In this document: piece by piece, positions 1 through 64,000 of the stretch | Numbering within the stretch: the first letter of the stretch is position 1 | Layout of the letters: each line of letters begins with the position of its first letter | From: Thermoplasmatales archaeon SW_10_69_26 | GTDB lineage: Archaea > Thermoplasmatota > SW-10-69-26 | Reading direction: 5' to 3' | DNA length: 64,000 nt | NCBI GenBank assembly: GCA_003009755.1 | Contig: PXUB01000025.1 | Coordinates: 14,205-78,204, forward strand | The notes under the pieces: model-generated | Databases searched by the model: none | Told to the model about the DNA's origin: nothing | The model's input: the letters and a program-made list of their open reading frames with translations, nothing else | Program-made: the position numbers and the translations under genes

Positions 1-1254
1 TCCGACGACGACGCCGACGGGATCGCAGCCGCCGGCATCCTGACCCGTGCGCTGGACCGGGCCGCGATCCCGTTCCACCTGACCCTGGACCGGTTGCACG
101 TCGACGAGTACCGCGACCTGCAAAGCCACGACGCGGTGCTCTTGCTCGACCAGGGCTCCGGCGAGCTCGACGAGCTGGCCAACCACCCCGGCACCGTGAT
201 CGTGCTCGACCACCACCAGATCGAGGGCCGAGCCCCGCACGCTCTCCACGTGAACGCTCACATGGAGGGCATCGACGGGACCCACGACGCCTGCACGAGC
301 GCGATCGCGCTCCTGACGGCGCTCGAGCTCTCGCCGGACAACGTCGACCTGGCGCCGATCGCGATGGCCGGCATCGTCGGCGACCGCCAACACGTCCCCG
401 AGCTCGGCGAGATCAACAGCTCGATCGCGGACCGCGGCACCGACGAGGGTTCCCTGTCCATCGTCGAGGGCCTGGATCTGCCGCCGCGCGAGCCCTTGGC
501 CGACGCGCTGGCGACGAGCACGGACCCCTACCTGCCGACGATCGGCGGGCGTGCCTCGCGAGCCGCCGGGTTCCTCGAGGAGCTGGGCTTCGAGGCCGAC
601 CACCGGCTGGTCGACCTCGACGAGGACGCTCGCGGACGGCTCACCTCCGCCATCGTGGCTCACCTGGTGAAGCACGGGGCCGAGCCGGACGCGGTCGAGC
701 AAACCGCCGGCCAGCGCTACGAGGGCCAGGTCTGCGGTCGCCGGATGAGCGCCGGCCGGTTGGCGGCGATCTTCAACGCCTGCGAGCGCGAGGACGAACC
801 CTCGCTGGGTGTCGCGATCGCCCACGGCGACCGCGAGGCGCTGCGCGCCGGCGAACGCCACGTCGAACGCTACCGGGACAGCCTGCTCGAGGGCCTCGTC
901 CAGCTCGAGAACGACCCGCCGGAGGCGCGCGCCGCGATCCAGGCCTTCGACGCGATCGATCCCGAGCTCGTGGGCGCCCACTGCGGGTTGGGGATGACCT
1001 ACCTGTTCGACAAGGCCCGCCCGACGTTCGGGCTCAAGTCCAGCAACGGGAACCTGAAGATCAGCGGGCGCGCCACGCCCCAGCTCGTGGACGCCGGCGT
1101 CGATCTGGCCGAGGCGCTGGCCCAGGCCGCCGACGAGCACGACGGCAACGGCGGCGGGCATCCGATCGCGGCCGGCGCGATGATCCCCGCCGACCAGCGC
1201 GAGCCGTTCCTGGCTCGCCTCGACGAGCTCGTGGAGGCCCAGCTGCGTGGCTGA
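1..1254 (+). CDS. RecJ-like DHH-family single-strand nuclease, 5' end missing
   Basis: The reading frame is open from base 1, so the start lies upstream of the window; 417 residues remain. The first residues SDDDADG are the metal-binding motif I of DHH phosphoesterases, DHHQ (about residue 70) is the family signature, and GGGHPIAAGA near the C-terminus is the DHHA1 substrate-binding motif. Archaeal members are RecJ/GAN-like 5'-3' exonucleases acting in DNA replication or repair with GINS, or in RNA decay; which applies here cannot be decided. The stop overlaps the start of pcc1 by 8 bases, so the two are co-transcribed. The order recJ-like then pcc1 is known from haloarchaea, where rps15 precedes and rps3ae follows. 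Only the extreme N-terminus appears to be missing. Confidence 0.9.
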   Translation, partial: SDDDADGIAAAGILTRALDRAAIPFHLTLDRLHVDEYRDLQSHDAVLLLDQGSGELDELANHPGTVIVLDHHQIEGRAPHALHVNAHMEGIDGTHDACTSAIALLTALELSPDNVDLAPIAMAGIVGDRQHVPELGEINSSIADRGTDEGSLSIVEGLDLPPREPLADALATSTDPYLPTIGGRASRAAGFLEELGFEADHRLVDLDEDARGRLTSAIVAHLVKHGAEPDAVEQTAGQRYEGQVCGRRMSAGRLAAIFNACEREDEPSLGVAIAHGDREALRAGERHVERYRDSLLEGLVQLENDPPEARAAIQAFDAIDPELVGAHCGLGMTYLFDKARPTFGLKSSNGNLKISGRATPQLVDAGVDLAEALAQAADEHDGNGGGHPIAAGAMIPADQREPFLARLDELVEAQLRG

Positions 1255-1477
1255 GCGCCGCTTCGCCCTCGACTGGTCGCTGGAGATCGAGCACGAGCAC
1301 GCCGAGCAGCTGGCCGAGGCCCTGGCGCCGGAGACCGACGACCACGCCCGGCTCCGTGCCGAGGGCGATCGCCTCGTCCTCGAGGGCGAGGGCTCGGCCG
1401 GCGAGAGCCTGCACACGCTCGACGACGCGCTCGCCTGCCTGACCGGCGCCGTCGAGGTGCTCGACGAGACGGAGTGA
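1247..1477 (+). CDS. pcc1: KEOPS complex subunit Pcc1
   Basis: A 76-residue protein whose C-terminus (LDDALACLTGAVEVLDETE) fits the Pcc1 helix that in relatives reads like DLRALRATLNSYLRW. Pcc1 is the dimerisation subunit of KEOPS, which with Kae1/Bud32/Cgi121 makes the t6A modification of tRNA position 37. The ATG overlaps the upstream nuclease gene by 8 bases, implying translational coupling. The identification rests on size, fold pattern and the conserved recJ-pcc1 gene order, since Pcc1 sequences are weakly conserved. Unlike the haloarchaeal arrangement, no rps3ae follows; an accessory region begins right after the stop codon. Confidence 0.72.
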   Translation: MAERRFALDWSLEIEHEHAEQLAEALAPETDDHARLRAEGDRLVLEGEGSAGESLHTLDDALACLTGAVEVLDETE

Positions 1478-1705
1478 CCGCCGCTCCCGCAGAGGACGGG
1501 CGCTGCTCGTCCCCGCCGGCCTCGTCCAGGTTTCCGCCGGGCAGGGTGGCGGCCAAGCCGGACGCGGTTTTCTGTCCCCCTCCGCCCACGGCCGCGCTCA
1601 CGAGTGGGGCAACTCCCAGTCAGGCAAAACGTCGACGCAGGAGTGTCGCTAGCGAGGGAGCCGGGACTGAGATCTCGCTGGTGGCTTCGTCGGGGAGCAG
1701 CGCCA

Positions 1706-2684
1706 TCACGATGATGCCGCAGCCCAGGTGCCGAGCCCGATCCGTCCGTAGGCGTCGAAGATCGTGGAGTCGACCGGCAGGTCTCCGAGCCTGTCGATCT
1801 CTCGTTGAACGCCCGACTGGAAGGTTCGCCAAAGCCAGGCGAGTAGGAGCAAAGCCGCGCCGATGAGTTTCAGCGATCGTTGGCGCTGGGCGGCGGTGTC
1901 GAAGATGCCGCCCAAGGGGATCAACCCGACCGCGGCGAACCCGCCGATCAGGTGCACGAAGAATGCCCACGTGGCGACGAGCAACATGAGCGCGGCCGAC
2001 GAGAACCGCTCTCGACCCTCCTCGGCCAAGGTGCTCGTGGCCGGCATCTAGGCCAGCGAGAACCCGATCGGTACGAAGAACGCCCGGCCCCAGAAACGGG
2101 CTGTGCTCGGTATCAGGCCGACGAACGCGGCCGCGGGAATCGCTGCCGGGTCCGGTCTCAACAAGGCGTAGACGCCGAACGAGATGAACGCCATCCACGC
2201 GGCGGGCAGGTACTCGAACATCGGCTGCCAGCCAACCCCCGTGAGCTCTTGTACTTCGGCGAAGAGCAGGTGGTAGCCGTGTTCGTGCACGGCGCCGCGC
2301 AAGGGGAAAGCCCTCCTGGTCCCTCGTGTCTCCCGTCACCCAGTTGACGAACACGGTGTCTGTACGCTGGATGCCGGAGATGTATCCTCAGTGTACGTTT
2401 GCGTCGACGTGCATCATGTACTCGTCCCCGTCGCGCTCGCCGGTGACGAAGTAGTCGAACATCGCGCGGCCGAGGGTGACGAGCGCGGGGACCTCCTCGG
2501 GGATCCCGTTCTGATCGTTGAAGGTGTCCAGGTGGAGGACGAACCCGCTGGAGAACACGAACAGCAAGGCCAGGCCGAGGCCGAGCCCGGTGGCCAGTTT
2601 CTTGCAGGCGGCGCCGGACAGGCGCGAGGCATCCGGCTCGGGTAGGTTAGCCCTTCGGTTGGCTTCCTCGTCGCTGGCTTCCCA
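1706..2684 (-). pseudogene. Decayed integral membrane protein gene (three lesions)
   Basis: Reading the minus strand, coding-quality sequence runs through the whole interval but in pieces. Segment 1 (2684-2388) has a membrane helix (about LGLGLALLFVFSSGFVL) and then LDTFNDQNGIPEEVP, and stops at TGA 2388-2390. The same frame continues with TDTVFVNWVTGDTRDQEGFPL to about 2305, where a +1 shift is needed to continue as RGAVHEHGYHLLFAEVQ. That segment holds two hydrophobic stretches and ends in TAG at 2048-2050, directly followed by ATG in the same frame and another 112 residues with two more helices (to 1706). No start codon is visible in segment 1: an in-frame TGA lies at 2685-2687. The function of the ancestor is unknown. 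TTG at 2302 has AGGAGG upstream, so a shorter remnant might still be translated. Confidence 0.6.
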
Positions 2685-2899
2685 TCATACGCTTCCCGGT
2701 CGACGGAGCGAGCCCCACCATAGAGCGATGCAACGGGGTCGATCGGATTTCGCGAGTCCACCATCAGCGAGTTTTTCCTTGCTTTCTTTGAGATCCAACG
2801 GGCGAACAGAGGGTGTGCGCGGCGCCTTGGCGCTGGCCGTTTGGTTTCAGGGACCTGCTCTCCGGTTTCTGTATGCTTGGTCGCGTACATCCGGACGGG

Positions 2900-3082
2900 A
2901 TGGTTGGCGCCAGAGAGGAATTAGCGGCCATCGTTCAGGATCTCGGCGAAGCCGACGCGGAGTTGGTCCTGAGCTCCGTTCACCTGCTCCGGACTGAGAA
3001 CGGAAAAGCGGCTCGAGCTCTCCGTTCAGCACTCCTCGAGAGCCGTCGAGGAGGCCGCGACGGTGAACGCCCAGCACGTTGA
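2900..3082 (+). CDS. Small hypothetical protein, possibly a remnant
   Basis: A 60-residue frame starting MVGAREELAAIVQDLGEADA and continuing with helical, coding-like sequence (AELVLSSVHLLRTENGKAAR) before it becomes arginine-rich and unconvincing. The adjacent frame carries RAVEEAATVNAQHVDGLAFEV and then a stop near 3105, so the gene may be frameshifted around 3040 and really end there. I recognise no family. It sits between a decayed membrane gene and the toxin-antitoxin pair, in an island where broken genes are common. Confidence 0.3.
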   Translation: MVGAREELAAIVQDLGEADAELVLSSVHLLRTENGKAARALRSALLESRRGGRDGERPAR

Positions 3083-3180
3083 CGGTCTCGCGTTCGAGGT
3101 GTAGCCCGACCGCGAGGAGGTGCGGGCGCCGGGAGGGGACACGGCCGTCCGGCCGGGCGATTGACCATTGTCAGACCGCC

Positions 3181-3681
3181 TCAGTCCTCGGCGGCTTCCT
3201 TGAGCCTCTCGTAGAGCTTCGGTGACAGGTAATAGCCGAGTTCGAGGAGTCGGTCCAGTCGGCGCTCGAAGCCCCCGCTCGTGAGATCGCCGCGGCGGGC
3301 AGACCTCAGCAACAGGAAGGGCGTGCTGACGGGCGAGAGGTCCAACGTCTTCGCCGCTTGGATGGCGGTCTTGTCGTCGAGGATCACCTCGTCGATCTCC
3401 CGTTCGAGGGCCAAGGCGAGCACGGAGGATTCCCCCTCGTGGATGTTGGCGAGGTTGTGGGGGAGCCGGTCGGGGTCGGCCTGGATGGGTTGGATCCGGC
3501 CTTGGTCGACGACCGTATTGATGAGGTCGATCTCGGCGTGCTGCTCGGGGTTGCGAGCCCGGATCTTGTCCAGAACGATCAGAGTGGTTGCGACAGGTTC
3601 GGGCAACAGATCGAGCTCGCCCAGCTTTCCCAGGAAGATGAGCGGAGAGGCGTTGACGACACTCTCGACGTCGGATCTCAC
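3181..3681 (-). CDS. PIN-domain toxin (DUF3368/VapC-like)
   Basis: A 166-residue protein. The N-terminal VVNASPLIFLGKLGELDLL is the first strand and acidic region of the DUF3368 PIN-domain group, although the usual first Asp is replaced by Asn. HEGESSVLALA and EVILDDKTAIQAAKTLDL supply the other conserved acidic residues. PIN proteins are Mg-dependent ribonucleases and in toxin-antitoxin systems cleave tRNA or mRNA. Its start overlaps the end of the antitoxin gene by 4 bases (3678-3681), the typical translational coupling of such pairs. The toxin is downstream of the antitoxin, as in VapBC operons. It is intact, unlike most neighbours in this island. Confidence 0.8.
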   Translation of the reverse strand: MRSDVESVVNASPLIFLGKLGELDLLPEPVATTLIVLDKIRARNPEQHAEIDLINTVVDQGRIQPIQADPDRLPHNLANIHEGESSVLALALEREIDEVILDDKTAIQAAKTLDLSPVSTPFLLLRSARRGDLTSGGFERRLDRLLELGYYLSPKLYERLKEAAED

Positions 3682-3974
3682 TCGAGTCCCTCGATCTGAT
3701 CCTCGAGGAGCCCTTCGTCGGTTCGAAGCCCGCGCCCGCGCGCCTGTAACTCCTGGAGGAAGGTGACGAGGTCGATCCCGGCCGAGGAGGCAGCCTGCCA
3801 GGCCGTGGTCCCTCCTCGCTGGTATCGTTCCACGGCCTGGTCGAGCGACAGGTCCTCGATGCCGCGTTCGAGAGCGCGCCGGATGACGGTGGACCGGTCC
3901 ACGTGCTCGTCATCGGCCATTTCGTCGAGGGCTTCGAGGAGGCCTTCTGGCAACCGAACGGTGGTCGTCGGCAT
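3678..3974 (-). CDS. Antitoxin, ribbon-helix-helix plus UPF0175-like tail
   Basis: A 98-residue protein. Residues 1-40 (MPTTTVRLPEGLLEALDEMA, then DRSTVIRRALERGIEDL) are a ribbon-helix-helix DNA-binding domain. The following AVERYQRGGTTAWQAASSAG and FLQELQARG match the UPF0175 pattern, a small winged-helix-like domain found with DUF3368 PIN toxins. It probably represses its own promoter and neutralises the downstream toxin. The ATG at 3974 lies about 27 nt from a TATA-like sequence, so the mRNA is probably leaderless. Confidence 0.8.
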   Translation of the reverse strand: MPTTTVRLPEGLLEALDEMADDEHVDRSTVIRRALERGIEDLSLDQAVERYQRGGTTAWQAASSAGIDLVTFLQELQARGRGLRTDEGLLEDQIEGLE

Positions 3975-3997
3975 CGAATACGATATGTTCTACGTGA

Positions 3998-4005
3998 ATG
4001 CATAA
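3998..4005 (-). promoter_or_regulatory. TATA-like box of the toxin-antitoxin operon
   Basis: The minus strand reads TTATGCAT here, centred about 27 nt before the antitoxin ATG at 3974. This is the spacing expected for a leaderless archaeal transcript. The AT-rich stretch between it and the start codon is unusual for this GC-rich sequence and is the likely operator. Confidence 0.5.
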
Positions 4006-4195
4006 GGGTTGTGGCTGGCTCGATGCTTCGCAGTCGGGACCTGTGCTCGTTCTTAACGTCGAGTGGAGCAACCGGCCTGTGCCATTCCAGATCGAGGACG
4101 ACGGCCTGCGGACCTCCCTTGGACCCGGCTAGAGGGCCGCTGACAATGTCTTTCGGGTTTCAACGGTTCTTAGGCCTCGAGGGGACGACAGCAGG

Positions 4196-4441
4196 TCAGC
4201 GGAGCCTCCCGGCGCAACCTCGTGCAACTCCGACCCCGTCCAACTCGTCCTCGGCGGACTCATCCTCTGCGCCTCCGGCCTCACGTGGACGTGGGCGTTG
4301 GTCGAGGCACGGGTTGTACAGGGTCCGACACGGGCACAACGTCCAGCCTAACTCCTCGTGCTGGTCCTGCGAGAGGTACAGTCGGAGGTCCAGCGTGCGC
4401 GTGGGCATCAGGCGCCGAACCAATAGCTTCAACACCCACAA
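4196..4441 (-). pseudogene. Remnant of an IS605-type TnpB (OrfB) N-terminus
   Basis: Residues about 17-50 of this 81-codon frame (RLYLSQDQHEELGWTLCP then CRTLYNPCLDQRPR) match the N-terminal pattern of TnpB/OrfB proteins: RLYPT..Q...L......CR..YN..L..R. Past residue 50 the frame becomes acidic and alanine-rich with no TnpB features, and no RuvC or zinc-ribbon motif is found downstream, so only a fragment survives. TnpB is an RNA-guided nuclease encoded by IS200/IS605 elements. Palindromes lie upstream at 4497-4540, where such elements carry subterminal hairpins. Confidence 0.6.
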
Positions 4442-4496
4442 ACCGTCGGGATTTTCCTGTCAAAGAGGGCGTCGAACCCACTCTCTTCCTCCGACC

Positions 4497-4540
4497 GGGC
4501 GGGCATACCCCCGGCCTAGAGGCCAGGGCCCTGCCCGCCC
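4497..4540. repeat. Nested palindrome near the TnpB remnant
   Basis: GGGCGGGCA (4497-4505) pairs perfectly with TGCCCGCCC (4532-4540), and the interior holds a second hairpin, GGCC-TAGA-GGCC (4513-4524). It sits about 55-100 bases upstream of the TnpB-like frame. Subterminal hairpins are how IS200/IS605 transposases recognise element ends, so this may be the left end of the dead element, though a different role is possible. Confidence 0.45.
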
Positions 4541-4570
4541 ACAAAAGGTAGGAAAGATACGAGGAGGAGA

Positions 4571-4632
4571 GGGGAGGAGGGGGCAGACTCCTCCCCGCCT
4601 CCTTGCGGAGGCCGGCGGTTGGTTTCGCCGGC
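4571..4632 (-). terminator. Cluster of hairpins after the vWA gene
   Basis: Just past the stop codon of the minus-strand vWA gene three inverted repeats follow one another: GCCGGCG/CGCCGGC (4611-4632), GCCTCC-TTGC-GGAGGC (4597-4612) and GGGGAGGAG/CTCCTCCCC (about 4571-4595). The minus strand then becomes pyrimidine-rich (CCTCTCCTCCTCGTATCTTTCC), which suits archaeal termination at pyrimidine/T stretches. The first hairpin is the best supported. Confidence 0.45.
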
Positions 4633-4642
4633 TTGAGCTCGG

Positions 4643-7600
4643 CTAGTTCTCCTGCTCTTGCATGTAGAACCAGCCGGCGGCGCCGATGACGGCGAGCACG
4701 ATCACGATCCACACCCATCCGGGGATGCCGCCGGGCTCGGTTTCGTCGGGCTCCTGGGCCTGCGAGGTTTCGTAGGACCAGTCTCGGGGCGCGCTGTTCC
4801 CGGCGCTGTCCTCGATCACCAAGCGCACGTCCATCGTCTCCTCGCTCTGCAGGTCCGAGGGGATCGATGCCGTCACGGTTCCGTCCTCGATCGACGCGGA
4901 GACGTCCTGACCGTTGATGGTCAGCGTCGTGTCCGTGATCGGGCAGCTGCCCTCCTCGATCGAGACCTCGATCGGCGTCGTCGGGTCGACGCCCGTTGCC
5001 CCGTCCAAGGGTTTCACCTGCAAGATCTGGGGTCCGTCGGGACAGGCCTCGGGTGAGACCGTGAACGTCCAGGTCTCTGTCGTGCTCTGCTTGGCGAAGT
5101 CCTGAACCGTGGCCTCGACGGTGTGCTCGCCCTCGGAGAGGTCGGTGGTGTGGATGTACTCGAACCCGTTCTCGTCGACCTGCAGATCGCCGGTCGTGCT
5201 ATCGCGCTGCTCTCCGTCGATCGTGAGCTCAAGCGTGTCGGGGTCCACGCCCTGGTTGTCCGACCAGTTGGCGCTGATCGTCGGCTTGACTTTCTCGATC
5301 GTCCCGGTGGGCTCCGTCGAGCTGATCGTCGGAGGCTCCACGTCGAGCGCGACGGCGAACACGGAGAAGCTTCCCGTCTGTGCGCTACAGCTTCCGCCAC
5401 TGCACTGCGTGGGCGTGGGTTGCCACTGGCCGGTGTCGTGCAGGAGCATCACCTGATCTTCGTTCGTGTTGGGCGGCTGATCGAACTCGATCGTCGCGTC
5501 GTCGACGTTCCCCTCGACGACGTTGCCGTCCGCGTCGACCATGTCGACCTGCATGTAGGAGAGCACGTCGGCTCCGCTGGGATCCGGCGGGGTGCCGGGC
5601 GGGGGCGACGAACTCGTCGTGATCTGTAGGCTGCAGCCCGTACAGACGTTGGCGAGGTTCACGGACACCGAGTTCACGCCCGGCGGGAGCCCTTGCGTGA
5701 CCGTCACCTGGGCGCCCTGCTGCCCGTTGAACGGCTGGTTGTTGCCCACCTGGACCTGTTGACCGGTCGGCGGCGCTGCACCGCCGCCTCCGCCACCGCC
5801 GCCACCTGCTTGGGTGACGGTGAACTGGATCCACGGCGTCGAGAACGCGGCGGATTGCTGTTTGAACGTGAGGATCGTCTCGAAGACCGAGTCGAATGCA
5901 GCTGTTAGGTTGTCCTCCTCGGCGATCAGGAAGTGGTCGTCCTGGATCTTGTCGTTTTGCCAGGCGGCTCGGACCTCGCTACCGAAGGAGCCGGCCGAAA
6001 CATCGCCCAGGCGCCGATCGGCCGAGTTCGCGGTGAGGCTCTGGTCGGCGTCGGCGTAAACCGTGTCGCTCGAGGAGTACGTCGCGTTCCCGTCTTCATC
6101 CAAGAAGTCCCATTGGTCGACCGCGAGGCCGGACGGCGGGGACGTGCTGAGCGTGTTGCCGACGGCACTGTCGCCGGACTGGACCGAGGTGCCCGCGTTC
6201 GAGCCGCTCAGATAGATGTCGCCCGCCGCGACGGAACCGGTTCCGCCGATGTCGACGAACACGTTATCGCCGACCGAGTACCCGTACTCGCTGTCTTCAT
6301 CGTGGTAGTCGACGAGCGTTCCGCTCGGCATTGCCGTGTACGGGTCGCCGAGGTCGCTGTCGCCTGTTTCGACTTGCGTGCCGGGATCCTCTCCACCTGC
6401 GGCAGTGAGGCGGAGGTCCGCCGTCGTGACGGCGCCGGAGTTGCACCCGCCAGCCGTCGCTGCGTACAACGGCTCACCGGAGTCGACTGCGGCGTCGTTA
6501 TCGTTGTCGACGAAACAGAGTGCGAAGCCGGGCGGGGAGCCGGCGAGCGCGGACCCGCGGTCGGCGTCGTGGTCGCGCTTGGGCTCGCTGGCCAGGTCCC
6601 ACATCAGCTCGCTGTCGGCCCCGCTGCTAAACGCGACGGAGAAGACGTCGATGTCGTTGTCCTTGGCGGCTTGCGCCTCCTTGCGGGGCTCGGATCCCTC
6701 GTTCTCTCCGCCGTCGGCCATGACGACCATGAAATCCTTGGCGTCGTCGCGGCCACTGTTGTTGAAGTCCTCGTGCGAGAGGCTGATCCCGGCACCGATC
6801 GCGGTGGAGCCGCCGGCCGAAATGTTGTCGATGGCCGTTTTCGTTTTACTGTGGTCCCCGGTCAGCGACTGCCGGAGCATCTCGTCACCGTCCGATTCGA
6901 AGGAGACGAGGCCCGACTGGTCGGCGGATCCGAGCTTGTCGACGAGGTCCTTGCCGGCCGTCCGGGCCTCGTCGATCGGGTCGCCGCTCATGCTGCCGGA
7001 TTCGTCGAGCACCAGCCCGACATCCGTCTCGCCTCCACCGCTGGTTTGAGCTTGACCCACGATCTCTGAGCTGGTCTCGGCCAACGCGGTCAGGTAGTAA
7101 TTTTCGCCCACGTCGAGCCGCGAGGCGGCGACATCGATCTCGTAGATCAAGTGGAGTGTGCCGTTCGTGTACCCGTAGCCGTAGCCGTAACCGAAATCGA
7201 CCTGGCTGCGGTCGCCGGTCTCATACCCGTATCCGTAACCGTAACCCTGCTTTTCGGAGACGGGAGAGCTTGTGTCGTACCCGTACCCGGTCTGGGTAGC
7301 CTTGCGCTCACCCTTCGTGAAGTATCCGGAGCTCAGCTCGTACCCGGCGGGCGCCTGATATCCGCTGGAGGTCTCCTGGAGGCCCTTAGTGAACGCGCCC
7401 ACGTTTTCGATGCGTGTGATGACGTCGGCTTTGCTCTGGTTATTGACGAGCGACAGCTCGGCACCTGAACACCCGGACTTGACCTCCATCTCGCAACGGA
7501 CCCCGGACACGAAGTCGGGATTGACCTTGTCCGTTCGGTTCGGATTTTGCTTCTCGAGGACAGCCTCGATCGAGTTGATCGGGATCCGCTCGCCCTCCTC

Positions 7601-7780
7601 GATCTCGAACTCCACGAAGTAGGTCTCCACCCCTGAAGCCTCGGAGGGTCCGGAAATCTCCCCCTCGATTCCCTGTGCTCCCTGGAAGAGCCCCACGAGC
7701 AGGCTCCCCACGAGAGCGGTAGCGCCGATGAACGTGAGTACTTTGAGCGTCCGTTTGGAGTAAGCCAAGCTCAATCCCAA
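4643..7780 (-). CDS. Large cell-surface protein with interrupted vWA domain
   Basis: About 1045 residues with a membrane segment at each end (N-terminal FIGATALVGSLLVGLF; C-terminal WVWIVIVLAVIGAAGWFYM). Residues about 175-215 are rich in GYGYGYGY tracts. A von Willebrand A domain follows, with the MIDAS DESGS near residue 260. It is interrupted at about 413-617 by three Ca-binding-like repeats (such as YSVGDNVFVDIGGTGSVAAG and YSSSDTVYADADQSLTANSA) and resumes at EEDNLTAAFDSVFETI. A nine-glycine linker and Ig-like domains (DVEPPTISSTEPTGT) lead to the C-terminal anchor. Likely role: adhesion or surface-layer binding. The frame is open to a GTG at 7798, but a TATA-like GGTAAAAATA at 7801-7810 lies only 9 nt before it, so I place the start at the TTG at 7780 (27 nt), with TTG 7774 or 7768 possible. 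Confidence 0.85.
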   Translation of the reverse strand: MGLSLAYSKRTLKVLTFIGATALVGSLLVGLFQGAQGIEGEISGPSEASGVETYFVEFEIEEGERIPINSIEAVLEKQNPNRTDKVNPDFVSGVRCEMEVKSGCSGAELSLVNNQSKADVITRIENVGAFTKGLQETSSGYQAPAGYELSSGYFTKGERKATQTGYGYDTSSPVSEKQGYGYGYGYETGDRSQVDFGYGYGYGYTNGTLHLIYEIDVAASRLDVGENYYLTALAETSSEIVGQAQTSGGGETDVGLVLDESGSMSGDPIDEARTAGKDLVDKLGSADQSGLVSFESDGDEMLRQSLTGDHSKTKTAIDNISAGGSTAIGAGISLSHEDFNNSGRDDAKDFMVVMADGGENEGSEPRKEAQAAKDNDIDVFSVAFSSGADSELMWDLASEPKRDHDADRGSALAGSPPGFALCFVDNDNDAAVDSGEPLYAATAGGCNSGAVTTADLRLTAAGGEDPGTQVETGDSDLGDPYTAMPSGTLVDYHDEDSEYGYSVGDNVFVDIGGTGSVAAGDIYLSGSNAGTSVQSGDSAVGNTLSTSPPSGLAVDQWDFLDEDGNATYSSSDTVYADADQSLTANSADRRLGDVSAGSFGSEVRAAWQNDKIQDDHFLIAEEDNLTAAFDSVFETILTFKQQSAAFSTPWIQFTVTQAGGGGGGGGGAAPPTGQQVQVGNNQPFNGQQGAQVTVTQGLPPGVNSVSVNLANVCTGCSLQITTSSSPPPGTPPDPSGADVLSYMQVDMVDADGNVVEGNVDDATIEFDQPPNTNEDQVMLLHDTGQWQPTPTQCSGGSCSAQTGSFSVFAVALDVEPPTISSTEPTGTIEKVKPTISANWSDNQGVDPDTLELTIDGEQRDSTTGDLQVDENGFEYIHTTDLSEGEHTVEATVQDFAKQSTTETWTFTVSPEACPDGPQILQVKPLDGATGVDPTTPIEVSIEEGSCPITDTTLTINGQDVSASIEDGTVTASIPSDLQSEETMDVRLVIEDSAGNSAPRDWSYETSQAQEPDETEPGGIPGWVWIVIVLAVIGAAGWFYMQEQEN

Positions 7781-7800
7781 CTCTGGGAATCGTTGCACCC

Positions 7801-7810
7801 TATTTTTACC
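7801..7810 (-). promoter_or_regulatory. TATA-like box of the vWA protein gene
   Basis: The minus strand reads GGTAAAAATA, one of the best TATA-like sequences in the window. Transcription would begin near 7780, inside the longest open frame, which argues for a leaderless TTG start at 7780. Confidence 0.6.
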
Positions 7811-7876
7811 TTTTCAAGACCCCGCAAACCGGCCTCGGTCCAGATCGGCGTCAGCGAAGGGGGGAGTCAACCCTAC

Positions 7877-8912
7877 GGAAGTGCTTCTCAGGGTGTCTCA
7901 TTAACCCCCTCTACGCCGCTGCCCCCAACTACCCCCGAGCGCTCGAGCTGATCGTTCGGTCCAGGCGGGTCTCAACGATGCCTCCAAGCGCCTTGTCGAG
8001 GACCTTGCCCGAAACGGGCGGTGGTTGAAGCGAAATGTGAATGCGTCCAGATAGGTTGCACGGTCCCGTCTTCCACGTGGCGTGCACCTCCTACAGCACG
8101 CGCTTGAGGCTGCTGAACGCCGTGTGGCTCCACGGCAAAACGTCGTGCATCTCTTCATCGCCGTCGGGCTGGCGGACCTCGCGATCGCAAGCCGCAAGCC
8201 CGTTGTAGCCGTCCCCGTCGTCTGTCTACAGCGTGGAGGACTCGTAGACGCGGGCTCGCACGGTAGGGTCCAGGTTGTCCCCCGCAGCGCCGGGCGCGCT
8301 TGGCAGGTGCAGTTACTGGCCTGATCGTGCTTGTTCTCGACGAGGGCGACCACGCACTGCCTGGTGGTTCCACGGCCCGAGGGATCGTCGGGGCGCTTGC
8401 CGCCCACGTAGGTTTCATCGGCTTCCACCACGCCGTCTAACGACCGCTGCTGGGCGCGTCTCAGGATGCGGTAGATTTTCTGGCGGACGTTGTGCGCGGT
8501 CTCCGCGTGCACGTCGAGCGTGCGGGCCAGCTCGGGCTCCGTGGTGCCCTTTGTCGTCTTGACGATGTGGTCGATCGCCAAGAACCAGGTCTACAGGTCG
8601 AGCTTGGTGTCCTGCCGGATCGTACCGGCGGTGACACTGGTTTGCTTGCGGCATTCGTAGCACTCGGACAAGTTGCGGGTCTGGGTGAAGCCCCGGTGCT
8701 CGTCCTCGCCGCACGCCGGGCACGTGAACCCGTCCTCGCCTCAGCGGTGCTCGCGGAGGAACTGCCAGCAGTCCTCGTCGCTGGGGTGCTCGTTCACGAG
8801 TTCGGTCGGGCTGGGCAACGCATCGGCCATGCTCCCGAAGACGGTCGGTGGAGGGGTGTGGGTTCAGTCCGGGGTGGCTCGGTACCACTGACACAAGCCG
8901 AGAAGCACTTCC
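7877..8912 (-). mobile_element. Decayed insertion sequence, IS1595/ISXO2-like, 1036 bp
   Basis: Perfect 13-bp inverted repeats, GGAAGTGCTTCTC at 7877-7889 and GAGAAGCACTTCC at 8900-8912, bracket a broken transposase gene. The repeats continue imperfectly inward (left GGGTGTCTC, right GGCTTGTGTC), giving arms of roughly 24 bases. Size and transposase type fit IS1595. No matching direct repeat is seen outside the arms (AACCCTAC left, TTACTAAG right), so the insertion is old, was rearranged, or the true ends lie slightly further out. Confidence 0.8.
7935..8830 (-). pseudogene. IS1595/ISXO2-type transposase, inactivated
   Basis: The frame starts at ATG 8830. It carries a zinc-ribbon (CPACGEDEHRGF then CYECRKQT), the stretch TWFLAIDHIVKTTKGTTEPE with a helix-turn-helix, the catalytic VEADETYVGGK, then SSTL-TDDGDGYNGL in a second frame and YLDAFTFRFNHRPF in the first frame again. 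Lesions: TGA at 8741-8743 where the family has Trp, TAG at 8591-8593, a shift near 8300, TAG at 8226-8228 at a probable Tyr, and a shift back near 8100. Two of the stops fit single transitions (TGG to TGA, probably CAG to TAG). The protein cannot be made, so the element is dead unless complemented in trans. Confidence 0.85.
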
Positions 8913-8967
8913 TTACTAAGGGGTCGTCTTAGTGAAGGGTGCTAAACGCAGGCCACCACTGGCCACT

Positions 8968-9016
8968 TCTGAGTGAAGGTCCAAGTCGCCTTCTTCACTC
9001 AGACGAGCCTTCGTCT
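8968..9016. repeat. Two adjacent strong hairpins beside the IS
   Basis: TCTGAGTGAAG (8968-8978) and CTTCACTCAGA (8993-9003) form a perfect 11-bp stem with a 14-nt loop, immediately followed by AGACGA-GCCT-TCGTCT (9001-9016), a perfect 6-bp stem. They lie between the IS right end and the stop of the minus-strand gene that ends at 9131. They could act as a terminator for that gene, or be the end of an older mobile element; the motif AGTGAAG also recurs at 8931. Confidence 0.45.
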
Positions 9017-9130
9017 CGCTGACTCTAGGACCGTTGTCTCACCTCGTCGGGCGGCGAGCTTGAGGTGGACGACCGGGACGGGCTTGCCGCTCCGTGGGGG
9101 CTTCTCTGCCTGGGCGATGCCCCCGCCGGA

Positions 9131-10116
9131 TCAAGGGATAAGCTCATCCACCGGCAACGGGAGCGCCCGACACACCAGCGTGGGGTCGTGGGAGAGGCGG
9201 CCGGCGACGATGCCCGTGAGCCCCACGAGGTACCGGTAGGGGGCCGGGGATCCGCCCCCAGCCAGGTCGATGGTGCTCTCGCGGATGGCCACGTCCCCTG
9301 GGTCGTCGGGGATCGGTTCGACGTGCTCCAGGTTGTCGATGAACCCTTTCCCGTGGTAGAGGCGGATGAGAGCCTCTTTTCGCTGCTCGGACGGTCGCTG
9401 TTGGCTAAGGAACAGGCCCACCCAGAGATGGTTGGGGCAGTCGTAGAGCTGATCGTCGACCGGCAGGCAGTCGAGGGAGTGGTTTGCGGATAAGGGGGTC
9501 GAGAGAGCTGGCCGCGGGCTTGCATCGATTGGACGCCGTCGTCGCTGCGGCGAGCCATCGCGAGACCGGCCGGGTCCAGGACCGGGCGGTCGCGGATCCA
9601 CAGCTGGGCGAGGTGGACCGTCGTCGGGTCCGTTGCGAGGGACGTTCGCTCCTCGTCGCGGACCGGCCCGGAGCGAGTGTCTTGGCCGACCGGGTTGGCG
9701 TGCGTGTAGGCCCGGATGTCGTTGTCGTTGGTTTCGCGGACGGGCAGGTGGTGGACCTCGAGGTGCTCGCCACGACGGCTGAAGAGGTGATCCGCGTGGA
9801 TGCCTTGGAAGACGAAGACGTCTCCGGGTCGGTGGGTGGGATCCTGGCTCGTGGTGGGCCGGAGGGCGGTCCCCAGCAGGACGCGGGGCCAGGAATCGCC
9901 GGGCAGGTGGAGGATGTGGTACGGGACAGCCCCGACAACCGGCTTGCCGGTCTGGGTCACGGTTTCGTAGGGGCGGGGGAGGGCATGGTCAACCCCCTGG
10001 CACCCGATCTCCCGCAGGACGTAACTACCGTTCTCATCGTCGCTCGACTGGCGCGGCCCCGTACAGGCAACGAGACGGTCCGGACCTGAGCCCCCGCGAT
10101 TCCCCCTGGTACGCAC
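9131..10116 (-). pseudogene. Unknown protein gene, split by a frameshift
   Basis: Two minus-strand frames each look coding over complementary halves. From about 10030 to about 9510 the first reads ENGSYVLREIGCQGVDH, RPGDVFVFQGIHADHLF and HLPVRETNDNDIRAYTHANP. From about 9505 to 9131 another frame takes over with LSANHSLDCLPVDDQLYD, HLWVGLFLSQQRPSEQ and YRYLVGLTGIVAGRL. One indel near 9500 joins them into a protein of about 325 residues. I recognise no family. GTG at 10116 opens the frame, but the first 30 residues look non-coding and a TATA-like CCTAAATC lies at 10124-10132, so the true start is uncertain. It may be a decaying gene or a sequence error. Confidence 0.5.
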
Positions 10117-10234
10117 GCAGCCAAGATTTAGGCAGACATCCTATGACGGGAGCTTGCGGGGCGGAACACGCGAATTGCATCGCTCGCGGCGAAAATATCC
10201 TTTCCGGACGATGTTGGGTCTACTCGTCCGGTGG

Positions 10235-10558
10235 TTAGATCCCGCCCGGCAGCTCCGGCAGCGACTTGCTCTTCTTGACGTACTCCTTGCACTGGTCGAG
10301 GTGCTGGAGGAGCGCTTTGCGCTGGAAGCCCTCCTCGACCTCGTCCTGCAGCACGGCCTCGGCCTCGTTGGCGGAGGTGATCGCGCCGGCCGTGTTGCCC
10401 AGCGCCGCGTCGCGGTGGACCTCGGCGACGAGCAACAGCGAGCGCGCCAGCGCGTCGTTCTCCTCCTCCCAGGCCTCCCGCAGCTCGTCGTCCTGCGTCG
10501 CCCGCTGGTAGTTGCCGGACTCCATGTTCTCCAGGTAGTCGACAGATGGGACGGACAC
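10235..10558 (-). CDS. Small acidic helical protein, unknown
   Basis: A 107-residue protein starting at GTG 10558; an ATG at residue 12 (10525) is an alternative. The sequence is acidic and predicted helical throughout (ATQDDELREAWEEENDAL, HRDAALGNTAGAITSANEAE, VEEGFQRKALLQHLDQCK), resembling a helical-hairpin or TPR-like bundle, with no signal peptide or membrane segment. I recognise no family. It stands alone between the island and the secreted beta-helix gene. Confidence 0.6.
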   Translation of the reverse strand: MSVPSVDYLENMESGNYQRATQDDELREAWEEENDALARSLLLVAEVHRDAALGNTAGAITSANEAEAVLQDEVEEGFQRKALLQHLDQCKEYVKKSKSLPELPGGI

Positions 10559-10811
10559 GGCGTCGGCGAAGGCAACACGAGGGGGATGAGGGTTTCGGGC
10601 GCCCCCGCTGGCCGGCGGGTTCGTTCAAGCGCTCGTGGCAAAGCTTAAGACGACTTGCGTGCAAGGATGGTGTGTCGAGGGAGTCGCCGTCTGTACCTCC
10701 CTGCCTCCCAACAGCCTCCCAAGCCTCCCAGCCTGTTGGCGGCTCCCTCACCCTCCTTCCTTCTTCGACGGCTACCTTCGGTGTAGCACCGATGGCCGAG
10801 ATCGGTGAGCC

Positions 10812-13800
10812 TCAGCTCGCGCCAGCTTGCTCGTGCGGTTCGGTCGACCAGGGGTCGTAGCGGGCCTCGCCCTCGATGTCGTCGCAGTCGGCGTGATCGG
10901 GGCCCTCCGAGCAGCCCCACCAGTTGTGGCGGGCGTCCGGCGTGGGTCCATCCTGGGTGTCGTCGACGAGCCCCACGTCGTTGCCGACGATGTCGTTGCG
11001 GTGCACCTCCTCGCCGGCGCCGGTCTCGGCGAGCACGATCGCTTCCTCGTTGCCGGTCAGGCGGTTGTGGACGAGGCGGTTGGCCTGCTGGTCACCATCC
11101 AGCCAGATCCCCTGCTCGGCGCCATCGATCGTGTTGTTGTGGATCCGGCTCGCGGCCGCATCCTCGGCCACGAGCGCTCGCTGGCCCTCCTCCAGCCGTG
11201 AGCCCTGGATCGTCGAGGCGGTCAGGGCGTCGGCGTGGATCCCGATCGCGTTGCCTTCGGCGTGAAGCCCGGCGAGGTGGGCGTCGACGGCGTCGGACAG
11301 CTCGATCCCGACCGTCGCGTTGCGCACGGTGACGTTCTCGATGCGCAGTCCCTCGCTGGCGAGCACCTGCACCGGAGCGGCCACCTCCTCGAAGACCGCG
11401 CCGGTCAGCGTGACGTTGGTCGCGTCCGCGAGGAGAAGCTGGCCCACGGGGCCCTCGATCTCGCGGCCCTCGACCCCGGATCGGAGGATCAGCGGCTCGC
11501 CGGCGACCGTGTCGCCGGTGGCCTGATCGGTCCCCCTCAGCGTGGCTTCGTCCAGGTCGACGCCCGTGGAGAAGGCGTTGCCGCTCAGGGCCAACCCGTC
11601 CGTCGAACGTGCCTGGAGCCCCGAGAGCTGGCTGTCCACCTCGTTGTCGATCAACGTCGGTGCAGAGGCACCGGCCAGCCGGATGCCGACGTCACCGCCG
11701 GTGATCCGGTTGGCTTCGAGGTGGGGCTGCTCGACGCCGCGCAGGCGGGCGCCGGTGGCCGCCTCGAGCTGGCTGTCCTCGAGGGTCAGACCGCGGCCAT
11801 CCTCGACGGTCAGGCCGCGGTCCGCCTGCTCGACGGCCACCGCCTGCAGGCGGGCCGCGTCGACGTCGTTCAGGGCGATCCCGTCGAGGGCACCCTCGAC
11901 CGTCACGCGCGTCAGCTCGGGGGCTCGGCTCCGCTCGAAGAGGAGGCCGGCCGCGTCGGCGGACAGGTTGGTGTCGGTGACGGTAGCGGCGTCGGTCGAG
12001 CGGGCCAGCACGCCGACCGAGGCGTTCTCCACCTGGAAGCCCTCGACGGTCGTGTTGCCGGTGTCCGCGAGGACGAGTCCAGCCATCGCCTCGCTCACGC
12101 GGCCGTCGTGGATCCGCGTGCGCTGGCTGCCGTCGGCGACCAAGGCCACACCAGTGTCCGTCAGCGTCGGGGCCTGGACGGTCACGTCCTCGCTGGCGAG
12201 AACCTGGATCGGCTCCGTCACGTTCCCGATCGTCGGGCGTTGCACGGTCACGTTGGTCGCGTCGGCAAGGATCACCTGGCCGGCCGGCCGCTCGACGGTG
12301 GTGTCGGCTACGTCGAGGAGGTAGCGGACCGGTTCGCCGTTCACGGTGTTGTCGGCGATCGCGTGGCGGTGGTCGTCCTCGTCGTCGACGACGACGCTGA
12401 GGCCGGATCGCATCGCGTTGCCCGTGACGGTGGACGCCGTGGAGGTCCCCAGGGTCACGTCGCGGCGGTTGTCGGTGAGCGCGTTGTCGGTGACGGTCGT
12501 GCCGTTCGACCGCAACACGTAGATGCCGACGAAGGCGCTGCCGGACACGTCGTTGGCGTGGATCGTGGTCGAGGCCTCGGGGCCCTCGTCCCAGACGGTG
12601 AGTCCGTGCCAGTAGCTGTCCTCGATCGTGTTGGCCTCGATCGTGACCTCCTGGGCGTTCCCGTTCACGCCGATCCCGCCCCGGAACACGGATCGGGTGT
12701 GAGCGCCCCAGCCGTTGTGGCGGACGAGGTTGTCCTCGACGAGGACCGCCTCGCTGCGAGCGACGATCACACCGCTTCGGTCGTTGTCGAGGATGCGGTT
12801 GCTGCGGATCACGACTTCGTCGGCGCCGTTGGCCCAGACGCCGCTTCGCCCGTTGTTCGTCACCGTGTTGTTGCGGACGAGGATGTCGCGGCCGTGCTCG
12901 AGCTCGATGCCGCGGTTGTGGTTGCCGGTGAGCGTGTTGTTCTCGATGCGGACGCCCTCGGTCACGGTCTCGCCCTCGTAGGCTTCGATCGCGTCGTTGG
13001 AGCGGGTTACCACGTTGTCGCGGATCGCGATCGAGGACCCGGCCTCGAAAGAGACGCCGAACAGCGAGTTCTCGTCGATGTCGTTCCCGGTCACGAGCGT
13101 TCCCTGGGTCCCCTCGAGGCGCAGGCCGGACCGGAAGTCGTACAGGACGTTGTCGCGAACCTCGGTGTCCTCGGTCCCGAGGAGGTGGATGGCTCGCGAG
13201 GCGAACGAGGGGCCCTCGAGCAGCTCGTTGCCTTCGACCTCGGCGGCGGCCGTGTCGGCGACCCGGACCGCTGTGCCGTCGTAGTTGTGGAGGACGTTGG
13301 CGACGATCGCGGCCCCGTCGCTGTCGGTCACCTTGATCCCGTCATCCTTGGCCGCGGCGTTGGCCCGATCGTTCGGGGCTGACAGCTCGTTCCCACGCAC
13401 GGTCAGCCCGTAGGCCCCGCTGGCTTCGATCCCCTCGTTGGTCCACTTGATCGCGTTCGTCTCGACCGTGAGGTTGCGCGCCTGGTCGACGTCGACGCCG
13501 TGCTGGACGTCGTGGATGTGGTTGGCCCGAACGGTGACGTTGTCGGCGTCCTCGAGGTGGATCCCACGCTCCAGCTGGGTGAGGTCGTTTCCGCGGATGA
13601 TGACGTGGGCGCTGGTGTCGGCGAGGTGGATACCGGTGGTCCCCGTCCGGGCGCCGACCCAGAAGAAGGAGACGCTGGCTCGCCGGCCCTCGATGCACCA
13701 ACCCTCGATCACGTAGGGATCGTCCTCGGTGCCCTCACCGTCGACGACGCCGCTGCCGGGCCGGGGGACGTCGTCGCCCGCCGCGTTCTCGATGGCGAAG

Positions 13801-14168
13801 CCCGTGGGACCCTGGTCCCCGACGACGACGATCGGCGGATGCGATCGGCAGTCGGTCGCCGCCGATGGCGCCTGCAGACCCTCCTCATCTCGTTCCCCGA
13901 TCGGGTCCGCGTGGATCGAGGGAGCTTGCTCCCGAGGGGCCGAGCACGAGGAGGCGCAGCCGGGAGTGGGCGAGGCCGACGGAGGCTCGCAGGCGAGCGG
14001 TGCTCGCAGGCCAAGCACGCTGGGGGCGGGCGTCTGCGGGCAGCGTGAGCTCTCGCCCTCGGTCGGGGCCAGCCGGTCGGCGGTCCCCGGCGTTTCGCCG
14101 GCGGCCGGGGTCGCGGCGAACAGGAGAGCGAGCGCGAGCACGAGAGCGATCAGGAGCTTGCGAGTCAT
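10812..14168 (-). CDS. Secreted right-handed parallel beta-helix protein (NosD-like repeats)
   Basis: An 1118-residue protein with a signal peptide (MTRKLLIALVLALALLFAAT). After a low-complexity linker comes a module DCRSHPPIVVVGDQG with PGSGVVDGEGTEDDPYVIEG, then more than 30 NosD/pectate-lyase type repeats of the form V.IRGN.L....RGI.L. The ending NWWGCSEGPDHADCDD is typical of such proteins. There is no membrane anchor, so it is probably exported and binds or degrades polysaccharide. The ATG at 14168 is chosen because GGAGGTG precedes it at good distance and it begins the signal peptide. It overlaps the stop of the FG-GAP gene as ATGA, so the two are translationally coupled. A paralogue with the same N-terminal module is at 58562-59842. 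Confidence 0.88.
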   Translation of the reverse strand: MTRKLLIALVLALALLFAATPAAGETPGTADRLAPTEGESSRCPQTPAPSVLGLRAPLACEPPSASPTPGCASSCSAPREQAPSIHADPIGERDEEGLQAPSAATDCRSHPPIVVVGDQGPTGFAIENAAGDDVPRPGSGVVDGEGTEDDPYVIEGWCIEGRRASVSFFWVGARTGTTGIHLADTSAHVIIRGNDLTQLERGIHLEDADNVTVRANHIHDVQHGVDVDQARNLTVETNAIKWTNEGIEASGAYGLTVRGNELSAPNDRANAAAKDDGIKVTDSDGAAIVANVLHNYDGTAVRVADTAAAEVEGNELLEGPSFASRAIHLLGTEDTEVRDNVLYDFRSGLRLEGTQGTLVTGNDIDENSLFGVSFEAGSSIAIRDNVVTRSNDAIEAYEGETVTEGVRIENNTLTGNHNRGIELEHGRDILVRNNTVTNNGRSGVWANGADEVVIRSNRILDNDRSGVIVARSEAVLVEDNLVRHNGWGAHTRSVFRGGIGVNGNAQEVTIEANTIEDSYWHGLTVWDEGPEASTTIHANDVSGSAFVGIYVLRSNGTTVTDNALTDNRRDVTLGTSTASTVTGNAMRSGLSVVVDDEDDHRHAIADNTVNGEPVRYLLDVADTTVERPAGQVILADATNVTVQRPTIGNVTEPIQVLASEDVTVQAPTLTDTGVALVADGSQRTRIHDGRVSEAMAGLVLADTGNTTVEGFQVENASVGVLARSTDAATVTDTNLSADAAGLLFERSRAPELTRVTVEGALDGIALNDVDAARLQAVAVEQADRGLTVEDGRGLTLEDSQLEAATGARLRGVEQPHLEANRITGGDVGIRLAGASAPTLIDNEVDSQLSGLQARSTDGLALSGNAFSTGVDLDEATLRGTDQATGDTVAGEPLILRSGVEGREIEGPVGQLLLADATNVTLTGAVFEEVAAPVQVLASEGLRIENVTVRNATVGIELSDAVDAHLAGLHAEGNAIGIHADALTASTIQGSRLEEGQRALVAEDAAASRIHNNTIDGAEQGIWLDGDQQANRLVHNRLTGNEEAIVLAETGAGEEVHRNDIVGNDVGLVDDTQDGPTPDARHNWWGCSEGPDHADCDDIEGEARYDPWSTEPHEQAGAS

Positions 14169-15490
14169 GGGGAACCACCTCCAAGACCGGCACAAGCGAC
14201 CGCCTTCGCAGGCGCGAACACGTAGGCGCTGCCGGCCTCGAACCCGTTGGCGTTGTTCTTCCCGGGTTCGCCGACGAGGACGCGCTCGTCGTCGATCGCG
14301 GCCTGCCAGGAGGTCGAGGCCCCGTCGGCGGCGCGCAGCTTGGATCTCTGCTCCCAGCCGTCCTCGCCGTCGGCGAAGACGTAGCCGGCGCCGGCGCGGG
14401 GACCGAGGGCCCGATCCGCGAGGCGCGTGTGGGGGTTACCGGCGCCGACGACGGCGCGATCCCCATCGAGGGCCACCGAGGTGCCCAGGGCCTCGTCTTC
14501 GTTCCCGTCCTCGGCCAGGAGTTTGGCCTGCGCTGCCCACCCAGCGGTCTCCCGGGTGAAGACGTGAGCGGCGCCGGCTTCCGGGGCCTTCTCGCCGTCT
14601 CCGGCTTCGCCGACGAGAGCTGTGTCGCCGTGGAGCGCAACGGCCGATCCGAAGAAGGTGCCTCCGTCCGTGTCGGGGGAGACCAGCTCGGTCGCACGCT
14701 GCCAGCCGTCCGCGGTGCGCTCGTAGACGAAGGCCTTGCCGGCGTACGTTTGACCGTCGACGTCGGCGGACGAGTCCCCGACGAGCGCGGTGTCCCCGTC
14801 GATGGAGAAGCTGGTTCCGAAGCTATCGGCACCGTTGTCCAGGTGGGCCGCCTCGAGCCAGACGCCGGAGGCGTGTTGCTCGAGCACGTGAACCGACGAA
14901 GACGAGTAGGCATCGCGGGAACCGACCAGGATCGTATCCCCGTCGACGTCGACGTCCTGTCCGATGCGAGCGGAGCCGTCCGTAGCCACGGACACGCGAG
15001 CCTGTTGCGTCCAGTCGCCGGACGCTTGGCGCTCGAACACGAACACGGCCCCTCGACGGTCGTCTCCGACATGGCCGGGCGCTCCGACCACGAGGCGATC
15101 GCCGTCGAGGGCGAGGTCCTGGCCGAAATGCGAGCCGCTGTGGCTCCAGGCCGGTTGGATCTTCGCCGCTTCGACCCAGCCTCTCCTGTCCGTGTGTTCG
15201 TACATGTACACGGCCCCGGCGTCCTCACCGTCGGCGTCGTCAGCGTAGGGGGCTCCCACGAGGGCTCGGTCGTCCTGGATGGCCAGCCCCGTCCCGAAGC
15301 GGTCGCCCTCGTCGTGGAAGGCGAGCGGGGACTGGCCCTCGCCGTCGCTGGCCATGAGGGTCCCCTCTTGGACGTAGTCGTCCTGGACGGAGGCCTGCAC
15401 GAGGGGGACGGTGGCGACGGTGGCCAGCAGCCCCGCGATCACTGCAGCAAGGAGAGCGTACCTCTGGCTGGCATCACGGCTTCCCACCAC
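14165..15490 (-). CDS. Secreted FG-GAP repeat (beta-propeller) protein
   Basis: A 441-residue protein from GTG 15490. An N-terminal hydrophobic segment (YALLAAVIAGLLATVATVPL) acts as signal or anchor. Seven or so repeats follow of the type FGTGLAIQDDRALVGAPYAD, each with a blade, GAVYVFE-like strands and acidic loops, as in FG-GAP/integrin-alpha propellers that bind Ca and ligands. Its end overlaps the start of the beta-helix gene by 4 bases, so the two proteins are made together and may form one extracellular complex. No catalytic motif is visible. Confidence 0.82.
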   Translation of the reverse strand: MVGSRDASQRYALLAAVIAGLLATVATVPLVQASVQDDYVQEGTLMASDGEGQSPLAFHDEGDRFGTGLAIQDDRALVGAPYADDADGEDAGAVYMYEHTDRRGWVEAAKIQPAWSHSGSHFGQDLALDGDRLVVGAPGHVGDDRRGAVFVFERQASGDWTQQARVSVATDGSARIGQDVDVDGDTILVGSRDAYSSSSVHVLEQHASGVWLEAAHLDNGADSFGTSFSIDGDTALVGDSSADVDGQTYAGKAFVYERTADGWQRATELVSPDTDGGTFFGSAVALHGDTALVGEAGDGEKAPEAGAAHVFTRETAGWAAQAKLLAEDGNEDEALGTSVALDGDRAVVGAGNPHTRLADRALGPRAGAGYVFADGEDGWEQRSKLRAADGASTSWQAAIDDERVLVGEPGKNNANGFEAGSAYVFAPAKAVACAGLGGGSP

Positions 15491-15606
15491 GCGACTGGCT
15501 TCTCGCCGATGCAGGCCTCCCGACCTCTCCCCGGAATGGTCTCACCCGATCCTAAACGTTTGGGTCGAGGTGCCAACGCGGAGGGCGGCGAGACGCCAGG
15601 TCAGGC

Positions 15607-16905
15607 TCACTTCGGCTGCTCGGTGCCCCACGTCTCGATGGCCTTGGCCGCCTCCTTGCTGTCCTGCGTGATGGCGTCCAGGCTGTCGCCGCGCATCGTT
15701 CCGTCGATTACGTCGCGCAGGGCTTTGGCGCCGGCGGTGGAGCCGTCGGGGTGGCCGTGGATGCCGCCGCCGAGCTGGATGACGACGTCGGGCCCGTAGA
15801 GGTCGATCATGTCCGGCACGATTCCGGGGTGCAGGCCGCCGCTGGCGACCGGGAACGCCGGCTTGATCGAGCCCCAGTCCTGGCCGAGCAGGTTGTCGCG
15901 GGGATCGGTGTGGGCCTCGCGGAGCTGGTCCATGTTGGCGACGACCTCGTTCTCGGGGCTGACGAGCTTGCCGATGACGGTGCCGGTGTGGAGCTGGTCG
16001 ACGCCGACGAGGCGGAGCAGCTTCGCCAGGCAGTACATCGCCATGCCGTGGTCCTCGATCTTGGTGAACATCGCGTGCATGGCGCGGTGGGCGTGGATCG
16101 CCAGGTCGAGGTCGCCGGTGGCTTCGCGGATGGTTTGCAGGCCGGCGAACCCGGTCGTGACGACGTCCACCATCGCGTACTCGAACCCGTGCTCGGCCAC
16201 GAGGCGGGCTCGCTCGATCGCCTCGTTCGTCTCGGCGGTCACGTTGATCAACGCGGATTTGGTCTCGCCGGTCTCGGCCTCGGCGCGTTCGCGTTGGCGA
16301 GCCAGGTGCTCGACGCGTTTCGCGAAGTTGTTGAACGACTGGCTGGTGAGGTTCTCGTCGTCCTTGATCAGATCGACCCCGCCGACCCAGGCCTCGTAGC
16401 CGCGCTCGGCGTGCTGTTCGGGGGTCCAGCCGAGCTTGGGTTTGGGGACGGTCGCCGTCGGCGGGCGCTCGGGGATCCCCAGCTCGTCCCGGATGCCCTC
16501 GATGCCGAGGTGGGGGCCGGGGTGAGCCTCGCGGATCTCCTGGGGGATGCGAAGATCCAGCAGGCGCAGGCGGGCGACGGCCTTCATGCCGAAGATGTTG
16601 CCGGCGACGCCGCTGAGGATCTGGGGGACGTTGGCGGCTTCCCACAGCTCGACGGGGTAGCGGACCTTGCAGGTGCCGGCCTCCTCGTCCCAGTCGTAGC
16701 ACATCGCCTTCAGGTCGGGCACGCGATCCGGCATCTGGGCCAGCGTCGTCCACGTGCCCACGCTGGATTCGCTGGCGATGCGGCCGAGCGCCTCGAGCGT
16801 GCTGGTGTCCTCGTCCGGTGTGAACGAGAACAGGGCCAACAGGTCCCCATCACGCGGCTCCGCGTCCCGGTCCACGAACTCGTCGTACCACTCGGTCCCG
16901 GCCAT
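15607..16905 (-). CDS. rbcL: Form III ribulose-1,5-bisphosphate carboxylase large chain
   Basis: A 432-residue archaeal RuBisCO. Active-site elements are all present: KPKLG near residue 155, GGVDLIKDDE near 170 with the carbamylated Lys and Asp/Glu metal ligands, HAHRAMH near 270, HTGTVIGKL near 303 with the loop-6 Lys, SGGLHP near 353 and GGGIHGHPDG near 377. In archaea without a Calvin cycle it converts ribulose-1,5-bisphosphate from nucleotides plus CO2 into two 3-phosphoglycerate. The AMP phosphorylase gene is divergent 182 bases away, which supports the AMP salvage role. The isomerase for the middle step (ribose-1,5-bisphosphate isomerase) is not in this window. The start ATG 16905 gives the normal N-terminus. 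Confidence 0.96.
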   Translation of the reverse strand: MAGTEWYDEFVDRDAEPRDGDLLALFSFTPDEDTSTLEALGRIASESSVGTWTTLAQMPDRVPDLKAMCYDWDEEAGTCKVRYPVELWEAANVPQILSGVAGNIFGMKAVARLRLLDLRIPQEIREAHPGPHLGIEGIRDELGIPERPPTATVPKPKLGWTPEQHAERGYEAWVGGVDLIKDDENLTSQSFNNFAKRVEHLARQRERAEAETGETKSALINVTAETNEAIERARLVAEHGFEYAMVDVVTTGFAGLQTIREATGDLDLAIHAHRAMHAMFTKIEDHGMAMYCLAKLLRLVGVDQLHTGTVIGKLVSPENEVVANMDQLREAHTDPRDNLLGQDWGSIKPAFPVASGGLHPGIVPDMIDLYGPDVVIQLGGGIHGHPDGSTAGAKALRDVIDGTMRGDSLDAITQDSKEAAKAIETWGTEQPK

Positions 16906-17053
16906 GCGTCCATCTACGGGGTTCGCGCCTTTTGCGAGTGTCGGTGGCGGAACGGGCCCCGACCCGGCCCGAGCCCTCGAAAGGAGCTCTCCAAGCCATC
17001 CCTCGGAGGGACAGAGCCCAGCTGCGCGAGAGCGCCAGGACCCTCGGGGACAG

Positions 17054-17060
17054 GTTTATC
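17054..17060 (+). promoter_or_regulatory. TATA-like box of AMP phosphorylase
   Basis: GTTTATC lies about 30 nt before the ATG at 17088 in the divergent region shared with rbcL. GGGGAG upstream of the ATG is the Shine-Dalgarno, so the mRNA has a very short leader. On the rbcL side only a weak AAAAGG-like element is seen near 16930. Confidence 0.5.
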
Positions 17061-17087
17061 CGCTGGGGTATCCCAAAAGGGGAGCGT

Positions 17088-18749
17088 ATGGATTCTGGCG
17101 GTCTCACTCTTTCTTGTCAGTTCATCGACCTCGATCTCGGGGGGAACCAGGTCGTCCTCCACGCCGACGACGCCGAGGAGATCGGGGTTCACCCTCAGCA
17201 CCGCGTGCACGTCCGGTTCGGCGACGAGAGCTTGGTCGCCGTCGTCGACACGACCTCCTCGGTCGTGGAGCCCGGTCGGATCGGGGTCTTCCCCGGCGTG
17301 GCCGACGACCTGGGCCTGGAAGCGGATGCCCAGCTCGAGGTGCAGCCGGCCGAGAAGCCCGAAAGCGTCGAGTTCATCCGGAAGAAGATGAACGGGCGCG
17401 AGCTCGACACCGACGAGATCGCGCGCCTCGTCGAGGACATGGTGCAGGGCTCGTTGACCGACATCGAGCTGTCGGCCTACGTGACCAGCGTCGAGATCCA
17501 CGACATGAACATCCGGGAGACGACGGACCTGACCCGGTCGATGGTGGAGACCGGCGAGGTCATCGACTTCCACGACCCGATGATCTTCGACAAGCACAGC
17601 ATCGGGGGCGTGCCCGGGAACAAGATCACGCTGCTCGTCGTGCCGATCGCCGCCGCGGCCGGTCTGCCGATCCCGAAGACCAGCTCGCGCGCGATCACCG
17701 GCGCGGCTGGCACCAGCGACGTGATGGAGGTCTTCTGCGACGTCAAGCTCACCGCCGAGCGGATCCGTTCGATCACGAACGACGTCGGCGGCGTCATGGC
17801 CTGGGGCGGCGCGGTCAACCTCGCCCCGGCCGACGACATCATCATCCGCGTCGAGCACCCCCTCTCGCTGGATCCGCGCTCGCTTCTACTGGCCAGCGTG
17901 ATGGCGAAGAAGCGGGCGGTCGGCGCCAAGCACGTCGTCATCGACATCCCGATGGGCCCCGGCTCGAAGATCGCGACGATGGAGGAGGCCAAGAGCCTGG
18001 CGCGGGACTTCATCGCGCTCGGCGACCGGCTCGGCATGCAGGTCGAGTGCGCGATCACCTACGGTGGCCAGCCCGTCGGCAAAACCGTCGGCCCCGCCCT
18101 CGAGGCCAACGAGGCGCTGCGCGCGCTGCGCGGCGACCCCGACGTGCCCGAGAGCTTCACGAAGAAGGCCACCGCGATCGCGGGCATCCTGCTCGAGATG
18201 GGCGGCCTGGCCCGCCGCGGGCGGGGCCAACAGGAGGCCCAGCGCCTGCTCGAGGACGGCTCGGCGCTCGAGACGTTCTCCGAGATCGTGCAGGCTCAAG
18301 GCGGCCCCGAGCCCGAGCTGCAACCGGTGGGCGACCACACGTGGGAGCTCGTCGCCGACAAGGACGGCTACGTCGCCGGCGTCGGGAACCGCGACATCGT
18401 GGCGATCACGCGCAGCCTGGGGGCGCCCAAGGTCAAGGGCGCCGGCGTCGAGCTGCCGAAGAAGGAGGGCGACAGCGTCGAGGAGGGCGAGACGCTGCTC
18501 AAGCTGTACGCCGAGTCCGAGTACAAGCTCGAGGCCGCCCGCAAGCTCGCGACGTCGAAGGACCCGGTCACCGTCGAGGGTATGCTGTTGGAGCGCGTCC
18601 CCGAGTTCCGTGAGATCGGTGACGAGCCCAGCGGACCCGGGCCCGACCCGTCCGCGGACGGCAACGGCGGGATCCGTCAGGTAGCGCCGGAGGCCGACGA
18701 CGACAACGAAGCGGACACCGAGGCCGAGACGGCCGCCGACGGCAGCTGA
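17088..18749 (+). CDS. deoA: AMP phosphorylase
   Basis: A 553-residue member of the archaeal thymidine/AMP phosphorylase family. It phosphorolyses AMP (also CMP/UMP) to the base and ribose-1,5-bisphosphate, feeding RuBisCO. An N-terminal barrel of about 85 residues (FIDLDLGGNQVVLHADDAEE) is the archaeal-specific extra domain. The pyrimidine-phosphorylase signature follows: KHSIGGVPGNKITLL near residue 170 and TSSRAITGAAGTSDVMEVF near 200. The family is usually about 500 residues; here about 50 extra, very acidic C-terminal residues (EADDDNEADTEAETAADG) are added. ATG 17088 is preferred over upstream in-frame starts because GGGGAG precedes it and homology begins there. Confidence 0.93.
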   Translation: MDSGGLTLSCQFIDLDLGGNQVVLHADDAEEIGVHPQHRVHVRFGDESLVAVVDTTSSVVEPGRIGVFPGVADDLGLEADAQLEVQPAEKPESVEFIRKKMNGRELDTDEIARLVEDMVQGSLTDIELSAYVTSVEIHDMNIRETTDLTRSMVETGEVIDFHDPMIFDKHSIGGVPGNKITLLVVPIAAAAGLPIPKTSSRAITGAAGTSDVMEVFCDVKLTAERIRSITNDVGGVMAWGGAVNLAPADDIIIRVEHPLSLDPRSLLLASVMAKKRAVGAKHVVIDIPMGPGSKIATMEEAKSLARDFIALGDRLGMQVECAITYGGQPVGKTVGPALEANEALRALRGDPDVPESFTKKATAIAGILLEMGGLARRGRGQQEAQRLLEDGSALETFSEIVQAQGGPEPELQPVGDHTWELVADKDGYVAGVGNRDIVAITRSLGAPKVKGAGVELPKKEGDSVEEGETLLKLYAESEYKLEAARKLATSKDPVTVEGMLLERVPEFREIGDEPSGPGPDPSADGNGGIRQVAPEADDDNEADTEAETAADGS

Positions 18750-18796
18750 CCGCGCCGGACGTTCAGCTTCATGTAGGGGACGCTTGCTCGGCCCCC

Positions 18797-19111
18797 GTGG
18801 TCCTGTGCTGGGTCCTGTGGGGGTTCATCGCCGCCGCCAACGTCGGCGGCTACGTCGCCACGAGCTACGACAAGCGCGCCGCCCGCCTCTCCAGCCGGGC
18901 GAACCCGCCCGACCGGATCCCAGAGAAGCTGTTGTGGGCGCTGGCTGCCTTCGGCGGGTTCCCGGCGATGATCTACGCCATGCACCGTGTGCGGCACAAG
19001 ACCCGCAAGAAGCGGTTCCTCCTCGTCTTCTTCACGGCCGCCTTCGTGTCCACGATCGTGTGGGCTGGCTGGCTGTCGGTCACCGGGTGCCTGCCCTACG
19101 AGCTGTTCTAG
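18797..19111 (+). CDS. DUF1294 family membrane protein
   Basis: A 104-residue protein from GTG 18797. The conserved DUF1294 features are all there: YDKRAARL, then RIPEKLLWALAAFGGFPA and HKTRKKRF. Membrane helices are at both ends and in the middle. The function of the family is unknown. It lies 47 bases downstream of AMP phosphorylase on the same strand and may be read through from it. Confidence 0.8.
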   Translation: MVLCWVLWGFIAAANVGGYVATSYDKRAARLSSRANPPDRIPEKLLWALAAFGGFPAMIYAMHRVRHKTRKKRFLLVFFTAAFVSTIVWAGWLSVTGCLPYELF

Positions 19112-19211
19112 GCTGCCGGTCTTAGTCAGCTTGAGCTCTCGCGCCGGTCTGAGCGTTTCCACCGCCTGAGGCCGATCGAGAGCTGAACCCAAGCACAGCC
19201 GGCAGTCTGGG

Positions 19212-19526
19212 TCAAAGCTGCGGCAGCTGGCCCTCGATCGCCAGCCAGTGCAGACCGGAGAGGACGAGGACGCCGATCGCCAGCAGCCAGTGCACGATCC
19301 GCCACCGCATGCGACCCCAACGATCCTCGAAGTAGGGCCGCCACCACCCGGTGACGAAGAGCGCGAGCAGGTAGACGGTGGCAATCGCGCCCGACAACCA
19401 GCCCACGAACTCCGCCAACAGCACGAGCTCGACCGTGTGGAGCAAAGCAAGGCCCAGGGCCACCGTCGACGTCCAGATGTGGATGTCGATACGCCACCGT
19501 CGTAGGAGCCGGATCGGTCGGGTCAA
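19212..19526 (-). CDS. Small His-rich membrane protein, possible haem-binding
   Basis: A 104-residue protein with three to four membrane helices. Histidines are placed as in di-haem b-type membrane proteins: DIHIWTSTVALGLALLHTVE in the first helices and WRIVHWLLAIGVLVLSGLHW in the last. This resembles ferric-reductase-like or cytochrome b561-like transmembrane domains, but it is short and the assignment is by pattern only. Its start overlaps the stop of the upstream membrane gene by 4 bases, so the pair forms an operon. Confidence 0.6.
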   Translation of the reverse strand: MTRPIRLLRRWRIDIHIWTSTVALGLALLHTVELVLLAEFVGWLSGAIATVYLLALFVTGWWRPYFEDRWGRMRWRIVHWLLAIGVLVLSGLHWLAIEGQLPQL

Positions 19527-19792
19527 GGCGACCCGGTCCGGGCCCAGCCGAGGAAGAAGGTCCCGGCGATCAAGCCCAGCGAGCCCCAGCCGGCCCAGCC
19601 CCCGCCGATCTCCTCCAACAGATCCTCCTCTTCGCCGCCAGCGGCCTCCTCCTCGCCGTCTGCGACCATGCCGAGCCCCGCGCCGATCAGGCTGGCGGCG
19701 ACGACCACGATCGCCGCGATGGCGAGGGACCGGTCCGTCTGACGGCCAGCGTGGTCACGATCCTCGGAGCTCGCGGCGGCCATCGGCGGCAT
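19523..19792 (-). CDS. Small membrane protein, unknown
   Basis: An 89-residue protein with two membrane helices (LAIAAIVVVAASLIGAGLG and GWGSLGLIAGTFFLGW) separated by a strongly acidic loop (EEEAAGGEEEDLLEE). I choose ATG 19792 because GGTGA lies just upstream; an in-frame TTG at 19813 would add seven residues. It overlaps the following His-rich membrane gene by 4 bases and is divergent from the NfeD-type protease gene 31 bases away. Confidence 0.6.
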   Translation of the reverse strand: MPPMAAASSEDRDHAGRQTDRSLAIAAIVVVAASLIGAGLGMVADGEEEAAGGEEEDLLEEIGGGWAGWGSLGLIAGTFFLGWARTGSP

Positions 19793-19823
19793 CGAGAGGT
19801 CACCGACCGGCAAGAACGTTGCG

Positions 19824-21239
19824 ATGGTGGCGGACGGCGTCGCTGCTGCGAGGGGCGGGGACGATGGACAGATTCAACTCCGACGCTCGTCTTGGGCCCT
19901 CGTGGCGTCTCGGCAGATCGGACTGCTCGTCCTCGTCGGCCTCCTGCTCGTTCCCGCCGTCACCGCCCAGGCCACCGGTTCGCCGGTGTACGTCGCGGAC
20001 GTCGAGGGGACCGTCACACGGGGGACGGCGCTGCAGATCGAGGACGCGCTCGAGCAGGCCGAGGAAGCCGACGCGCCGCTGGTGATCCGGCTGGATACGC
20101 CCGGCGGGCTCGTCGAGTCCACGCTGGAGATCGACCGCGCGATCGCCCGCAGCGATGTCCCGGTGCTCACCTACGTCCGCGAGGGCGGCTGGGCGCAATC
20201 GGCGGGCACGTTCATCTTCCTGATGGGCCACCCCAACGGGATGGGGCAGGGGACCCAGATCGGGAGCGCCCAACCGATCGTGCAATCGCAAAGCGGCGGC
20301 ACGCAGAACGCCTCCGAGAAGGTCACCAACGCGCTGGTCGAACGCATTCGCACGATCGCCGACCGCCACGATCGCGACCCCGACGTCGCCCAGCAGTTCA
20401 TCACCCGCAACCTGAACCTCAACGCCAGCGAGGCGCAGCGCCGGGGCATGAGCAACCACACCGTCGGCGACCTCCGCGGGTTCCTCGAGGCGGTCGACGG
20501 CCGGCAGGCCAACGTCGGCGAGGCCACCGTCGAGCTCGACACGGCCGACGCCGAGATCCGTTACGTCGAGGAGGGGCTTTTGGTCCAGGTCGTGGAGATC
20601 GTCGGCAACCCGCAGGTCGCCTTCGTGTTGTTCCTGATCGGTCTCTACGGCGTCATCTTCGGCTTGGCCGCCCCCGGAACCCTGGTCCCGGAGACGATCG
20701 GGGCCCTGGCCCTGGTGATGGGCCTGATCGGGCTGGGGTTGTTCGACGCCGGCACCAGCGGGTTGCTGTTGATCCTGCTGGCCTCGGCCTTCTTCGTCGC
20801 CGAGGTCCTCACGCCCACGCATGGCGTGTTAGCGACAGCTGGGGCGATCGCGCTCGTGCTGGGAGCGATCTTCCTGCTGGACGAGCCCCTGCTGTCGCGG
20901 GACTACCTGCAACGCTTCCAGATCGTGGCCGTGATCTCGGCGATCGTCTCCGGCGGCGTCGCCTTGGGCGGTGTGGCCTTGGCGGTGCGGACCCGCGGCC
21001 AACCGACGCGCGACGAGGTGGAGGGCCGGGAGGCCGAGACGCTGACCCGGCTGGACCCGGAGGGTCAGGTTGCCTTCCGCGGCGAACGCTGGGGTGCCGT
21101 GACCGAGCACGGGCCGATCCCGCAGGATCGAACGGTCGTCATCGAGGCTCGCGAGGGCCTCACGCTGACAGTACGGGAACCGGACCCGCCCGCCGAGCAG
21201 ACCGGGCGCGGCGACGACCTCGCCGCCGAGGACGACTAG
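19824..21239 (+). CDS. NfeD/ClpP-class membrane serine protease (stomatin operon partner)
   Basis: A 471-residue protein. A hydrophobic signal (IGLLVLVGLLLVPAVTA) is followed by a ClpP-like protease domain: LDTPGGLVEST near residue 93, then GGWAQSAGTFIFL with the predicted nucleophile Ser, and SEKVTNAL with the predicted Lys of the Ser-Lys dyad. Four to five membrane helices and a C-terminal OB-fold NfeD region (EGREAETLTRLDPEGQVAFR) follow. Archaeal homologues cleave the hydrophobic C-terminus of the stomatin encoded with them; that stomatin is 470 bases downstream here. The start is ATG 19824, although the GTG at 19902 would give a more standard signal peptide. Confidence 0.88.
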   Translation: MVADGVAAARGGDDGQIQLRRSSWALVASRQIGLLVLVGLLLVPAVTAQATGSPVYVADVEGTVTRGTALQIEDALEQAEEADAPLVIRLDTPGGLVESTLEIDRAIARSDVPVLTYVREGGWAQSAGTFIFLMGHPNGMGQGTQIGSAQPIVQSQSGGTQNASEKVTNALVERIRTIADRHDRDPDVAQQFITRNLNLNASEAQRRGMSNHTVGDLRGFLEAVDGRQANVGEATVELDTADAEIRYVEEGLLVQVVEIVGNPQVAFVLFLIGLYGVIFGLAAPGTLVPETIGALALVMGLIGLGLFDAGTSGLLLILLASAFFVAEVLTPTHGVLATAGAIALVLGAIFLLDEPLLSRDYLQRFQIVAVISAIVSGGVALGGVALAVRTRGQPTRDEVEGREAETLTRLDPEGQVAFRGERWGAVTEHGPIPQDRTVVIEAREGLTLTVREPDPPAEQTGRGDDLAAEDD

Positions 21240-21241
21240 CC

Positions 21242-21568
21242 TCACTTCACGTACGTGAAGCAGGTCCAGCCGTCCGAGGACTCGACATCGAGAAGGCGGT
21301 TCTCCATCAACACGTCGTCGTTGGCTTGCCGCCAGGCGTCGGCCTCGTCCGAGGGCACGCAGTCTTGCACCTCGTCACCCGGGTCCTTGTCGTCGTGGTC
21401 GTCCTCCGCGTAGGCGGCTTGGGAACCGGCGTCGGTGCCACCTCCGCCGGCCCACGTCACGGCGCCCGCCACCGCCACGGTCAGCACACCCAAGCCCACG
21501 AGCGCGATCCCGAACTTCGTCGTGATCTCCTTGACGTTCGGATCGTTCAGGAGGACGTAGCGTTGCAT
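21242..21568 (-). CDS. Small membrane-anchored protein, unknown
   Basis: A 108-residue protein with one membrane helix (FGIALVGLGVLTVAVAGAV) and a soluble tail containing two Cys (DCVPSD and WTCFTY) that may form a disulphide outside the cell. ATG 21568 is preferred because GAGGAG precedes it; a TTG at 21589 would extend it. It sits on the opposite strand between the NfeD-type protease and stomatin genes, interrupting the usual operon. No family recognised. Confidence 0.55.
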   Translation of the reverse strand: MQRYVLLNDPNVKEITTKFGIALVGLGVLTVAVAGAVTWAGGGGTDAGSQAAYAEDDHDDKDPGDEVQDCVPSDEADAWRQANDDVLMENRLLDVESSDGWTCFTYVK

Positions 21569-21680
21569 GATCTCCTCGATGTCGACCAAACCGATCCCTC
21601 ACCCCCGCCTCGCCAGGTCCCGCGGTTAAACGTGGGGGCCAGGACACCCGACCGAGGCCGCGAGACCGCGGGGCGCCAAG

Positions 21681-21688
21681 CCTTTTCA
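21681..21688 (+). promoter_or_regulatory. TATA-like box of the stomatin gene
   Basis: CCTTTTCA is centred about 26 nt before ATG 21711, which implies a leaderless transcript and an own promoter for the stomatin gene separate from its protease partner. Confidence 0.4.
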
Positions 21689-21710
21689 GCGGGACCCGTG
21701 ATAGGGGACC

Positions 21711-22631
21711 ATGGGGTTGAGCGCGCTTCTCATCTCGCAAGGGACGTGGACCTTCGCCGCCATCGTCATCGGGTTCGTCGCCCTGCTCTTCGTCGCCTCG
21801 GCGATCAAGATCGTCAAGGAGTACGAGCGGGGCGTGATCTTCCGGCTGGGTCGGCTGATCGGAGCCAAGGGTCCCGGCCTGTTCTTCATCATCCCGATCT
21901 TGGACAAGATGGTCAAGGTCGACCTCCGCGTGATCACGCACGACGTGCCGATCCAGGAGGTCATGACCGTCGACAACGTCCCGGTCTCGGTGAACGCGGT
22001 CGTCTACTACCGCGTCATGGAGCCCGAGGACGCCACCGTCGAGGTCGAGGACTACCGGATGGCGACGAGCCAGATCGCGCAGACCACGCTGCGCAGCGTC
22101 GTCGGCAAATCCCAGCTCGACGAGTTGCTCGCCGAGCGCGAGAAGATCAACGAGGAGCTGCAGGAGGTCATCGACGACGCCACCGACCCGTGGGGCATCA
22201 AGGTCTCCGCCGTCGAGATCAAGGACGTCGAGCTCCCGCAGGACATGCGTCGCGCCATGGCCGCCCAAGCCGAGGCCGAGCGCGAGCGCCGCGCCCGCGT
22301 GATCTCCGCCGAGGGCGAACAGCAGGCCGCCGAGCGGCTCAAGGAGGCCTCGCAGACGATGGCCGAGGGCAAGGGTTCGCTGTACCTGCGCACGCTGCAG
22401 ACGATCCAGGAGACCGCCAGCGAGCAGGGCACCAACACGGTGATCCCGCTCCCGATCGAGTTCCTGAAGGCGCTGAACCCCAACGACGGCGGCAGCCTGC
22501 CGCTGATGGGGTCCGGTGGGGGCGACGACGACGGGGAAGACGATGACGGGGGAACCGAGCCCCTCGAGGACATCGTTGACGACGACACCGGCGCCGAGGA
22601 GCTCGTCGAAGAGGAGAACGCGGGGACCTGA
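21711..22631 (+). CDS. Stomatin/prohibitin (SPFH) family protein
   Basis: A 306-residue protein. An N-terminal membrane segment (FAAIVIGFVALLFVASAIKI) is followed by the SPFH domain (VKEYERGVIFRLGRLIGAKG, VNAVVYYRVMEPEDA, RSVVGKSQLDELLAER), a coiled-coil (AAQAEAERERRARVISAEGE) and IPLPIEFLKAL. It ends in an unusual acidic, Asp/Glu/Gly-rich tail of about 45 residues. Stomatins form oligomeric membrane scaffolds and are substrates of the NfeD-type protease, which is encoded just upstream. The two genes are separated by an opposite-strand gene. Confidence 0.9.
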   Translation: MGLSALLISQGTWTFAAIVIGFVALLFVASAIKIVKEYERGVIFRLGRLIGAKGPGLFFIIPILDKMVKVDLRVITHDVPIQEVMTVDNVPVSVNAVVYYRVMEPEDATVEVEDYRMATSQIAQTTLRSVVGKSQLDELLAEREKINEELQEVIDDATDPWGIKVSAVEIKDVELPQDMRRAMAAQAEAERERRARVISAEGEQQAAERLKEASQTMAEGKGSLYLRTLQTIQETASEQGTNTVIPLPIEFLKALNPNDGGSLPLMGSGGGDDDGEDDDGGTEPLEDIVDDDTGAEELVEEENAGT

Positions 22632-22705
22632 CCCCGCTCACGATAGCATCGGCCGAGGACGCGTGGGCGCCCCCGGCCTCGGGCGGCCACCGTCCCGGTC
22701 GACGG

Positions 22706-22944
22706 TCAGGGACCGAAGGGTCCGGGGGCATTGGGCCCCTGGTCCTCCGTCGGGGCGATCAGATCCAGCTGGTCGGGGTTGAAGGCGCGGTCGCCTCCCT
22801 CCCCCACAGCTCGACCAGCACGCGGTTGTCCCGGTCGAAGTCGAGCACGAGACCCTGCTCGTCCCACAGGGTCTCGTCGACCTCCGGGTTCGGGCGCACG
22901 CGGACGGCATCTCCGACGCTGAGACGCACGTGTATCTCACCCAC
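22706..22944 (-). CDS. Small SH3/KOW-like protein, frameshifted
   Basis: The frame from 22944 reads VRLSVGDAVRVRPNPEVDET and GLVLDFDRDNRVLVELWG, a pattern of small SH3-like beta-barrels. In the plain frame it then runs into EATAPSTPTSWI and stops at 22759. A neighbouring frame continues much better as GDRAFNPDQLDLIAPTEDQG and PNAPGPFGP, stopping at 22706-22708. The two join in a G-rich run near 22800 by a one-base change, giving about 78 residues. This is either a sequence error in the G-run or a real lesion. No family name can be given. Confidence 0.5.
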
Positions 22945-23031
22945 AGATGTCTTGCATGGCCAACCCTGATGAAGGCTCGCTGGCCCGTCACATCGACGAC
23001 GTTCAGATGCGGGTCCGTTTGTGGGCCGTTC

Positions 23032-24231
23032 TCAGGCGCTTTCGCCGCCCATGCGGGCGTCCGCGTGGGCGAGCGCGACGTCCGCGGCCTGATACAGCAG
23101 GTGCAGATCGGGCTCGGGTCGGGCGCGGGCGTAGTCGGCGAACTCGCCGCGCAGCGCCAACAGGTCCGCGTGGCCCTCCTCGACCGTGTCGGGATCGGCC
23201 CCAGGGCCCAGGTGGCGAGCGATCGTGGCCCGCAGGCGTTCGATCTTGACGGCGGCGAAGCCAGGCGGCATCGGGTTGTCGACGAGCGGCACGAGCTCGG
23301 GCTCGCCGCCCTCGCCGGGGGGGCCCTGGAAGCCGCCGGCTTCGAGGCCGCGGATCGCGTTCTCGAGGTGGGCGAGCTCGGGCGCCTCGTGGAGGGGCGT
23401 GGCCAGCGGTTCGCCGCAGGCGGCCACACCTTCGACGTCGAAGAGGCCGCGGCCGTCGCCGCGGAGGCCGTCGAGGAACCGGCGGGGCAGCGCCTCGCCC
23501 TCCTCGGTCTCCGCTTCGCGCCAGGCCAGCCGGGAGAGGTCGCCGACGGGCAGCTCGGCACGCAGAGCCAACGCCAGACCGGAGGGCGGCGGCGGATCGG
23601 GATCGTCGCCGGTGGGCCACAGGTAGCCGGCACCGCCACCGGCGAGCACGGTCGTCTCGGCGCGGTGCGTGGTGCACTCCTCGCCGTCGACGAGCACGGC
23701 CCCGGAGACGCCCTCCTCGGCGTCGCCGATCAAGCGCACGGCGACGGTCGTCTGGTCCACGGCGGCGCCCTCGCGCTGCAAGCGATCGAGGATCGCCTCG
23801 CGCAGGTTGCGGGCCCAGGCTTCGTCGTTGGGGACGTCCAGCTCCTCGAGCCACCGTCGGACGCGACGGGCGCGGAAGCCGAACACCTGGGCCTCCTCGG
23901 GGGCGGGAACCTCGCTGCGCTTGATGAGCTCGCGGGCCTGGGGCACCGGGTCCTCGGGGATCGGCGGGACGTCGGGGACGTCCTGGGCGCCCTGGACGAG
24001 CAGGCGGGTGCGGGCGCCCGATCGCACGGCGGCGAGGGCGGCGGCTGCGCCGGCCAGGTCGCCACCGACGACGAGCACGGACCGGTCGCGGGGACGGTCG
24101 GCGTCGGTCTCCTCGTCCGAGCCGAGGGTCATGCCGCCCAGCATGCCGCCGGGGCCTTCGCGGTCGCCGACGATGGCGCCGACGGCGTCCCCAGACGAGG
24201 ACGGCGACGGGTGTTGATCGGGGTCCGCCAT
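23032..24231 (-). CDS. Divergent FAD-dependent L-aspartate-oxidase-like protein
   Basis: A 399-residue protein. The dinucleotide-binding start SVLVVGGDLAGAAAALAAVR (near residue 50) and the second glycine-rich segment TVLAGGGAGYLWPTGDDPDP are those of the fumarate reductase/NadB flavoprotein group. A helical C-terminal region (IERLRATIARHLGPGADP) follows. It starts five bases after the nadA stop, so it is in the nadA operon, where NadB would supply iminoaspartate. However, NadB is normally about 500-540 residues and the usual substrate-site motif (SRGAH..DYP) is not seen, so function is inferred mainly from context. An N-terminal tail of about 48 residues is low-complexity. Confidence 0.62.
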   Translation of the reverse strand: MADPDQHPSPSSSGDAVGAIVGDREGPGGMLGGMTLGSDEETDADRPRDRSVLVVGGDLAGAAAALAAVRSGARTRLLVQGAQDVPDVPPIPEDPVPQARELIKRSEVPAPEEAQVFGFRARRVRRWLEELDVPNDEAWARNLREAILDRLQREGAAVDQTTVAVRLIGDAEEGVSGAVLVDGEECTTHRAETTVLAGGGAGYLWPTGDDPDPPPPSGLALALRAELPVGDLSRLAWREAETEEGEALPRRFLDGLRGDGRGLFDVEGVAACGEPLATPLHEAPELAHLENAIRGLEAGGFQGPPGEGGEPELVPLVDNPMPPGFAAVKIERLRATIARHLGPGADPDTVEEGHADLLALRGEFADYARARPEPDLHLLYQAADVALAHADARMGGESA

Positions 24232-24235
24232 GCGA

Positions 24236-25363
24236 TCACGACCCGATCTCGAGCATGCGGTCCAGCGCGACGCGGGACCACTCGCGGTCCTCCTCGTCGA
24301 CGCGGACGCGGTTGATCACGTTGCCCTTGACCAGCTCCTCGAGCACCCAGGTCACGTAGTTGGGGTCGATCTGGCGCATCGCGTTGCAATCCAGGCAGGC
24401 GTCGCCGCACAGCTGGATGACCTGCTTGGCCTCGGGCGTGTTGCGCTGCAGGTGCTCGATGAGGTGCTTCTCGGTGCCGATCGCGATCGTGGTGTCATCC
24501 TCGGCCTCGTGCACGAAGTCGATGATCTGGCCCGTCGAACCGGCGAAGTCGGCGGCGTCGACGACCTCGCGCGGGCACTCGGGGTGGACGATGATCTCGC
24601 CGTCCGGGTAGCGCTCGCGCATGCCGGCCACGTGCTCGAGGGAGAACCGGTCGTGGACCTGGCACATGCCATCCCACAGGATGAAGCGGGCGTCCTCGAC
24701 GGCCTCCCGAGAGGTGCCGCCGAACTCGGGGTGCCAGGGGTTCCACTTCACCCAGTCCTCGTCGCGGAAGCCCAGGTCGTAGGCGGTGTTGTGGCCGAGG
24801 TGCTTGTCCGGCATGAACAGGATCTTGCGCCCGGAGTCCAGCGCCCACTCGAAGATCTCGTCGGCGCTCGAGCTCGTGCAGATCGCCCCGTCCATCCGGC
24901 CGGTGAAGGCCTTGAGGTCGGCGTAGCTGTTCATGTAGGTGACGGGCACGATCTCGTCGGGGTCGAGCACCTGGGTGAGGTCGTCCCAGGCTTGGCGAAC
25001 CTGCACCATCTCGGCCATGCCGGCCATCGGGCAGGCGGCCTCGCGGCTCGGGATGATGACGTTGCGTTCGCCGCCGGTAAGGATGTCGGCCGTCTCGGCC
25101 ATGAACGTGACGCCGCAGAAGACGATGTTCTCGACCTCGGCGTCACGGGCGCGCTTGGAGAGGGAGAAGGAATCACCCGTGAAGTCCGCCAGCTCGTAGA
25201 TCTCCTCGTGCTGGTAGTTGTGCCCCAAGATGAGGGTCGAGTCGCCCAGGCAATCGCGGGCGCGCTCGATGCGCTCGGCTCGTTCCCCCGGGCCCAGATC
25301 CCGGTAGGGTTCCGGTAGCTGGGCGAAGTGGGCGTACCGGAACAGGTTCAGCGTCTCGGCCAT
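24236..25363 (-). CDS. nadA: Quinolinate synthase
   Basis: A 375-residue, long-form NadA. It condenses iminoaspartate with dihydroxyacetone phosphate to quinolinate in NAD biosynthesis using a [4Fe-4S] cluster. Conserved elements: LGHNYQHEEIYELADFTGDS near residue 46, FCGVTFMAETADIL, YMNSYADLKA, CTSSSA, and WDGMCQVHDRF. The spacing of C111, C234 and C320 matches the three cluster ligands of the Bacillus-type enzyme, and CGDACLDC adds C324 and C327. It leads an operon with the NadB-like gene; nadC is not seen here. Confidence 0.95.
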   Translation of the reverse strand: MAETLNLFRYAHFAQLPEPYRDLGPGERAERIERARDCLGDSTLILGHNYQHEEIYELADFTGDSFSLSKRARDAEVENIVFCGVTFMAETADILTGGERNVIIPSREAACPMAGMAEMVQVRQAWDDLTQVLDPDEIVPVTYMNSYADLKAFTGRMDGAICTSSSADEIFEWALDSGRKILFMPDKHLGHNTAYDLGFRDEDWVKWNPWHPEFGGTSREAVEDARFILWDGMCQVHDRFSLEHVAGMRERYPDGEIIVHPECPREVVDAADFAGSTGQIIDFVHEAEDDTTIAIGTEKHLIEHLQRNTPEAKQVIQLCGDACLDCNAMRQIDPNYVTWVLEELVKGNVINRVRVDEEDREWSRVALDRMLEIGS

Positions 25364-25509
25364 CGCATGGAGCCAGCCGACCGGAGCCTAAAGGCGTTGG
25401 GTTGGGGGAAATCCGTTCGCCCTCGGGAGCGCTGGCTCGAAGAATTTTCGCTCGCGCCCGCGACCACGAAGCTGCCTGCGGTGGCAAGCTTCCCCACCCC
25501 GAGCGAACA

Positions 25510-25517
25510 TCTATAAC
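25510..25517 (+). promoter_or_regulatory. TATA-like box of the superoxide dismutase gene
   Basis: TCTATAAC lies about 37 nt before ATG 25551, giving a leader of roughly 12-15 nt that includes a GAGG Shine-Dalgarno-like element. Confidence 0.55.
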
Positions 25518-25550
25518 GTCTGTTGCCTTGCCCTATACGAGGCGGTCGAC

Positions 25551-26153
25551 ATGACTGACTACACGCTGGACGAGCTTCCCTACGACTACGACGCGCTGGA
25601 GCCCCACATCAGCGAGCAGGTGCTCAAGTGGCACCACGACCGACACCACCAGGGCTACGTTGACGGGTGGAACAGCGCCGAGGAGACGCTCGAGGAGAAC
25701 CGCGAGTCCGGCGACTTCTCTTCGAGCGGGTCCGCCCTCCGCAACGTGACCCACAACGGGTGCGGTCACATCCTGCACGCGCTGTTCTGGCACAACATGA
25801 GCCCCACCGGCGGCGACGAGCCCACCGGCGCGATCGCCGACCGCATCGAGGCGGACTTCGGCAGCTACGAGGCCTGGGAAGGTGAGTTCCGCGCCGCAGC
25901 CAGCGAGGCCTCCGGCTGGGCGCTCCTCGTCTACGACAGCTTCTCCAACCAGCTCCGCAACGTGGTCGTCGACAAGCACGACCAAGGCGCGCTCTGGGGC
26001 TCGCACCCGATCCTCGCCTTGGACGTGTGGGAGCACTCCTACTACCACGACTACGGCCCCGACCGCGGCGACTTCGTCGACGCGTTCTTCAACGTCGTCG
26101 ACTGGGAGGAGCCCCGCTCGCGGTACAAGCAGGCCGTCTCCCTGTTCGAGTAA
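25551..26153 (+). CDS. sod: Fe/Mn superoxide dismutase
   Basis: A 200-residue enzyme that converts superoxide to peroxide and oxygen in the cytoplasm. The four metal ligands are identifiable: H28 in KWHHDRHH, H76 in GHILHALFW, D158 and H162 in ALDVWEHSYYHDY. Length and motifs match haloarchaeal Mn/Fe SODs; the metal cannot be fixed by sequence alone. It has its own promoter and stands between the divergent nadA operon and the convergent NAD-kinase-like gene. Confidence 0.95.
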   Translation: MTDYTLDELPYDYDALEPHISEQVLKWHHDRHHQGYVDGWNSAEETLEENRESGDFSSSGSALRNVTHNGCGHILHALFWHNMSPTGGDEPTGAIADRIEADFGSYEAWEGEFRAAASEASGWALLVYDSFSNQLRNVVVDKHDQGALWGSHPILALDVWEHSYYHDYGPDRGDFVDAFFNVVDWEEPRSRYKQAVSLFE

Positions 26154-26240
26154 GCGCATCCCGCGCTCTTGGCCTCCCCGCGAGGAGAGGCCCGCTTTCC
26201 TCTTCTTCTCTTCCGCCCGCCAGCGACGCCGCCACCCAGC

Positions 26241-27263
26241 TTAGCCGCGCTCGCCGGCGTTGAGCCCGGCGCGCTCGGCGACGTCGTACACCTCGGTGCG
26301 GGCATCGCGCAGCGAGGCGCGCTTGACGACGTAGCCCAGCTCGGTCAGCTTGCCGAGGCTCGATCGCACGGTGCGGGACGTGAGCCCGGACTGGCGAGCG
26401 ATCTCGGAGGGCGTCATCGGGCCCTCGTACTCCAACAGCTTGTAGATGAACCGGGCCGAGGGCGGGGCATCGGCCAGCTCGCTGCCGATCTCGCGTTTCA
26501 GCCGGACGCGGCCGAGCAGGTGGCCGTGCTCGCGCTCGGACAACCGCACCAGCGTCAGCCGGCGGCCGGTGCCCTTGATCGTGACGTCCTCGTCGATCGA
26601 GACCCGGCGGTGACCGTCGACGACGAGCTCGACGCCGGAGCCGCTCTCGGGGTTGGCCAGCGTGATCATGGAGGCGCTGGGCGACACGATCGGGGGATGG
26701 TCCTCCTCGCTGCAGACGGGCACGACGGTCAACACGTCGGCGGCGGACAGGACCGCGGGTCCGCCGGCAGACAACGCGTAGGCGGTCGACCCGGTCGGGG
26801 TGCACACGATCGTGCCGTCGCCGCGGTCGTGCCACAGCAGCTCGCCGTCGACCTTGACGTCGACGTCGAGGAACGTGCCGTTCTGCTGGGGCAACACGGC
26901 GGCCTCGTTGAGCGCCAGCCAGCGCTCGTCGCCGACCTCGCACTCCATGCGCAGCGTCTGCGTGCGCCCCGATCGACCCTCGGCCAGGGCTCGGGCGACC
27001 TCCTCGGCCTCGCCGGCCTGGGCCTCGGCGAGCACGCCCAGGCCCTCGTTGGACAAGAGCAGGACCGGCGGCGGGTCGGGCAGCTCGGCCAACCGCGACA
27101 GGAAGAATCGGGTCTCGCCGACGAGCGTCAGCACGTCGGTCTCGGCGTCGACGGCATCGGTGACGGTCAGCTCGTGCTCGGCGAACGCCTCCCGCACCTG
27201 GCCGCCGTCCTCGCGGGCTCGCTCGTGGGCCTCGACCGCGACGCGCACGTTCCCCGGGCACAT
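26241..27263 (-). CDS. NAD-kinase-like domain fused to a winged-helix domain
   Basis: A 340-residue protein. The middle region has the NAD-kinase core: ALNEAAVLPQ with the NE motif, DGTIVCTPTGSTAYALSAGG, and VDGHRRVSIDEDV. At the N-terminal position of the invariant GGDGT motif there is only LVGETRFF, so the catalytic Asp and ATP-phosphate loop are missing. The last 75 residues form a winged-helix DNA-binding domain (GPMTPSEIARQSGLTSRTVR then LGKLTELGYVVKRASLRDAR). This suggests an NAD(P)- or nucleotide-sensing transcription factor derived from NAD kinase rather than an enzyme, although weak activity is not excluded. ATG 27263 is preferred over an upstream extension because homology starts there. 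Confidence 0.8.
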   Translation of the reverse strand: MCPGNVRVAVEAHERAREDGGQVREAFAEHELTVTDAVDAETDVLTLVGETRFFLSRLAELPDPPPVLLLSNEGLGVLAEAQAGEAEEVARALAEGRSGRTQTLRMECEVGDERWLALNEAAVLPQQNGTFLDVDVKVDGELLWHDRGDGTIVCTPTGSTAYALSAGGPAVLSAADVLTVVPVCSEEDHPPIVSPSASMITLANPESGSGVELVVDGHRRVSIDEDVTIKGTGRRLTLVRLSEREHGHLLGRVRLKREIGSELADAPPSARFIYKLLEYEGPMTPSEIARQSGLTSRTVRSSLGKLTELGYVVKRASLRDARTEVYDVAERAGLNAGERG

Positions 27264-27329
27264 CGTCGGCCCCCTTGAGGCCTGCGCCCGCGGGCGAACG
27301 GTCAAGCCGCCGAAGCCGCGTGAGCCCAC

Positions 27330-28184
27330 ATGGTCGGACGTTGGAAGCTGCTCGGCTGGGCCGGAGCCGGCCTGCTGACGTTGGTCGTGCTAGCGCCCGC
27401 CGGGATGCTGTGGATGCTGTTGCATCCGCCCCAGGCCGGCGGCACGACGACGCCGGTCGAGCTGGGGCTGGCGGCCGAGCATCGGCGGTTGACGACCGAG
27501 GACGGTGTCGAGCTGGATGCCTGGGTCGTCGAGGCCGCCAACGAGACCGACTCGGCGATCGTGGTCGCCCACGGCTACCCGGCCAGCAAGGCCGACGTGC
27601 TGCCGGCGGTGGCCTTCCTTGCAGGAGACCATCACCTCGTGCTGGTCGACCACCGCGGGTTGGGTGACAGCGAGGGCTCGACGACGCTGGGCATCGAGGA
27701 ACCGTTGGACGTGCAGGCCGGCATCGAGGCGGCGCGCGCGATCGCGGGCGTCGACCGCGTCGGGTTGCTCGGGTTCTCGATGGGTGGCGCCGCGGCGATC
27801 CAGGCGGCCGACGACGCCGACGTGGACGCGCTCGTGGCGCAAGCCGCCTACGCGGACCTGGGCGATCTTGCGGCCGGTAGCTTCGAGGGCCTGGGCCCGC
27901 TGGCCCACCCGATGGGTGCCCTGATGCTGTTCTACGGCGAGCTGGCCGGCCTCGACCCCGACCGCGCCCGCCCCGTGGAGGACATCGGGGACGTCGAGGC
28001 GCCGATCTTGTTGATCCACGGCAGCGAGGACGAGACGATCGACGCCGACCACGGCCGTCGGCTGGCCGAGGCCGCCCCCGAGGCCGAGCTGTGGATCGTC
28101 GACGGCGGCACGCACGGCGCCGCCGCGTTGAACCCCGGGTGGGGGGACCGCGTGGGCGCGTTCTTCGACGACGCGCTCGAGTGA
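27330..28184 (+). CDS. Membrane-anchored alpha/beta hydrolase
   Basis: A 284-residue protein. One N-terminal membrane helix (LLGWAGAGLLTLVVLAPAGM) is followed by an alpha/beta-hydrolase fold: AHGYPASKADVL oxyanion region, DHRGLGDSEG, the nucleophile Ser in GFSMGGAA, Asp in HGSEDETIDA and His in GGTHGAA. Such proteins are peptidases or esterases of the BD-FAE/YfhR type; the substrate is unknown. Divergent from the NAD-kinase-like gene, separated by 66 bases. Confidence 0.85.
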   Translation: MVGRWKLLGWAGAGLLTLVVLAPAGMLWMLLHPPQAGGTTTPVELGLAAEHRRLTTEDGVELDAWVVEAANETDSAIVVAHGYPASKADVLPAVAFLAGDHHLVLVDHRGLGDSEGSTTLGIEEPLDVQAGIEAARAIAGVDRVGLLGFSMGGAAAIQAADDADVDALVAQAAYADLGDLAAGSFEGLGPLAHPMGALMLFYGELAGLDPDRARPVEDIGDVEAPILLIHGSEDETIDADHGRRLAEAAPEAELWIVDGGTHGAAALNPGWGDRVGAFFDDALE

Positions 28185-28444
28185 GAGGGGCAAGCAGGGG
28201 ACGGCAGAGGCAGCGGGACACAGCAGAGGCTCTGTCCCCCCGTTCCTCGTCGTTCTCCGCCTCGTGCGTTTCGGCCTCCGATCCCCTGCATGCTTCCCGC
28301 CGTCCAACCTTCCCGCGATGGCGTTGCCTCCCCCTCTCCGTTCCTCGAGCCTCCGTCCCGCTGTGGTCGAGGTCGCCGCTTGGCTGTCCTCCCCCCCGGC
28401 CCTCCCCTCGTCCTCTCCTTCTTGTATGAGGAGCGGATGCCCGG

Positions 28445-30397
28445 GTGATGCCCGTCAGCTTCGAGGCCCGCGCACGAGAGGGCCTGTCCCGTCGGGGGAC
28501 GATGGAGACCCCGCACGGGCCCGTGGACACGCCGGCGATGATGCCGGTGATCAACCCCAACCGCACGCTGATCGAGCCCCAGCGGATGGCCGAGGACTTC
28601 GGCGCTCAGATCCTCATCACGAACGCCTACATCATCCGCAAGGACGAGGACCTGCGCGAGCAAGCCCGCGAGGAGGGCGTGCACGCCCTGATCGATTGGG
28701 ACCGGCCCCTGGTGACGGATTCGGGCACCTTCCAGGACTACGTTTACGGCGAGATCGACCTCGAGCCCGACGAGATCCTCGCCTTCCAGCGCGAGATGGG
28801 CTCGGACGTCGGCACGATCCTCGACGTCTTCAGCCCGCCGGACCGCACGCACGAGGAGGCCGACCAGGAGGCCGACGACACGCTGTTGCGCGCCGTGGAC
28901 GCGGTCGACCACGCCGGCGACATGGCGCTCAACCTGCCCGTGCAGGGCGGCACCTACCCCGACCTGCGCGAGGCGGCCGCCCGCGACGTCTCCCGCCTCG
29001 AACCGCCCGGTGGTGCCCTGCACCCGATCGGTGGCGTCGTCCCCCTCATGGAGGACCAGCGCTACGTCACGCTCACGAAGGCGATCTTGGGCGCCCAGCG
29101 CGGCCTGCACGCCGGCCGCCCGGTGCACCTGTTCGGCGCCGGCCACCCGCACATGCTGGCCCTGGCGGTCTACCTCGGGTGCGATCTGTTCGACTCGGCC
29201 GCCTACGCCAAGTACGCCGACGACGACCGGCTCGTGTTCCCCTGGGGCACCGTCGGGCTCGACGAGCTCGACGAGCTGCCCTGCACGTGCCCCACCTGCC
29301 GCGAGCGCACCGCCGGGGACCTCGAGGCCTTGCCCGACGACGAGCGCGTGCAGGCGCTGGGCGAGCACAACCTGCACGTCACGATGGCCGAGATGCGCCG
29401 CATCCGGCACGCCCAGGACAGCGGCCGCCTGCTCGAGCTGGTGCTCGAGCGCATCAGCGCGCATCCGGCCTTGGACGCCTGCCGGCACGTGCTGGCCGAC
29501 CACGTCGACCAGCTGGAGGCTCGCGAGCCGGTCTCCCACCACCGCGCGGTGACCCTCGTCGACCACGGCCTCGACTGGCATCCCCAGCCCGAGCGGGCGA
29601 TGGACCGGGTCGACCGCCGGCTGGACCCCCGCGGCCCCCTCACGCTGCTGGATGCGGTCGACCGTCCGTTCACGGCGAACGCCACCGACGAGGTGCAGGC
29701 GATGCGCGCCCGCGGCGTGCACCCGTTCTTCCCGTCCCGGCTGGGCCCGGTGCCCTTCGACCTCGACGAAGCCTACCCGTTCTCCCAGTGCCGGGAGGGA
29801 CCGATCACGGAGCCGGTCGTCGAGGCCAGCCGCGAGCAGCTCGACCAACTGGCCGAGGCGTGGGACGTCGACGTCCTCGCACCTGAGACGGCCCGCCAGC
29901 GGCCGGCGGAGGACGAGGTGGATCTGACGGCCGAGCGCGTGGCCGCGACCGCCAGCTACCAGTTCGGGCCCCAGGCCGGCCGACGCCTGCTGGCGGGCGA
30001 GGTCGCGATCGAGACCTCCCCGCGCACGGGGCGTGTGCGGACCGTGGAGACCGACGGCGAGCACGTGCTCTCGCGCCGCGCCTACGACGGCCTGTTCACG
30101 CTCAAGCTCGCCGGCGCTCGCCGCATCCACGAGTGGTTGCCGCGCCCGTTCATGCGCGTCCGCGTCGACGAGGAGTCGGCCCCGTTCAACGCGGCCGGCA
30201 AATCGGTGTTCGCCAAGTTCGTGCTCGGCGTTCAAAAGGGCCTGCGCCCCGGCGAGGAGTGCCTGGTGGTGGACCCCGACGACGAGCTCGTGGGCTGCGG
30301 GCAGCTGCGGGTCAGCCCGGCCGAGATGAAGGACATGGGCAGCGGGCCGGCCGTCGACGTGCGGGAGGGCATCGGCAAGGACACCTACCGGGGCTGA
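28445..30397 (+). CDS. tgtA: Archaeosine tRNA-guanine transglycosylase
   Basis: A 650-residue enzyme that swaps guanine-15 of archaeal tRNA for preQ0, the first committed step to archaeosine. The TGT barrel holds LVTDSGTFQDY (active-site Asp), ILDVFSPPDRTHEE (second Asp) and NLPVQGGTYPDL. Zinc ligands are CTCPTC near residue 280 plus a downstream His. The C-terminal part contains ArcTGT domains and ends in a PUA RNA-binding domain (RVRVDEESAPFNAAGKSVFA to VDVREGIGKDTYRG). It is of full length. The frame starts at GTG 28445 with ATG 28448 directly after; either is possible, with GAGGAG about 18 nt upstream. Confidence 0.95.
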   Translation: MMPVSFEARAREGLSRRGTMETPHGPVDTPAMMPVINPNRTLIEPQRMAEDFGAQILITNAYIIRKDEDLREQAREEGVHALIDWDRPLVTDSGTFQDYVYGEIDLEPDEILAFQREMGSDVGTILDVFSPPDRTHEEADQEADDTLLRAVDAVDHAGDMALNLPVQGGTYPDLREAAARDVSRLEPPGGALHPIGGVVPLMEDQRYVTLTKAILGAQRGLHAGRPVHLFGAGHPHMLALAVYLGCDLFDSAAYAKYADDDRLVFPWGTVGLDELDELPCTCPTCRERTAGDLEALPDDERVQALGEHNLHVTMAEMRRIRHAQDSGRLLELVLERISAHPALDACRHVLADHVDQLEAREPVSHHRAVTLVDHGLDWHPQPERAMDRVDRRLDPRGPLTLLDAVDRPFTANATDEVQAMRARGVHPFFPSRLGPVPFDLDEAYPFSQCREGPITEPVVEASREQLDQLAEAWDVDVLAPETARQRPAEDEVDLTAERVAATASYQFGPQAGRRLLAGEVAIETSPRTGRVRTVETDGEHVLSRRAYDGLFTLKLAGARRIHEWLPRPFMRVRVDEESAPFNAAGKSVFAKFVLGVQKGLRPGEECLVVDPDDELVGCGQLRVSPAEMKDMGSGPAVDVREGIGKDTYRG

Positions 30398-30478
30398 GGG
30401 GCACATCTCAGCCTGGCTCAGGGACGATCGCGTGGGCTGGGCAAGGGTTCACAAGCAGGCGTCCGGCAAGCGGGAGGC

Positions 30479-31030
30479 ATGCAGCCCGAGGATGAACTGC
30501 GAGCCGACCACATGGCGATCCGGCGAGGCGCAAAGGTGCTCGAACACCTGGCCCACCACCTCCGCGAGGGCCACGGCGTCCGCAACACGGACATGTTCAC
30601 GCTCGTCGACCTGCTCGACCGCGCCGCCGGCGAGGACCACCACGGCAAGGAGGAGCAGATCCTGTTCGCGTTCCTGCGCGAGAGGCGCACGCGGTTCGGG
30701 TTCGACGGGCTGCGCAGCTTCCACGAGGACCACGACGAGCTGGGGGATCTGCTGGCCGACCTCCGCGAGCTCGTCGGCCCAGCCTGCGAGGGGGACCAGC
30801 GGGCCCGGCAACGGTTGGACAAGATGGCCACCCGCTACCGTGAGGCGACCCGCGATCACTTGCGCCGGGAGGAGCAGACGTTCCTCGACCGGCTGCACGA
30901 GAACCTGAGCACCGACGAGATCCAGGATCTCGCCGACCGGTTGGCCGCCTTCGACGGGGCGCCGAAGGCGCGGGACCGCCTCGAGGATCGATCGGATCGG
31001 CTCGCGAACGGCTACGAGGACGCCTTCTGA
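30479..31030 (+). CDS. Hemerythrin-like HHE-domain protein
   Basis: A 183-residue helical protein with the di-iron ligand pattern of hemerythrins: ADHMAIRRG near residue 10, EDHHGKEEQILF near 53, FHEDHDELGD near 80 and DHLRREEQTFL near 128. Proteins of this type bind oxygen or NO, or sense iron/redox state. It follows tgtA by 81 bases on the same strand. GGGAGGC lies directly before the ATG. The C-terminal tail is charged and probably disordered. Confidence 0.85.
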   Translation: MQPEDELRADHMAIRRGAKVLEHLAHHLREGHGVRNTDMFTLVDLLDRAAGEDHHGKEEQILFAFLRERRTRFGFDGLRSFHEDHDELGDLLADLRELVGPACEGDQRARQRLDKMATRYREATRDHLRREEQTFLDRLHENLSTDEIQDLADRLAAFDGAPKARDRLEDRSDRLANGYEDAF

Positions 31031-31031
31031 G

Positions 31032-31745
31032 TCACTCCCGGAACAGCAGTTGCGTGTGCCCGACGCCGATCACGTCCCCGTGCGACAGCCCTCGGCGCTC
31101 GCCCAGGCCCAGCCGGTCGCCGTTCAGGGAGACCCGAGCCCGCGCCGAGCGGAGATCCAGCAGCGTGTAGGTGTCGTCCTGGATCTCGATCTCGGCCGCC
31201 TGGTCGTCGACGAACCGGCTCTCGGGGAGGGGGACGTCGGCCTTGGGCTGGCTGCCGAGGATCCAGCCGCGGCGGCGGTCGGCCTCGAGCGTGCCCAGGC
31301 GGAACCGGCGGCCGACCTCGAGGCCGTGGACGACGACGAGGTGGGGTCCGGGCCCGGTCGGTTCCGGCTCCCACTCGATCGGCGAGGGATCGGGATCCTC
31401 GGGGTGGACGGACGGGTTGCCGTGGGCGGACAGCTCGCGCAAGGCCTCGGCCAGCGCCCACAGGGGTGCCTGGTCGATCCGGTAGGCGTTCTTCACGCGG
31501 CCGCCCTCGCGGACGCGCTGGGCGCGCACGATGCCGGCCTCCTGCAGCTGGTTGAGGTGGTAGCGCACCCCCTGACGGGTGAGACAGCGGGTGCGGTTCC
31601 CGTTGCGGCCGTCGTGGTCGACCGGCGTGAGCTCGATCTCGTCCAGCGTGCAGGCGTCCTGGAGCTGGGACAGAAGGCTCAGACGGTTCGCGAACGCGAG
31701 CGCTTCGAGGCTCTCCAGGATCCAGTCGGTGGCTTCCTCCCCCAT
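31032..31745 (-). CDS. HTH domain fused to FHA domain
   Basis: A 237-residue protein. The N-terminal half is an ArsR-like winged helix (LESLEALAFANRLSLLSQLQ, RQGVRYHLNQLQEAGIVR). The C-terminal half is an FHA domain (RRRGWILGSQPKADVPLPES, NGDRLGLGERRGLSHGD), which binds phosphothreonine peptides. The combination suggests a DNA-binding regulator responding to Ser/Thr phosphorylation; similar proteins occur in haloarchaea. ATG 31745 has a TATA-like GCGTTCAAAC at 31771-31780, so the message is probably leaderless. Its stop is adjacent to the hemerythrin gene on the other strand. Confidence 0.82.
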   Translation of the reverse strand: MGEEATDWILESLEALAFANRLSLLSQLQDACTLDEIELTPVDHDGRNGNRTRCLTRQGVRYHLNQLQEAGIVRAQRVREGGRVKNAYRIDQAPLWALAEALRELSAHGNPSVHPEDPDPSPIEWEPEPTGPGPHLVVVHGLEVGRRFRLGTLEADRRRGWILGSQPKADVPLPESRFVDDQAAEIEIQDDTYTLLDLRSARARVSLNGDRLGLGERRGLSHGDVIGVGHTQLLFRE

Positions 31746-32077
31746 GGCGCAGGACGAGGCCCGTGACGAGGTTTGAACGCTCGCGCGAAGATCTTCGATC
31801 ACCGATGGATGTCCTACCGCAGGAGGAACCGGGGGCTGCAGCCGGTCCCCAGCTCCGTCGGGATCAGAGGCCTGGTAGTGCAACGGTTGGCTTGACACGT
31901 GGACGTTTGCCGGTGACAAACGAGGGCCAGCGAACCCAACCGCCCCACCGGGCGCGGGCAAGGTCGGCTGAGTGGTGTCGGCTGGGCGCCGTGCAGGGGA
32001 ACGAGCACCTGCTCGAAGGAAGCAACGATTTGGACTGAAACGCCCATTCTTGGCCGCTTGCGCGGCTCTTTCCCCAA
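31746..32077. other. Divergent intergenic region, 332 bases
   Basis: Between the HTH-FHA gene and the Bat-type regulator. The minus-strand TATA-like box at 31771-31780 belongs to the HTH-FHA gene. For the plus-strand regulator I see only weak candidates (such as ATTCTTGG near 32045). No RNA gene or repeat is apparent. Confidence 0.4.
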
Positions 32078-32821
32078 ATGTTCATCCCTCTCGAAGGCCC
32101 TGGTTGCGGTGGTTGCGTTCCGATGGCTCCATTGGCTCCCGATACCGAGGTCGAACAGCAGGTCGAGATGAGCGTCGAACTGTCGTGCCACCAGATCGGC
32201 TTCTCGCCGCCGCCGTACGATTGCCACCTCCGGTTGCTGGATCTGGAGGACAGCTGGGTGGGGTACGCGTGGAGCCACGGAGCAGCGATCGATGCGTTCC
32301 ATCGGTGGTTGGCCCGCAACCTCGATCTCGAGCGCACGCGGCTGCAGGAGACCTCGCGCCGCGTGCTGATCGCGCACTTCGAGACCCCGCCTCGCTCCTT
32401 CCAGCACTTGCTCGACCGGGCCGACATGCGGCTGGCGCTGCTGCGGGCCGACGGCTCGGCGGCGTTGAGCGTCGCCGGTGCGCGCTCGGACGTCCGCGAG
32501 CTGTTGGACGCGCTGGAGAACAGCTCGTCGAACGTCGAGGTGACCGACGTCCGCATGCCCTCCGAGTCCCGCCCGGACACGTTGCTCACCACCGAGCAGC
32601 ACCGGGCGATCGGGACCGCCTTCGAGGAGGGCTACTTCGACGTACCTCGCCGCGTGCGGTTGGCCGATCTGGCCGAGCGGTTGGGCACGAGCACGAGCGC
32701 GCTGTCCGAGACGCTTCGCCGGGGATTGTACCGGCTCGTGGAAGCCCACCTGACGGTGCCGGTGGAGGGCGCCCACGAGAACCTGCAGGCCGCCAAGGCC
32801 CAAGCCGACGTCCACGCCTGA
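32078..32821 (+). CDS. Bat-type HTH_10 transcriptional regulator
   Basis: A 247-residue protein. The C-terminal HTH_10 signature is clear: LTTEQHRAIGTAFEEGYFDV, PRRVRLADLAERLGTSTSAL and SETLRRGLYRLV. The N-terminal 170 residues form the variable sensor half found in this family. Such regulators are abundant in halophilic and other euryarchaea; Bat of Halobacterium controls bacterio-opsin. No targets can be inferred here. The start is uncertain among ATG 32078, 32123 and 32168. Confidence 0.85.
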   Translation: MFIPLEGPGCGGCVPMAPLAPDTEVEQQVEMSVELSCHQIGFSPPPYDCHLRLLDLEDSWVGYAWSHGAAIDAFHRWLARNLDLERTRLQETSRRVLIAHFETPPRSFQHLLDRADMRLALLRADGSAALSVAGARSDVRELLDALENSSSNVEVTDVRMPSESRPDTLLTTEQHRAIGTAFEEGYFDVPRRVRLADLAERLGTSTSALSETLRRGLYRLVEAHLTVPVEGAHENLQAAKAQADVHA

Positions 32822-32878
32822 GCGAGGGCCCGCTGAGCCCGAGCCTCGCGCCGTCCTCAGTCGGCTTCCCCCTCGGCG

Positions 32879-33206
32879 GTGAAGCGGACCGCGCTCGTGC
32901 TCGCGCCGATCCTGGCCATCTCGACCGCGTTGGCCGGCTGCATCGGTGACCCCGATGCGCCGGTCGACGCGGCCGGCGACGAGACCGCCACCGACACCTC
33001 CGATCCCCGGACCCCGGAGACGAACGGGAGCGGGTCCCAGGCTCACCTGGCCGGAGTCGCAGGGCAACGCCTCGCTGCCCACGGACATGACCGACGTCGA
33101 GCACTGCGAGGTGTTCGGGCAGGCCCGCGAGCGCGCCCAGCAGACGCTGGCCGAGCACGGAATCCACGAGCCGGCCGACCTGTCGGCGGTGACGCCGGCT
33201 CGCTGA
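32879..33206 (+). CDS. Small lipoprotein, frameshifted
   Basis: From GTG 32879 a lipoprotein signal is evident (MKRTALVLAPILAISTALAG then C, lipobox LAGC) followed by the acidic, Thr-rich linker typical of mature archaeal lipoproteins. After NGSGSQ near 33040 the frame degenerates, while the +1 frame continues sensibly as RLTWPESQGNASLPTD, VEHCEVFGQARERAQQTLAE and LSAVTPAR, then stops at 33206. One base near 33040 restores a protein of about 108 residues. Family unknown. It precedes another lipoprotein gene by 70 bases. Confidence 0.55.
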
Positions 33207-33276
33207 GCCGGTCGTGTTGGGCCCGGGCCGAACGGTTACCGATGGCATATCCAAGGGGAGAGCTCATCGGGCCACG

Positions 33277-33744
33277 ATGCGAACGACGCCGATCCTGGCC
33301 GCGGCCCTCCTGTTGGCCGCAGCGCTCGTGGGATGCCTGGAGCCGTCCCCATCCTCGCCCCCGACGGGTCCGATCGCCTTCGAGACGGTCGAGAAGGGGC
33401 AAGGCTCCGGCGTCGAGGACCGAAAGGCGCTGGAGATCCGCAACGACACTGCCGTCTTCAACCTCTGGGTCCGCCACGATCCCGCCACGAACGACCACCC
33501 CGACCCCCCGGCGGTCGACTTCTCGCAGAAGACCGTGCTCGCCGTTTTCGAGGGCCTTGACGCCTCCACGTGCCGATCGGCCGAGGTGACGAACGTCACC
33601 GGCCTCGACAACGGCACGATCCAGGCCGAGTGGAACCTCACGCCCGTCGCGGAGGAGGCGTGCGAGGGGGGCAACGGCTCGGCGTTCCACATGGTCGCGA
33701 TCGACCGATACGACGCCGAGATCGCCTTCGTGCTCGAGGACTGA
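33277..33744 (+). CDS. Lipoprotein with PrcB-like C-terminal domain
   Basis: A 155-residue lipoprotein: signal MRTTPILAAALLLAAALVG followed by the lipobox Cys (LVGC). The mature part contains FNLWVRHDPATNDHPDPPAV and DFSQKTVLAVFEGLDAS, which match the PrcB C-terminal domain pattern (W..L......P.VDF....VLAVF.G). That domain occurs in secreted proteins and in the Treponema dentilisin complex. The start ATG 33277 directly precedes the signal peptide; an earlier in-frame start at 33214 is less likely. Confidence 0.75.
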   Translation: MRTTPILAAALLLAAALVGCLEPSPSSPPTGPIAFETVEKGQGSGVEDRKALEIRNDTAVFNLWVRHDPATNDHPDPPAVDFSQKTVLAVFEGLDASTCRSAEVTNVTGLDNGTIQAEWNLTPVAEEACEGGNGSAFHMVAIDRYDAEIAFVLED

Positions 33745-33786
33745 GACACCCGGCCGACCCCGGCTCCACCGGAAACGGCCCCGACC

Positions 33787-33795
33787 AGCTATACC
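33787..33795 (+). promoter_or_regulatory. TATA-like box before the gene at 33818
   Basis: AGCTATACC is centred 27 nt before ATG 33818, the distance expected for a leaderless transcript. Confidence 0.45.
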
Positions 33796-33817
33796 CGGGC
33801 CCTCCCTTGGCGGCCCC

Positions 33818-34387
33818 ATGGCCTCCTACCAGACGAAGCTCAAGATCGGGCGCAAGCTCGAGGGGGTCGACACCGACACCGCCTCGGACAACCAGATCTC
33901 CCTGCTCCTCCGCTACGACGAGGAGACGGGTGCCGAGGACCACGTCAGCGTGTCGATCGAGTCCGACGCGATGACCGTCGACGACGTCTTCGGGCTGCTC
34001 GCGTTCCTGGACGAGCGCGGCGTCCTCACCTCCAGCGAGTGCAAGACCTGGCTCCACCAGTCCAAGGCCAGCCGCGAGGAGCACGGCGGCACGACGGAGT
34101 GGGCCGGCGAGGACCTCGAACGCAAGGTCTCGATGGCGAAGAAGGGCCTGCGGACCCGGTCCGGGGGCGAGGAGGGCAGCGAGCGCGCTCGCAAGCAGGC
34201 GCTGGTCAAGGTCAACGAGCTCGAGCGCGAGCTCGGCGAGCTCAAGGCCACGCTGCGCGGCTCCGACGAGGACGATGACGCCGGCGAGCCCGAGACCGGC
34301 GCGACGAGCGTCGGCGAGAGGGACGAGCCCGATGCCGACGGGTCCGAGACCGACGACAGCGGTCCGACCCCGCCGAACGCGTTGTGA
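33818..34387 (+). CDS. Acidic coiled-coil hypothetical protein
   Basis: A 189-residue protein. The N-terminal 80 residues look globular (YQTKLKIGRKLEGVDTDTAS, ISLLLRYDEETGAEDHVSVS, TVDDVFGLLAFLDERGV). A helical coiled-coil follows (KQALVKVNELERELGELKAT) and the last 45 residues are a highly acidic, probably disordered tail. No family recognised. The start is supported by the promoter spacing. Confidence 0.65.
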   Translation: MASYQTKLKIGRKLEGVDTDTASDNQISLLLRYDEETGAEDHVSVSIESDAMTVDDVFGLLAFLDERGVLTSSECKTWLHQSKASREEHGGTTEWAGEDLERKVSMAKKGLRTRSGGEEGSERARKQALVKVNELERELGELKATLRGSDEDDDAGEPETGATSVGERDEPDADGSETDDSGPTPPNAL

Positions 34388-34414
34388 GGAGCGGCCGCGG
34401 CGACGTCGGCGGGG

Positions 34415-34810
34415 TCACCCGTCGACGTCGAGGTCGGCGTCGACCTCGATGCCTTGCTCTTGGAAGAGCTGCTCGGCGACCTCCCAGGCGGTCCGCATGT
34501 GGGGGATGAAGATCGAGCCGCCGACGACGAGCGCGACGTTGAGCGCGTCCATCACCTCGTCCGGCTGGGCCTCGTGCTCGGTGATCAACACGTCGAGGTG
34601 GTAGGCGATGCAGTCGTTGCATCGCAGCACGCAGCTGGCGACCAGCCCCATCCACTCCTTCGTGGTCGCGTCCAGCGCGCCGTCCTCGTAGGCGCGCGAG
34701 TCGAGGTTGAAGAACCGCTTGACGCCGAGGTGATCTTGGCCGAGGATCTTGTCGTTGGCTCGCTCGCGGGCCTCGCGGAACTCGTCCACGTCCATGTGCT
34801 CGTGGCTCAT
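34415..34810 (-). CDS. AhpD/carboxymuconolactone-decarboxylase-like protein
   Basis: A 131-residue protein of the AhpD-like fold. The redox motif CNDCIAYH (near residue 68) contains the CxxC and His of the family, preceded by KEWMGLVASCVLR and followed by a helix with EVMDALNVALVVGGS. Family members act as thiol-dependent peroxide-defence proteins or as decarboxylases; the presence of CxxC favours the redox role. Start at ATG 34810, divergent from the DUF2299 gene 79 bases away. Confidence 0.85.
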   Translation of the reverse strand: MSHEHMDVDEFREARERANDKILGQDHLGVKRFFNLDSRAYEDGALDATTKEWMGLVASCVLRCNDCIAYHLDVLITEHEAQPDEVMDALNVALVVGGSIFIPHMRTAWEVAEQLFQEQGIEVDADLDVDG

Positions 34811-34889
34811 CACCGGGGCAGGCCGGTCGTGGACGAAAGCCTTGGCCTCGACCCGCCCGCTTTTCAACCCCGGGTCGTCTGTCGCGGCG

Positions 34890-35387
34890 ATGCGCTCGGA
34901 AAAGATCGAGGCGAACCTCGACACGATCGAGGAGTGGCTGACCCACGACCGGTTCCAGGTGACGGAGGTCGAGGACCCGCAAAGCCACGTGACCCTGGAG
35001 GCCGAGCGCGCCGAGGACTTCACCTACTCGATCGTGCACCCCGACCCCGACGCCGATCACGTCTTCGTGGGCCTGGCGCTCCCGGGCGAGGCCATCGACG
35101 AGGCTCTGGCGGACGCCACCGAGGAGGAGACCGAGGTCTTCCTGGCCGACCTGCGGTTCGGGCTGCTCGGCATGGACGTCGAGTTCGAGGGGCTGGAGGT
35201 CGGCACCCCGCGCGTCACGCTGTTCATCCCGGCCTACTTCGACGGGCTCTCCAAAGACCGGTTCATGGAGAAGCTGCGCAAGGTGAAGAACGCCGGCCTG
35301 TTCCTCGAGTGGTCGCTGGCCCCCGTCGAGGAGGAGCTCGATCGCTCGCCCGACCCGGCCGCGGGCGGGGACCGGTACATCCGGTGA
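34890..35387 (+). CDS. DUF2299-like archaeal protein
   Basis: A 165-residue protein beginning RSEKIEANLDTIEEWLTHDR, with later strands FTYSIVHPDPDADHVFVGLA, TPRVTLFIPAYFDGLSKDRF and a WSL-ending helix. Order, size and the initial I.EWL pattern fit DUF2299, an archaeal family of unknown function related by fold to type III secretion chaperone-like proteins. A TATA-like CTTTTCAAC about 27 nt before ATG 34890 supports the start. Confidence 0.6.
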   Translation: MRSEKIEANLDTIEEWLTHDRFQVTEVEDPQSHVTLEAERAEDFTYSIVHPDPDADHVFVGLALPGEAIDEALADATEEETEVFLADLRFGLLGMDVEFEGLEVGTPRVTLFIPAYFDGLSKDRFMEKLRKVKNAGLFLEWSLAPVEEELDRSPDPAAGGDRYIR

Positions 35388-35511
35388 CCCGTCGGACCCG
35401 CCCGCGAGGATCGCGTGGGCGGGGCTAGACTGTCGCTGCTCGTCCTGCCCGTGCTCGGCAAGCTGATCGGGGATCGGGTCCGAGCCGACCTCCGCCTGAG
35501 GGATCGATCGA

Positions 35512-36817
35512 TCAGTCCTGCTCGCCCTCGTCCTCGTCGTCGCCAGCGTCGAGCCCTTCGCCGAGGACGTCGGCGTCCATGTAGGGCGCGAGCGCGTCGG
35601 GCACGTCGACGGTGCCGTCGGCGTTCTGGTTGTTCTCGAGGATGGCGACCATCGCGCGACTGGTGGCGATCGCGGTCGCGTTGAGGGTGTGGGCGGTCTC
35701 CTTGTCGCCACCGTGCTTGCCGGCGCGCCTGGTAGTCGGTGCAGTTGCTGCAGGAGACGACCTCGCGGTAGGACGCGGTGCGGGGACTGTAAACCTCGAT
35801 GTCGTACTTCTTGGCGGCGACGGTGCCGATGTCGCCGGTGCAGACGTTCACGACGCGGTAGGGTAGATCCAGCGCGTCGAAGAGGTGCTCGGCGTTGGCC
35901 AAAAGCTCCTCGTGGATCTCCCAGGAGTCCTCGGGTTCGCAGAAGACGAACTGCTCGACCTTCTGGAACTGGTGCATGCGGAACAGGCCCTTCGTGTCGA
36001 TGCCGTGGGAGCCGATCTCGCGACGGAAGCAGTTCGAGAGCCCGGCCATGCGGATCGGGAGATCGTCCTCGTCGACGATCTCGTCCATGTACATCGCGCC
36101 CAGCGGGTGCTCGCTGGTGGCGATCAGGTACTCGTCGTGGTCCTCGACCTTGTACATCACGTCCTCGAAGTCGGCGAGGTCGGTGACGCCCTCGTAGGGC
36201 TGGCGTCGCATCATCAACGGCGTGGTGACCTGCTCGTAGCCTTGCTCGACGAGGTGGTCGAGCGCGAACCGCTGCAGGGCGCGATCGAGCTCGACGAGGT
36301 CGCCTTTCAGGTAGGCGAACCCGGCGCCGGAGACCTTGGCGGCGCGCTCGAAGTCGGCCAGGTCCTGGCGCTCGATCAGCTCGCCGTGGGGCAGCAGGTC
36401 GTGGTCGGGGACCGTGGGGTCGCCCACGCGGCGAACCTCCTGGTTGTCGTCCTCGTCCTCGCCCTTGGGGACGCTGTCGTGGAGGAGGTTGGGCAACCGG
36501 AGGAGGCCTTCGTCGCGGGTGTCCTTGGCCCGCTCGACGTCCTGCTCGACCTCGGTGATCTCCTGGCTGAGCGCCTCGGCGCGCCGTTGGACCTGTTCGG
36601 CTTCCTCGTCCTCGCCCTCGCGCTTGAGCTCGCCGATGCGTTCGCCGAGCTGGTTGCGCTCGTGGCGGAGCTCGTCCAGCCGGTTGCGGCCCTCGCGCCA
36701 GGTGTCGTCGGCCGCGATCACGGAATCCAGGCGCTCGAGGAGCTCGGGGTCCTCGCGGCGGCGGAGGTTCTCGCGGACGCGGTCGGTCTCCTCCCGGATC
36801 ACCGAGATGTCGAGCAT
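35512..36817 (-). CDS. serS: Seryl-tRNA synthetase, with a frameshift near the C-terminus
   Basis: A bacterial-type class II SerRS, about 435 residues if repaired. The N-terminal tRNA-binding coiled-coil (residues about 30-105) is followed by motif 2 ([20 protein letters not shown]) and HQFQKVEQF. At [11 protein letters not shown] (near 35730) the frame goes wrong, and a +1 shift resumes the expected [40 protein letters not shown] and LAPYMDAD, ending in an acidic tail at TGA 35512-35514. HTLN.TA.A..R holds motif 3, so an unshifted product would be dead. Because SerRS is essential, a sequence error at the GCCGGCAAG site is the most likely explanation. Start ATG 36817. Confidence 0.88.
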
Positions 36818-36950
36818 CGTTCCCGCCAGGCCCGCGAGAGCCAAAGGGTTTGCCGTTCCTGTCGCCCGGTTTGTCGCCCGCGTGCAAACCGAACGATGAA
36901 GTGGTTTCCCGCTCACTTTGAAACCTGTCGAGAGGCCTGGAGGGTCCACG

Positions 36951-38210
36951 ATGCGAATCCACACCGTACTGGTAGCCGCGCTCATGCTCACCGCCGGTTG
37001 TGTCGGAACAGCCCAGGACGACACCGAGACCGAACCGGCGTCCACGCCGACCTCGGACGCCAACGAGACGACCAGGCGCGAGGAGACGCGCACGTTCACC
37101 TACGAGCAGAACGTGGGCCTCACGGTCACCGACGCCGAGGCGCAGGTCGGAACGATGGGGACCCCCAGCCTGGCTCCCGCGATCGGCGACATGGAGCTGA
37201 CGCTCTCCTGGAACGAGCCCGCGAACGGGTTCGCGCTCGACGTAGAGCTGGCCGACGGATCCACCACCCGGGTCGAGGCCCCCGACGATCCCAGCGCCAC
37301 GAGCACCGGCGCCGAGATCTCGGTCGACGGCCAACCTGCCGGCACGTACCAGTTCGACCTCGTGGCCCCCGACGGCACCACCGTCTCCGACACGGTCACG
37401 CTTGAGGGCACGGTCACGATCGTGCTCGGCGAGACCGCCTCCGACGAGGTGTCCACGAACGACGTCGAGACCGAACGCACCGACGACGGGTGGCTCGCGA
37501 CCCAGACCTTCGAAGACACCGGTCAACCCGGGTCCCAAGCAGACCTCGACGCCGACACCGTGAACGGTGCGATCGAGCTGGCCGGAAGCGCCGACGAGGC
37601 CCGCGCCGTCGTCACCGCGTACGCGGAGGCCGACAGCGAAGACGAGGCGATCGACCGCGTCCAGGACATCCAGGTCACCGTCCGTGTCCAAGACGGCGAG
37701 GTCACCGCCAGGGCGGAGGTGCCCGACGACGACTGGGAGGACCGCGGCGCGAACGTCGACGCCGACGTCACCGACGAGACCACGCTGGGCGGCGAAGCGG
37801 ATACGACGAACGGCGCGATCACGCTCGACGAGAGCCGCGTGACCGGGATCAGGCTCGACACGACGAACGGACCGATCCAGGGTTCGGTCAGTCCCAGCGA
37901 CCGGATCGAGGCCGGCACGACGAACGGCGCGATCGAACTCGACGTCGAGCCCACGGAATCGGCGGAACTCGAGATGGGGACCACGAACGGCGCGATCGAG
38001 CTGGGCCTCACCGAAAACGAGGACATCGCGTACGAGGTCGACGCCAGCACCACGAACGACCGCATCAGCGAGGCTATGGACGAAGCCGAACTCGAGCGCC
38101 AAGGCGAGGGCCAGGCCACGCTCGTCACCGAGAACGGCGAGGCCCGCCCCATCCAGGTCACCGGCGAGACCGACACCACGAACGGCGCGATCGCGTTCCA
38201 GGGACGCTGA
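36951..38210 (+). CDS. Lipoprotein with DUF4097-like TTNGAI repeats
   Basis: A 419-residue lipoprotein: signal RIHTVLVAALMLTAG and lipobox Cys, Thr/Glu-rich linker, an N-terminal beta-domain, then a beta-helix-like region with repeats of TTNGAI and TTNGPI (TTNGAITLDESRV, GTTNGAIELDVEPTE, GTTNGAIELGLTE, DTTNGAIAFQGR). This is the DUF4097 (adhesin-like) pattern of secreted proteins. Start ATG 36951 has GGAGGG upstream. It is divergent from serS. Function unknown, probably a cell-surface beta-helix. Confidence 0.82.
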   Translation: MRIHTVLVAALMLTAGCVGTAQDDTETEPASTPTSDANETTRREETRTFTYEQNVGLTVTDAEAQVGTMGTPSLAPAIGDMELTLSWNEPANGFALDVELADGSTTRVEAPDDPSATSTGAEISVDGQPAGTYQFDLVAPDGTTVSDTVTLEGTVTIVLGETASDEVSTNDVETERTDDGWLATQTFEDTGQPGSQADLDADTVNGAIELAGSADEARAVVTAYAEADSEDEAIDRVQDIQVTVRVQDGEVTARAEVPDDDWEDRGANVDADVTDETTLGGEADTTNGAITLDESRVTGIRLDTTNGPIQGSVSPSDRIEAGTTNGAIELDVEPTESAELEMGTTNGAIELGLTENEDIAYEVDASTTNDRISEAMDEAELERQGEGQATLVTENGEARPIQVTGETDTTNGAIAFQGR

Positions 38211-38228
38211 CGCGACCGGTCCCGCGAG

Positions 38229-38669
38229 TCACGGGCCGTCGATCTCCCGCTCGGTCAGCTCGCGCTCGAGCACGTCCCCCATCTCGTCGACGTGCACGGG
38301 GAACAGGCCGATCACGTCGTAGCCGTGCTCCTCGTAGATCTCCATCTTCTCCGCCATGCGGTCCTCGTAGCTGGCCTGGCCAGCCATGCCCCAGTACTCG
38401 ATCAGGACGTCCGTGCCCTCGAGGCGGAAGTCCGGCGTGAGGCCGCCGGCCACGGTCGGCTCGTAGACGTAGGCGATGCCCTCGCGGGTCAGCCAGTTGG
38501 CGATCCGTTGTTCGCCCTTGCTGGCCACCCAGGGACCCTCGCGGGTGGGCAGCGGGCGCCCAGGGGGGTGGTCCTCGCCGTCGGGCTCCTCGACGTGGGC
38601 CAACAGCCAGAGGCCGGCGACGAGCGCGAGCCCGACGCCGATCGCCGCGAGGAGCGCGAGGGCGACCAC
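38229..38669 (-). CDS. Membrane-anchored PD-(D/E)XK-like protein
   Basis: A 146-residue protein with one N-terminal membrane helix (ALALLAAIGVGLALVAGLWL). The soluble part has a nuclease-like layout: SKGEQRIANWLTREGIAYVY, then TPDFRLEGTDVLIEYWG with the PD and E of a PD-(D/E)XK core, and a helix YEDRMAEKMEIYEEHGYDVI. Similar modules terminate some UvrD-like helicases and occur alone. The anchor to the membrane is unusual for a DNA-acting enzyme. Catalysis is inferred, not shown. Confidence 0.7.
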   Translation of the reverse strand: MVALALLAAIGVGLALVAGLWLLAHVEEPDGEDHPPGRPLPTREGPWVASKGEQRIANWLTREGIAYVYEPTVAGGLTPDFRLEGTDVLIEYWGMAGQASYEDRMAEKMEIYEEHGYDVIGLFPVHVDEMGDVLERELTEREIDGP

Positions 38670-38770
38670 GGTCGACCAGGCCCGGGGCCGACGAAACCGT
38701 TTGGGCCGGGCAGAGAGTTGGACGCTTGCGCCGAAACGATGCAGACGCGGCCAGCCGGCTGCCTGTCACG

Positions 38771-38987
38771 ATGGAGCTGCGGATCGTAGTTCTCGTCGCC
38801 GCGTCGCTCGTCGGCCCCGAGCTGGCGCTGGGTTGGGAGGCGTCGGCCAACGGGTTCCCGCGCGCTCACGGTCCCGAGGGTCCAGCGACGCATCGACGTC
38901 TCCAGCGGCGGCCCTGGGGCCGACCGGCGGCGTCGACCTGCTCGCCGCGTCGACGAACGGCGACGGGGCCGTCCGGGGACGCTGACG
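38771..38987 (+). pseudogene. Possible remnant of a DUF4097-like lipoprotein
   Basis: ATG 38771 opens a short hydrophobic start (MELRIVVLVAASLVGPELAL), after which the best-looking text changes frame, ending as TGGVDLLAASTNGDGAVRGR before TGA. That ending resembles the end of the intact protein 750 bases upstream (TTNGAIAFQGR). It may be the relic of a duplicated copy. The evidence is thin. Confidence 0.25.
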
Positions 38988-38994
38988 CCCAGCC

Positions 38995-40539
38995 TCACTC
39001 GGACGCCGTGGGCGGGTGCCCGTCGGGGTCCTCGGCATCGTCGAGCTCCTCGCGGGGGAGATCCTCGGCCAGCGGGTCCTCGCCTTCGCCCTCCCAGATC
39101 GTGCGTTGGGGGAACGGGATCGTGATGTCGCGTTGGCGGAACCCCTCGTCGATGCGGTTGCGGATCTCGCTGGCGATGCGGAACCGCTCGGGCACCTCAT
39201 TGATGTAGAAGGCCAGCCGGAAGCGCAGCCCGTTGTCGCCGAACGCCTCGAAGAACAGGCGCGGCTCGGAGCCCGAGCCGGAGAGGACGTCGGGGTGCTC
39301 GTTGACCTCGTCGAGGATGACCTCGCGGACCTCGGCCAGCGGCGAGCCGTAGGCGACGGAGAGGTCGAGGTGGATCCGGTAGCGGCGGTCGGGGTAGGCC
39401 AGGTTCGTGACGCGGGAGTTCTCGAGTTCGTTGTTGGGGGCCACGATCATCTCGTGGTTGCGGTAGTAGTACAGGCGGGTGCTGCGCAGCCCGATGCGGT
39501 CGACCCGGCAGACCTCGCCCGTGTCGAGCCGGATCTCGTCGCCCTCGCGGAAGGGCTGATCCATCAGGATGAACAGGCCGCTGAACAGGTTGGCCAGCGT
39601 CGGGCCCAGCGAGTTCGACAACACCAACCCGATCACGACACCGCCGGCCACCAGCCAGCCGAGATCGATGCCGACGCTTTGCAAGACGTAGAACAGCGCG
39701 AAGGCGCCGATCCCGGCGAGCAGCACCTTGCGCAGCACAGGGATGGCGACCTCCTCCCACCTCGTGCCGGTGCGAGGTTGCCCGCGACTTCCGTAATACA
39801 GCAACAAGCTGTCGGCCACGCGGTAGCCGAGGAACGCCAAGGAGACCGCGAAGGCGGCCGTGAGCACGCTTCCGAACGTGCCCGGGATCCCCTCGGGCGG
39901 GGCCAGCCGCCAGGTGTACTTGATGCCGGCGACGACGAGCGTGATGAACAGCGGGCCGTCGATCCGGTCGAGGACCTTGCTGCGCAGGCCTTTCGGGATG
40001 AACGTCATCCCGCGGTCGACCGCGACGTCGTTCATCCGCATCACGGCGAACGCCAGCGTGAGCCAGGTCACCATCTCGAGCGCGAACACGCCGGTCGGGC
40101 CGTCGACCGGGGACGGCAGCGGGTTCTCCCAGCGGTCGAACACCAGCGCCGGCGCCTCGACGGCCGCGATCAGGTTCACGGTATGGCGTTCGGTGGTGGC
40201 GTCGGCCTGGTCGACGAGCGTGATCTGGATCTGACCTTCGTGGCGGCCGGCGCCCAGCGCTTGTCCGTCGGCGAGGACGGTGAGGTTCCTGGTCTCGTTC
40301 GCGGCCAACGTGAACTCGGACGGGGCCACCGACAGGCCCTCCTGGACGCCCTCGCCGAGCTGGGCCTGACCGAACAGGTCACGGTCGACGGGGTTCCGCA
40401 GCTCGATCTCCTGCTCGGCGGCCTCGCCGGTCAACACCTCGAACCGGAGCTCGGTCGGGCTGACGAACGTCTGACCGAGGGCTGGCGCTGTGACGACGAG
40501 GAGGATGCCCAGCGCCAGCAAGCACCGCCTGAGCCGCAC
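38995..40539 (-). CDS. MscS-family mechanosensitive channel with extracellular domain
   Basis: A 514-residue protein. A signal peptide (RCLLALGILLVVTAPALG) leads into an Ig/fibronectin-like extracellular domain (about 110 residues, TELRFEVLTGEAAEQEIELR). Five membrane helices follow, the last containing the MscS pore-like SNSLGPTLANLFSGLFILMD, then the beta domain (QPFREGDEIRLDTGEVCRVD) and the alpha/beta C-domain (VAPNNELENSRVTNLAYPDR). It would release osmolytes on hypo-osmotic shock. The frame is open to ATG 40572, but the TATA-like GTTCATAAGC at 40561-40570 overlaps that codon and sits 26 nt from GTG 40539, which begins a clean signal peptide, so I use the latter. Confidence 0.9.
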   Translation of the reverse strand: MRLRRCLLALGILLVVTAPALGQTFVSPTELRFEVLTGEAAEQEIELRNPVDRDLFGQAQLGEGVQEGLSVAPSEFTLAANETRNLTVLADGQALGAGRHEGQIQITLVDQADATTERHTVNLIAAVEAPALVFDRWENPLPSPVDGPTGVFALEMVTWLTLAFAVMRMNDVAVDRGMTFIPKGLRSKVLDRIDGPLFITLVVAGIKYTWRLAPPEGIPGTFGSVLTAAFAVSLAFLGYRVADSLLLYYGSRGQPRTGTRWEEVAIPVLRKVLLAGIGAFALFYVLQSVGIDLGWLVAGGVVIGLVLSNSLGPTLANLFSGLFILMDQPFREGDEIRLDTGEVCRVDRIGLRSTRLYYYRNHEMIVAPNNELENSRVTNLAYPDRRYRIHLDLSVAYGSPLAEVREVILDEVNEHPDVLSGSGSEPRLFFEAFGDNGLRFRLAFYINEVPERFRIASEIRNRIDEGFRQRDITIPFPQRTIWEGEGEDPLAEDLPREELDDAEDPDGHPPTASE

Positions 40540-40560
40540 GACCGGTCCCACAGGGTCGGC

Positions 40561-40570
40561 GCTTATGAAC
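40561..40570 (-). promoter_or_regulatory. TATA-like box of the MscS gene
   Basis: The minus strand reads GTTCATAAGC, centred about 26 nt before GTG 40539. It overlaps the upstream in-frame ATG, which therefore should not be the start. Confidence 0.5.
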
Positions 40571-40650
40571 ATGCGGGGTCCGGCGAGCGCCGGGCTCGAT
40601 GGTCCAGCGGGCAGGAACGCTTATGTGCCGCCAGCGGGGCTGGTGACCTC

Positions 40651-41991
40651 ATGCGAGTTGCCGTCGGTCTCGCTTTGGTCCTGCTCGCGCCCGGGTTCGC
40701 CGGTTGCGTCGGGACGACGAGCGAGGAGGGGATCGATGCCGCCAGCCAGGACGCCGTGAACGCCTCCGACGAGCTCGAGGACGTCCAGGAGGCGCTGGAC
40801 GCCGGCGAGCCCTCGGCCAACGTCGACGTGCTCGGCGCGTGGAAGAACGGCGTGAGCGAGGAGGCCGACCCCCACCAGGACAAGATCTTCGTGGACCGGG
40901 GCGACAAGGTCGCGATCCTCGACGTCTCCAAGAAGGACGACCCCGAGAAGGTCGGCGAGATCGCCGACCTGCCGACGGCGCTCGACGTCAAGGTCAGCGA
41001 CGACGGCAACTACGCCTTCATCGGAGACGACACGTCCGGCAGCACGGAGGCGACCGGCGGCACCGGGCCCTTCACCGGTGGCGTCTACGTGTTCGACGTC
41101 TCCGATCCGCGCTCGCCCGAACGCGTCGCCTACGCCCCCGTCGGCGCCGACCGCGGCCCCCACATGGTGTACTACCAGCAGACCGGGGACGGGCGAGAGC
41201 TGGTGTTCTCCGCCAGCGGCAACGACGTGACGATCCACGAGTTCGACCGGGACGCCGACGAGCTCGAGGAGCTGGCCAGCTACGAGCCCGGTCAGCTCGC
41301 CCAGGACCGCGACCCCAACCGCGTGGGGGCGCTGTACAACCCGCAGGCCTGGCTGCACGACATGTTCGTCATGGAGGAAGAGGACGGCACGCTCATGATG
41401 TACGTGGCCGCCTGGGACGCCGGCTTGCACATCGTCGACGTGACCGACCCCGGCTCGCCCGAGCAGCTGGGCACCTGGAGCGACTTCGGCGACGACGAGG
41501 CCGGCAACCTGCACACAGTCGCCACCGACTGGATCGGCGACCGCCGGATCACCGTCGGATCGGTCGAGGTCGGCTTCGCCGTCGTGGGCGGCACGCTTTA
41601 CGCCACCGGCGACGAGAAGTCCGTCACGTACGTCTGGGACACGACCGATCCCGACCAGCCCGAGCTGCTCGGCACGTGGACCAACCCGGTCGATCCGACG
41701 AGCGGGCGCGACTACGCGCCCGACGAGGAGATCTCGAGCACGCACAACCTCCAGCTCGAGAACGGGCGCATCTACCAGGCTCACTACGACCTGGGGGTTT
41801 GGGTGATCGACGTCTCCACGCCCGCCCACCAGTCCGACCCGGCCACGGTCGGCTACCATTACACGGACGAGATGGGCACCTGGGACGTCGTGCTCAACGA
41901 CGGCGTGATGTACACGAGCGGCGACGTGGGCGTGAAGGCGCTGACGTTCGCCCTCGACGAGCCCGGCAACGGTCTGTTCAGCCGGGCCTGA
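40651..41991 (+). CDS. LVIVD-repeat beta-propeller lipoprotein
   Basis: A 446-residue lipoprotein: signal RVAVGLALVLLAPGFAG with the lipobox Cys, an acidic linker, then a beta-propeller made of LVIVD-type blades (VAILDVSKKDDPEKVGEIAD, GVYVFDVSDPRSPERVAY, GLHIVDVTDPGSPEQLGTWS, VTYVWDTTDPDQPELLGTWT, GVWVIDVSTPAHQSDPATVG). Family members are secreted and of unknown ligand; His-containing loops (GPHMVYY, QAWLHDMF, SSTHNLQ) could bind metal. Start ATG 40651 has GGTGA and a TATA-like GCTTATG upstream. Confidence 0.88.
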   Translation: MRVAVGLALVLLAPGFAGCVGTTSEEGIDAASQDAVNASDELEDVQEALDAGEPSANVDVLGAWKNGVSEEADPHQDKIFVDRGDKVAILDVSKKDDPEKVGEIADLPTALDVKVSDDGNYAFIGDDTSGSTEATGGTGPFTGGVYVFDVSDPRSPERVAYAPVGADRGPHMVYYQQTGDGRELVFSASGNDVTIHEFDRDADELEELASYEPGQLAQDRDPNRVGALYNPQAWLHDMFVMEEEDGTLMMYVAAWDAGLHIVDVTDPGSPEQLGTWSDFGDDEAGNLHTVATDWIGDRRITVGSVEVGFAVVGGTLYATGDEKSVTYVWDTTDPDQPELLGTWTNPVDPTSGRDYAPDEEISSTHNLQLENGRIYQAHYDLGVWVIDVSTPAHQSDPATVGYHYTDEMGTWDVVLNDGVMYTSGDVGVKALTFALDEPGNGLFSRA

Positions 41992-41994
41992 TGC

Positions 41995-44037
41995 TCACGT
42001 GGGCCGGCGGAGGACCGCGGCCCCCGCGAGCGCAGCGGCGAGCACCGCCAGGCCAGCCGCGGGGGTGTCCTGCGTGTCGTCCCCGTCGGTCGTGTTGGCC
42101 GTCGTGTTGTCCGAGGGTTCGGGGTCCCCGTCCGTCTGCGGCGTCGGATCGTCGGCGTCCCGCGGGTCCGAGCCTTGCTCGCACTCGATCCCGTTCGGGA
42201 TGCCGTCCCCGTCGTCGTCCGTGGTCGGGGTCGAGCTCGCCTCGTAGGGGTCCGAGCACTGCTCGAGCTCGACGTCGGTGGCGAGGCCGTCGCCGTCGGG
42301 GTCGCCCCACTCGTTGGGCGTGTGGGGTTGGGGATCGCGGGCGTCGGGCACGCCGTCGTCGTCGCTGTCGAGCACGACCTCGACCGAGACGGGTTCGCTC
42401 CAGTTGCCGGTGGCGTGGCTGTTCGAGGCGCGGACACGGAAGAAGTACGTGCCGTCTCCGTCGACGCGCACCGTCTCGTTCGCGTCGCTGCCGGCCTCGA
42501 TGATCTGGGTCGCGTTCGTGGACTCGCCGCGCCGCTGTTGCTCGATCTGGTAGACGATCGGACCCTCGACAGGGGCCCAGTTGATCGTGAACAGGCCGTC
42601 GCTGTCGCGGTTGGTGCCCTCGAGGCCGGTGGGGGCTTGGATCTCGGGCGTGTCGGGTTGGAAGGCGTCGGTGTTCACGAGGAACGGGAACCGGGTGCTG
42701 GCCTCGCCGGCGGGCCCGGAGGCGTTGACGACGAGGTGGTGGCGGCCGTCCTCGACGTCGCTGGTGTTGACGGTGAGCTTCCACCAGGGCCCGCTGGGAG
42801 CGGCCTGCTGGACGGAGCCGTTGGCTTCCACGTGGCCGGTGACGTCGCTGGCGGGGTCCGCGCTGCGGTCGAGCACGCCGACGAGGAACCGTTGGTCGGT
42901 GCCCGGCTGAGCCAGCCGTCCCGGCTTGGGATCGAGCACGCGCACCAGCGGACCCTCTCCCGGTGTGACCTCGACGACCGTGCCGTTGTGGCCGACGGCC
43001 AGCGCACGGGAGCCGTCGTGGGCGAACGCGCACCCCAGCAGGTCGGGTCCCTGGTGGACGAGCGGGGCCCACATGCGGTCGTCGGCGTACCCGAGCACGT
43101 CCTGCTCGAGCCCGGTCACGAGCGCGTACTCGCCCTCGGGGTGCCAGTCGATGCAGGTCGCTGGGCCGGCGGGTTTGCCCGCGCCCATGTACCGGTAGCT
43201 GTGGTCGTGGCACTCCGAGCGGTTCTCGTGGTCGTGGCAGTCCAGCCGGTCGGCCGACCACGTCATGAAGCTGGCGCCGGGACCGTCGCGGCCGGCGAAC
43301 GTGGCGAAGGTGCCGTTGGGGGCGAACGAGATCGCGTTGAGGAGGGCGTCGCCGCGCTGGAAGCGCCCGTAGATGGCGACGTTGTCCTCTCGCGTCATCT
43401 CGGCGTAGCCGTTCGTGCGCCAGACGGTGCCCAGCACGGCGTCGTCCTCGCGCTGGACGGCGGCCTCGACGAGCGCGTAGTCGGAGGCGGGGTTGAAGTC
43501 GATCGAGCGGAAGAAGGCGCCCTCGCCGCTGTGCACGACCTCGAGCGAGCCGTTGGCGTCGACGCGCAGCAGGCTGGATCCGCTGACGAGCGCGAAGCTG
43601 TCGTCGGAGCTGAACGAGGTGCCGAGGCCGTAGAAGGTCAGGTTGCGGTCGTCGTCGGCGAAGCGGCTTTCCTCCCACACGTCGCGGTAGTCGCCGGGTT
43701 GGCCGTACAGGATCGTGTCGCGCAGCCCGACGACGACCTGGGTGCCATCCGAACGGACGTCGACGTCGACCAGAGCCGGCCCGGACCGGTTGTAGACCTC
43801 CTCGAGACCGGTCCCGGGCGTCCACTCGGCGATCAGGCTGTGCGTGGTGTCACCGTCCTCCCAGGCGCCGACGAGCGTGGCCTGCGTCTGGTTGGGATGG
43901 AAGGCGACCGATCGCCAGGTGACCGAGTCGCCGGTGTCGCTTCGTTGCACCTCGTCGTCGGGCGAGGGCGCCTGATGGAAGGCGGCCGCCGTCGGGACGA
44001 GCAGGAGGAACAGCACGAACAGCGCGAACGCCCGCAC
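41995..44037 (-). CDS. Large secreted protein with beta-propeller, Ig-like domain and CTERM-like tail
   Basis: A 680-residue protein. A signal peptide (RAFALFVLFLLLVPTAAA) precedes a WD40/propeller-like region (VTWRSVAFHPNQTQATLVGA, FRSIDFNPASDYALVEAAVQ, CIDWHPEGEYALVTGLEQDV) with many N-glycosylation sites. An Ig-like part and a fibronectin-type part (LFTINWAPVEGPIVYQIEQQ) follow, then thrombospondin-type-3 Ca repeats (DSDDDGVPDARDPQPHTPNE and two more). The end (TPAAGLAVLAAALAGAAVLR then RPT) has the short motif, helix and basic tail of archaeal PGF-CTERM-like sorting signals. GTG 44037 is chosen because a TATA-like GCCTTAACTC lies 28 nt upstream. Confidence 0.85.
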   Translation of the reverse strand: MRAFALFVLFLLLVPTAAAFHQAPSPDDEVQRSDTGDSVTWRSVAFHPNQTQATLVGAWEDGDTTHSLIAEWTPGTGLEEVYNRSGPALVDVDVRSDGTQVVVGLRDTILYGQPGDYRDVWEESRFADDDRNLTFYGLGTSFSSDDSFALVSGSSLLRVDANGSLEVVHSGEGAFFRSIDFNPASDYALVEAAVQREDDAVLGTVWRTNGYAEMTREDNVAIYGRFQRGDALLNAISFAPNGTFATFAGRDGPGASFMTWSADRLDCHDHENRSECHDHSYRYMGAGKPAGPATCIDWHPEGEYALVTGLEQDVLGYADDRMWAPLVHQGPDLLGCAFAHDGSRALAVGHNGTVVEVTPGEGPLVRVLDPKPGRLAQPGTDQRFLVGVLDRSADPASDVTGHVEANGSVQQAAPSGPWWKLTVNTSDVEDGRHHLVVNASGPAGEASTRFPFLVNTDAFQPDTPEIQAPTGLEGTNRDSDGLFTINWAPVEGPIVYQIEQQRRGESTNATQIIEAGSDANETVRVDGDGTYFFRVRASNSHATGNWSEPVSVEVVLDSDDDGVPDARDPQPHTPNEWGDPDGDGLATDVELEQCSDPYEASSTPTTDDDGDGIPNGIECEQGSDPRDADDPTPQTDGDPEPSDNTTANTTDGDDTQDTPAAGLAVLAAALAGAAVLRRPT

Positions 44038-44060
44038 GAGCCCGTCAGGGCGACCGCCGG

Positions 44061-44070
44061 GAGTTAAGGC
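44061..44070 (-). promoter_or_regulatory. TATA-like box of the large secreted protein
   Basis: The minus strand reads GCCTTAACTC, centred 28 nt before GTG 44037, which supports a leaderless GTG start. Confidence 0.5.
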
Positions 44071-44411
44071 TTGCGGAGAGGGCGCACAGCCGGTCGAGAA
44101 GGGAACAGCGGGGAAGAGGGCCAGAGCCCTCACACAGAGACCCAAAGGCACGGAGGAGAGGGAAGGCCAGGATGGGACGAAGGAGGCGGTCGGCGGTGCG
44201 CGTGGGCGGGTCGGCTGGCGAGTTCCTTCGGGAAGGTGTCGAGGGAGGTGGGCAGCGATCGCAGAGGTGGGCCGCTGGGCCGAGCAACCCCGTGCTTGTT
44301 CGTCCGCGACCGACCCGCCTCCGGTGGCCGACCAGATTCGGTCGCTCGGCTTCCTTTGCCCTTCCCTGCCTTGCGGCGCTCACGCTGACCCCCTGCCGTC
44401 TCCTCTGTGAA

Positions 44412-44420
44412 CGTTTATGA
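44412..44420 (+). promoter_or_regulatory. TATA-like box of valS
   Basis: CGTTTATGA is centred about 29 nt before ATG 44445, giving a leaderless or nearly leaderless message. Confidence 0.5.
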
Positions 44421-44444
44421 ACGGGAAGGGGGCTCGCCGCGTCG

Positions 44445-46850
44445 ATGCCCCAGCGCTCGCCGCAGATCGAGGAGAAAGCTTGGGACGTCGACCTGGAGGA
44501 GGACGTCCTGGCGGATCTTCGCGACGAGCCCGTCGACCACGTCGACCCCACGCAAGCCCCGGCCGAGTCGGTGTTCGTCATCGACACGCCCCCGCCGTAC
44601 CCGAGCGGGACCTGGCACATCGGCGCGGTCGCCCAGTACAGCCTGATCGACGTGATCGCTCGCAGCAAGCGGATGAGCGGCGAGCGCGTCCTGTTCCCCT
44701 GGGGACTGGACCGCAACGGGATCAACATCGAGCAGGTCGTCGAGGAGGAGTCCGGCAAGCCCCTGCAGGAGTGGGACCGGGCCGAGTTCGTCGACGAGTG
44801 CCGCGATGCGATCCAGGAGAACAGCGAGAGCCTCGAGCGGACGGCGAAGCGCATCGCGATGAGCTGCAACTTCGAGGACACCTACCGCACCGACGACCCC
44901 GAGTACCGCGCCCTGACGCAGAAGGGCTTCATCCAGCTGTGGAAGGACGGCGCGATCACCGAGGACCTGCGCCCGAACAACTACGATCCCGAGCTGGGGA
45001 CCACGATCGCCGACGCCGAGGTGTTCTACGAGGAGCGCGAGACCGATCTCGTCCACGTCAAGTGGACCGTGAAGGAGTCCCAGGAGGAGATCGTGATCGC
45101 GACGACGCGGCCCGAGCTCATCTGCGCCTGCCAGGCCGTGATCGTCAACCCCGACGACGAGCGCTACCAGCACCTCGTCGGCAAGCACGCCGAGCTGCCG
45201 CTGTACGACCGCACGGTCGAGATCCGCGAGCACCCCCACGTCGACCCCGAGTTCGGGACCGGCACGATGATGGTGTGCTCCTACGGGGACCAGGCCGACG
45301 TGCGCCTGTTCCGCGAGCTGGATCTGGATCCGATCAAGGCGATCGACCAGACCGGCGAGATGACGGAGGCCGCCGGACCCTACGCCGGGCTCGCCGTCGA
45401 GGACGCCCGCGAGAAGATCAAGGAGGATCTCACCTCCAAGGACCTCGTCGCGGAGACCGAGCGCGTCGAGCAGCAGTTCCCGATCAGCGAGCGCTCCGAC
45501 GCCGCCGTCGAGATCGTGCCGATCGAGGAGTGGTACGTCTCGCAGACCGACGTCAAGGACGAGATGCGGCGCATCGCCGAGGAGATGGACTTCCATCCCG
45601 ACAAGCACCGCCAGCTGCTGCTGGACTGGATCGACACCGTGTCCATCGACTGGCCGGTGTCCCGGCGCCGCTACTACCACACCGAGATCCCGATCTGGTA
45701 CCTCGAGGACGAGGACGGCGAGGCCGACTACGTCGTCGTCCCGCCCGAGGGCCCCTACTACAAGCCCTGGCAGGAGGACCCGCCCGAGGACAGCATGGTG
45801 TACGACCGGGAGACGCGCGAGAAGCGCGGTCGCCTGGACGCCTTCCTCGAGGAGTACGACGGGTTGACGGTGCGCGGCGAGGAGAAGGTGTTCGACACCT
45901 GGATGGACTCCAGCCAGTCGAACCTCTTCATCACCGGCTGGCACGAGGACGAGGCGGCCGGCTTCTTCAAGGAGAACTTCCCCGTGGCCCTGCGCCCGCA
46001 GGGTCGCGACATCGTCCGCACCTGGCTGTACTACACGGCGCTCAAGTCCCACCTTCTCGAGGACGACCAGCCGTTCGAGAACGTCTGGATCACCGGCCTC
46101 GGCATGGACGAGCACGGGCGCAAGATGAGCAAGTCGCTGGGGAACGTGATCGAGCCCAGCGAGGTGCTCGACGAGTACGGCGCCGACGCCTTCCGGTTCT
46201 GGATCGCCAGCGAGTGCACGATCGGTGACGACTACCGTGTCCGAGAGGAGAAGATCGAGGGCGCGCGCAAGTTCATCACCAAGCTGTACAACGTCGCCCG
46301 GTTCCTGTCGATGTTCGAGCCGCCCGAGGAGCCGGCCGATCCGGCCACGCACGACGTCAACGCCTGGATCCGTGCCGAGTTCAACGAGACGCGCGACACT
46401 TGCCTGGAGGGCTACGAGGAGTTCGACCCCTTCGAGCCGGCGAACGCGATCCGCGACTTCGTCTGGAACCTCTTCGCGCCCCACTACATGGAGATGGTCA
46501 AGTCCCGCGCCTACGACGACGACTGGGACACGATCCGCACCCTCCAATCCGTCGTCAAGGGTACGATCGAGCTGCTGGCTCCCATCGCCCCGATCGTCAC
46601 CTACCAGCTGTACCGCGAGCTCTACGGCGAGAACGTGCACGAGCAGTCCTTCCCCGACCCGCTCGAAACGGCCGACCCCGGGCTGGCGGATCTGACCGAG
46701 ACGGTCACCGAGTTCAACAGCGACGTGTGGAGCGAGAAGAAGGAGATGGGCATCTCGCTGGGCTCCTCGATCGAGGGCGTGACCGTGCCGGACGAGCTGG
46801 CTCCCTTCGAGCCCGATCTCGTCGACATGCACGGCCTCGAGGACGCCTGA
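44445..46850 (+). CDS. valS: Valyl-tRNA synthetase
   Basis: An 801-residue class I synthetase. The HIGH-type motif is PPPYPSGTWHIGAVAQYSLI near residue 50. The editing domain contains IVIATTRPELICACQAV near 220. DTWMDSSQSNLFITGW near 487 and GRKMSKSLGNVIEP near 565 (KMSKS loop) are diagnostic of ValRS. The anticodon-binding helical domain follows. It charges tRNA-Val and deacylates Thr-tRNA-Val. The archaeal-type enzyme lacks the long C-terminal coiled-coil of bacterial ValRS, as here. The start ATG 44445 is supported by the promoter. Confidence 0.93.
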   Translation: MPQRSPQIEEKAWDVDLEEDVLADLRDEPVDHVDPTQAPAESVFVIDTPPPYPSGTWHIGAVAQYSLIDVIARSKRMSGERVLFPWGLDRNGINIEQVVEEESGKPLQEWDRAEFVDECRDAIQENSESLERTAKRIAMSCNFEDTYRTDDPEYRALTQKGFIQLWKDGAITEDLRPNNYDPELGTTIADAEVFYEERETDLVHVKWTVKESQEEIVIATTRPELICACQAVIVNPDDERYQHLVGKHAELPLYDRTVEIREHPHVDPEFGTGTMMVCSYGDQADVRLFRELDLDPIKAIDQTGEMTEAAGPYAGLAVEDAREKIKEDLTSKDLVAETERVEQQFPISERSDAAVEIVPIEEWYVSQTDVKDEMRRIAEEMDFHPDKHRQLLLDWIDTVSIDWPVSRRRYYHTEIPIWYLEDEDGEADYVVVPPEGPYYKPWQEDPPEDSMVYDRETREKRGRLDAFLEEYDGLTVRGEEKVFDTWMDSSQSNLFITGWHEDEAAGFFKENFPVALRPQGRDIVRTWLYYTALKSHLLEDDQPFENVWITGLGMDEHGRKMSKSLGNVIEPSEVLDEYGADAFRFWIASECTIGDDYRVREEKIEGARKFITKLYNVARFLSMFEPPEEPADPATHDVNAWIRAEFNETRDTCLEGYEEFDPFEPANAIRDFVWNLFAPHYMEMVKSRAYDDDWDTIRTLQSVVKGTIELLAPIAPIVTYQLYRELYGENVHEQSFPDPLETADPGLADLTETVTEFNSDVWSEKKEMGISLGSSIEGVTVPDELAPFEPDLVDMHGLEDA

Positions 46851-46862
46851 GGGGGACCCACG

Positions 46863-47480
46863 ATGACGGAAGCGCTGCGATCGGCGACACGCTGGATGGC
46901 CGCGGCCACCGCCATCGCCGCCGTCGCCTTCGGCTTGCTCACCGCCGGCCAGCTCGACCTCGCGACGTACGCGGGCCTGGCGGGCGCCCTCCTGTACGCG
47001 CTCGCCGGTCTCCGCATCGATCGCGCACTGGCGGACCGGGACGCCGGGGACCGCATCGACTACCCGTTCCCCCTCGGCCAGCGCGGCCGTCGGCTCGCTT
47101 GGACGGCGCTCGTGGCGGCCATCGGCATCGCCGGCTTCACGTTCGCTGCCCCCGTGTCGGTCGCTCTCCTCGGGGATCTGGGCCTGATCCTGGCCGGCGC
47201 CGGGGCCCTGCTGGCGCCGCCGATGGTGGTCATGGTCGCGATCTGGACCGCCGACGGGCTCTCCCTGCGCAGCGGTCACGAGGCCCCAGGCGACCCACTG
47301 ATCGGGGCGGCCGGCGCGCTCGCGCTGGCGCTCGTGTTGGCCGTGGTCACCGCCACCACCCAGTTCCAGGCCAGCTTCGTGCTGCTGGCGGCTTTCGGCG
47401 GTCTCGTGCCGGCCCTGTTCACGCTGTGGAGCCTGATCCGGCTCGACCAGGCGCTGGCCACCCTTGTCCCCTCAGCTTAA
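46863..47480 (+). CDS. Polytopic membrane protein, unknown
   Basis: A 205-residue protein with six predicted membrane helices (TAIAAVAFGLLTAGQLDLAT, YAGLAGALLYALAG, LVAAIGIAGFTFAAPVSVAL, GDLGLILAGAGALLAPPMVV, AAGALALALVLAVVTATT, VLLAAFGGLVPALFTLWSLI). Conserved charged loops are few, and no family is recognised. It starts 12 bases after the valS stop on the same strand and is probably co-transcribed with it. Confidence 0.65.
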   Translation: MTEALRSATRWMAAATAIAAVAFGLLTAGQLDLATYAGLAGALLYALAGLRIDRALADRDAGDRIDYPFPLGQRGRRLAWTALVAAIGIAGFTFAAPVSVALLGDLGLILAGAGALLAPPMVVMVAIWTADGLSLRSGHEAPGDPLIGAAGALALALVLAVVTATTQFQASFVLLAAFGGLVPALFTLWSLIRLDQALATLVPSA

Positions 47481-47508
47481 CCAGGCGCGAGGCGTTGGGC
47501 CCGCGACC

Positions 47509-50076
47509 GTGCCCGCCGACCACCGCCTACCCACGACCGTGCGGCCCACCCGCTACGAGCCCCACCTGGAGGTCGGGCTCGCGGCCGACACCTTCGAGGG
47601 CCGCGTCACGATCGACGTGGTGATCGAGGACCGTTGCTCGAGGATCGAGCTGCACGCCGACGGTCTCGAGGCCCAGGCGATCGAGCTCGCCACCGACGAG
47701 GCTACGATCGAGCCCGAGCTGCGCGAGCAGCCCGATGATCGCTGGATCCTCGACCTCCCGCGCACCCTCGAACCCGGCGAGGCGACGCTGTCGATCACCT
47801 ACGAGGGCGAGATCGGCGACGACATGACCGGCCTGTACCGGTCGGAGGCCGGCGAGGAACGCTGCCTGGTCACCCAGTGCGAACCCTCGGACGCGCGCTC
47901 GGTGTTCCCCTGCTTCGACGAACCCACGTTCAAGGCCGAGATCGCCTGGCGGATCCGCGCCGACGAGGATCAACAGGTGCTGGCCAACGGCTCCCTGGCC
48001 GAGACGCGCGAGCACGAGGATGGCACCGCCACGCGCGTGTTCGATGCCACGCCGCCGATCGCCAGCTACCTGGCGGCGATGGCCGTGGGCGACTTCGAGG
48101 CGAGTGACCCCGTCGACCACCACGGCGTCCCGTTCCGCGTGTGGGCGCTGACCGACGCCGAGGAGCTCGGCCAGCGAGCCCGCGACCAGGCCGCGCGGTT
48201 GACGAGCTGGTTCGAGGCGTACTTCGAGCAGCCCTACCCCTACGCGACGTACGACCAGTTGGCCGTGCCGAGCTTCAGCTTCGGCGCGATGGAGAACGTC
48301 GGCCTCGTCGTCTTCCGCAAGCCCCTGCTGTTGCTCGATCGCGAGATGTCGACCTGGGACGAGGAGAAGGCGCTGGACCGCGTCGTCGCGCACGAGCTGG
48401 CGCACATGTGGTTCGGCAACCTCGTCACGATGGCCTGGTGGGACGACTTGTGGCTCAACGAGGCCTTCGCCGAGTGGATCGCCCACGAGGCCCTCGACCA
48501 GCTCGAACCCGGTCACGAGATCTGGCACGCCTTCCGCCAGCGGACCGACCAGGCCCTGGCCACGGACGCGCTGGACAGCACGCACGCCATCTACCACCCC
48601 GTGCAGACGCCGGCCGAGGCCATGGAGATGTTCGACGCCATCACGTACGGCAAGGGATCGGCCGTGATGCGCATGCTCGAGGCCTACCTCGGGCCCGAGA
48701 CCTTCCGCCAGGGCCTGGCCAGCTACATCGAGACCTTCGCCGAGGACAACGCCCGCGGCAGCCAGCTGTGGGACCACCTGGCCCAGGCCAGCGACGAACC
48801 CGTCACCGAGATCATGCGGGCCTGGGTCACCCAGCCCGGCCACCCCTGCGTGGCGATGCGGTTGGTGGACGAGGGCGTCGTCGAGCTGACCCAACGCCAC
48901 CACCGGGCGCGGCGGACGACGACGCTGCAGGCGGCCACGTGGCCGGTGCCGGTCGTGCTCCGGTGGGCCGACCGGGCCGGCGTCCACGAGACGAGCGTGC
49001 TCCTCGAGGGCGAAAGCACCGAGATCGAGCTCGACCCCGCGGGGGAGATCGCCTGGCTGGTGGGCAACGCCGACCAGGGCGGTTTCTACCGCGTCGACCA
49101 CGGCCCCGAGCTGGGTCAGCGCCTGCGCGCCAACGTCCGCGAGCTCTCGCCCGCCGAGCGGTGGGGCCTGATCCGGGACAGCTTCTCCCTGGTCAAGGCC
49201 GGCCGCCGGTCGATGGACGACCACCTGAGGCTCGTCGACGAGACCGCCACGGGCCAGGCGCACTTCGCGTTCGTGGACGATCTCGTCGGCCACGTCCGCG
49301 AGCTCGAGCGCATGCTCGAGACCCACGGCGACGCCGAGGCGCTGGCCGGGTTCCGCTCCTGGGTGATGGCCGCCTTCGGGTCCGCGCTCGAGGAGCTGGG
49401 CACCCACGCCAAGCCCGGCGAGAAGCCGGCCCGCCGCCACCGGCGAGGCACCGTCCTGATGGCCCTCGCCGGCATCGGGGGCGACGAGGCGACCCTCGAC
49501 CCCGTGCTCGAGCAAGCCGAGACCGAACGCAGCGACCCCGAGGAGATCGATCCCGAGCAGGCCCAGGTGGCCGTGCGCGTGGCCGCCCGCCACGGCGACC
49601 ACGGGACCTTCGAGACGTTCCGCGAGACCTATCTGGCCCGCCGAGATACAGGGGACCCGCCCCAGCAGGTCGAAGGCTACCTCCACAGCCTTCCGCTGTT
49701 CCGCGAGGACGAGAGCCTCGAGGCCCTGCTGGGCATGGTGGCCGACGGCGAGATCCCCCAACAGTCGATCGGGCCGCTGCTGGAGACGATGCTCACGCAA
49801 CCCCACGCCCAGGGGGCCGCGCTCGACCACGTCGAGGCCCACGCCCAGGACCTGCTGGAGACGACCGGGCCGGCCTGGATCGCCCGCATCGTCGAGGCGA
49901 TCGGCCACGTCGGCGGCGACCGACGTCAGCAGGCCCGCGCGTTCCTCGAGGGCGAGATCGGCGAGATCGCGCCCGAGAGCACCGAGCGCGCGCTGGAACG
50001 CCTCGATCAGAGCGAGGAGCTGGCCGAGGCCGGCGTGGCCGAGGAGCTGGCCGCCTGGGCGCGCGAGCACGCGTGA
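47509..50076 (+). CDS. M1-family zinc aminopeptidase
   Basis: About 855 residues. The substrate-recognition GAMEN sequence (SFSFGAMENVGL) and the zinc site HELAHMWFGN with the distal Glu in LNEAFAEWIAHE are intact, as is the DMTGLYRS/SDARSVFPCFDEP N-terminal domain. A long helical ERAP1-like C-terminal domain follows. The enzyme removes N-terminal amino acids from peptides in the cytoplasm (tricorn-interacting factor F2/F3 type). The frame is open to TTG 47464, which would overlap the upstream membrane gene; I prefer GTG 47509, where conserved sequence begins shortly after. Confidence 0.92.
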   Translation: MPADHRLPTTVRPTRYEPHLEVGLAADTFEGRVTIDVVIEDRCSRIELHADGLEAQAIELATDEATIEPELREQPDDRWILDLPRTLEPGEATLSITYEGEIGDDMTGLYRSEAGEERCLVTQCEPSDARSVFPCFDEPTFKAEIAWRIRADEDQQVLANGSLAETREHEDGTATRVFDATPPIASYLAAMAVGDFEASDPVDHHGVPFRVWALTDAEELGQRARDQAARLTSWFEAYFEQPYPYATYDQLAVPSFSFGAMENVGLVVFRKPLLLLDREMSTWDEEKALDRVVAHELAHMWFGNLVTMAWWDDLWLNEAFAEWIAHEALDQLEPGHEIWHAFRQRTDQALATDALDSTHAIYHPVQTPAEAMEMFDAITYGKGSAVMRMLEAYLGPETFRQGLASYIETFAEDNARGSQLWDHLAQASDEPVTEIMRAWVTQPGHPCVAMRLVDEGVVELTQRHHRARRTTTLQAATWPVPVVLRWADRAGVHETSVLLEGESTEIELDPAGEIAWLVGNADQGGFYRVDHGPELGQRLRANVRELSPAERWGLIRDSFSLVKAGRRSMDDHLRLVDETATGQAHFAFVDDLVGHVRELERMLETHGDAEALAGFRSWVMAAFGSALEELGTHAKPGEKPARRHRRGTVLMALAGIGGDEATLDPVLEQAETERSDPEEIDPEQAQVAVRVAARHGDHGTFETFRETYLARRDTGDPPQQVEGYLHSLPLFREDESLEALLGMVADGEIPQQSIGPLLETMLTQPHAQGAALDHVEAHAQDLLETTGPAWIARIVEAIGHVGGDRRQQARAFLEGEIGEIAPESTERALERLDQSEELAEAGVAEELAAWAREHA

Positions 50077-50141
50077 GCCGGTAGGATCGCCGGCCCCTCC
50101 CGGCGAAGGGCTTTCACGGGGTCGGCCCCTGGTCGCGGCGG

Positions 50142-50963
50142 ATGAGGGAGGCCGCCCAGACCCAGGACGAGCCCACCCAGCCGACCAGCTGGCAGCGGGT
50201 GCCGCCTGCCGACGCCGACGCGCTCGTCGTCGGCGCCCCCTTCGACGGCACCAGCGGCGGCCGCCCCCGCCAGGCGCGAGCGCCCGACCTGTTGCGCTCG
50301 GCGCTGGAGCTCGCCGAGACCGACGACGGAGCGCCGGTGTGGGACGCGGGCGACGTGCTCGTGGACCCCATCGAGCCGGAGCCGACCTTGGCCCGGTTGG
50401 AGGCCACGATCGAGCGAGCCTGCGCGCAGGCGCCATCGGCGCTGCCGGTCGTGCTCGGTGGCGAGCACACGGTCTCGCTGGCAGCGGTCCGGGCCCTGCA
50501 GCCGGCCTCGATCGTGTCCCTGGACGCCCACCCCGACCTGTGGGACGACCAGCACGGCCGCTCGATCGCGCAGGGCACCTGGCTGCGGCGGGCTTGCGAG
50601 CGCTCGGACGCCGAGGTCGTGGTGCTTGGCGCGCGAGCCGCCCGCGGCGCCGAGACCGAGGCGATGGAGGAGCTGGGCGTGCGGACCGAGCTGCCGGCCA
50701 AGCTGCCCGAGCCCGTGTACCTGACGGTCGACATCGACGTCCTCGACCCCCAGCAGGCACCCGGCGTGGTCTGGCCCGAGCCGGACGGGCCGGGCCTGGA
50801 CGAGGTCGCCGAGCTCGTCGGGGCGGTGGCTGGTGACCACGAGTTGGCCGGCGTCGACCTGGTGGAGGTGAACGCGGCCGGTCCCGGGCCGACGGTCGAC
50901 GCGGCGGCCCACCTCCTGCAGCAGGCCTTGGCGGCCGCTGGCGGCGACGCTGGGACGCGGTGA
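50142..50963 (+). CDS. speB: Agmatinase/arginase-family ureohydrolase
   Basis: A 273-residue enzyme with the binuclear Mn site of ureohydrolases: VVLGGEHTVSLAAV (His ligand), SLDAHPDLWDD (Asp-His-Asp) and YLTVDIDVLDPQQAPGV (two Asp). It would hydrolyse agmatine or a related guanidino compound to urea and an amine, in polyamine synthesis or arginine use. Slightly short for the family and divergent at the substrate-binding loop, so agmatinase specificity is a best guess. It ends 54 bases before the convergent E1-beta gene. Confidence 0.82.
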   Translation: MREAAQTQDEPTQPTSWQRVPPADADALVVGAPFDGTSGGRPRQARAPDLLRSALELAETDDGAPVWDAGDVLVDPIEPEPTLARLEATIERACAQAPSALPVVLGGEHTVSLAAVRALQPASIVSLDAHPDLWDDQHGRSIAQGTWLRRACERSDAEVVVLGARAARGAETEAMEELGVRTELPAKLPEPVYLTVDIDVLDPQQAPGVVWPEPDGPGLDEVAELVGAVAGDHELAGVDLVEVNAAGPGPTVDAAAHLLQQALAAAGGDAGTR

Positions 50964-51016
50964 GAGGAAGAGGAGAGGAAGGCGGGGCCCGGCCCCGCTA
51001 GCGAGGGAGGCCCGGG

Positions 51017-52045
51017 TCAGAAGTCCACGGTCTCGACGATGCCTTCCTTGATGCGGGGCACGTCGGGCATGTAGGCTTGCTCGCGAGCGAGCAGCGGGGT
51101 CTGCACGTCGGGCGCGGTGACGCGCTTGACGGGCGCCTCGAGGTGCAGCACGGCCTCGTCCATGATGCGGGCGCTGATCTCGGAGGCGATGCCGAGCGTG
51201 CGGTGGGCCTCCTGCACGACCACGCAGCGGCCGGTGTCTTCGACGCTGTCGACGATCGTCTCGCTGTCGAGCGGGGACACGGTCGGCAGGTCGATCACGG
51301 TCGCCGAGATGTCGTGCTCCTCCTCGAGTTCGGCGACGGCCTGGCGCGTGCGGTAGAGCATGTGGCCGAAGGCGACGACGGTGACGTCCTCGCCCTCCTC
51401 GAGCACCTGCGCAGGCCCGATGTCGGGCAGCTGGTCGGTGTCGACGTCCTCCTCGGGCACGGGCTCGCGGAACTTGCGGTACAGGGCCTTCGGCTCGAGG
51501 AAGACGACCGGATCCTCCGAGCGGATGCTGGCCTTGAGGTAGGCCCAGGTCTGCTGCGGGCTGCGGGGGATGACGACCGTGAGCCCGGGCGTGTGGATCC
51601 AGTACGTCTCGCGGGACTCGCTGTGGTGCTCCAGCGCGCGCACGCCGGCGCCGTAGGGCATCCGAATCGTGACGGGCACGTTCATGCCGCCCTGGGTGCG
51701 CTTGCGGAAGCGCGCCAGGTGGGATTCGATCTGGTGGAAGGCCTGGTAGCTGAACCCGCTGAACTGGAGCTCGGGCACGGGCCGCATGCCGTTGATCGCG
51801 AGGCCGACCGCGGTGCCGATGATGCCGGTCTCGGCCAGCGGCGTGTCGACGACGCGGTCCTCGCCGTACGTCTCGACGAGGCCGTCGGTGGCGCGGAAGA
51901 TGCCGCCGTCCCAGCCGACGTCCTCGCCCATGATCATGACGCGGTCGTCGCGCGCCAGCTCCTGGTCGTGGGCCTCACAGATGGCCTCGACCATCGTCAT
52001 CTCGCTCGTCTCGACGTCCTGGGTCAGCTGGGTGGCCTTAGCCAT
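51017..52045 (-). CDS. pdhB: 2-oxoacid dehydrogenase E1 component, beta subunit
   Basis: A 342-residue transketolase-like subunit: VEAICEAHDQELARDDRVMI, MGEDVGWDGGIFRATDGL, DTPLAETGIIGTAVGLAING, and the C-terminal VVQEAHRTLGIASEIS. With E1 alpha it decarboxylates pyruvate or branched-chain 2-oxoacids using thiamine diphosphate and passes the acyl group to E2 lipoamide. Substrate cannot be fixed from sequence. Its ATG (52045) overlaps the end of the alpha gene by 8 bases. No E2 or E3 gene follows, because the agmatinase gene lies convergent downstream. Confidence 0.92.
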   Translation of the reverse strand: MAKATQLTQDVETSEMTMVEAICEAHDQELARDDRVMIMGEDVGWDGGIFRATDGLVETYGEDRVVDTPLAETGIIGTAVGLAINGMRPVPELQFSGFSYQAFHQIESHLARFRKRTQGGMNVPVTIRMPYGAGVRALEHHSESRETYWIHTPGLTVVIPRSPQQTWAYLKASIRSEDPVVFLEPKALYRKFREPVPEEDVDTDQLPDIGPAQVLEEGEDVTVVAFGHMLYRTRQAVAELEEEHDISATVIDLPTVSPLDSETIVDSVEDTGRCVVVQEAHRTLGIASEISARIMDEAVLHLEAPVKRVTAPDVQTPLLAREQAYMPDVPRIKEGIVETVDF

Positions 52046-53147
52046 GGTGATCACCCCACACATCGTGGCGGTCCCAGTAGTCGGTGAACTCCTCGCGCTG
52101 CTGGGCGAGGTAGGGCGGCTCGTCGGAGTAGGCGAAGTCGAACATGTCCTCGGGGTCGCCCAGCTCCTCGGCCTTGTCCTCGAAGGTCTCGACGGCTTCG
52201 GCGATCTCTTCGGTGACCTCCTCCTCGATCGTGTCGTGGTCGCCCTCGTCGAGGACGTCCTTCTCGAGCAGGTAGGTGCGGAAGCGGTCGATGGGGTCGC
52301 GTTCGCGCCACGGCTCGACGTCCTCCTCGTCACGGTACTTGGTCGGGTCGTCGGCCGTGGTGTGAACGTTCATGCGGTAGGTGATCGCCTCGATCATCGT
52401 CGGGCCGTCGCCGGCGCGGGCGCGATCGACGGCGCGCTTGGTGGCGTGGTAGACGCCGAGGATGTCGTTGCCGTCGACCTGGATGCCCGGCATACCGTAG
52501 GCGTGGGCCTTCTGGGCCAGCGTGTCGGAGGCCGTCTGGCGCTCGCGGGGGACGCTGATCGCCCACTGGTTGTTCTGGCAGAGGAACACCGTCGGCGTCT
52601 CGAAGACGCCGGCGAAGTTCATCGCCTCGTGGAAGTCGCCCTCGCTGGTGGACCCGTCGCCGAAGTACGTGATCGTGACGCGGTCGTTGCCCTTCAGCTT
52701 GGACGCCCAGGCGATCCCGGTGGCGTGGCAGGTCTGGCTGGCGATCGGGATCGCGATCGGGGTCTGGTTCTCCTCGCCGGTGAGCTCCATGCCGTGCTCG
52801 TACCCGGCGGCGTACAGCAGATCGTCTTCGACCTCGAGACCGCGCCAGAGGTTCGCCGTGAGCTCGCGGTAGCTTTGCACGAACCAGTCGTCGTCCCGCG
52901 TGGCGTAGATGCTGCCCAGTTGGGCGGCCTCCTGGCCGTGGGAGGGCGCGAACGTGCCGATGCGCCCCTGGCGCTGGAGCTTCATCCGACGTTCGTCGAA
53001 CTTGCGGGACTTGACCATGGTCCGGTAGAGGTCGACGAGATCGCTGCTCGGGATCTGGGGTTCGAGCTCCTCGTCGACGTTCCCGTCCTGGTCGAGGATC
53101 TGGATGTACGGGATCTCGGACGGTGTGTCGACCTGTTCGATGGGCAA
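52038..53147 (-). CDS. pdhA: 2-oxoacid dehydrogenase E1 component, alpha subunit
   Basis: A 369-residue TPP-binding subunit. The thiamine diphosphate motif is ITYFGDGSTSEGDFHEAMNF to LCQNNQWAISV (near residues 160-195). HAYGMPGIQVDGNDILGVY and ITYRMNVHTTADDPTKYR (phosphorylation-loop region) follow. Closest in pattern to branched-chain/acetoin/pyruvate E1 alpha of archaea and Gram-positive bacteria. The start codon is TTG 53147, supported by a near-perfect Shine-Dalgarno GAGGTGATC at 53150-53158, which is itself part of a hairpin. First gene of a two-gene operon with pdhB. Confidence 0.93.
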   Translation of the reverse strand: MPIEQVDTPSEIPYIQILDQDGNVDEELEPQIPSSDLVDLYRTMVKSRKFDERRMKLQRQGRIGTFAPSHGQEAAQLGSIYATRDDDWFVQSYRELTANLWRGLEVEDDLLYAAGYEHGMELTGEENQTPIAIPIASQTCHATGIAWASKLKGNDRVTITYFGDGSTSEGDFHEAMNFAGVFETPTVFLCQNNQWAISVPRERQTASDTLAQKAHAYGMPGIQVDGNDILGVYHATKRAVDRARAGDGPTMIEAITYRMNVHTTADDPTKYRDEEDVEPWRERDPIDRFRTYLLEKDVLDEGDHDTIEEEVTEEIAEAVETFEDKAEELGDPEDMFDFAYSDEPPYLAQQREEFTDYWDRHDVWGDHHG

Positions 53148-53325
53148 ACGATCACCTCAGTGATCGGGAACGGGTTCCTGGGCGGCCCCCTGCTCCTCGT
53201 CGGCGGGTGCGCGTCGTCCGTCCCTGGGGCTCCATCGGCTCCACCTCGTCGAACGTCCGCGAGCAGGCGCGGGGCCGCCTCACAGGTACCCGACCGTCGA
53301 TGGGGCTGGGGTAGAAAAACCCTCC
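53148..53325 (-). promoter_or_regulatory. Leader of the pdhAB operon with SD-embedding hairpin
   Basis: Directly before the TTG start, CGATCAC (53149-53155) and GTGATCG (53160-53166) form a perfect 7-bp stem with a 4-base loop. The Shine-Dalgarno GAGGTGATC occupies the loop and the start-proximal arm. A TATA-like TTTTTCTA on the minus strand lies near 53310-53320, which would give an unusually long leader of about 140 nt for this genome. The hairpin could regulate translation. Confidence 0.45.
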
Positions 53326-53343
53326 CGTCCGTTGAGGCCCGCG

Positions 53344-53589
53344 TCAGGCCGTCCCGGTCGGGGCCGAGGTCATCGGGGCCGAGTCGCCGTGCACCTTCTC
53401 CCAGAAGTAGTAGGAGCCGACCGCCATCAGGACCGCCAGCGTCAACGAGCCGATCCGTCGCCGCATGATCAGCGGGAACGCGAGACCGAGCCCGATCCCG
53501 ATCGCCTTGAACGGCTCGCCTTCGGAGATCCGCTCGCCCACGGTGAGCCCCGTGGCCATCGCGTCGAGGCCGCGCATGAGGGCCTTCAT
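53344..53589 (-). CDS. Small membrane protein, unknown
   Basis: An 81-residue protein with two hydrophobic helices (FKAIGIGLGLAFPLIM and IGSLTLAVLMAVGSYYFW) after a short amphipathic start (MKALMRGLDAMATGLTVG). No family recognised. It ends about 200 bases upstream of pdhA on the same strand. ATG 53589 gives the sensible N-terminus; upstream sequence in the frame is non-coding. Confidence 0.55.
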   Translation of the reverse strand: MKALMRGLDAMATGLTVGERISEGEPFKAIGIGLGLAFPLIMRRRIGSLTLAVLMAVGSYYFWEKVHGDSAPMTSAPTGTA

Positions 53590-53645
53590 ACACGATCGAA
53601 TAGGCGTTGCCTCAGCCAAAAAACCCCCACAAGGCGAGCCTGCGG

Positions 53646-53903
53646 TCAGGCCGTCGGCGGCCACGCGGCGTACGTCGTGGTCGAGCCTCGCCGGCCCAGG
53701 GTCTCCACCTGGAAGCTCGTCAGCCCGTCGCGCACCTCGGTCTCGGGGAGATCGGTCACGACGAGGAACATCCACCGCGAGCTGCGTCGGGCCGAGCCCC
53801 GTCGTCGAGGCACGGCGAAGCACTCCACGCGGGCCTGCTCGGCGCCGGCTCCCAGCGAGAACTCGATGCTGGCCGCCCGTTCCTTGGCCGTGATCGCGTC
53901 CAT
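53646..53903 (-). CDS. Small hypothetical protein
   Basis: An 85-residue frame from ATG 53903: MDAITAKERAASIEFSLGAG, then ARVECFAVPRRRG, RWMFLVVTDLPETEVRDGLT and SFQVETLGRRGSTTTYAAWP. It reads like a small alpha/beta protein with alternating strands, but is Arg-rich in the middle. No family recognised. On the same strand as the small membrane gene 56 bases downstream. Confidence 0.45.
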   Translation of the reverse strand: MDAITAKERAASIEFSLGAGAEQARVECFAVPRRRGSARRSSRWMFLVVTDLPETEVRDGLTSFQVETLGRRGSTTTYAAWPPTA

Positions 53904-54096
53904 CGTCCACGATGGGGACCCCGATCGGTTGTCAATCCCCACCCGGGAGGGGGGTGACCGAACGATCCGGGCTCGTGGCGGGGTAGCATGGGTCGAAACC
54001 GTCGGCCGTGGTGTTTCGGCAGTGGTCGAGACCCGAACGAGAACAGCTAAGTGTCCGCCGGCAGACGGTGGTTCTCCGATGGCGCCTGTCGGAACC

Positions 54097-54660
54097 ATGA
54101 CGGGAGCAAGCACCTCGATGGTGGTCACCTGGCTCGAGGAGCGCCAGGGCTCCCGGTCCGTGGACGCGCTGTTCGACCGTTTGGACGAGCATCGCGGCCG
54201 CGAGGTGTCCCGCCAGGGCGTCCACTCGGCCTCCGAGATCGAGTACGACCTCCACACCGCGATCCTGGAGGAGGTCGCCGACATCGCCGACGCCGACGAC
54301 GACCTGCTGCGGGAGATCGGTCGCGACGGCGCCGACAACATCGAGCAGGTCATCCCGGGGGCCGGCACGATCCTCAAGCTGGCCAACCCCCAACGCCTGC
54401 TGAACCGCGCCCGCACGCTTTGGGGAACCTACGCCGACTTCGGCGACGTCGAGGTGCTGGCGATGGACGACGGGAACGCGACGCTGCGGATCTACGGGTT
54501 CCCGAAACACGATCACTTCTGCCGTACGCTGGAGGGCCTGTTCGAGGGCCTCGTCGAGCGCGCCGGCGGCGAGGACGTCGAGGTGCGCGAGATCGAGCAC
54601 GACGTCGAGCGCGGCTGCGTGTTCGAGGGCACCTGGACCGACGATTCCGGGTTCTTCTGA
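54097..54660 (+). CDS. V4R/haem-NO-binding-like ligand-binding protein
   Basis: A 187-residue soluble protein. After an N-terminal helical part (VTWLEERQGSRSVDALFDRL) come ILKLANPQRLLNRARTLWGT, YADFGDVEVLAMDDGNATLR, HDHFCRTLEGLFEGLVE and CVFEGTWTDDSGF. The order helix R.....W..Y...G.., C....EG....L... and a final C.F...W fits the V4R/TIGR02265 group of small-molecule-binding domains. Ligand unknown. Start ATG 54097, with ATG 54118 as an alternative. Confidence 0.5.
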   Translation: MTGASTSMVVTWLEERQGSRSVDALFDRLDEHRGREVSRQGVHSASEIEYDLHTAILEEVADIADADDDLLREIGRDGADNIEQVIPGAGTILKLANPQRLLNRARTLWGTYADFGDVEVLAMDDGNATLRIYGFPKHDHFCRTLEGLFEGLVERAGGEDVEVREIEHDVERGCVFEGTWTDDSGFF

Positions 54661-54689
54661 GACCGGCCCCTGTCGGACCACCGGTTGGC

Positions 54690-54696
54690 CTATAAG
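54690..54696 (+). promoter_or_regulatory. TATA-like box of the ABC1/UbiB gene
   Basis: CTATAAG is centred about 31 nt before ATG 54724, implying a leader of only a few bases. Confidence 0.55.
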
Positions 54697-54723
54697 CCCC
54701 GGCTTGTTTGCCGGTCGTGGTTC

Positions 54724-56460
54724 ATGCGGGGAGCGGACGGATCTGACACGGGCGAGTCAGCCGACCAGATCCCCGACCACCTGTCCGCCTCCCGGGCTGA
54801 GGCGCAGACGCGCGAGGCGGGCGAGGAGACCGAACCGGTCTCCAAGATCCAGCGCACGGTCGAGATCCTGCGCACGCTGCAGGACCACAACTTCTTCCAG
54901 CTGATCAAGGAGCTCAGCCAGGCCGAGCGCGAGCGCGGCGTGCGCGGGACGGAGCTGCGCGTCCCGGCGGGGGTGCCCGAGCGCATGCGGCGGTTGCTCG
55001 AGGATCTGGGTCCAACGTTCATCAAGCTCGGACAGCTGATGGGCACCCGGCCCGACCTCGTCCCGAAGGCCTTCGCCGACGAGTTCCGCCACCTGTACGA
55101 CAAGACGAAGCCGACCCCGTACCGGCAGATCAAGCGCGTCGTCGAGGACGAGCTCGATCGCCCGATCGACGACGTCTTCGCCACCTTCGAGCGGGAACCG
55201 GTCGCCAGCGCCTCGATCGGTCAGGTGCACTTCGCGGAGCTGCAGAACGGCGACCGGGTCGCGGTCAAGGTCCAGCACCCCGGCATCCACGAGCGCGTGG
55301 CCCGGGACTTCGAGATCCTGGAACCGATCGTGAGCTTCGTCGAGCGCGTGTTCGCCGGCTCCCGCATCTGGCAGCCCCAGGCCCACCTCGAAGAGATGCG
55401 CGTGATGCTGGGCAAGGAGCTGGACTACACCTACGAGGCCCGCAACCACCAGCGCGTCTTCGAGAACTTCGAGGACGATCCCAACGTCAAGATCCCCGAG
55501 ATCCACTGGGAGCACTCCGGCCGGCGGGTGCTCACGCTCGAGTACGTCGACGGGATCAAGCTCGAGGATCTCGACGAGGGCGCGATCCCGTCCCTGGACG
55601 GCGAGAGCGTGGCCGAGGTGCTCACCACCTCGATGGCGGAGATGATCTTCGACCACCGGCTGTTCCACGCCGACCCCTCGCCCGGCAACGTGTTGATCCT
55701 CGACTCGAACACGATCGCCTACCTCGACTTCGGGGCCGTCGGGTACGTCCCCCGCCGCCGCGCCGAGCGCGTGCTCGGCCTGCTCGTCGGCTTCCAGCGC
55801 GACGACCTGGAGATGGTGGCCCAGAACCTCATCGATCTGTGCAACAAGGTCGGCCCCTTCGAGCCCGGCCCGTTCAAGAACGACCTCGAGCAGATCATGG
55901 AGTTCCACGACCGCGAGCGCGCTTCGCCGGGCAACCCCGAGATGCTGGACATGATCATCGACACGGCCGAGGACCACAACCTCCGCCTGCCGCCGGACTT
56001 CATGCTCATCACGCGCTCCCTGTTCCAGTTCGAGGGCATGTGCCGCCGGCTGGACCCCAACTACGAGCTGATCGAGACGCTGGGGCCCTACATCCAGCAG
56101 CGCCTGTTCGAGCGCTACCTGTCCCCCGAACGGCAGAAGGACGCCCTCATCGACATCGGGATCCAGGGCGCCGAGCTCGTGAAGAACGCGCCCGGCCGCA
56201 TCAACACGATCTTGCGCAAGCTCGAGCAGGACGAGCTCAGCGTCAACGTGGAGCTGGGCGGCCTCGATGCCTACCAGGAGCACCAGCGCGGCAACGTGCT
56301 GCGCGCCAGCTTGGCCGCCATCACGGCGTCGCTGCTCTTGGCCGTCGCGTTGATCATGGCGCTGGGACGCAGCGGCGAGCTGGGTCGGTTCGCGCTCGTG
56401 GCCGCGATGCTGGTCTTGACCTGGATCTTCGTGATGATCTGGCTCGAGCCCGACGAGTGA
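54724..56460 (+). CDS. ABC1/UbiB/AarF-type atypical kinase
   Basis: A 578-residue protein. The UbiB signature KxGQ is in LGPTFIKLGQLMGTRPDLVP near residue 93. The kinase-like core shows ASASIGQVHFAELQNGDRVA (the Ala-rich replacement of the P-loop), VAVKVQHPGIHERV (Lys), FHADPSPGNVLIL (catalytic Asp) and LDFGAVGYVP (metal Asp). Two membrane helices end the protein (ASLAAITASLLLAVALIMAL, FALVAAMLVLTWIFVMIW). Such ATPases support isoprenoid-quinone or other lipid biosynthesis at the membrane. The start is preceded by a TATA-like box at 54690. Confidence 0.92.
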   Translation: MRGADGSDTGESADQIPDHLSASRAEAQTREAGEETEPVSKIQRTVEILRTLQDHNFFQLIKELSQAERERGVRGTELRVPAGVPERMRRLLEDLGPTFIKLGQLMGTRPDLVPKAFADEFRHLYDKTKPTPYRQIKRVVEDELDRPIDDVFATFEREPVASASIGQVHFAELQNGDRVAVKVQHPGIHERVARDFEILEPIVSFVERVFAGSRIWQPQAHLEEMRVMLGKELDYTYEARNHQRVFENFEDDPNVKIPEIHWEHSGRRVLTLEYVDGIKLEDLDEGAIPSLDGESVAEVLTTSMAEMIFDHRLFHADPSPGNVLILDSNTIAYLDFGAVGYVPRRRAERVLGLLVGFQRDDLEMVAQNLIDLCNKVGPFEPGPFKNDLEQIMEFHDRERASPGNPEMLDMIIDTAEDHNLRLPPDFMLITRSLFQFEGMCRRLDPNYELIETLGPYIQQRLFERYLSPERQKDALIDIGIQGAELVKNAPGRINTILRKLEQDELSVNVELGGLDAYQEHQRGNVLRASLAAITASLLLAVALIMALGRSGELGRFALVAAMLVLTWIFVMIWLEPDE

Positions 56461-56463
56461 GGC

Positions 56464-57414
56464 TCACCTGGCGTGGGCGCGCAGGTCGTAGGCGACCTCC
56501 TCGCCCTCGCCCGGCTCGTCGAGGCCGACGTCGACCGTGAGGTTGCCCTCCTCGAGGCCGTCCCAGCGGGCTTGGAACCGCTCGGCGCTGTGCTGGCTGG
56601 CCGCAGGCGGCCCGATCGAGGTCCCCTCGCGGGTGAGGTGGGCCGACAAGCGGGCCTGATCGGAGCCGTTCCACGACAGCTCGAGGGCCAAGCTTTTCCC
56701 GTCCTCGGGCACGGTGACCTCGTGCGTGGCGTTGGGCTGGCCGGCCGAAAGCTGGCCCTCGAACGTCTCCGTGCGCGGGCTCGTCTGCGCCTGGGTCCGG
56801 TTGGCGACCTCGCCCGTGCGAGCGTCCACGAACCGCGTCTCCTGGGCGCCCTGGCCGTGGCTGGAGGCGCGCACCTGCCAGCGTGGCCCCTCGCTCGTGC
56901 CGCCGAGCGTGTAGAAGACGGCCGCGTCGCTGGCCGCCACGATGCGATCGGCCGCCTCGCTGTCGTCGAGCAGCCGTTGCACGGCGTCGGTGCTGTCGAT
57001 CGAGACGTTGCCGACCGGCTGGGCGCCGGGCCCGGCCGGTTGGGCGCCCTCGTCCATCCAGGCGACCTCGTCGGCACTGACGCGCACCGATCGCGTCTCG
57101 TTGCCCGCGATGAACACCATCACCCACTGGGGGGCGCGCCCGTCGCCGGGCAGCGGGTCGGCGTGCAGCGGGAACGACTCGCGCTGGTCCCCGGTCCGCT
57201 CGCGCTGCATGGCCGGGCTGTCCTCGCCGCCCTCGAACCCGGAGAGCACGAGCAGCTCGGCTTCGTCTTGCCAGTCCCTCACCGTGGGTTCGGCGCTCTC
57301 GAGGGCCTCGCGAGCCGACAACGGCTCGGGCGCAGCGTCCGATTCGCTTGCGCACCCGGCGAGGCCGACGGTGACGACGAGCAGGGCCAGCCCGGCAGCG
57401 ACGGTCGCGCGCAT
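56464..57414 (-). CDS. Lipoprotein, unknown
   Basis: A 316-residue lipoprotein with signal MRATVAAGLALLVVTVGLAG followed by the lipobox Cys. The mature part contains beta-strand-rich segments (PQWVMVFIAGNETRSVRVSA, DAAVFYTLGGTSEGPRWQVR, KSLALELSWNGSDQARLSAH) and several N-glycosylation sites. No family recognised. Start ATG 57414; divergent from the next lipoprotein gene. Confidence 0.7.
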   Translation of the reverse strand: MRATVAAGLALLVVTVGLAGCASESDAAPEPLSAREALESAEPTVRDWQDEAELLVLSGFEGGEDSPAMQRERTGDQRESFPLHADPLPGDGRAPQWVMVFIAGNETRSVRVSADEVAWMDEGAQPAGPGAQPVGNVSIDSTDAVQRLLDDSEAADRIVAASDAAVFYTLGGTSEGPRWQVRASSHGQGAQETRFVDARTGEVANRTQAQTSPRTETFEGQLSAGQPNATHEVTVPEDGKSLALELSWNGSDQARLSAHLTREGTSIGPPAASQHSAERFQARWDGLEEGNLTVDVGLDEPGEGEEVAYDLRAHAR

Positions 57415-57504
57415 CGAGCAGGCGCACCGCGCGGGTGGGCTTGGGTCTTTCGCCCCCGGCCTCGTCACGGGCTAGGTTGAAGACCGCGGGCGCGATGGAG
57501 ACGC

Positions 57505-58473
57505 GTGCACCGGCGTCTCGTCCTCGCGCTCGCACTCCTGCTCGCCCCCGTCGCCGGCTGCCTCGGCGGCGACGGGACCGATGCCGCCACCGACGGGACG
57601 GAGGAGGACACGGCCGAGGACGACACCGAGGGGTTGAGGGTGCCCGGGTGGTCGCTGGGGGACCACTGGACCTACCGGACCGGCGACGGCGAGGAGCAGA
57701 CGTGGGCCGTGACCCGGGATGCGGGGAGCGACTGGATCGTGGACACCGACAGCCGGGATGCCGCGTTCTTCGACGCCCGCTCCGACGTGAGCTTCTTCGG
57801 CGAGCGCCGGAAGGCGGATCTGGCCGGCAGCCAAGGGGATGCGAACGTTCGCTTCTTCGACTGGCCGCTCGTCGAGGACAAGACCTGGACGACGACCTGG
57901 GACGGCGTCGAGCGGGAGATCACGGTCGACCGCATCGAGGACGGCACCGCCTACCTCACCGCCCGCCAGAACGACCGGGTGGCCGTCGAGTACACCTACG
58001 ACAGCGAGGCCGGCAACTTCGGGACCTACACGTTCCTCGACGAGAACGGGACCGAGGTGTTCACCGCCGAGCTGGCGGCCAGCGGCGCCGACTACGGGGG
58101 CACGCTCGTCCGCTGGGACCTGACGACGGCCCTCGAGCGCGCCGGCGGCTTCGGCGCCGAACCGGAGAGCTTCGGGTTCGGCTTCGACGTGCCCGAGAAC
58201 GCGAGCGACATCTGGCTGGCCATGGCGATCGATTGCCCCAGCGGCAGCTACGATTTCGGGTTCGAGTCCAGCGACGAGACCGGAGGCGGCTCGTCCTACG
58301 GCGCCTCGGACACGTGCCCGGCGGAGGCCGACGTGGCCGGGCCGGTCGTCGAGGATCCCGCCCCCGGCGAGTACCGCGGCGGGTTCACCGGGACCTCGCC
58401 CGAGGCCGAGGGGACCTACAGCTTCACGGTGTACGTGCGCACCCTCGTCGAGATCACCGTCGGCGACGGTTGA
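57505..58473 (+). CDS. Lipoprotein, unknown beta-rich
   Basis: A 322-residue lipoprotein from GTG 57505: signal HRRLVLALALLLAPVAG with lipobox Cys, then an Asp/Glu/Thr-rich linker. A first beta-domain begins RVPGWSLGDHWTYRTGDGEE, a start common in archaeal secreted proteins (PGW..GD.W.Y). A second beta-domain lies near the end (PGEYRGGFTGTSPEAEGTYS). Two Cys (DCPSGS, DTCPAE) may form a disulphide. No enzymatic motif is visible. Confidence 0.72.
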   Translation: MHRRLVLALALLLAPVAGCLGGDGTDAATDGTEEDTAEDDTEGLRVPGWSLGDHWTYRTGDGEEQTWAVTRDAGSDWIVDTDSRDAAFFDARSDVSFFGERRKADLAGSQGDANVRFFDWPLVEDKTWTTTWDGVEREITVDRIEDGTAYLTARQNDRVAVEYTYDSEAGNFGTYTFLDENGTEVFTAELAASGADYGGTLVRWDLTTALERAGGFGAEPESFGFGFDVPENASDIWLAMAIDCPSGSYDFGFESSDETGGGSSYGASDTCPAEADVAGPVVEDPAPGEYRGGFTGTSPEAEGTYSFTVYVRTLVEITVGDG

Positions 58474-58561
58474 CCTGTCGACCGTCGGGGTGTGCCTGAG
58501 CGCCAGTGACAGGCGGGGGTTTTCGCTTGCGGTCGAGCACGTCCATCGTGGAGGCTCTCGC

Positions 58562-59842
58562 TTGGCGATCGACCGCGCCGGACCGCTTGCGGCTTGGGCT
58601 TTGGTGCTCGTCCTCGCCACCGTCGCCGCGACAGCGGTCGCCGACCCCCGCGTCGAGGAGCCTCTGGGACCGCCCTCCGTGCCGACGATGGCCTCGCTCG
58701 GGGACCCCCTCGCGGCCGCGCTCCACGCCGACCTGGGGTCGACGGCAAAGGCGACGCCCGCCGAGCCGACCCCGGCAAGCGACTGCAAGCCCCACCCTCC
58801 GATCGAGATCACCGAGGACCGGGGATCTCGCGGGTTCGTCTCGACGCTGCCGGCCGGCGGAGAGACGCTGCATCGGCCCGGAAGCGGGGTCGTGGCCGGC
58901 AACGGCACCGCCGAGAACCCCTACACGATCGAGGGCTGGTGCATCGTGCCGACGGTTCGCCCCGCCGAGGGCCCACCGGTGCCTCGCCGTTCCGGCATCA
59001 CGATCGAGGCCACCAGCGCCCACGTCGTGATCCGCGACACCGTGATCGACGGACGACCGGGCGGTGGGACCGCCCCCGACGACCATCGCCAACCGGTCGG
59101 GATCGAGATCGCGGACGCCGCGAACGTCACGATCGAGGGCAACGAGATCGTGCACAACCGCCGGAACGTGCGCGTCCTCGAGGCCGACGGCGTCCACGTC
59201 GCGGGGAACACGATCGCCGACGGAGACCAGGGGATCCACGTCGCCGCATCGACCGGCGCGACGATCGCGAGCAACGCGATCCGCGGCCACGACCGTGGCA
59301 TCCACCTCGCGGACGCCGGGCGCGCCGTCGTCGAGGCCAACACGCTCGCGGCGAACGAGGACGCCCTCTATGCGGTCTCGTCGCCGCAGCCCCGGATCGT
59401 GGGGAACGCGATCGAGGGCAACGCCGACGGGATCGACCTCCGCCACGTAGCCTCGGCGCACATCGCCCGCAACCGGATCGTGGACAACAGCTTCGACGGC
59501 GTCGAGCTGTACCGATCCGACGACGCTCGCCTGCAGGACAACGTGATCGAGCGGAACGTGGTCGGCGTGCTCGCGGTCCGCTCCTCGCCGGTCCAGCTCG
59601 CGCACAACAACGTGGTATCCAACGCGAACGCCGGGCTGTCCGCCTGGATGGACGCCCACGTGAACGCGACCCGCAACTGGTGGGGCCACGCCTCGGGACC
59701 CACCGGCGACGTGCGCGATGCCTGCACGGGCGATCCGATCGACGGCGAGGGGGGACAGATCTCGACCCTGTCCGGTGGCGAGGCCTGCCTGCGCCCCTGG
59801 CGAACGAGCCCGAACCCGGCCGCCGGTCCCCCGTCGCGTTAG
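58562..59842 (+). CDS. Secreted parallel beta-helix protein (NosD-like)
   Basis: About 426 residues. A signal (LAAWALVLVLATVAATAVA) is followed by a linker and the module DCKPHPPIEITEDRGSRGF with PGSGVVAGNGTAENPYTIEG, shared with the protein at 10812-14168, then about ten NosD-type repeats (NVTIEGNEIVHNRRNVRVLE, GIHLADAGRAVVEANTLAAN) and the closing NWWGHASGPTGDV. Probably a secreted carbohydrate-active or binding protein. TTG 58562 is chosen because GGAGG lies 8 nt upstream and the signal follows directly; a GTG at 58490 is further from any signal. Its stop overlaps the convergent gene by 4 bases. Confidence 0.82.
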   Translation: MAIDRAGPLAAWALVLVLATVAATAVADPRVEEPLGPPSVPTMASLGDPLAAALHADLGSTAKATPAEPTPASDCKPHPPIEITEDRGSRGFVSTLPAGGETLHRPGSGVVAGNGTAENPYTIEGWCIVPTVRPAEGPPVPRRSGITIEATSAHVVIRDTVIDGRPGGGTAPDDHRQPVGIEIADAANVTIEGNEIVHNRRNVRVLEADGVHVAGNTIADGDQGIHVAASTGATIASNAIRGHDRGIHLADAGRAVVEANTLAANEDALYAVSSPQPRIVGNAIEGNADGIDLRHVASAHIARNRIVDNSFDGVELYRSDDARLQDNVIERNVVGVLAVRSSPVQLAHNNVVSNANAGLSAWMDAHVNATRNWWGHASGPTGDVRDACTGDPIDGEGGQISTLSGGEACLRPWRTSPNPAAGPPSR

Positions 59843-60330
59843 CGCTGGTAGGCCTCCAGCCACGGCGGCGGCTCTCGCCGCGTCCACGTGAACAGGCCCT
59901 GCTTGTCGTTGGCGTAGTACAGACGGTAGGCGTCGACGACGGTCTCGGCCTCCCACTCGCCGGTCAGGTGAGGCGGGGGTCCGGCCTCGCCTGGCCAATC
60001 CAGGGCCGCCACCTGGTCGAGATCCAGGCGCTGCACCTTGGCCCACGAGCCGTGCGTTCGGTCGTGGTTGTCCCACCGGTGGCGCCATTCCTGGTGGCAT
60101 GCCTCGACGTAGCCGTGCAGCCGGTGCCAGTTGTCGGGGTGCTCGGCGGCCCACAGCGGCAGCGGGTGGTTCCGGTGGGTGACGGGCAGGTCCTCGTCCG
60201 GGTAGCCGCGGATCGCGAGCGCGGTCGTGAGCGTCAGGTGGTTCTCCAGGAGCGAGGAGAGCACGTGCTTGTCCACCAGCCAGGCGGCGGCCTGCTGGAC
60301 GTCCTCGTCGAGCCAGAACGCGTTGACCAT
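59839..60330 (-). CDS. Pyrimidine-dimer-glycosylase-like protein of the phage type
   Basis: A 163-residue protein. VNAFWLDEDVQQAAAWLVDK then HVLSSLLENHL, THRNHPLPLWAAEHPDN, EACHQEWRHRW..H and YRLYYANDKQGLFTWTRREP match a family seen in phages, marine bacteria and archaea (N.F.LD.DP..AA....DKHV, H.NHP...W, EY..R...H, AYR.YY...K...W..R.P.W) often labelled pyrimidine dimer DNA glycosylase. The biochemical label is from annotation tradition and may be wrong. Standing alone, it could be a viral acquisition. Start ATG 60330. Confidence 0.6.
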   Translation of the reverse strand: MVNAFWLDEDVQQAAAWLVDKHVLSSLLENHLTLTTALAIRGYPDEDLPVTHRNHPLPLWAAEHPDNWHRLHGYVEACHQEWRHRWDNHDRTHGSWAKVQRLDLDQVAALDWPGEAGPPPHLTGEWEAETVVDAYRLYYANDKQGLFTWTRREPPPWLEAYQR

Positions 60331-60615
60331 GGAGATGGTACCTTCCCGGGACCTCGCTCGCTGGGCGGCCCCTGCGGAGGAAGGCCTCCACGCTAAAAGG
60401 TACGAGGGTCGCCAGCGACGCAGGATCCAAGCTCTCGAGATTGGACGCTGTCGGATCGTGACCGAACGGGATCCTCGCCTGACGGTCATCGGGGGGTCGC
60501 ATCGGTGCAAGCGAGGTCGGCCCCCGTCGACGACCCGCAGTGGTTTGCCTCCCAGGCCTACCGACCTTGACACGCCTAGGCCGACGCGAGCGGTTCGGCA
60601 ACCCCCGCCGGCAGC

Positions 60616-61491
60616 TTAGAACTCCACGGAGTCGCCGTCCTCGAGCTTCTCCATGAAGGCGTCGAAGACCTCCTCGTCGGCCTCCATCTCCTCGCCCTTG
60701 CGGCGTTGCTCCTCCATGATCTCCTTCATGCGCTCCTTCTCGGCCTCCTCCTGGCCGCGAAGCTCCTCGAGCTCCTCGATGAGCTCGACGGCGCGCTCGT
60801 GGTAGTGGTCGGCGCGCTCCTGGTACTCGACGGACTCCTCGTGGTGCTGGTCGGCCTGGGCCTTGATCTGGTCGGCCTGCTCGTAGTAGGGATCGAGCTT
60901 CTCGTGCACCTCGTCGGAGCGCTGGGACAGCTCGACGAGCCTCTCGTGGTGCTCGTCGGCGCGCTCGTAGAGCTCGTCGATCTTGGCGTCGAGGTCGTCC
61001 AGGTCGTCGAGGATGTCTTCGCCCTCGTCGACGGTCTCCTCGAGCTCGGCCTCCTCCCGGCGGAGGTCCTGCAGCTCGTCCACGAGATCGCGCTCGTCCT
61101 CGGGGCTCATGGGTTCGGTCTGCTGCTTGGTCTCGAGCTCCTGGATGCGGGAGCCGATCTCCTCCAGGCGGCCCTTGGCCTCGGTCGGCAGCTCGTCCTG
61201 CTTGCCGTCGCGGCGGTCGCGCAGCTGTTGGGCCTTCTCCTGCAGCTCGTCGCGCTTGGCTTTGTGCTCTTGGACCTTCTCGTTGATCTCGTCGCGCTTG
61301 TCCCGCAGCTCCTGAGCGTCGTCGAGGATCTCGCTGCGGCGGTCGTTGAGCTTGTCGCGCTGATCTCGGGCCTCGCGGGCCGCCTGGTTGAGCTCGTTGC
61401 GTTTGCTCGTCAGGCGGTTGAGCCGCTCTTCGGCGTTCTGGATGCGCTCGCGGCGCTCTTGGCTTTCGTCGTCAGGCGGTGTCTCGATCAC
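60616..61491 (-). CDS. COG1340-like archaeal coiled-coil protein
   Basis: A 291-residue protein that is nearly all coiled-coil: RIQNAEERLNRLTSKRNELN, REARDQRDKLNDRRSEILDD, ELRDKRDEINEKVQEHKAKR, YERADEHHERLVELSQRSDE and a Glu-rich C-terminal part. Pattern and length fit the archaeal COG1340 family (proposed to act in translation or RNA metabolism). GTG 61491 has GGGAGGG upstream. It overlaps the end of larB by 20 bases, so the two are co-transcribed. Confidence 0.82.
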   Translation of the reverse strand: MIETPPDDESQERRERIQNAEERLNRLTSKRNELNQAAREARDQRDKLNDRRSEILDDAQELRDKRDEINEKVQEHKAKRDELQEKAQQLRDRRDGKQDELPTEAKGRLEEIGSRIQELETKQQTEPMSPEDERDLVDELQDLRREEAELEETVDEGEDILDDLDDLDAKIDELYERADEHHERLVELSQRSDEVHEKLDPYYEQADQIKAQADQHHEESVEYQERADHYHERAVELIEELEELRGQEEAEKERMKEIMEEQRRKGEEMEADEEVFDAFMEKLEDGDSVEF

Positions 61492-62164
61492 GTCGTGCCC
61501 TCCCAACCTGCCGGGCGATGGTCGAGGCGCAAAGGCCCGCGGGGACGCCGGCGTCGATGTTGACAGCCAGCAGGGGTGCGCAGGATTGCAGCACGCTGGA
61601 CAAGGAGCTTTCCCCGCCACCGCCGTGCCCGTACCCGATGCTCGTCGGGACGGCCACGACCGGGGGATCGACGGAGGCGGCGAGCACGGTGGGCAAGGCA
61701 GCCTCGCGGCCGGCCACGCACACGTACACGTCGGGCTCGGTCTCCATCCCCGCCAGCGCGCGCTCGAGCCGGTGGGGCCCAGCCACGCCCACATCGTAGG
61801 CCCGCTGCGTGCGCGATCCGGTCAGCCGAGCCGTCAGGCGGGCCTCCTCGGCGACGCCGACGTCGCTCGTGCCGGCGGCGACGACCGCGACCCGACCGCC
61901 GTGGTCGGGCAGCTGGGCCTCGTCGGTGCGGAGCACCGCCAGCCGAGCCTCGTCGTGGTAGTCGGTCTCCCAAGCCTCACCCTCGACGAGGGAGACCCGG
62001 TCGGGGGTCAGGCGGGAGACGATCGCCCAGTCGGCCTCGTCCACGAACGCCTCGCACAGCTGTGCGAGGTGCTCGTCACGCTTGCCCTCGGCGAGGATGA
62101 CCTCCGGCGTGCCGGTGCGGTCCAGGCGCCGGGTGTCGAGGTCCCCGAACTGGCCGACGCGCAC
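61472..62164 (-). CDS. larB: Nickel-pincer cofactor biosynthesis protein LarB
   Basis: A 230-residue protein of the AIR-carboxylase fold. Signature segments: TGTPEVILAEGKRDEHL, VVAAGTSDVGVAEEARLTA, YDVGVAGPHRLERAL, and the active region VAVPTSIGYGHGGGGESSLS followed by LAVNIDAGVPAG. LarB carboxylates and hydrolyses nicotinic-acid adenine dinucleotide to the dicarboxylated pyridinium precursor of the lactate-racemase cofactor. LarC, LarE and LarA are not in the window. Start GTG 62164; it overlaps the coiled-coil gene downstream and the 3' end of the unknown gene upstream. Confidence 0.9.
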   Translation of the reverse strand: MRVGQFGDLDTRRLDRTGTPEVILAEGKRDEHLAQLCEAFVDEADWAIVSRLTPDRVSLVEGEAWETDYHDEARLAVLRTDEAQLPDHGGRVAVVAAGTSDVGVAEEARLTARLTGSRTQRAYDVGVAGPHRLERALAGMETEPDVYVCVAGREAALPTVLAASVDPPVVAVPTSIGYGHGGGGESSLSSVLQSCAPLLAVNIDAGVPAGLCASTIARQVGRARRDRDTA

Positions 62165-62558
62165 GCCTGGAGGGACACCGTGGCCGTTGAAAAGCGTTCG
62201 GGGGTGGGCCTCCGTGAGGGCCCGCCCCGTCCGCGGTCGATCGGACCTCGGCGTCGGTTGCCACTATGACCGGATCGATGGTGAGCGTGCGCTTGCCGGT
62301 CGAGGCCTTGGCGCGCGCATCGCCCTCGTCGGCCTCGGCGTGGCCCTCGAGCTGAGCCTTCACCGCGGTGTTGTGGGCGCCGGAGCCCAGGTCTAGCTGG
62401 ACCCAGTTCAAGGCGTTGGCTTGCTTGGTCTCGAGGTAGCGCTCGATCGTCGCGTTGTCGTTCTCGACGTTCATCGCGCGGATCGTCACGTCGAGGGCCA
62501 GGCAAGGGGAGCCCGACCCCTCGTCGGCCGGTGCGCCGTCTCGCCACATCTCCCCCAC
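62076..62558 (-). CDS. Hypothetical protein overlapping larB
   Basis: A frame of 160 residues. The first 110 residues look coding: CLALDVTIRAMNVENDNATI, ERYLETKQANALNWVQLDLG, SGAHNTAVKAQLEGHAEADE and GKRTLTIDPVIVATDAEVRS. The last 45 are Arg/Pro-rich and overlap larB by 89 bases, so either a frameshift near 62200 cuts a shorter real C-terminus or the overlap is real. No family recognised. The start may be any of Met 1, 4 or 29. Confidence 0.45.
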   Translation of the reverse strand: MGEMWRDGAPADEGSGSPCLALDVTIRAMNVENDNATIERYLETKQANALNWVQLDLGSGAHNTAVKAQLEGHAEADEGDARAKASTGKRTLTIDPVIVATDAEVRSTADGAGPHGGPPPNAFQRPRCPSRRARRPVRGPRHPAPGPHRHAGGHPRRGQA

Positions 62559-62568
62559 CCCTGAACCT

Positions 62569-62577
62569 CAAATAACC
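62569..62577 (+). promoter_or_regulatory. TATA-like box of the histidine kinase gene
   Basis: CAAATAACC is centred about 25 nt before ATG 62598, so the transcript is probably leaderless and the in-frame GTG at 62580 is not used. Confidence 0.5.
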
Positions 62578-62597
62578 TTGTGAACTACTACCATAGG

Positions 62598-63794
62598 ATG
62601 GGTCCGACCGATGCGCCGACGGTCGCAGACGCCGGGGAGGCCGAACGTCTCGAAGCGTTGCGGGAGCTGGGGTTGGATGGGGAGCCCGAGACGCCCGATC
62701 TGACGGGCATCCCCCAGCTCGCAGCGCAGGTCTGCGATCGACCGTGGGCGGGGGTGTCCCTCGTCCAAGAGGACACGCATCGGTTCATCGCGTCCAACGC
62801 TCCGTTCCCGGACGTGCTGCCCCGCAAGCAGTCGCTCTGCAGCCGGGCAATCGAGGCCGGTGGATCCTGCGTGGTGGTGAACGATATCACCGTCGAGCCC
62901 CCCTACGATCGGATCCCGATCCCCGAGGAGTACGGGCTCCGGTTCTACGCGGGGGCTCCCCTTCGGAGCCCGGGCGGTCACGAGCTCGGCACCGTGTGCG
63001 TCATGGACCAAGAGCCGGGATCCCTCGAGGAGCCCACGCGCCAGGCCTTGAGCACCCTGAGCAGCTTCGTGAGCCTGCACCTGGCGCTGCACCAGCGAAC
63101 GAACGAGCTCCAGGCGGTCAACGAGGAGCTGAGCCGGTTCACCTCGTTCGTGAGCCACGAGCTGACCGACCCCTTGAGCCAGATCCTGTCGAACCTGGAC
63201 ATGTTGACCGCGGACCTGGCCGAGGTCCCCGTCGAGCAGGACGTGCGCGAGCTCGCGCAGGAGGCCTTCGCCGGCGCGCGGTGGATGGATCGGCTCGTGA
63301 AGGACCTGTTGCGGTACGCGCAGACCAGCGATCGCCGCCTCGAGGTCGGCGAGGTCGACCTGCGAGCGACGGCCGAGGACGCGGCCGACATGCTCGAGCA
63401 CCGGATCGAGGGGGGAACAAGGGCGGTGCAGGTGGGCGATCTGCCGATGGTGCAGGCCGACGCCAACCTGTTGCGCCGCGTCGTCGAGAACCTCGTGCGC
63501 AACGCCCTCCAACACGGCGAACCGCCGGTCGAGATCCACGGCGAGGACGAGGGCGAGGCCTGGCGGATCTGCGTCGACGATCACGGCCCGGGCCTGTCCC
63601 GCGACGAACGGCAGGAGCTGTTCGAGCTGTTCGCGACCGGCGGCGGGTCTCGGTCGAGCAGCGGGATCGGGCTGGCGCTTTGCGAGCGCATCGTCCACCG
63701 GCACGGCGGCGACATCGGCGCCAAAGCGGCCCCCACCGGCGGAGCGCGGTTCTGGTTCACGTTGCCCAAAGACCCGGTCAGCGGCGCTCGGTGA
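62598..63794 (+). CDS. GAF-domain histidine kinase
   Basis: A 398-residue cytoplasmic sensor kinase. The N-terminal 30 residues precede a GAF domain (AAQVCDRPWAGVSLVQEDTH, RKQSLCSRAIEAGGSCVVVN, FYAGAPLRSPGGHELGTVCV). The dimerisation/H-box is FVSHELTDPLSQIL (phosphorylated His), followed by the N-box ENLVRNALQHG, G1 DDHGPGLSRDERQ and G2 SSSGIGLALCERIVHRHGG. No membrane segment, so it senses a cytoplasmic signal. No response regulator is adjacent. Its end overlaps the convergent asparaginase gene by 17 bases. Confidence 0.92.
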   Translation: MGPTDAPTVADAGEAERLEALRELGLDGEPETPDLTGIPQLAAQVCDRPWAGVSLVQEDTHRFIASNAPFPDVLPRKQSLCSRAIEAGGSCVVVNDITVEPPYDRIPIPEEYGLRFYAGAPLRSPGGHELGTVCVMDQEPGSLEEPTRQALSTLSSFVSLHLALHQRTNELQAVNEELSRFTSFVSHELTDPLSQILSNLDMLTADLAEVPVEQDVRELAQEAFAGARWMDRLVKDLLRYAQTSDRRLEVGEVDLRATAEDAADMLEHRIEGGTRAVQVGDLPMVQADANLLRRVVENLVRNALQHGEPPVEIHGEDEGEAWRICVDDHGPGLSRDERQELFELFATGGGSRSSSGIGLALCERIVHRHGGDIGAKAAPTGGARFWFTLPKDPVSGAR

Positions 63795-64000
63795 ACGCCA
63801 TCGAGGTGTTGGCGGCGCCCGCAGCGCCCGTGCCCGCGACCGCAATGAGGCCGACGTCGCGATCGCCGAAGCCCTCCGTGCCGTCCTCGACGGCCTCGCG
63901 CACCGGGCGACCGTCGGCGATCTCGTGGTAAACCTGGTCGGCGAGCCGGTGGCGGGCGATCACCTCGCCGTGCCCGGTCGCGGCGACGGCGCCGGCCTCG
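63778..64000 (-). CDS. Type-2 asparaginase/isoaspartyl peptidase, C-terminal part only
   Basis: The gene enters from beyond the right edge; 73 C-terminal residues are visible: EAGAVAATGHGEVIARHRLA, VREAVEDGTEGFGDRDVGLI and AVAGTGAAGAANTSMAF. The sequence ATGHGE followed by GLIAV...G..A...NTS.M is typical of the beta subunit of Ntn-hydrolase asparaginases, which self-cleave and hydrolyse asparagine or isoaspartyl peptides. The nucleophile Thr lies outside the window. Confidence 0.8.
   Translation of the reverse strand, partial: EAGAVAATGHGEVIARHRLADQVYHEIADGRPVREAVEDGTEGFGDRDVGLIAVAGTGAAGAANTSMAFTERR

Follow-up and report, generated by a model that had tools for sequence, protein, structure and literature searches.

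The window, that is, the whole stretch of 64,000 nucleotides analysed here, encodes a protein in which a NAD kinase fold is followed by a C-terminal winged helix. Comparison with its relatives indicates that this protein is most probably a NAD kinase-derived transcription factor that would sense NAD(P) and control NAD biosynthesis. The initial annotation had proposed that an enzyme domain was turned into an NAD(P)/nucleotide sensor controlling transcription, and the comparative evidence supports this predicted function. Fusion and loop decay occur together across lineages, plain NAD kinases coexist with the fused protein, and pocket residues are kept. Moreover, NAD genes adjoin the fused gene in several unrelated contexts, and the promoters they share contain a conserved palindrome. 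The family is widespread in archaea and apparently undescribed: no fusion of a NAD kinase with a DNA-binding domain was found described in the open-access literature, to which the search was restricted.

The reading frame of the fused gene is unbroken and starts with ATG. Its GC3 (0.956) is like that of the flanking genes. Pfam matched the protein to NAD_kinase_C (PF20143, E 6e-22) and its C-terminal part to HTH_24 (E 5e-7) and MarR_2 (E 1e-6), and the N-terminal NAD_kinase model, which contains the GGDGT loop, gave no match. AlphaFold2, run with the window protein and three relatives as input, returned a whole-protein model of mean pLDDT 74, in which residues 3-261 aligned with solved NAD kinase structures with Z scores of 24-27. 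The PF20143 match and a Z score of 26 thus identify the NAD kinase fold (PF01513/PF20143). The last 83 residues, modelled alone, reached a pLDDT of 87 and aligned with winged helices of the MarR type, among them that of the archaeal ST1710-DNA complex, with Z scores of 10-12; H1-H2-H3 and the beta wing are present according to both Pfam and the model. The fused domain organisation first read from the letters is therefore confirmed at both ends of the protein. None of the fused copies tested reached the cut-off of the curated NCBIfam NAD kinase models, but this is weak evidence because the plain copy tested also remained below it. The coordinates of the features are collected in the table.

Features of the fused gene and its surroundings in the window, and corresponding loci in three other genomes (last line).
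Feature	Position	Strand	Basis or remark
NAD-kinase-fold and winged-helix protein, 340 aa	26241..27263	-	ORF, Pfam, AlphaFold2 model
C-terminal MarR-like winged helix, about residues 265-328	26280..26471	-	Pfam and model
VGETR, residues 49-53, in place of the GGDGT phosphate/catalytic loop of NAD kinases	27105..27119	-	Alignments
NE motif, residues 120-121, NAD-contact motif kept	26901..26906	-	N kept in all altered fused (71/71) and all plain (42/42) copies
DRGDG...TPTGSTAYALSAGG, residues 147-169, NAD-contact motifs kept	26757..26825	-	Alignment
nadA, quinolinate synthase, predicted target gene	24236..25363	-	PF02445, E 4.5e-94
FAD-dependent oxidoreductase-like gene directly downstream of nadA	23032..24231	-	Weak FAD Pfam matches
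Fe/Mn superoxide dismutase, sharing its intergenic region with nadA	25551..26153	+	Pfam; adjacency absent in G003
Candidate imperfect operator GGCAAGCTTCCCC (nadA strand GGGGAAGCTTGCC)	25483..25495	.	120-132 bp upstream of nadA ATG, nadA/sod intergenic region
Fused gene / nadC-nadX-nadE-nadM loci	L142:4541-8764; L143:832-5368; L144:21-4210		Perfect GGCAATATTTGCC between

A functional NAD kinase is expected to carry GGDGT (or GGDG followed by S, N or M) at the position where the window protein reads VGETR, a loop without the catalytic Asp. A sequencing slip is unlikely, because the orthologues in two genomes of the same class read VGDSA and VGDNA there. The alignment shows all the NAD-contact motifs (NE/D, DG and TPTGST) in the window protein, with DRGDG at residues 147-151 and TPTGSTAYALSAGG at residues 156-169.

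A search for other archaeal fusions of this kind recovered 75 fused copies from at least four lineages, including Asgard archaea and ammonia oxidisers. Seven genomes of the window's class were searched, and two others hold full-length orthologues, 42-43% identical to the window protein. Among the 389 genomes of the window's phylum the fusion was found only in three members of this class, which scored above 490 bits, whereas plain NAD kinases stayed below 177. Two further distant relatives came from a contig scan, one in a 'Nanohaloarchaea' MAG and the other in an 'Asgard' MAG. Profile searches detected 5 fused copies in 34 genomes of the phylum of the former and about 50 in 227 genomes of the phylum of the latter, and broader sampling brought in eleven ammonia oxidisers with amoA as well as several small genomes. 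The fusion is far commoner in the phylum of genome G389 than in that of the window. Viral contigs gave 73 pattern matches, none of which was a relative. The architecture proposed for the family, a NAD kinase fold with a C-terminal PPSA(K/R)F/L...RTVR winged helix, is present in the window protein, and its alignment with five distant relatives contains more than 50 invariant columns. The same type of winged helix was also observed in small proteins of the class (L039, at G000:C20:33408-33626, L040, L034 and L038; 33-38% identical), which suggests a promiscuous DNA-binding module in this lineage.

Across the family, the GGDGT loop is altered in 71 of the 75 fused copies and intact in four, one of which reads GGDGA. 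The altered forms are of many kinds: VGETR, VGDSA, VGDNA, GSDR-x, GDTGT, GDDAF, GGDKG, GGAAT and GRDGD. GGDGT or GGDGS is kept in each of the 42 plain paralogues examined, most of which come from genomes that also carry a fused copy. The Fisher p-value for this comparison takes no account of shared ancestry and was not read as a probability. Eight positions (N120, D150, G151, T156, G159, S160, D217 and G218) do not vary among the 71 altered copies, and within the loop the same holds only for G50, the first Gly of the aligned window VGETR. The Asp column of the loop still holds Asp in 45 of the 71. The claim that the fold had lost its catalytic motif is therefore correct for the loop as a whole, but does not extend to the Asp in every member, and the many copies that keep it may have residual activity or use another phosphoryl donor.

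The window genome (2.8 Mb, 95% complete) was also searched for a second, intact NAD kinase. It encodes three NAD_kinase_C proteins, including the window protein. One, encoded on contig C3, is a plain NAD kinase that reads VGGDGTIL, so that NADP supply need not depend on the window protein. The gene adjoining this plain copy was named by eye as inositol-monophosphatase-like. The third protein (L003:676-1794, on G000:C30) is more distant, has an intact VGGDGT and also matches the NAD_kinase and DAGK_cat models. An intact plain NAD kinase is likewise found in the ammonia oxidisers that carry the fusion (amoA present) and in most Asgard carriers. Three of the intact fused copies, L151, L155 and L162 (GGDGT/A), are the sole NAD_kinase_C protein of the small genomes G679, G688 and G788, and are candidate bifunctional kinase-regulators. 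In G389 and G560, two MAGs of unestablished completeness, an altered fused copy is the sole NAD_kinase_C match, which counts against the sensor reading.

Genes of NAD biosynthesis or salvage adjoin the fused gene in several arrangements. In the window and in G003, nadA follows downstream on the same strand after about 0.9 kb, and in G006 it is about 15 kb away. The nadA gene of the window is the only one in its genome; the FAD-dependent oxidoreductase-like gene, which ends 5 bp from it, would fit a diverged L-aspartate oxidase. At 43 loci of distinct genomes, comprising both large Asgard clades, G394/G395 and G688, the fused gene has a divergent nadA as its immediate upstream neighbour. In another archaeal phylum, three genomes (G619, G621 and G622) have the fused gene divergent from a nadC-nadX-nadE-nadM operon. 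The identities were assigned by Pfam in G621 only, those in G619 and G622 being read by eye: quinolinate phosphoribosyltransferase (nadC), aspartate dehydrogenase (nadX), NAD synthase (nadE) and a cytidylyltransferase-like protein in the nadM position. Finally, the neighbour is a nicotinate/quinolinate phosphoribosyltransferase in G389 and G567, which belong to two lineages, and is followed in G567 by a nicotinamidase-like gene, named by eye.

The initial annotation had also drawn attention to the neighbouring superoxide dismutase. Both this gene and nadA are indeed adjacent in the window, but a special link to superoxide dismutase was dropped: the dismutase gene does not adjoin the fused gene in G003 or in the other neighbourhoods read, and is considered an incidental neighbour. 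Elsewhere in the window, an archaeosine-type tRNA-guanine transglycosylase gene (28445-30397, plus strand) lies 1.2 kb from the fused gene, and the same gene is apparently near the fused gene in G006 too (L006:2582-3895, antisense reading). The protein encoded at 31032-31961 (minus strand) combines an FHA domain at its C-terminus with an N-terminal part that resembles a winged helix.

A candidate operator was found in these promoter regions. In Asgard clade A, a perfect 13-bp palindrome, GGCAA-N3-TTGCC, is present in 23 of 23 nadA/fused-gene intergenic regions, and a 10/10 match occurred in none of 329 equal-sized control windows of the same loci. Over 22 distinct loci none of the ten motif positions varies, with flanks of 34% mean identity, and in 21 of the 23 regions a second GGCAA follows at exactly 29 bp towards nadA. 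The nadA promoter has a TATA-like element that keeps a constant distance from the palindrome in most clade A loci; that of the fused gene is found at varying distances. Clade B carries AGCAA-N3-TTGCC, exact in 10 of the 15 regions listed and with one mismatch in the other five. The palindrome of L082/L083 is GGCAAAAATTTCC, and a perfect one is found upstream of the fused gene in L142-L144, the nadC operon loci. In G006, a perfect GGCAAATCTTGCC stands 94 bp before the nadA ATG, though the fused gene is 15 kb away, and G003 has GGAAAATCTTGCC (9/10) at 86 bp. The window site matches at 8/10 positions with a spacer of 3, or at 9/10 with a spacer of 2 (shuffle fractions 0.13 and 0.02); it is weak alone, and the spacer-3 match is not significant by itself. 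Upstream of nadA, only chance-level matches were seen in the three class members where no fused gene was found and nadA was read (G002, G004 and G005), and in the incomplete genome G001.

Genome-wide, ten Asgard genomes contain 2-11 exact palindrome matches each, and those outside the fused-gene locus are mostly inside ORFs. A wider regulon search in the Asgard genomes gave few intergenic matches, none with an obvious NAD link. The scarcity of exact matches and their location in ORFs point to a small dedicated regulon. Ammonia oxidisers, G389, G390, G393, G567/G568 and others gave no convincing palindrome in the upstream region of the fused gene. A 9/10 match in the ammonia oxidiser L209 is not shared by its relatives. 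The ammonia-oxidiser fused copies of L147-L150, L152, L154, L156, L158-L160 and L163 have GGDKG/GGDRG loops, and no NAD gene adjoined the fused gene in the ammonia-oxidiser neighbourhoods read. Since neither NAD neighbours nor the palindrome were detected, the targets or the site may differ in this group. Two side observations concern the same group: these fused genes adjoin CTP synthase and PfkB-like kinase genes, and TGCCAAATTTGGCA occurs upstream of the fused gene in L159.

In the mechanism we propose, the NAD-kinase-fold domain, which has lost the GGDGT loop and kept the NAD-contact motifs, would bind a pyridine nucleotide as a signal, most likely NAD(H) or NADP(H). Motif retention is the basis for predicting NAD binding; the protein would also form an oligomer, bind DNA and have lost kinase activity. 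In the oligomer, the C-terminal winged helices would act in pairs and contact the palindrome GGCAA-N3-TTGCC, located in the promoter region of nadA or of another gene for NAD synthesis or salvage and, in most relatives, presumably also in that of the fused gene itself. NAD synthesis would then track the cellular NAD(P) level. The fixed spacing of the palindrome upstream of the nadA TATA-like element in clade A leans slightly toward nadA activation, whereas known bacterial NAD regulators are mostly repressors.

Part of this evidence could be read in other ways. The protein might be a transcription factor for NAD genes that responds to a different ligand, such as ATP, ADP-ribose, NaAD or quinolinate in place of NAD(P), or that works free of any ligand. 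The pocket is deduced from motifs, and the bacterial regulator NrtR is a precedent, as it responds to ADP-ribose and not to NAD. However, the invariant positions are the NAD-contact motifs of the NAD kinase fold, and it is the phosphate-donor loop that decays; we therefore consider a different ligand rather unlikely. That the protein is still an active or bifunctional NAD kinase, a 'trigger enzyme' whose altered loop phosphorylates NAD while the winged helix adds regulation, appears improbable. Its own loop has no Asp, a complete separate NAD kinase is encoded in the genome, the many kinds of loop change are those expected under relaxed constraint, and GGDGT was reported in 124 of 127 archaeal NAD kinases (PMC8553519). 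The four fused copies with GGDGT/A, three of them the sole NAD_kinase_C copy of their genome, and the Asp kept in 45 of 71 altered loops speak for such activity.

A tree was built from the kinase domain only, with the loop columns left out. A branch with support 94 set the plain copies apart, the window copy grouped with the two class orthologues (98), and the intact copy L081 was nested among altered copies (95). The window copy has one of the longest terminal branches, as might be expected of a functionless, decaying paralogue, a pseudogene in the making to which the winged helix was fused incidentally. Such decay is already contradicted by conservation and is very improbable: the frame is intact, codon use is normal, more than 50 columns are invariant over five distant relatives, and one architecture recurs in at least four lineages with conserved synteny and operator. 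The topology fits one old fusion followed by repeated loop decay, but the backbone is weak. The sole-copy fusions that keep GGDGT/A fit a bifunctional ancestor. On balance, we hold as an evenly weighted conjecture that one NAD kinase and winged-helix fusion arose before several archaeal phyla diverged, that the phosphate loop of a bifunctional kinase-regulator then decayed repeatedly and independently, giving rise to sensors dedicated to NAD(P), and that NAD biosynthesis in Asgard archaea and several further archaeal lineages is controlled chiefly by this family.

The NAD(P)-sensing regulator proposed here can be compared with known systems. The whole N-terminal fold resembles NAD kinase (NadK/PpnK, PF01513 and PF20143; A. 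fulgidus 1suw, P. aeruginosa 7qvs) and shares its NE/D, DG, TPTGSTAY and DGQ-type motifs. Unlike NAD kinase, the window protein has an altered GGDGT loop and an added winged helix, and its family sits with NAD biosynthesis genes and a candidate operator. The C-terminal domain has the fold of MarR proteins (BpsR 6pcp, archaeal ST1710 3gfi), whereas these are stand-alone dimers and the window winged helix is a domain on a NAD kinase fold. NadR and NiaR are bacterial NAD repressors with targets such as nadA and nadB; NadR combines an HTH with NMN adenylyltransferase/ribosylnicotinamide kinase, and NiaR has a 3H domain. Both control NAD biosynthesis genes, but neither has a NAD kinase fold. NrtR, a Nudix-related regulator of bacterial NAD genes, also joins a NAD-related enzyme domain to a winged helix (PMC6800001), and control of NAD biosynthesis is what we predict for the window protein. 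The two differ in sensor fold (Nudix versus NAD kinase), in domain of life (bacteria versus archaea) and in their operators. Membership in NrtR was rejected, as the N-terminal domain of the window protein has the NAD kinase fold and is not Nudix-like.

To our knowledge, no dedicated regulator of archaeal NAD biosynthesis is known. Enzyme-derived, metabolite-sensing regulators are a known kind; the sensor fold proposed here, that of NAD kinase, is one that we have not seen reported in that role. A predicted family, its target genes and a 13-bp operator are here brought together in a form open to a gel-shift test. The fusions also provide a natural series from enzyme to sensor, the loop being intact in sole-copy fusions and decayed in genomes that also have a plain kinase, in a family that reaches Asgard archaea and ammonia-oxidising archaea.
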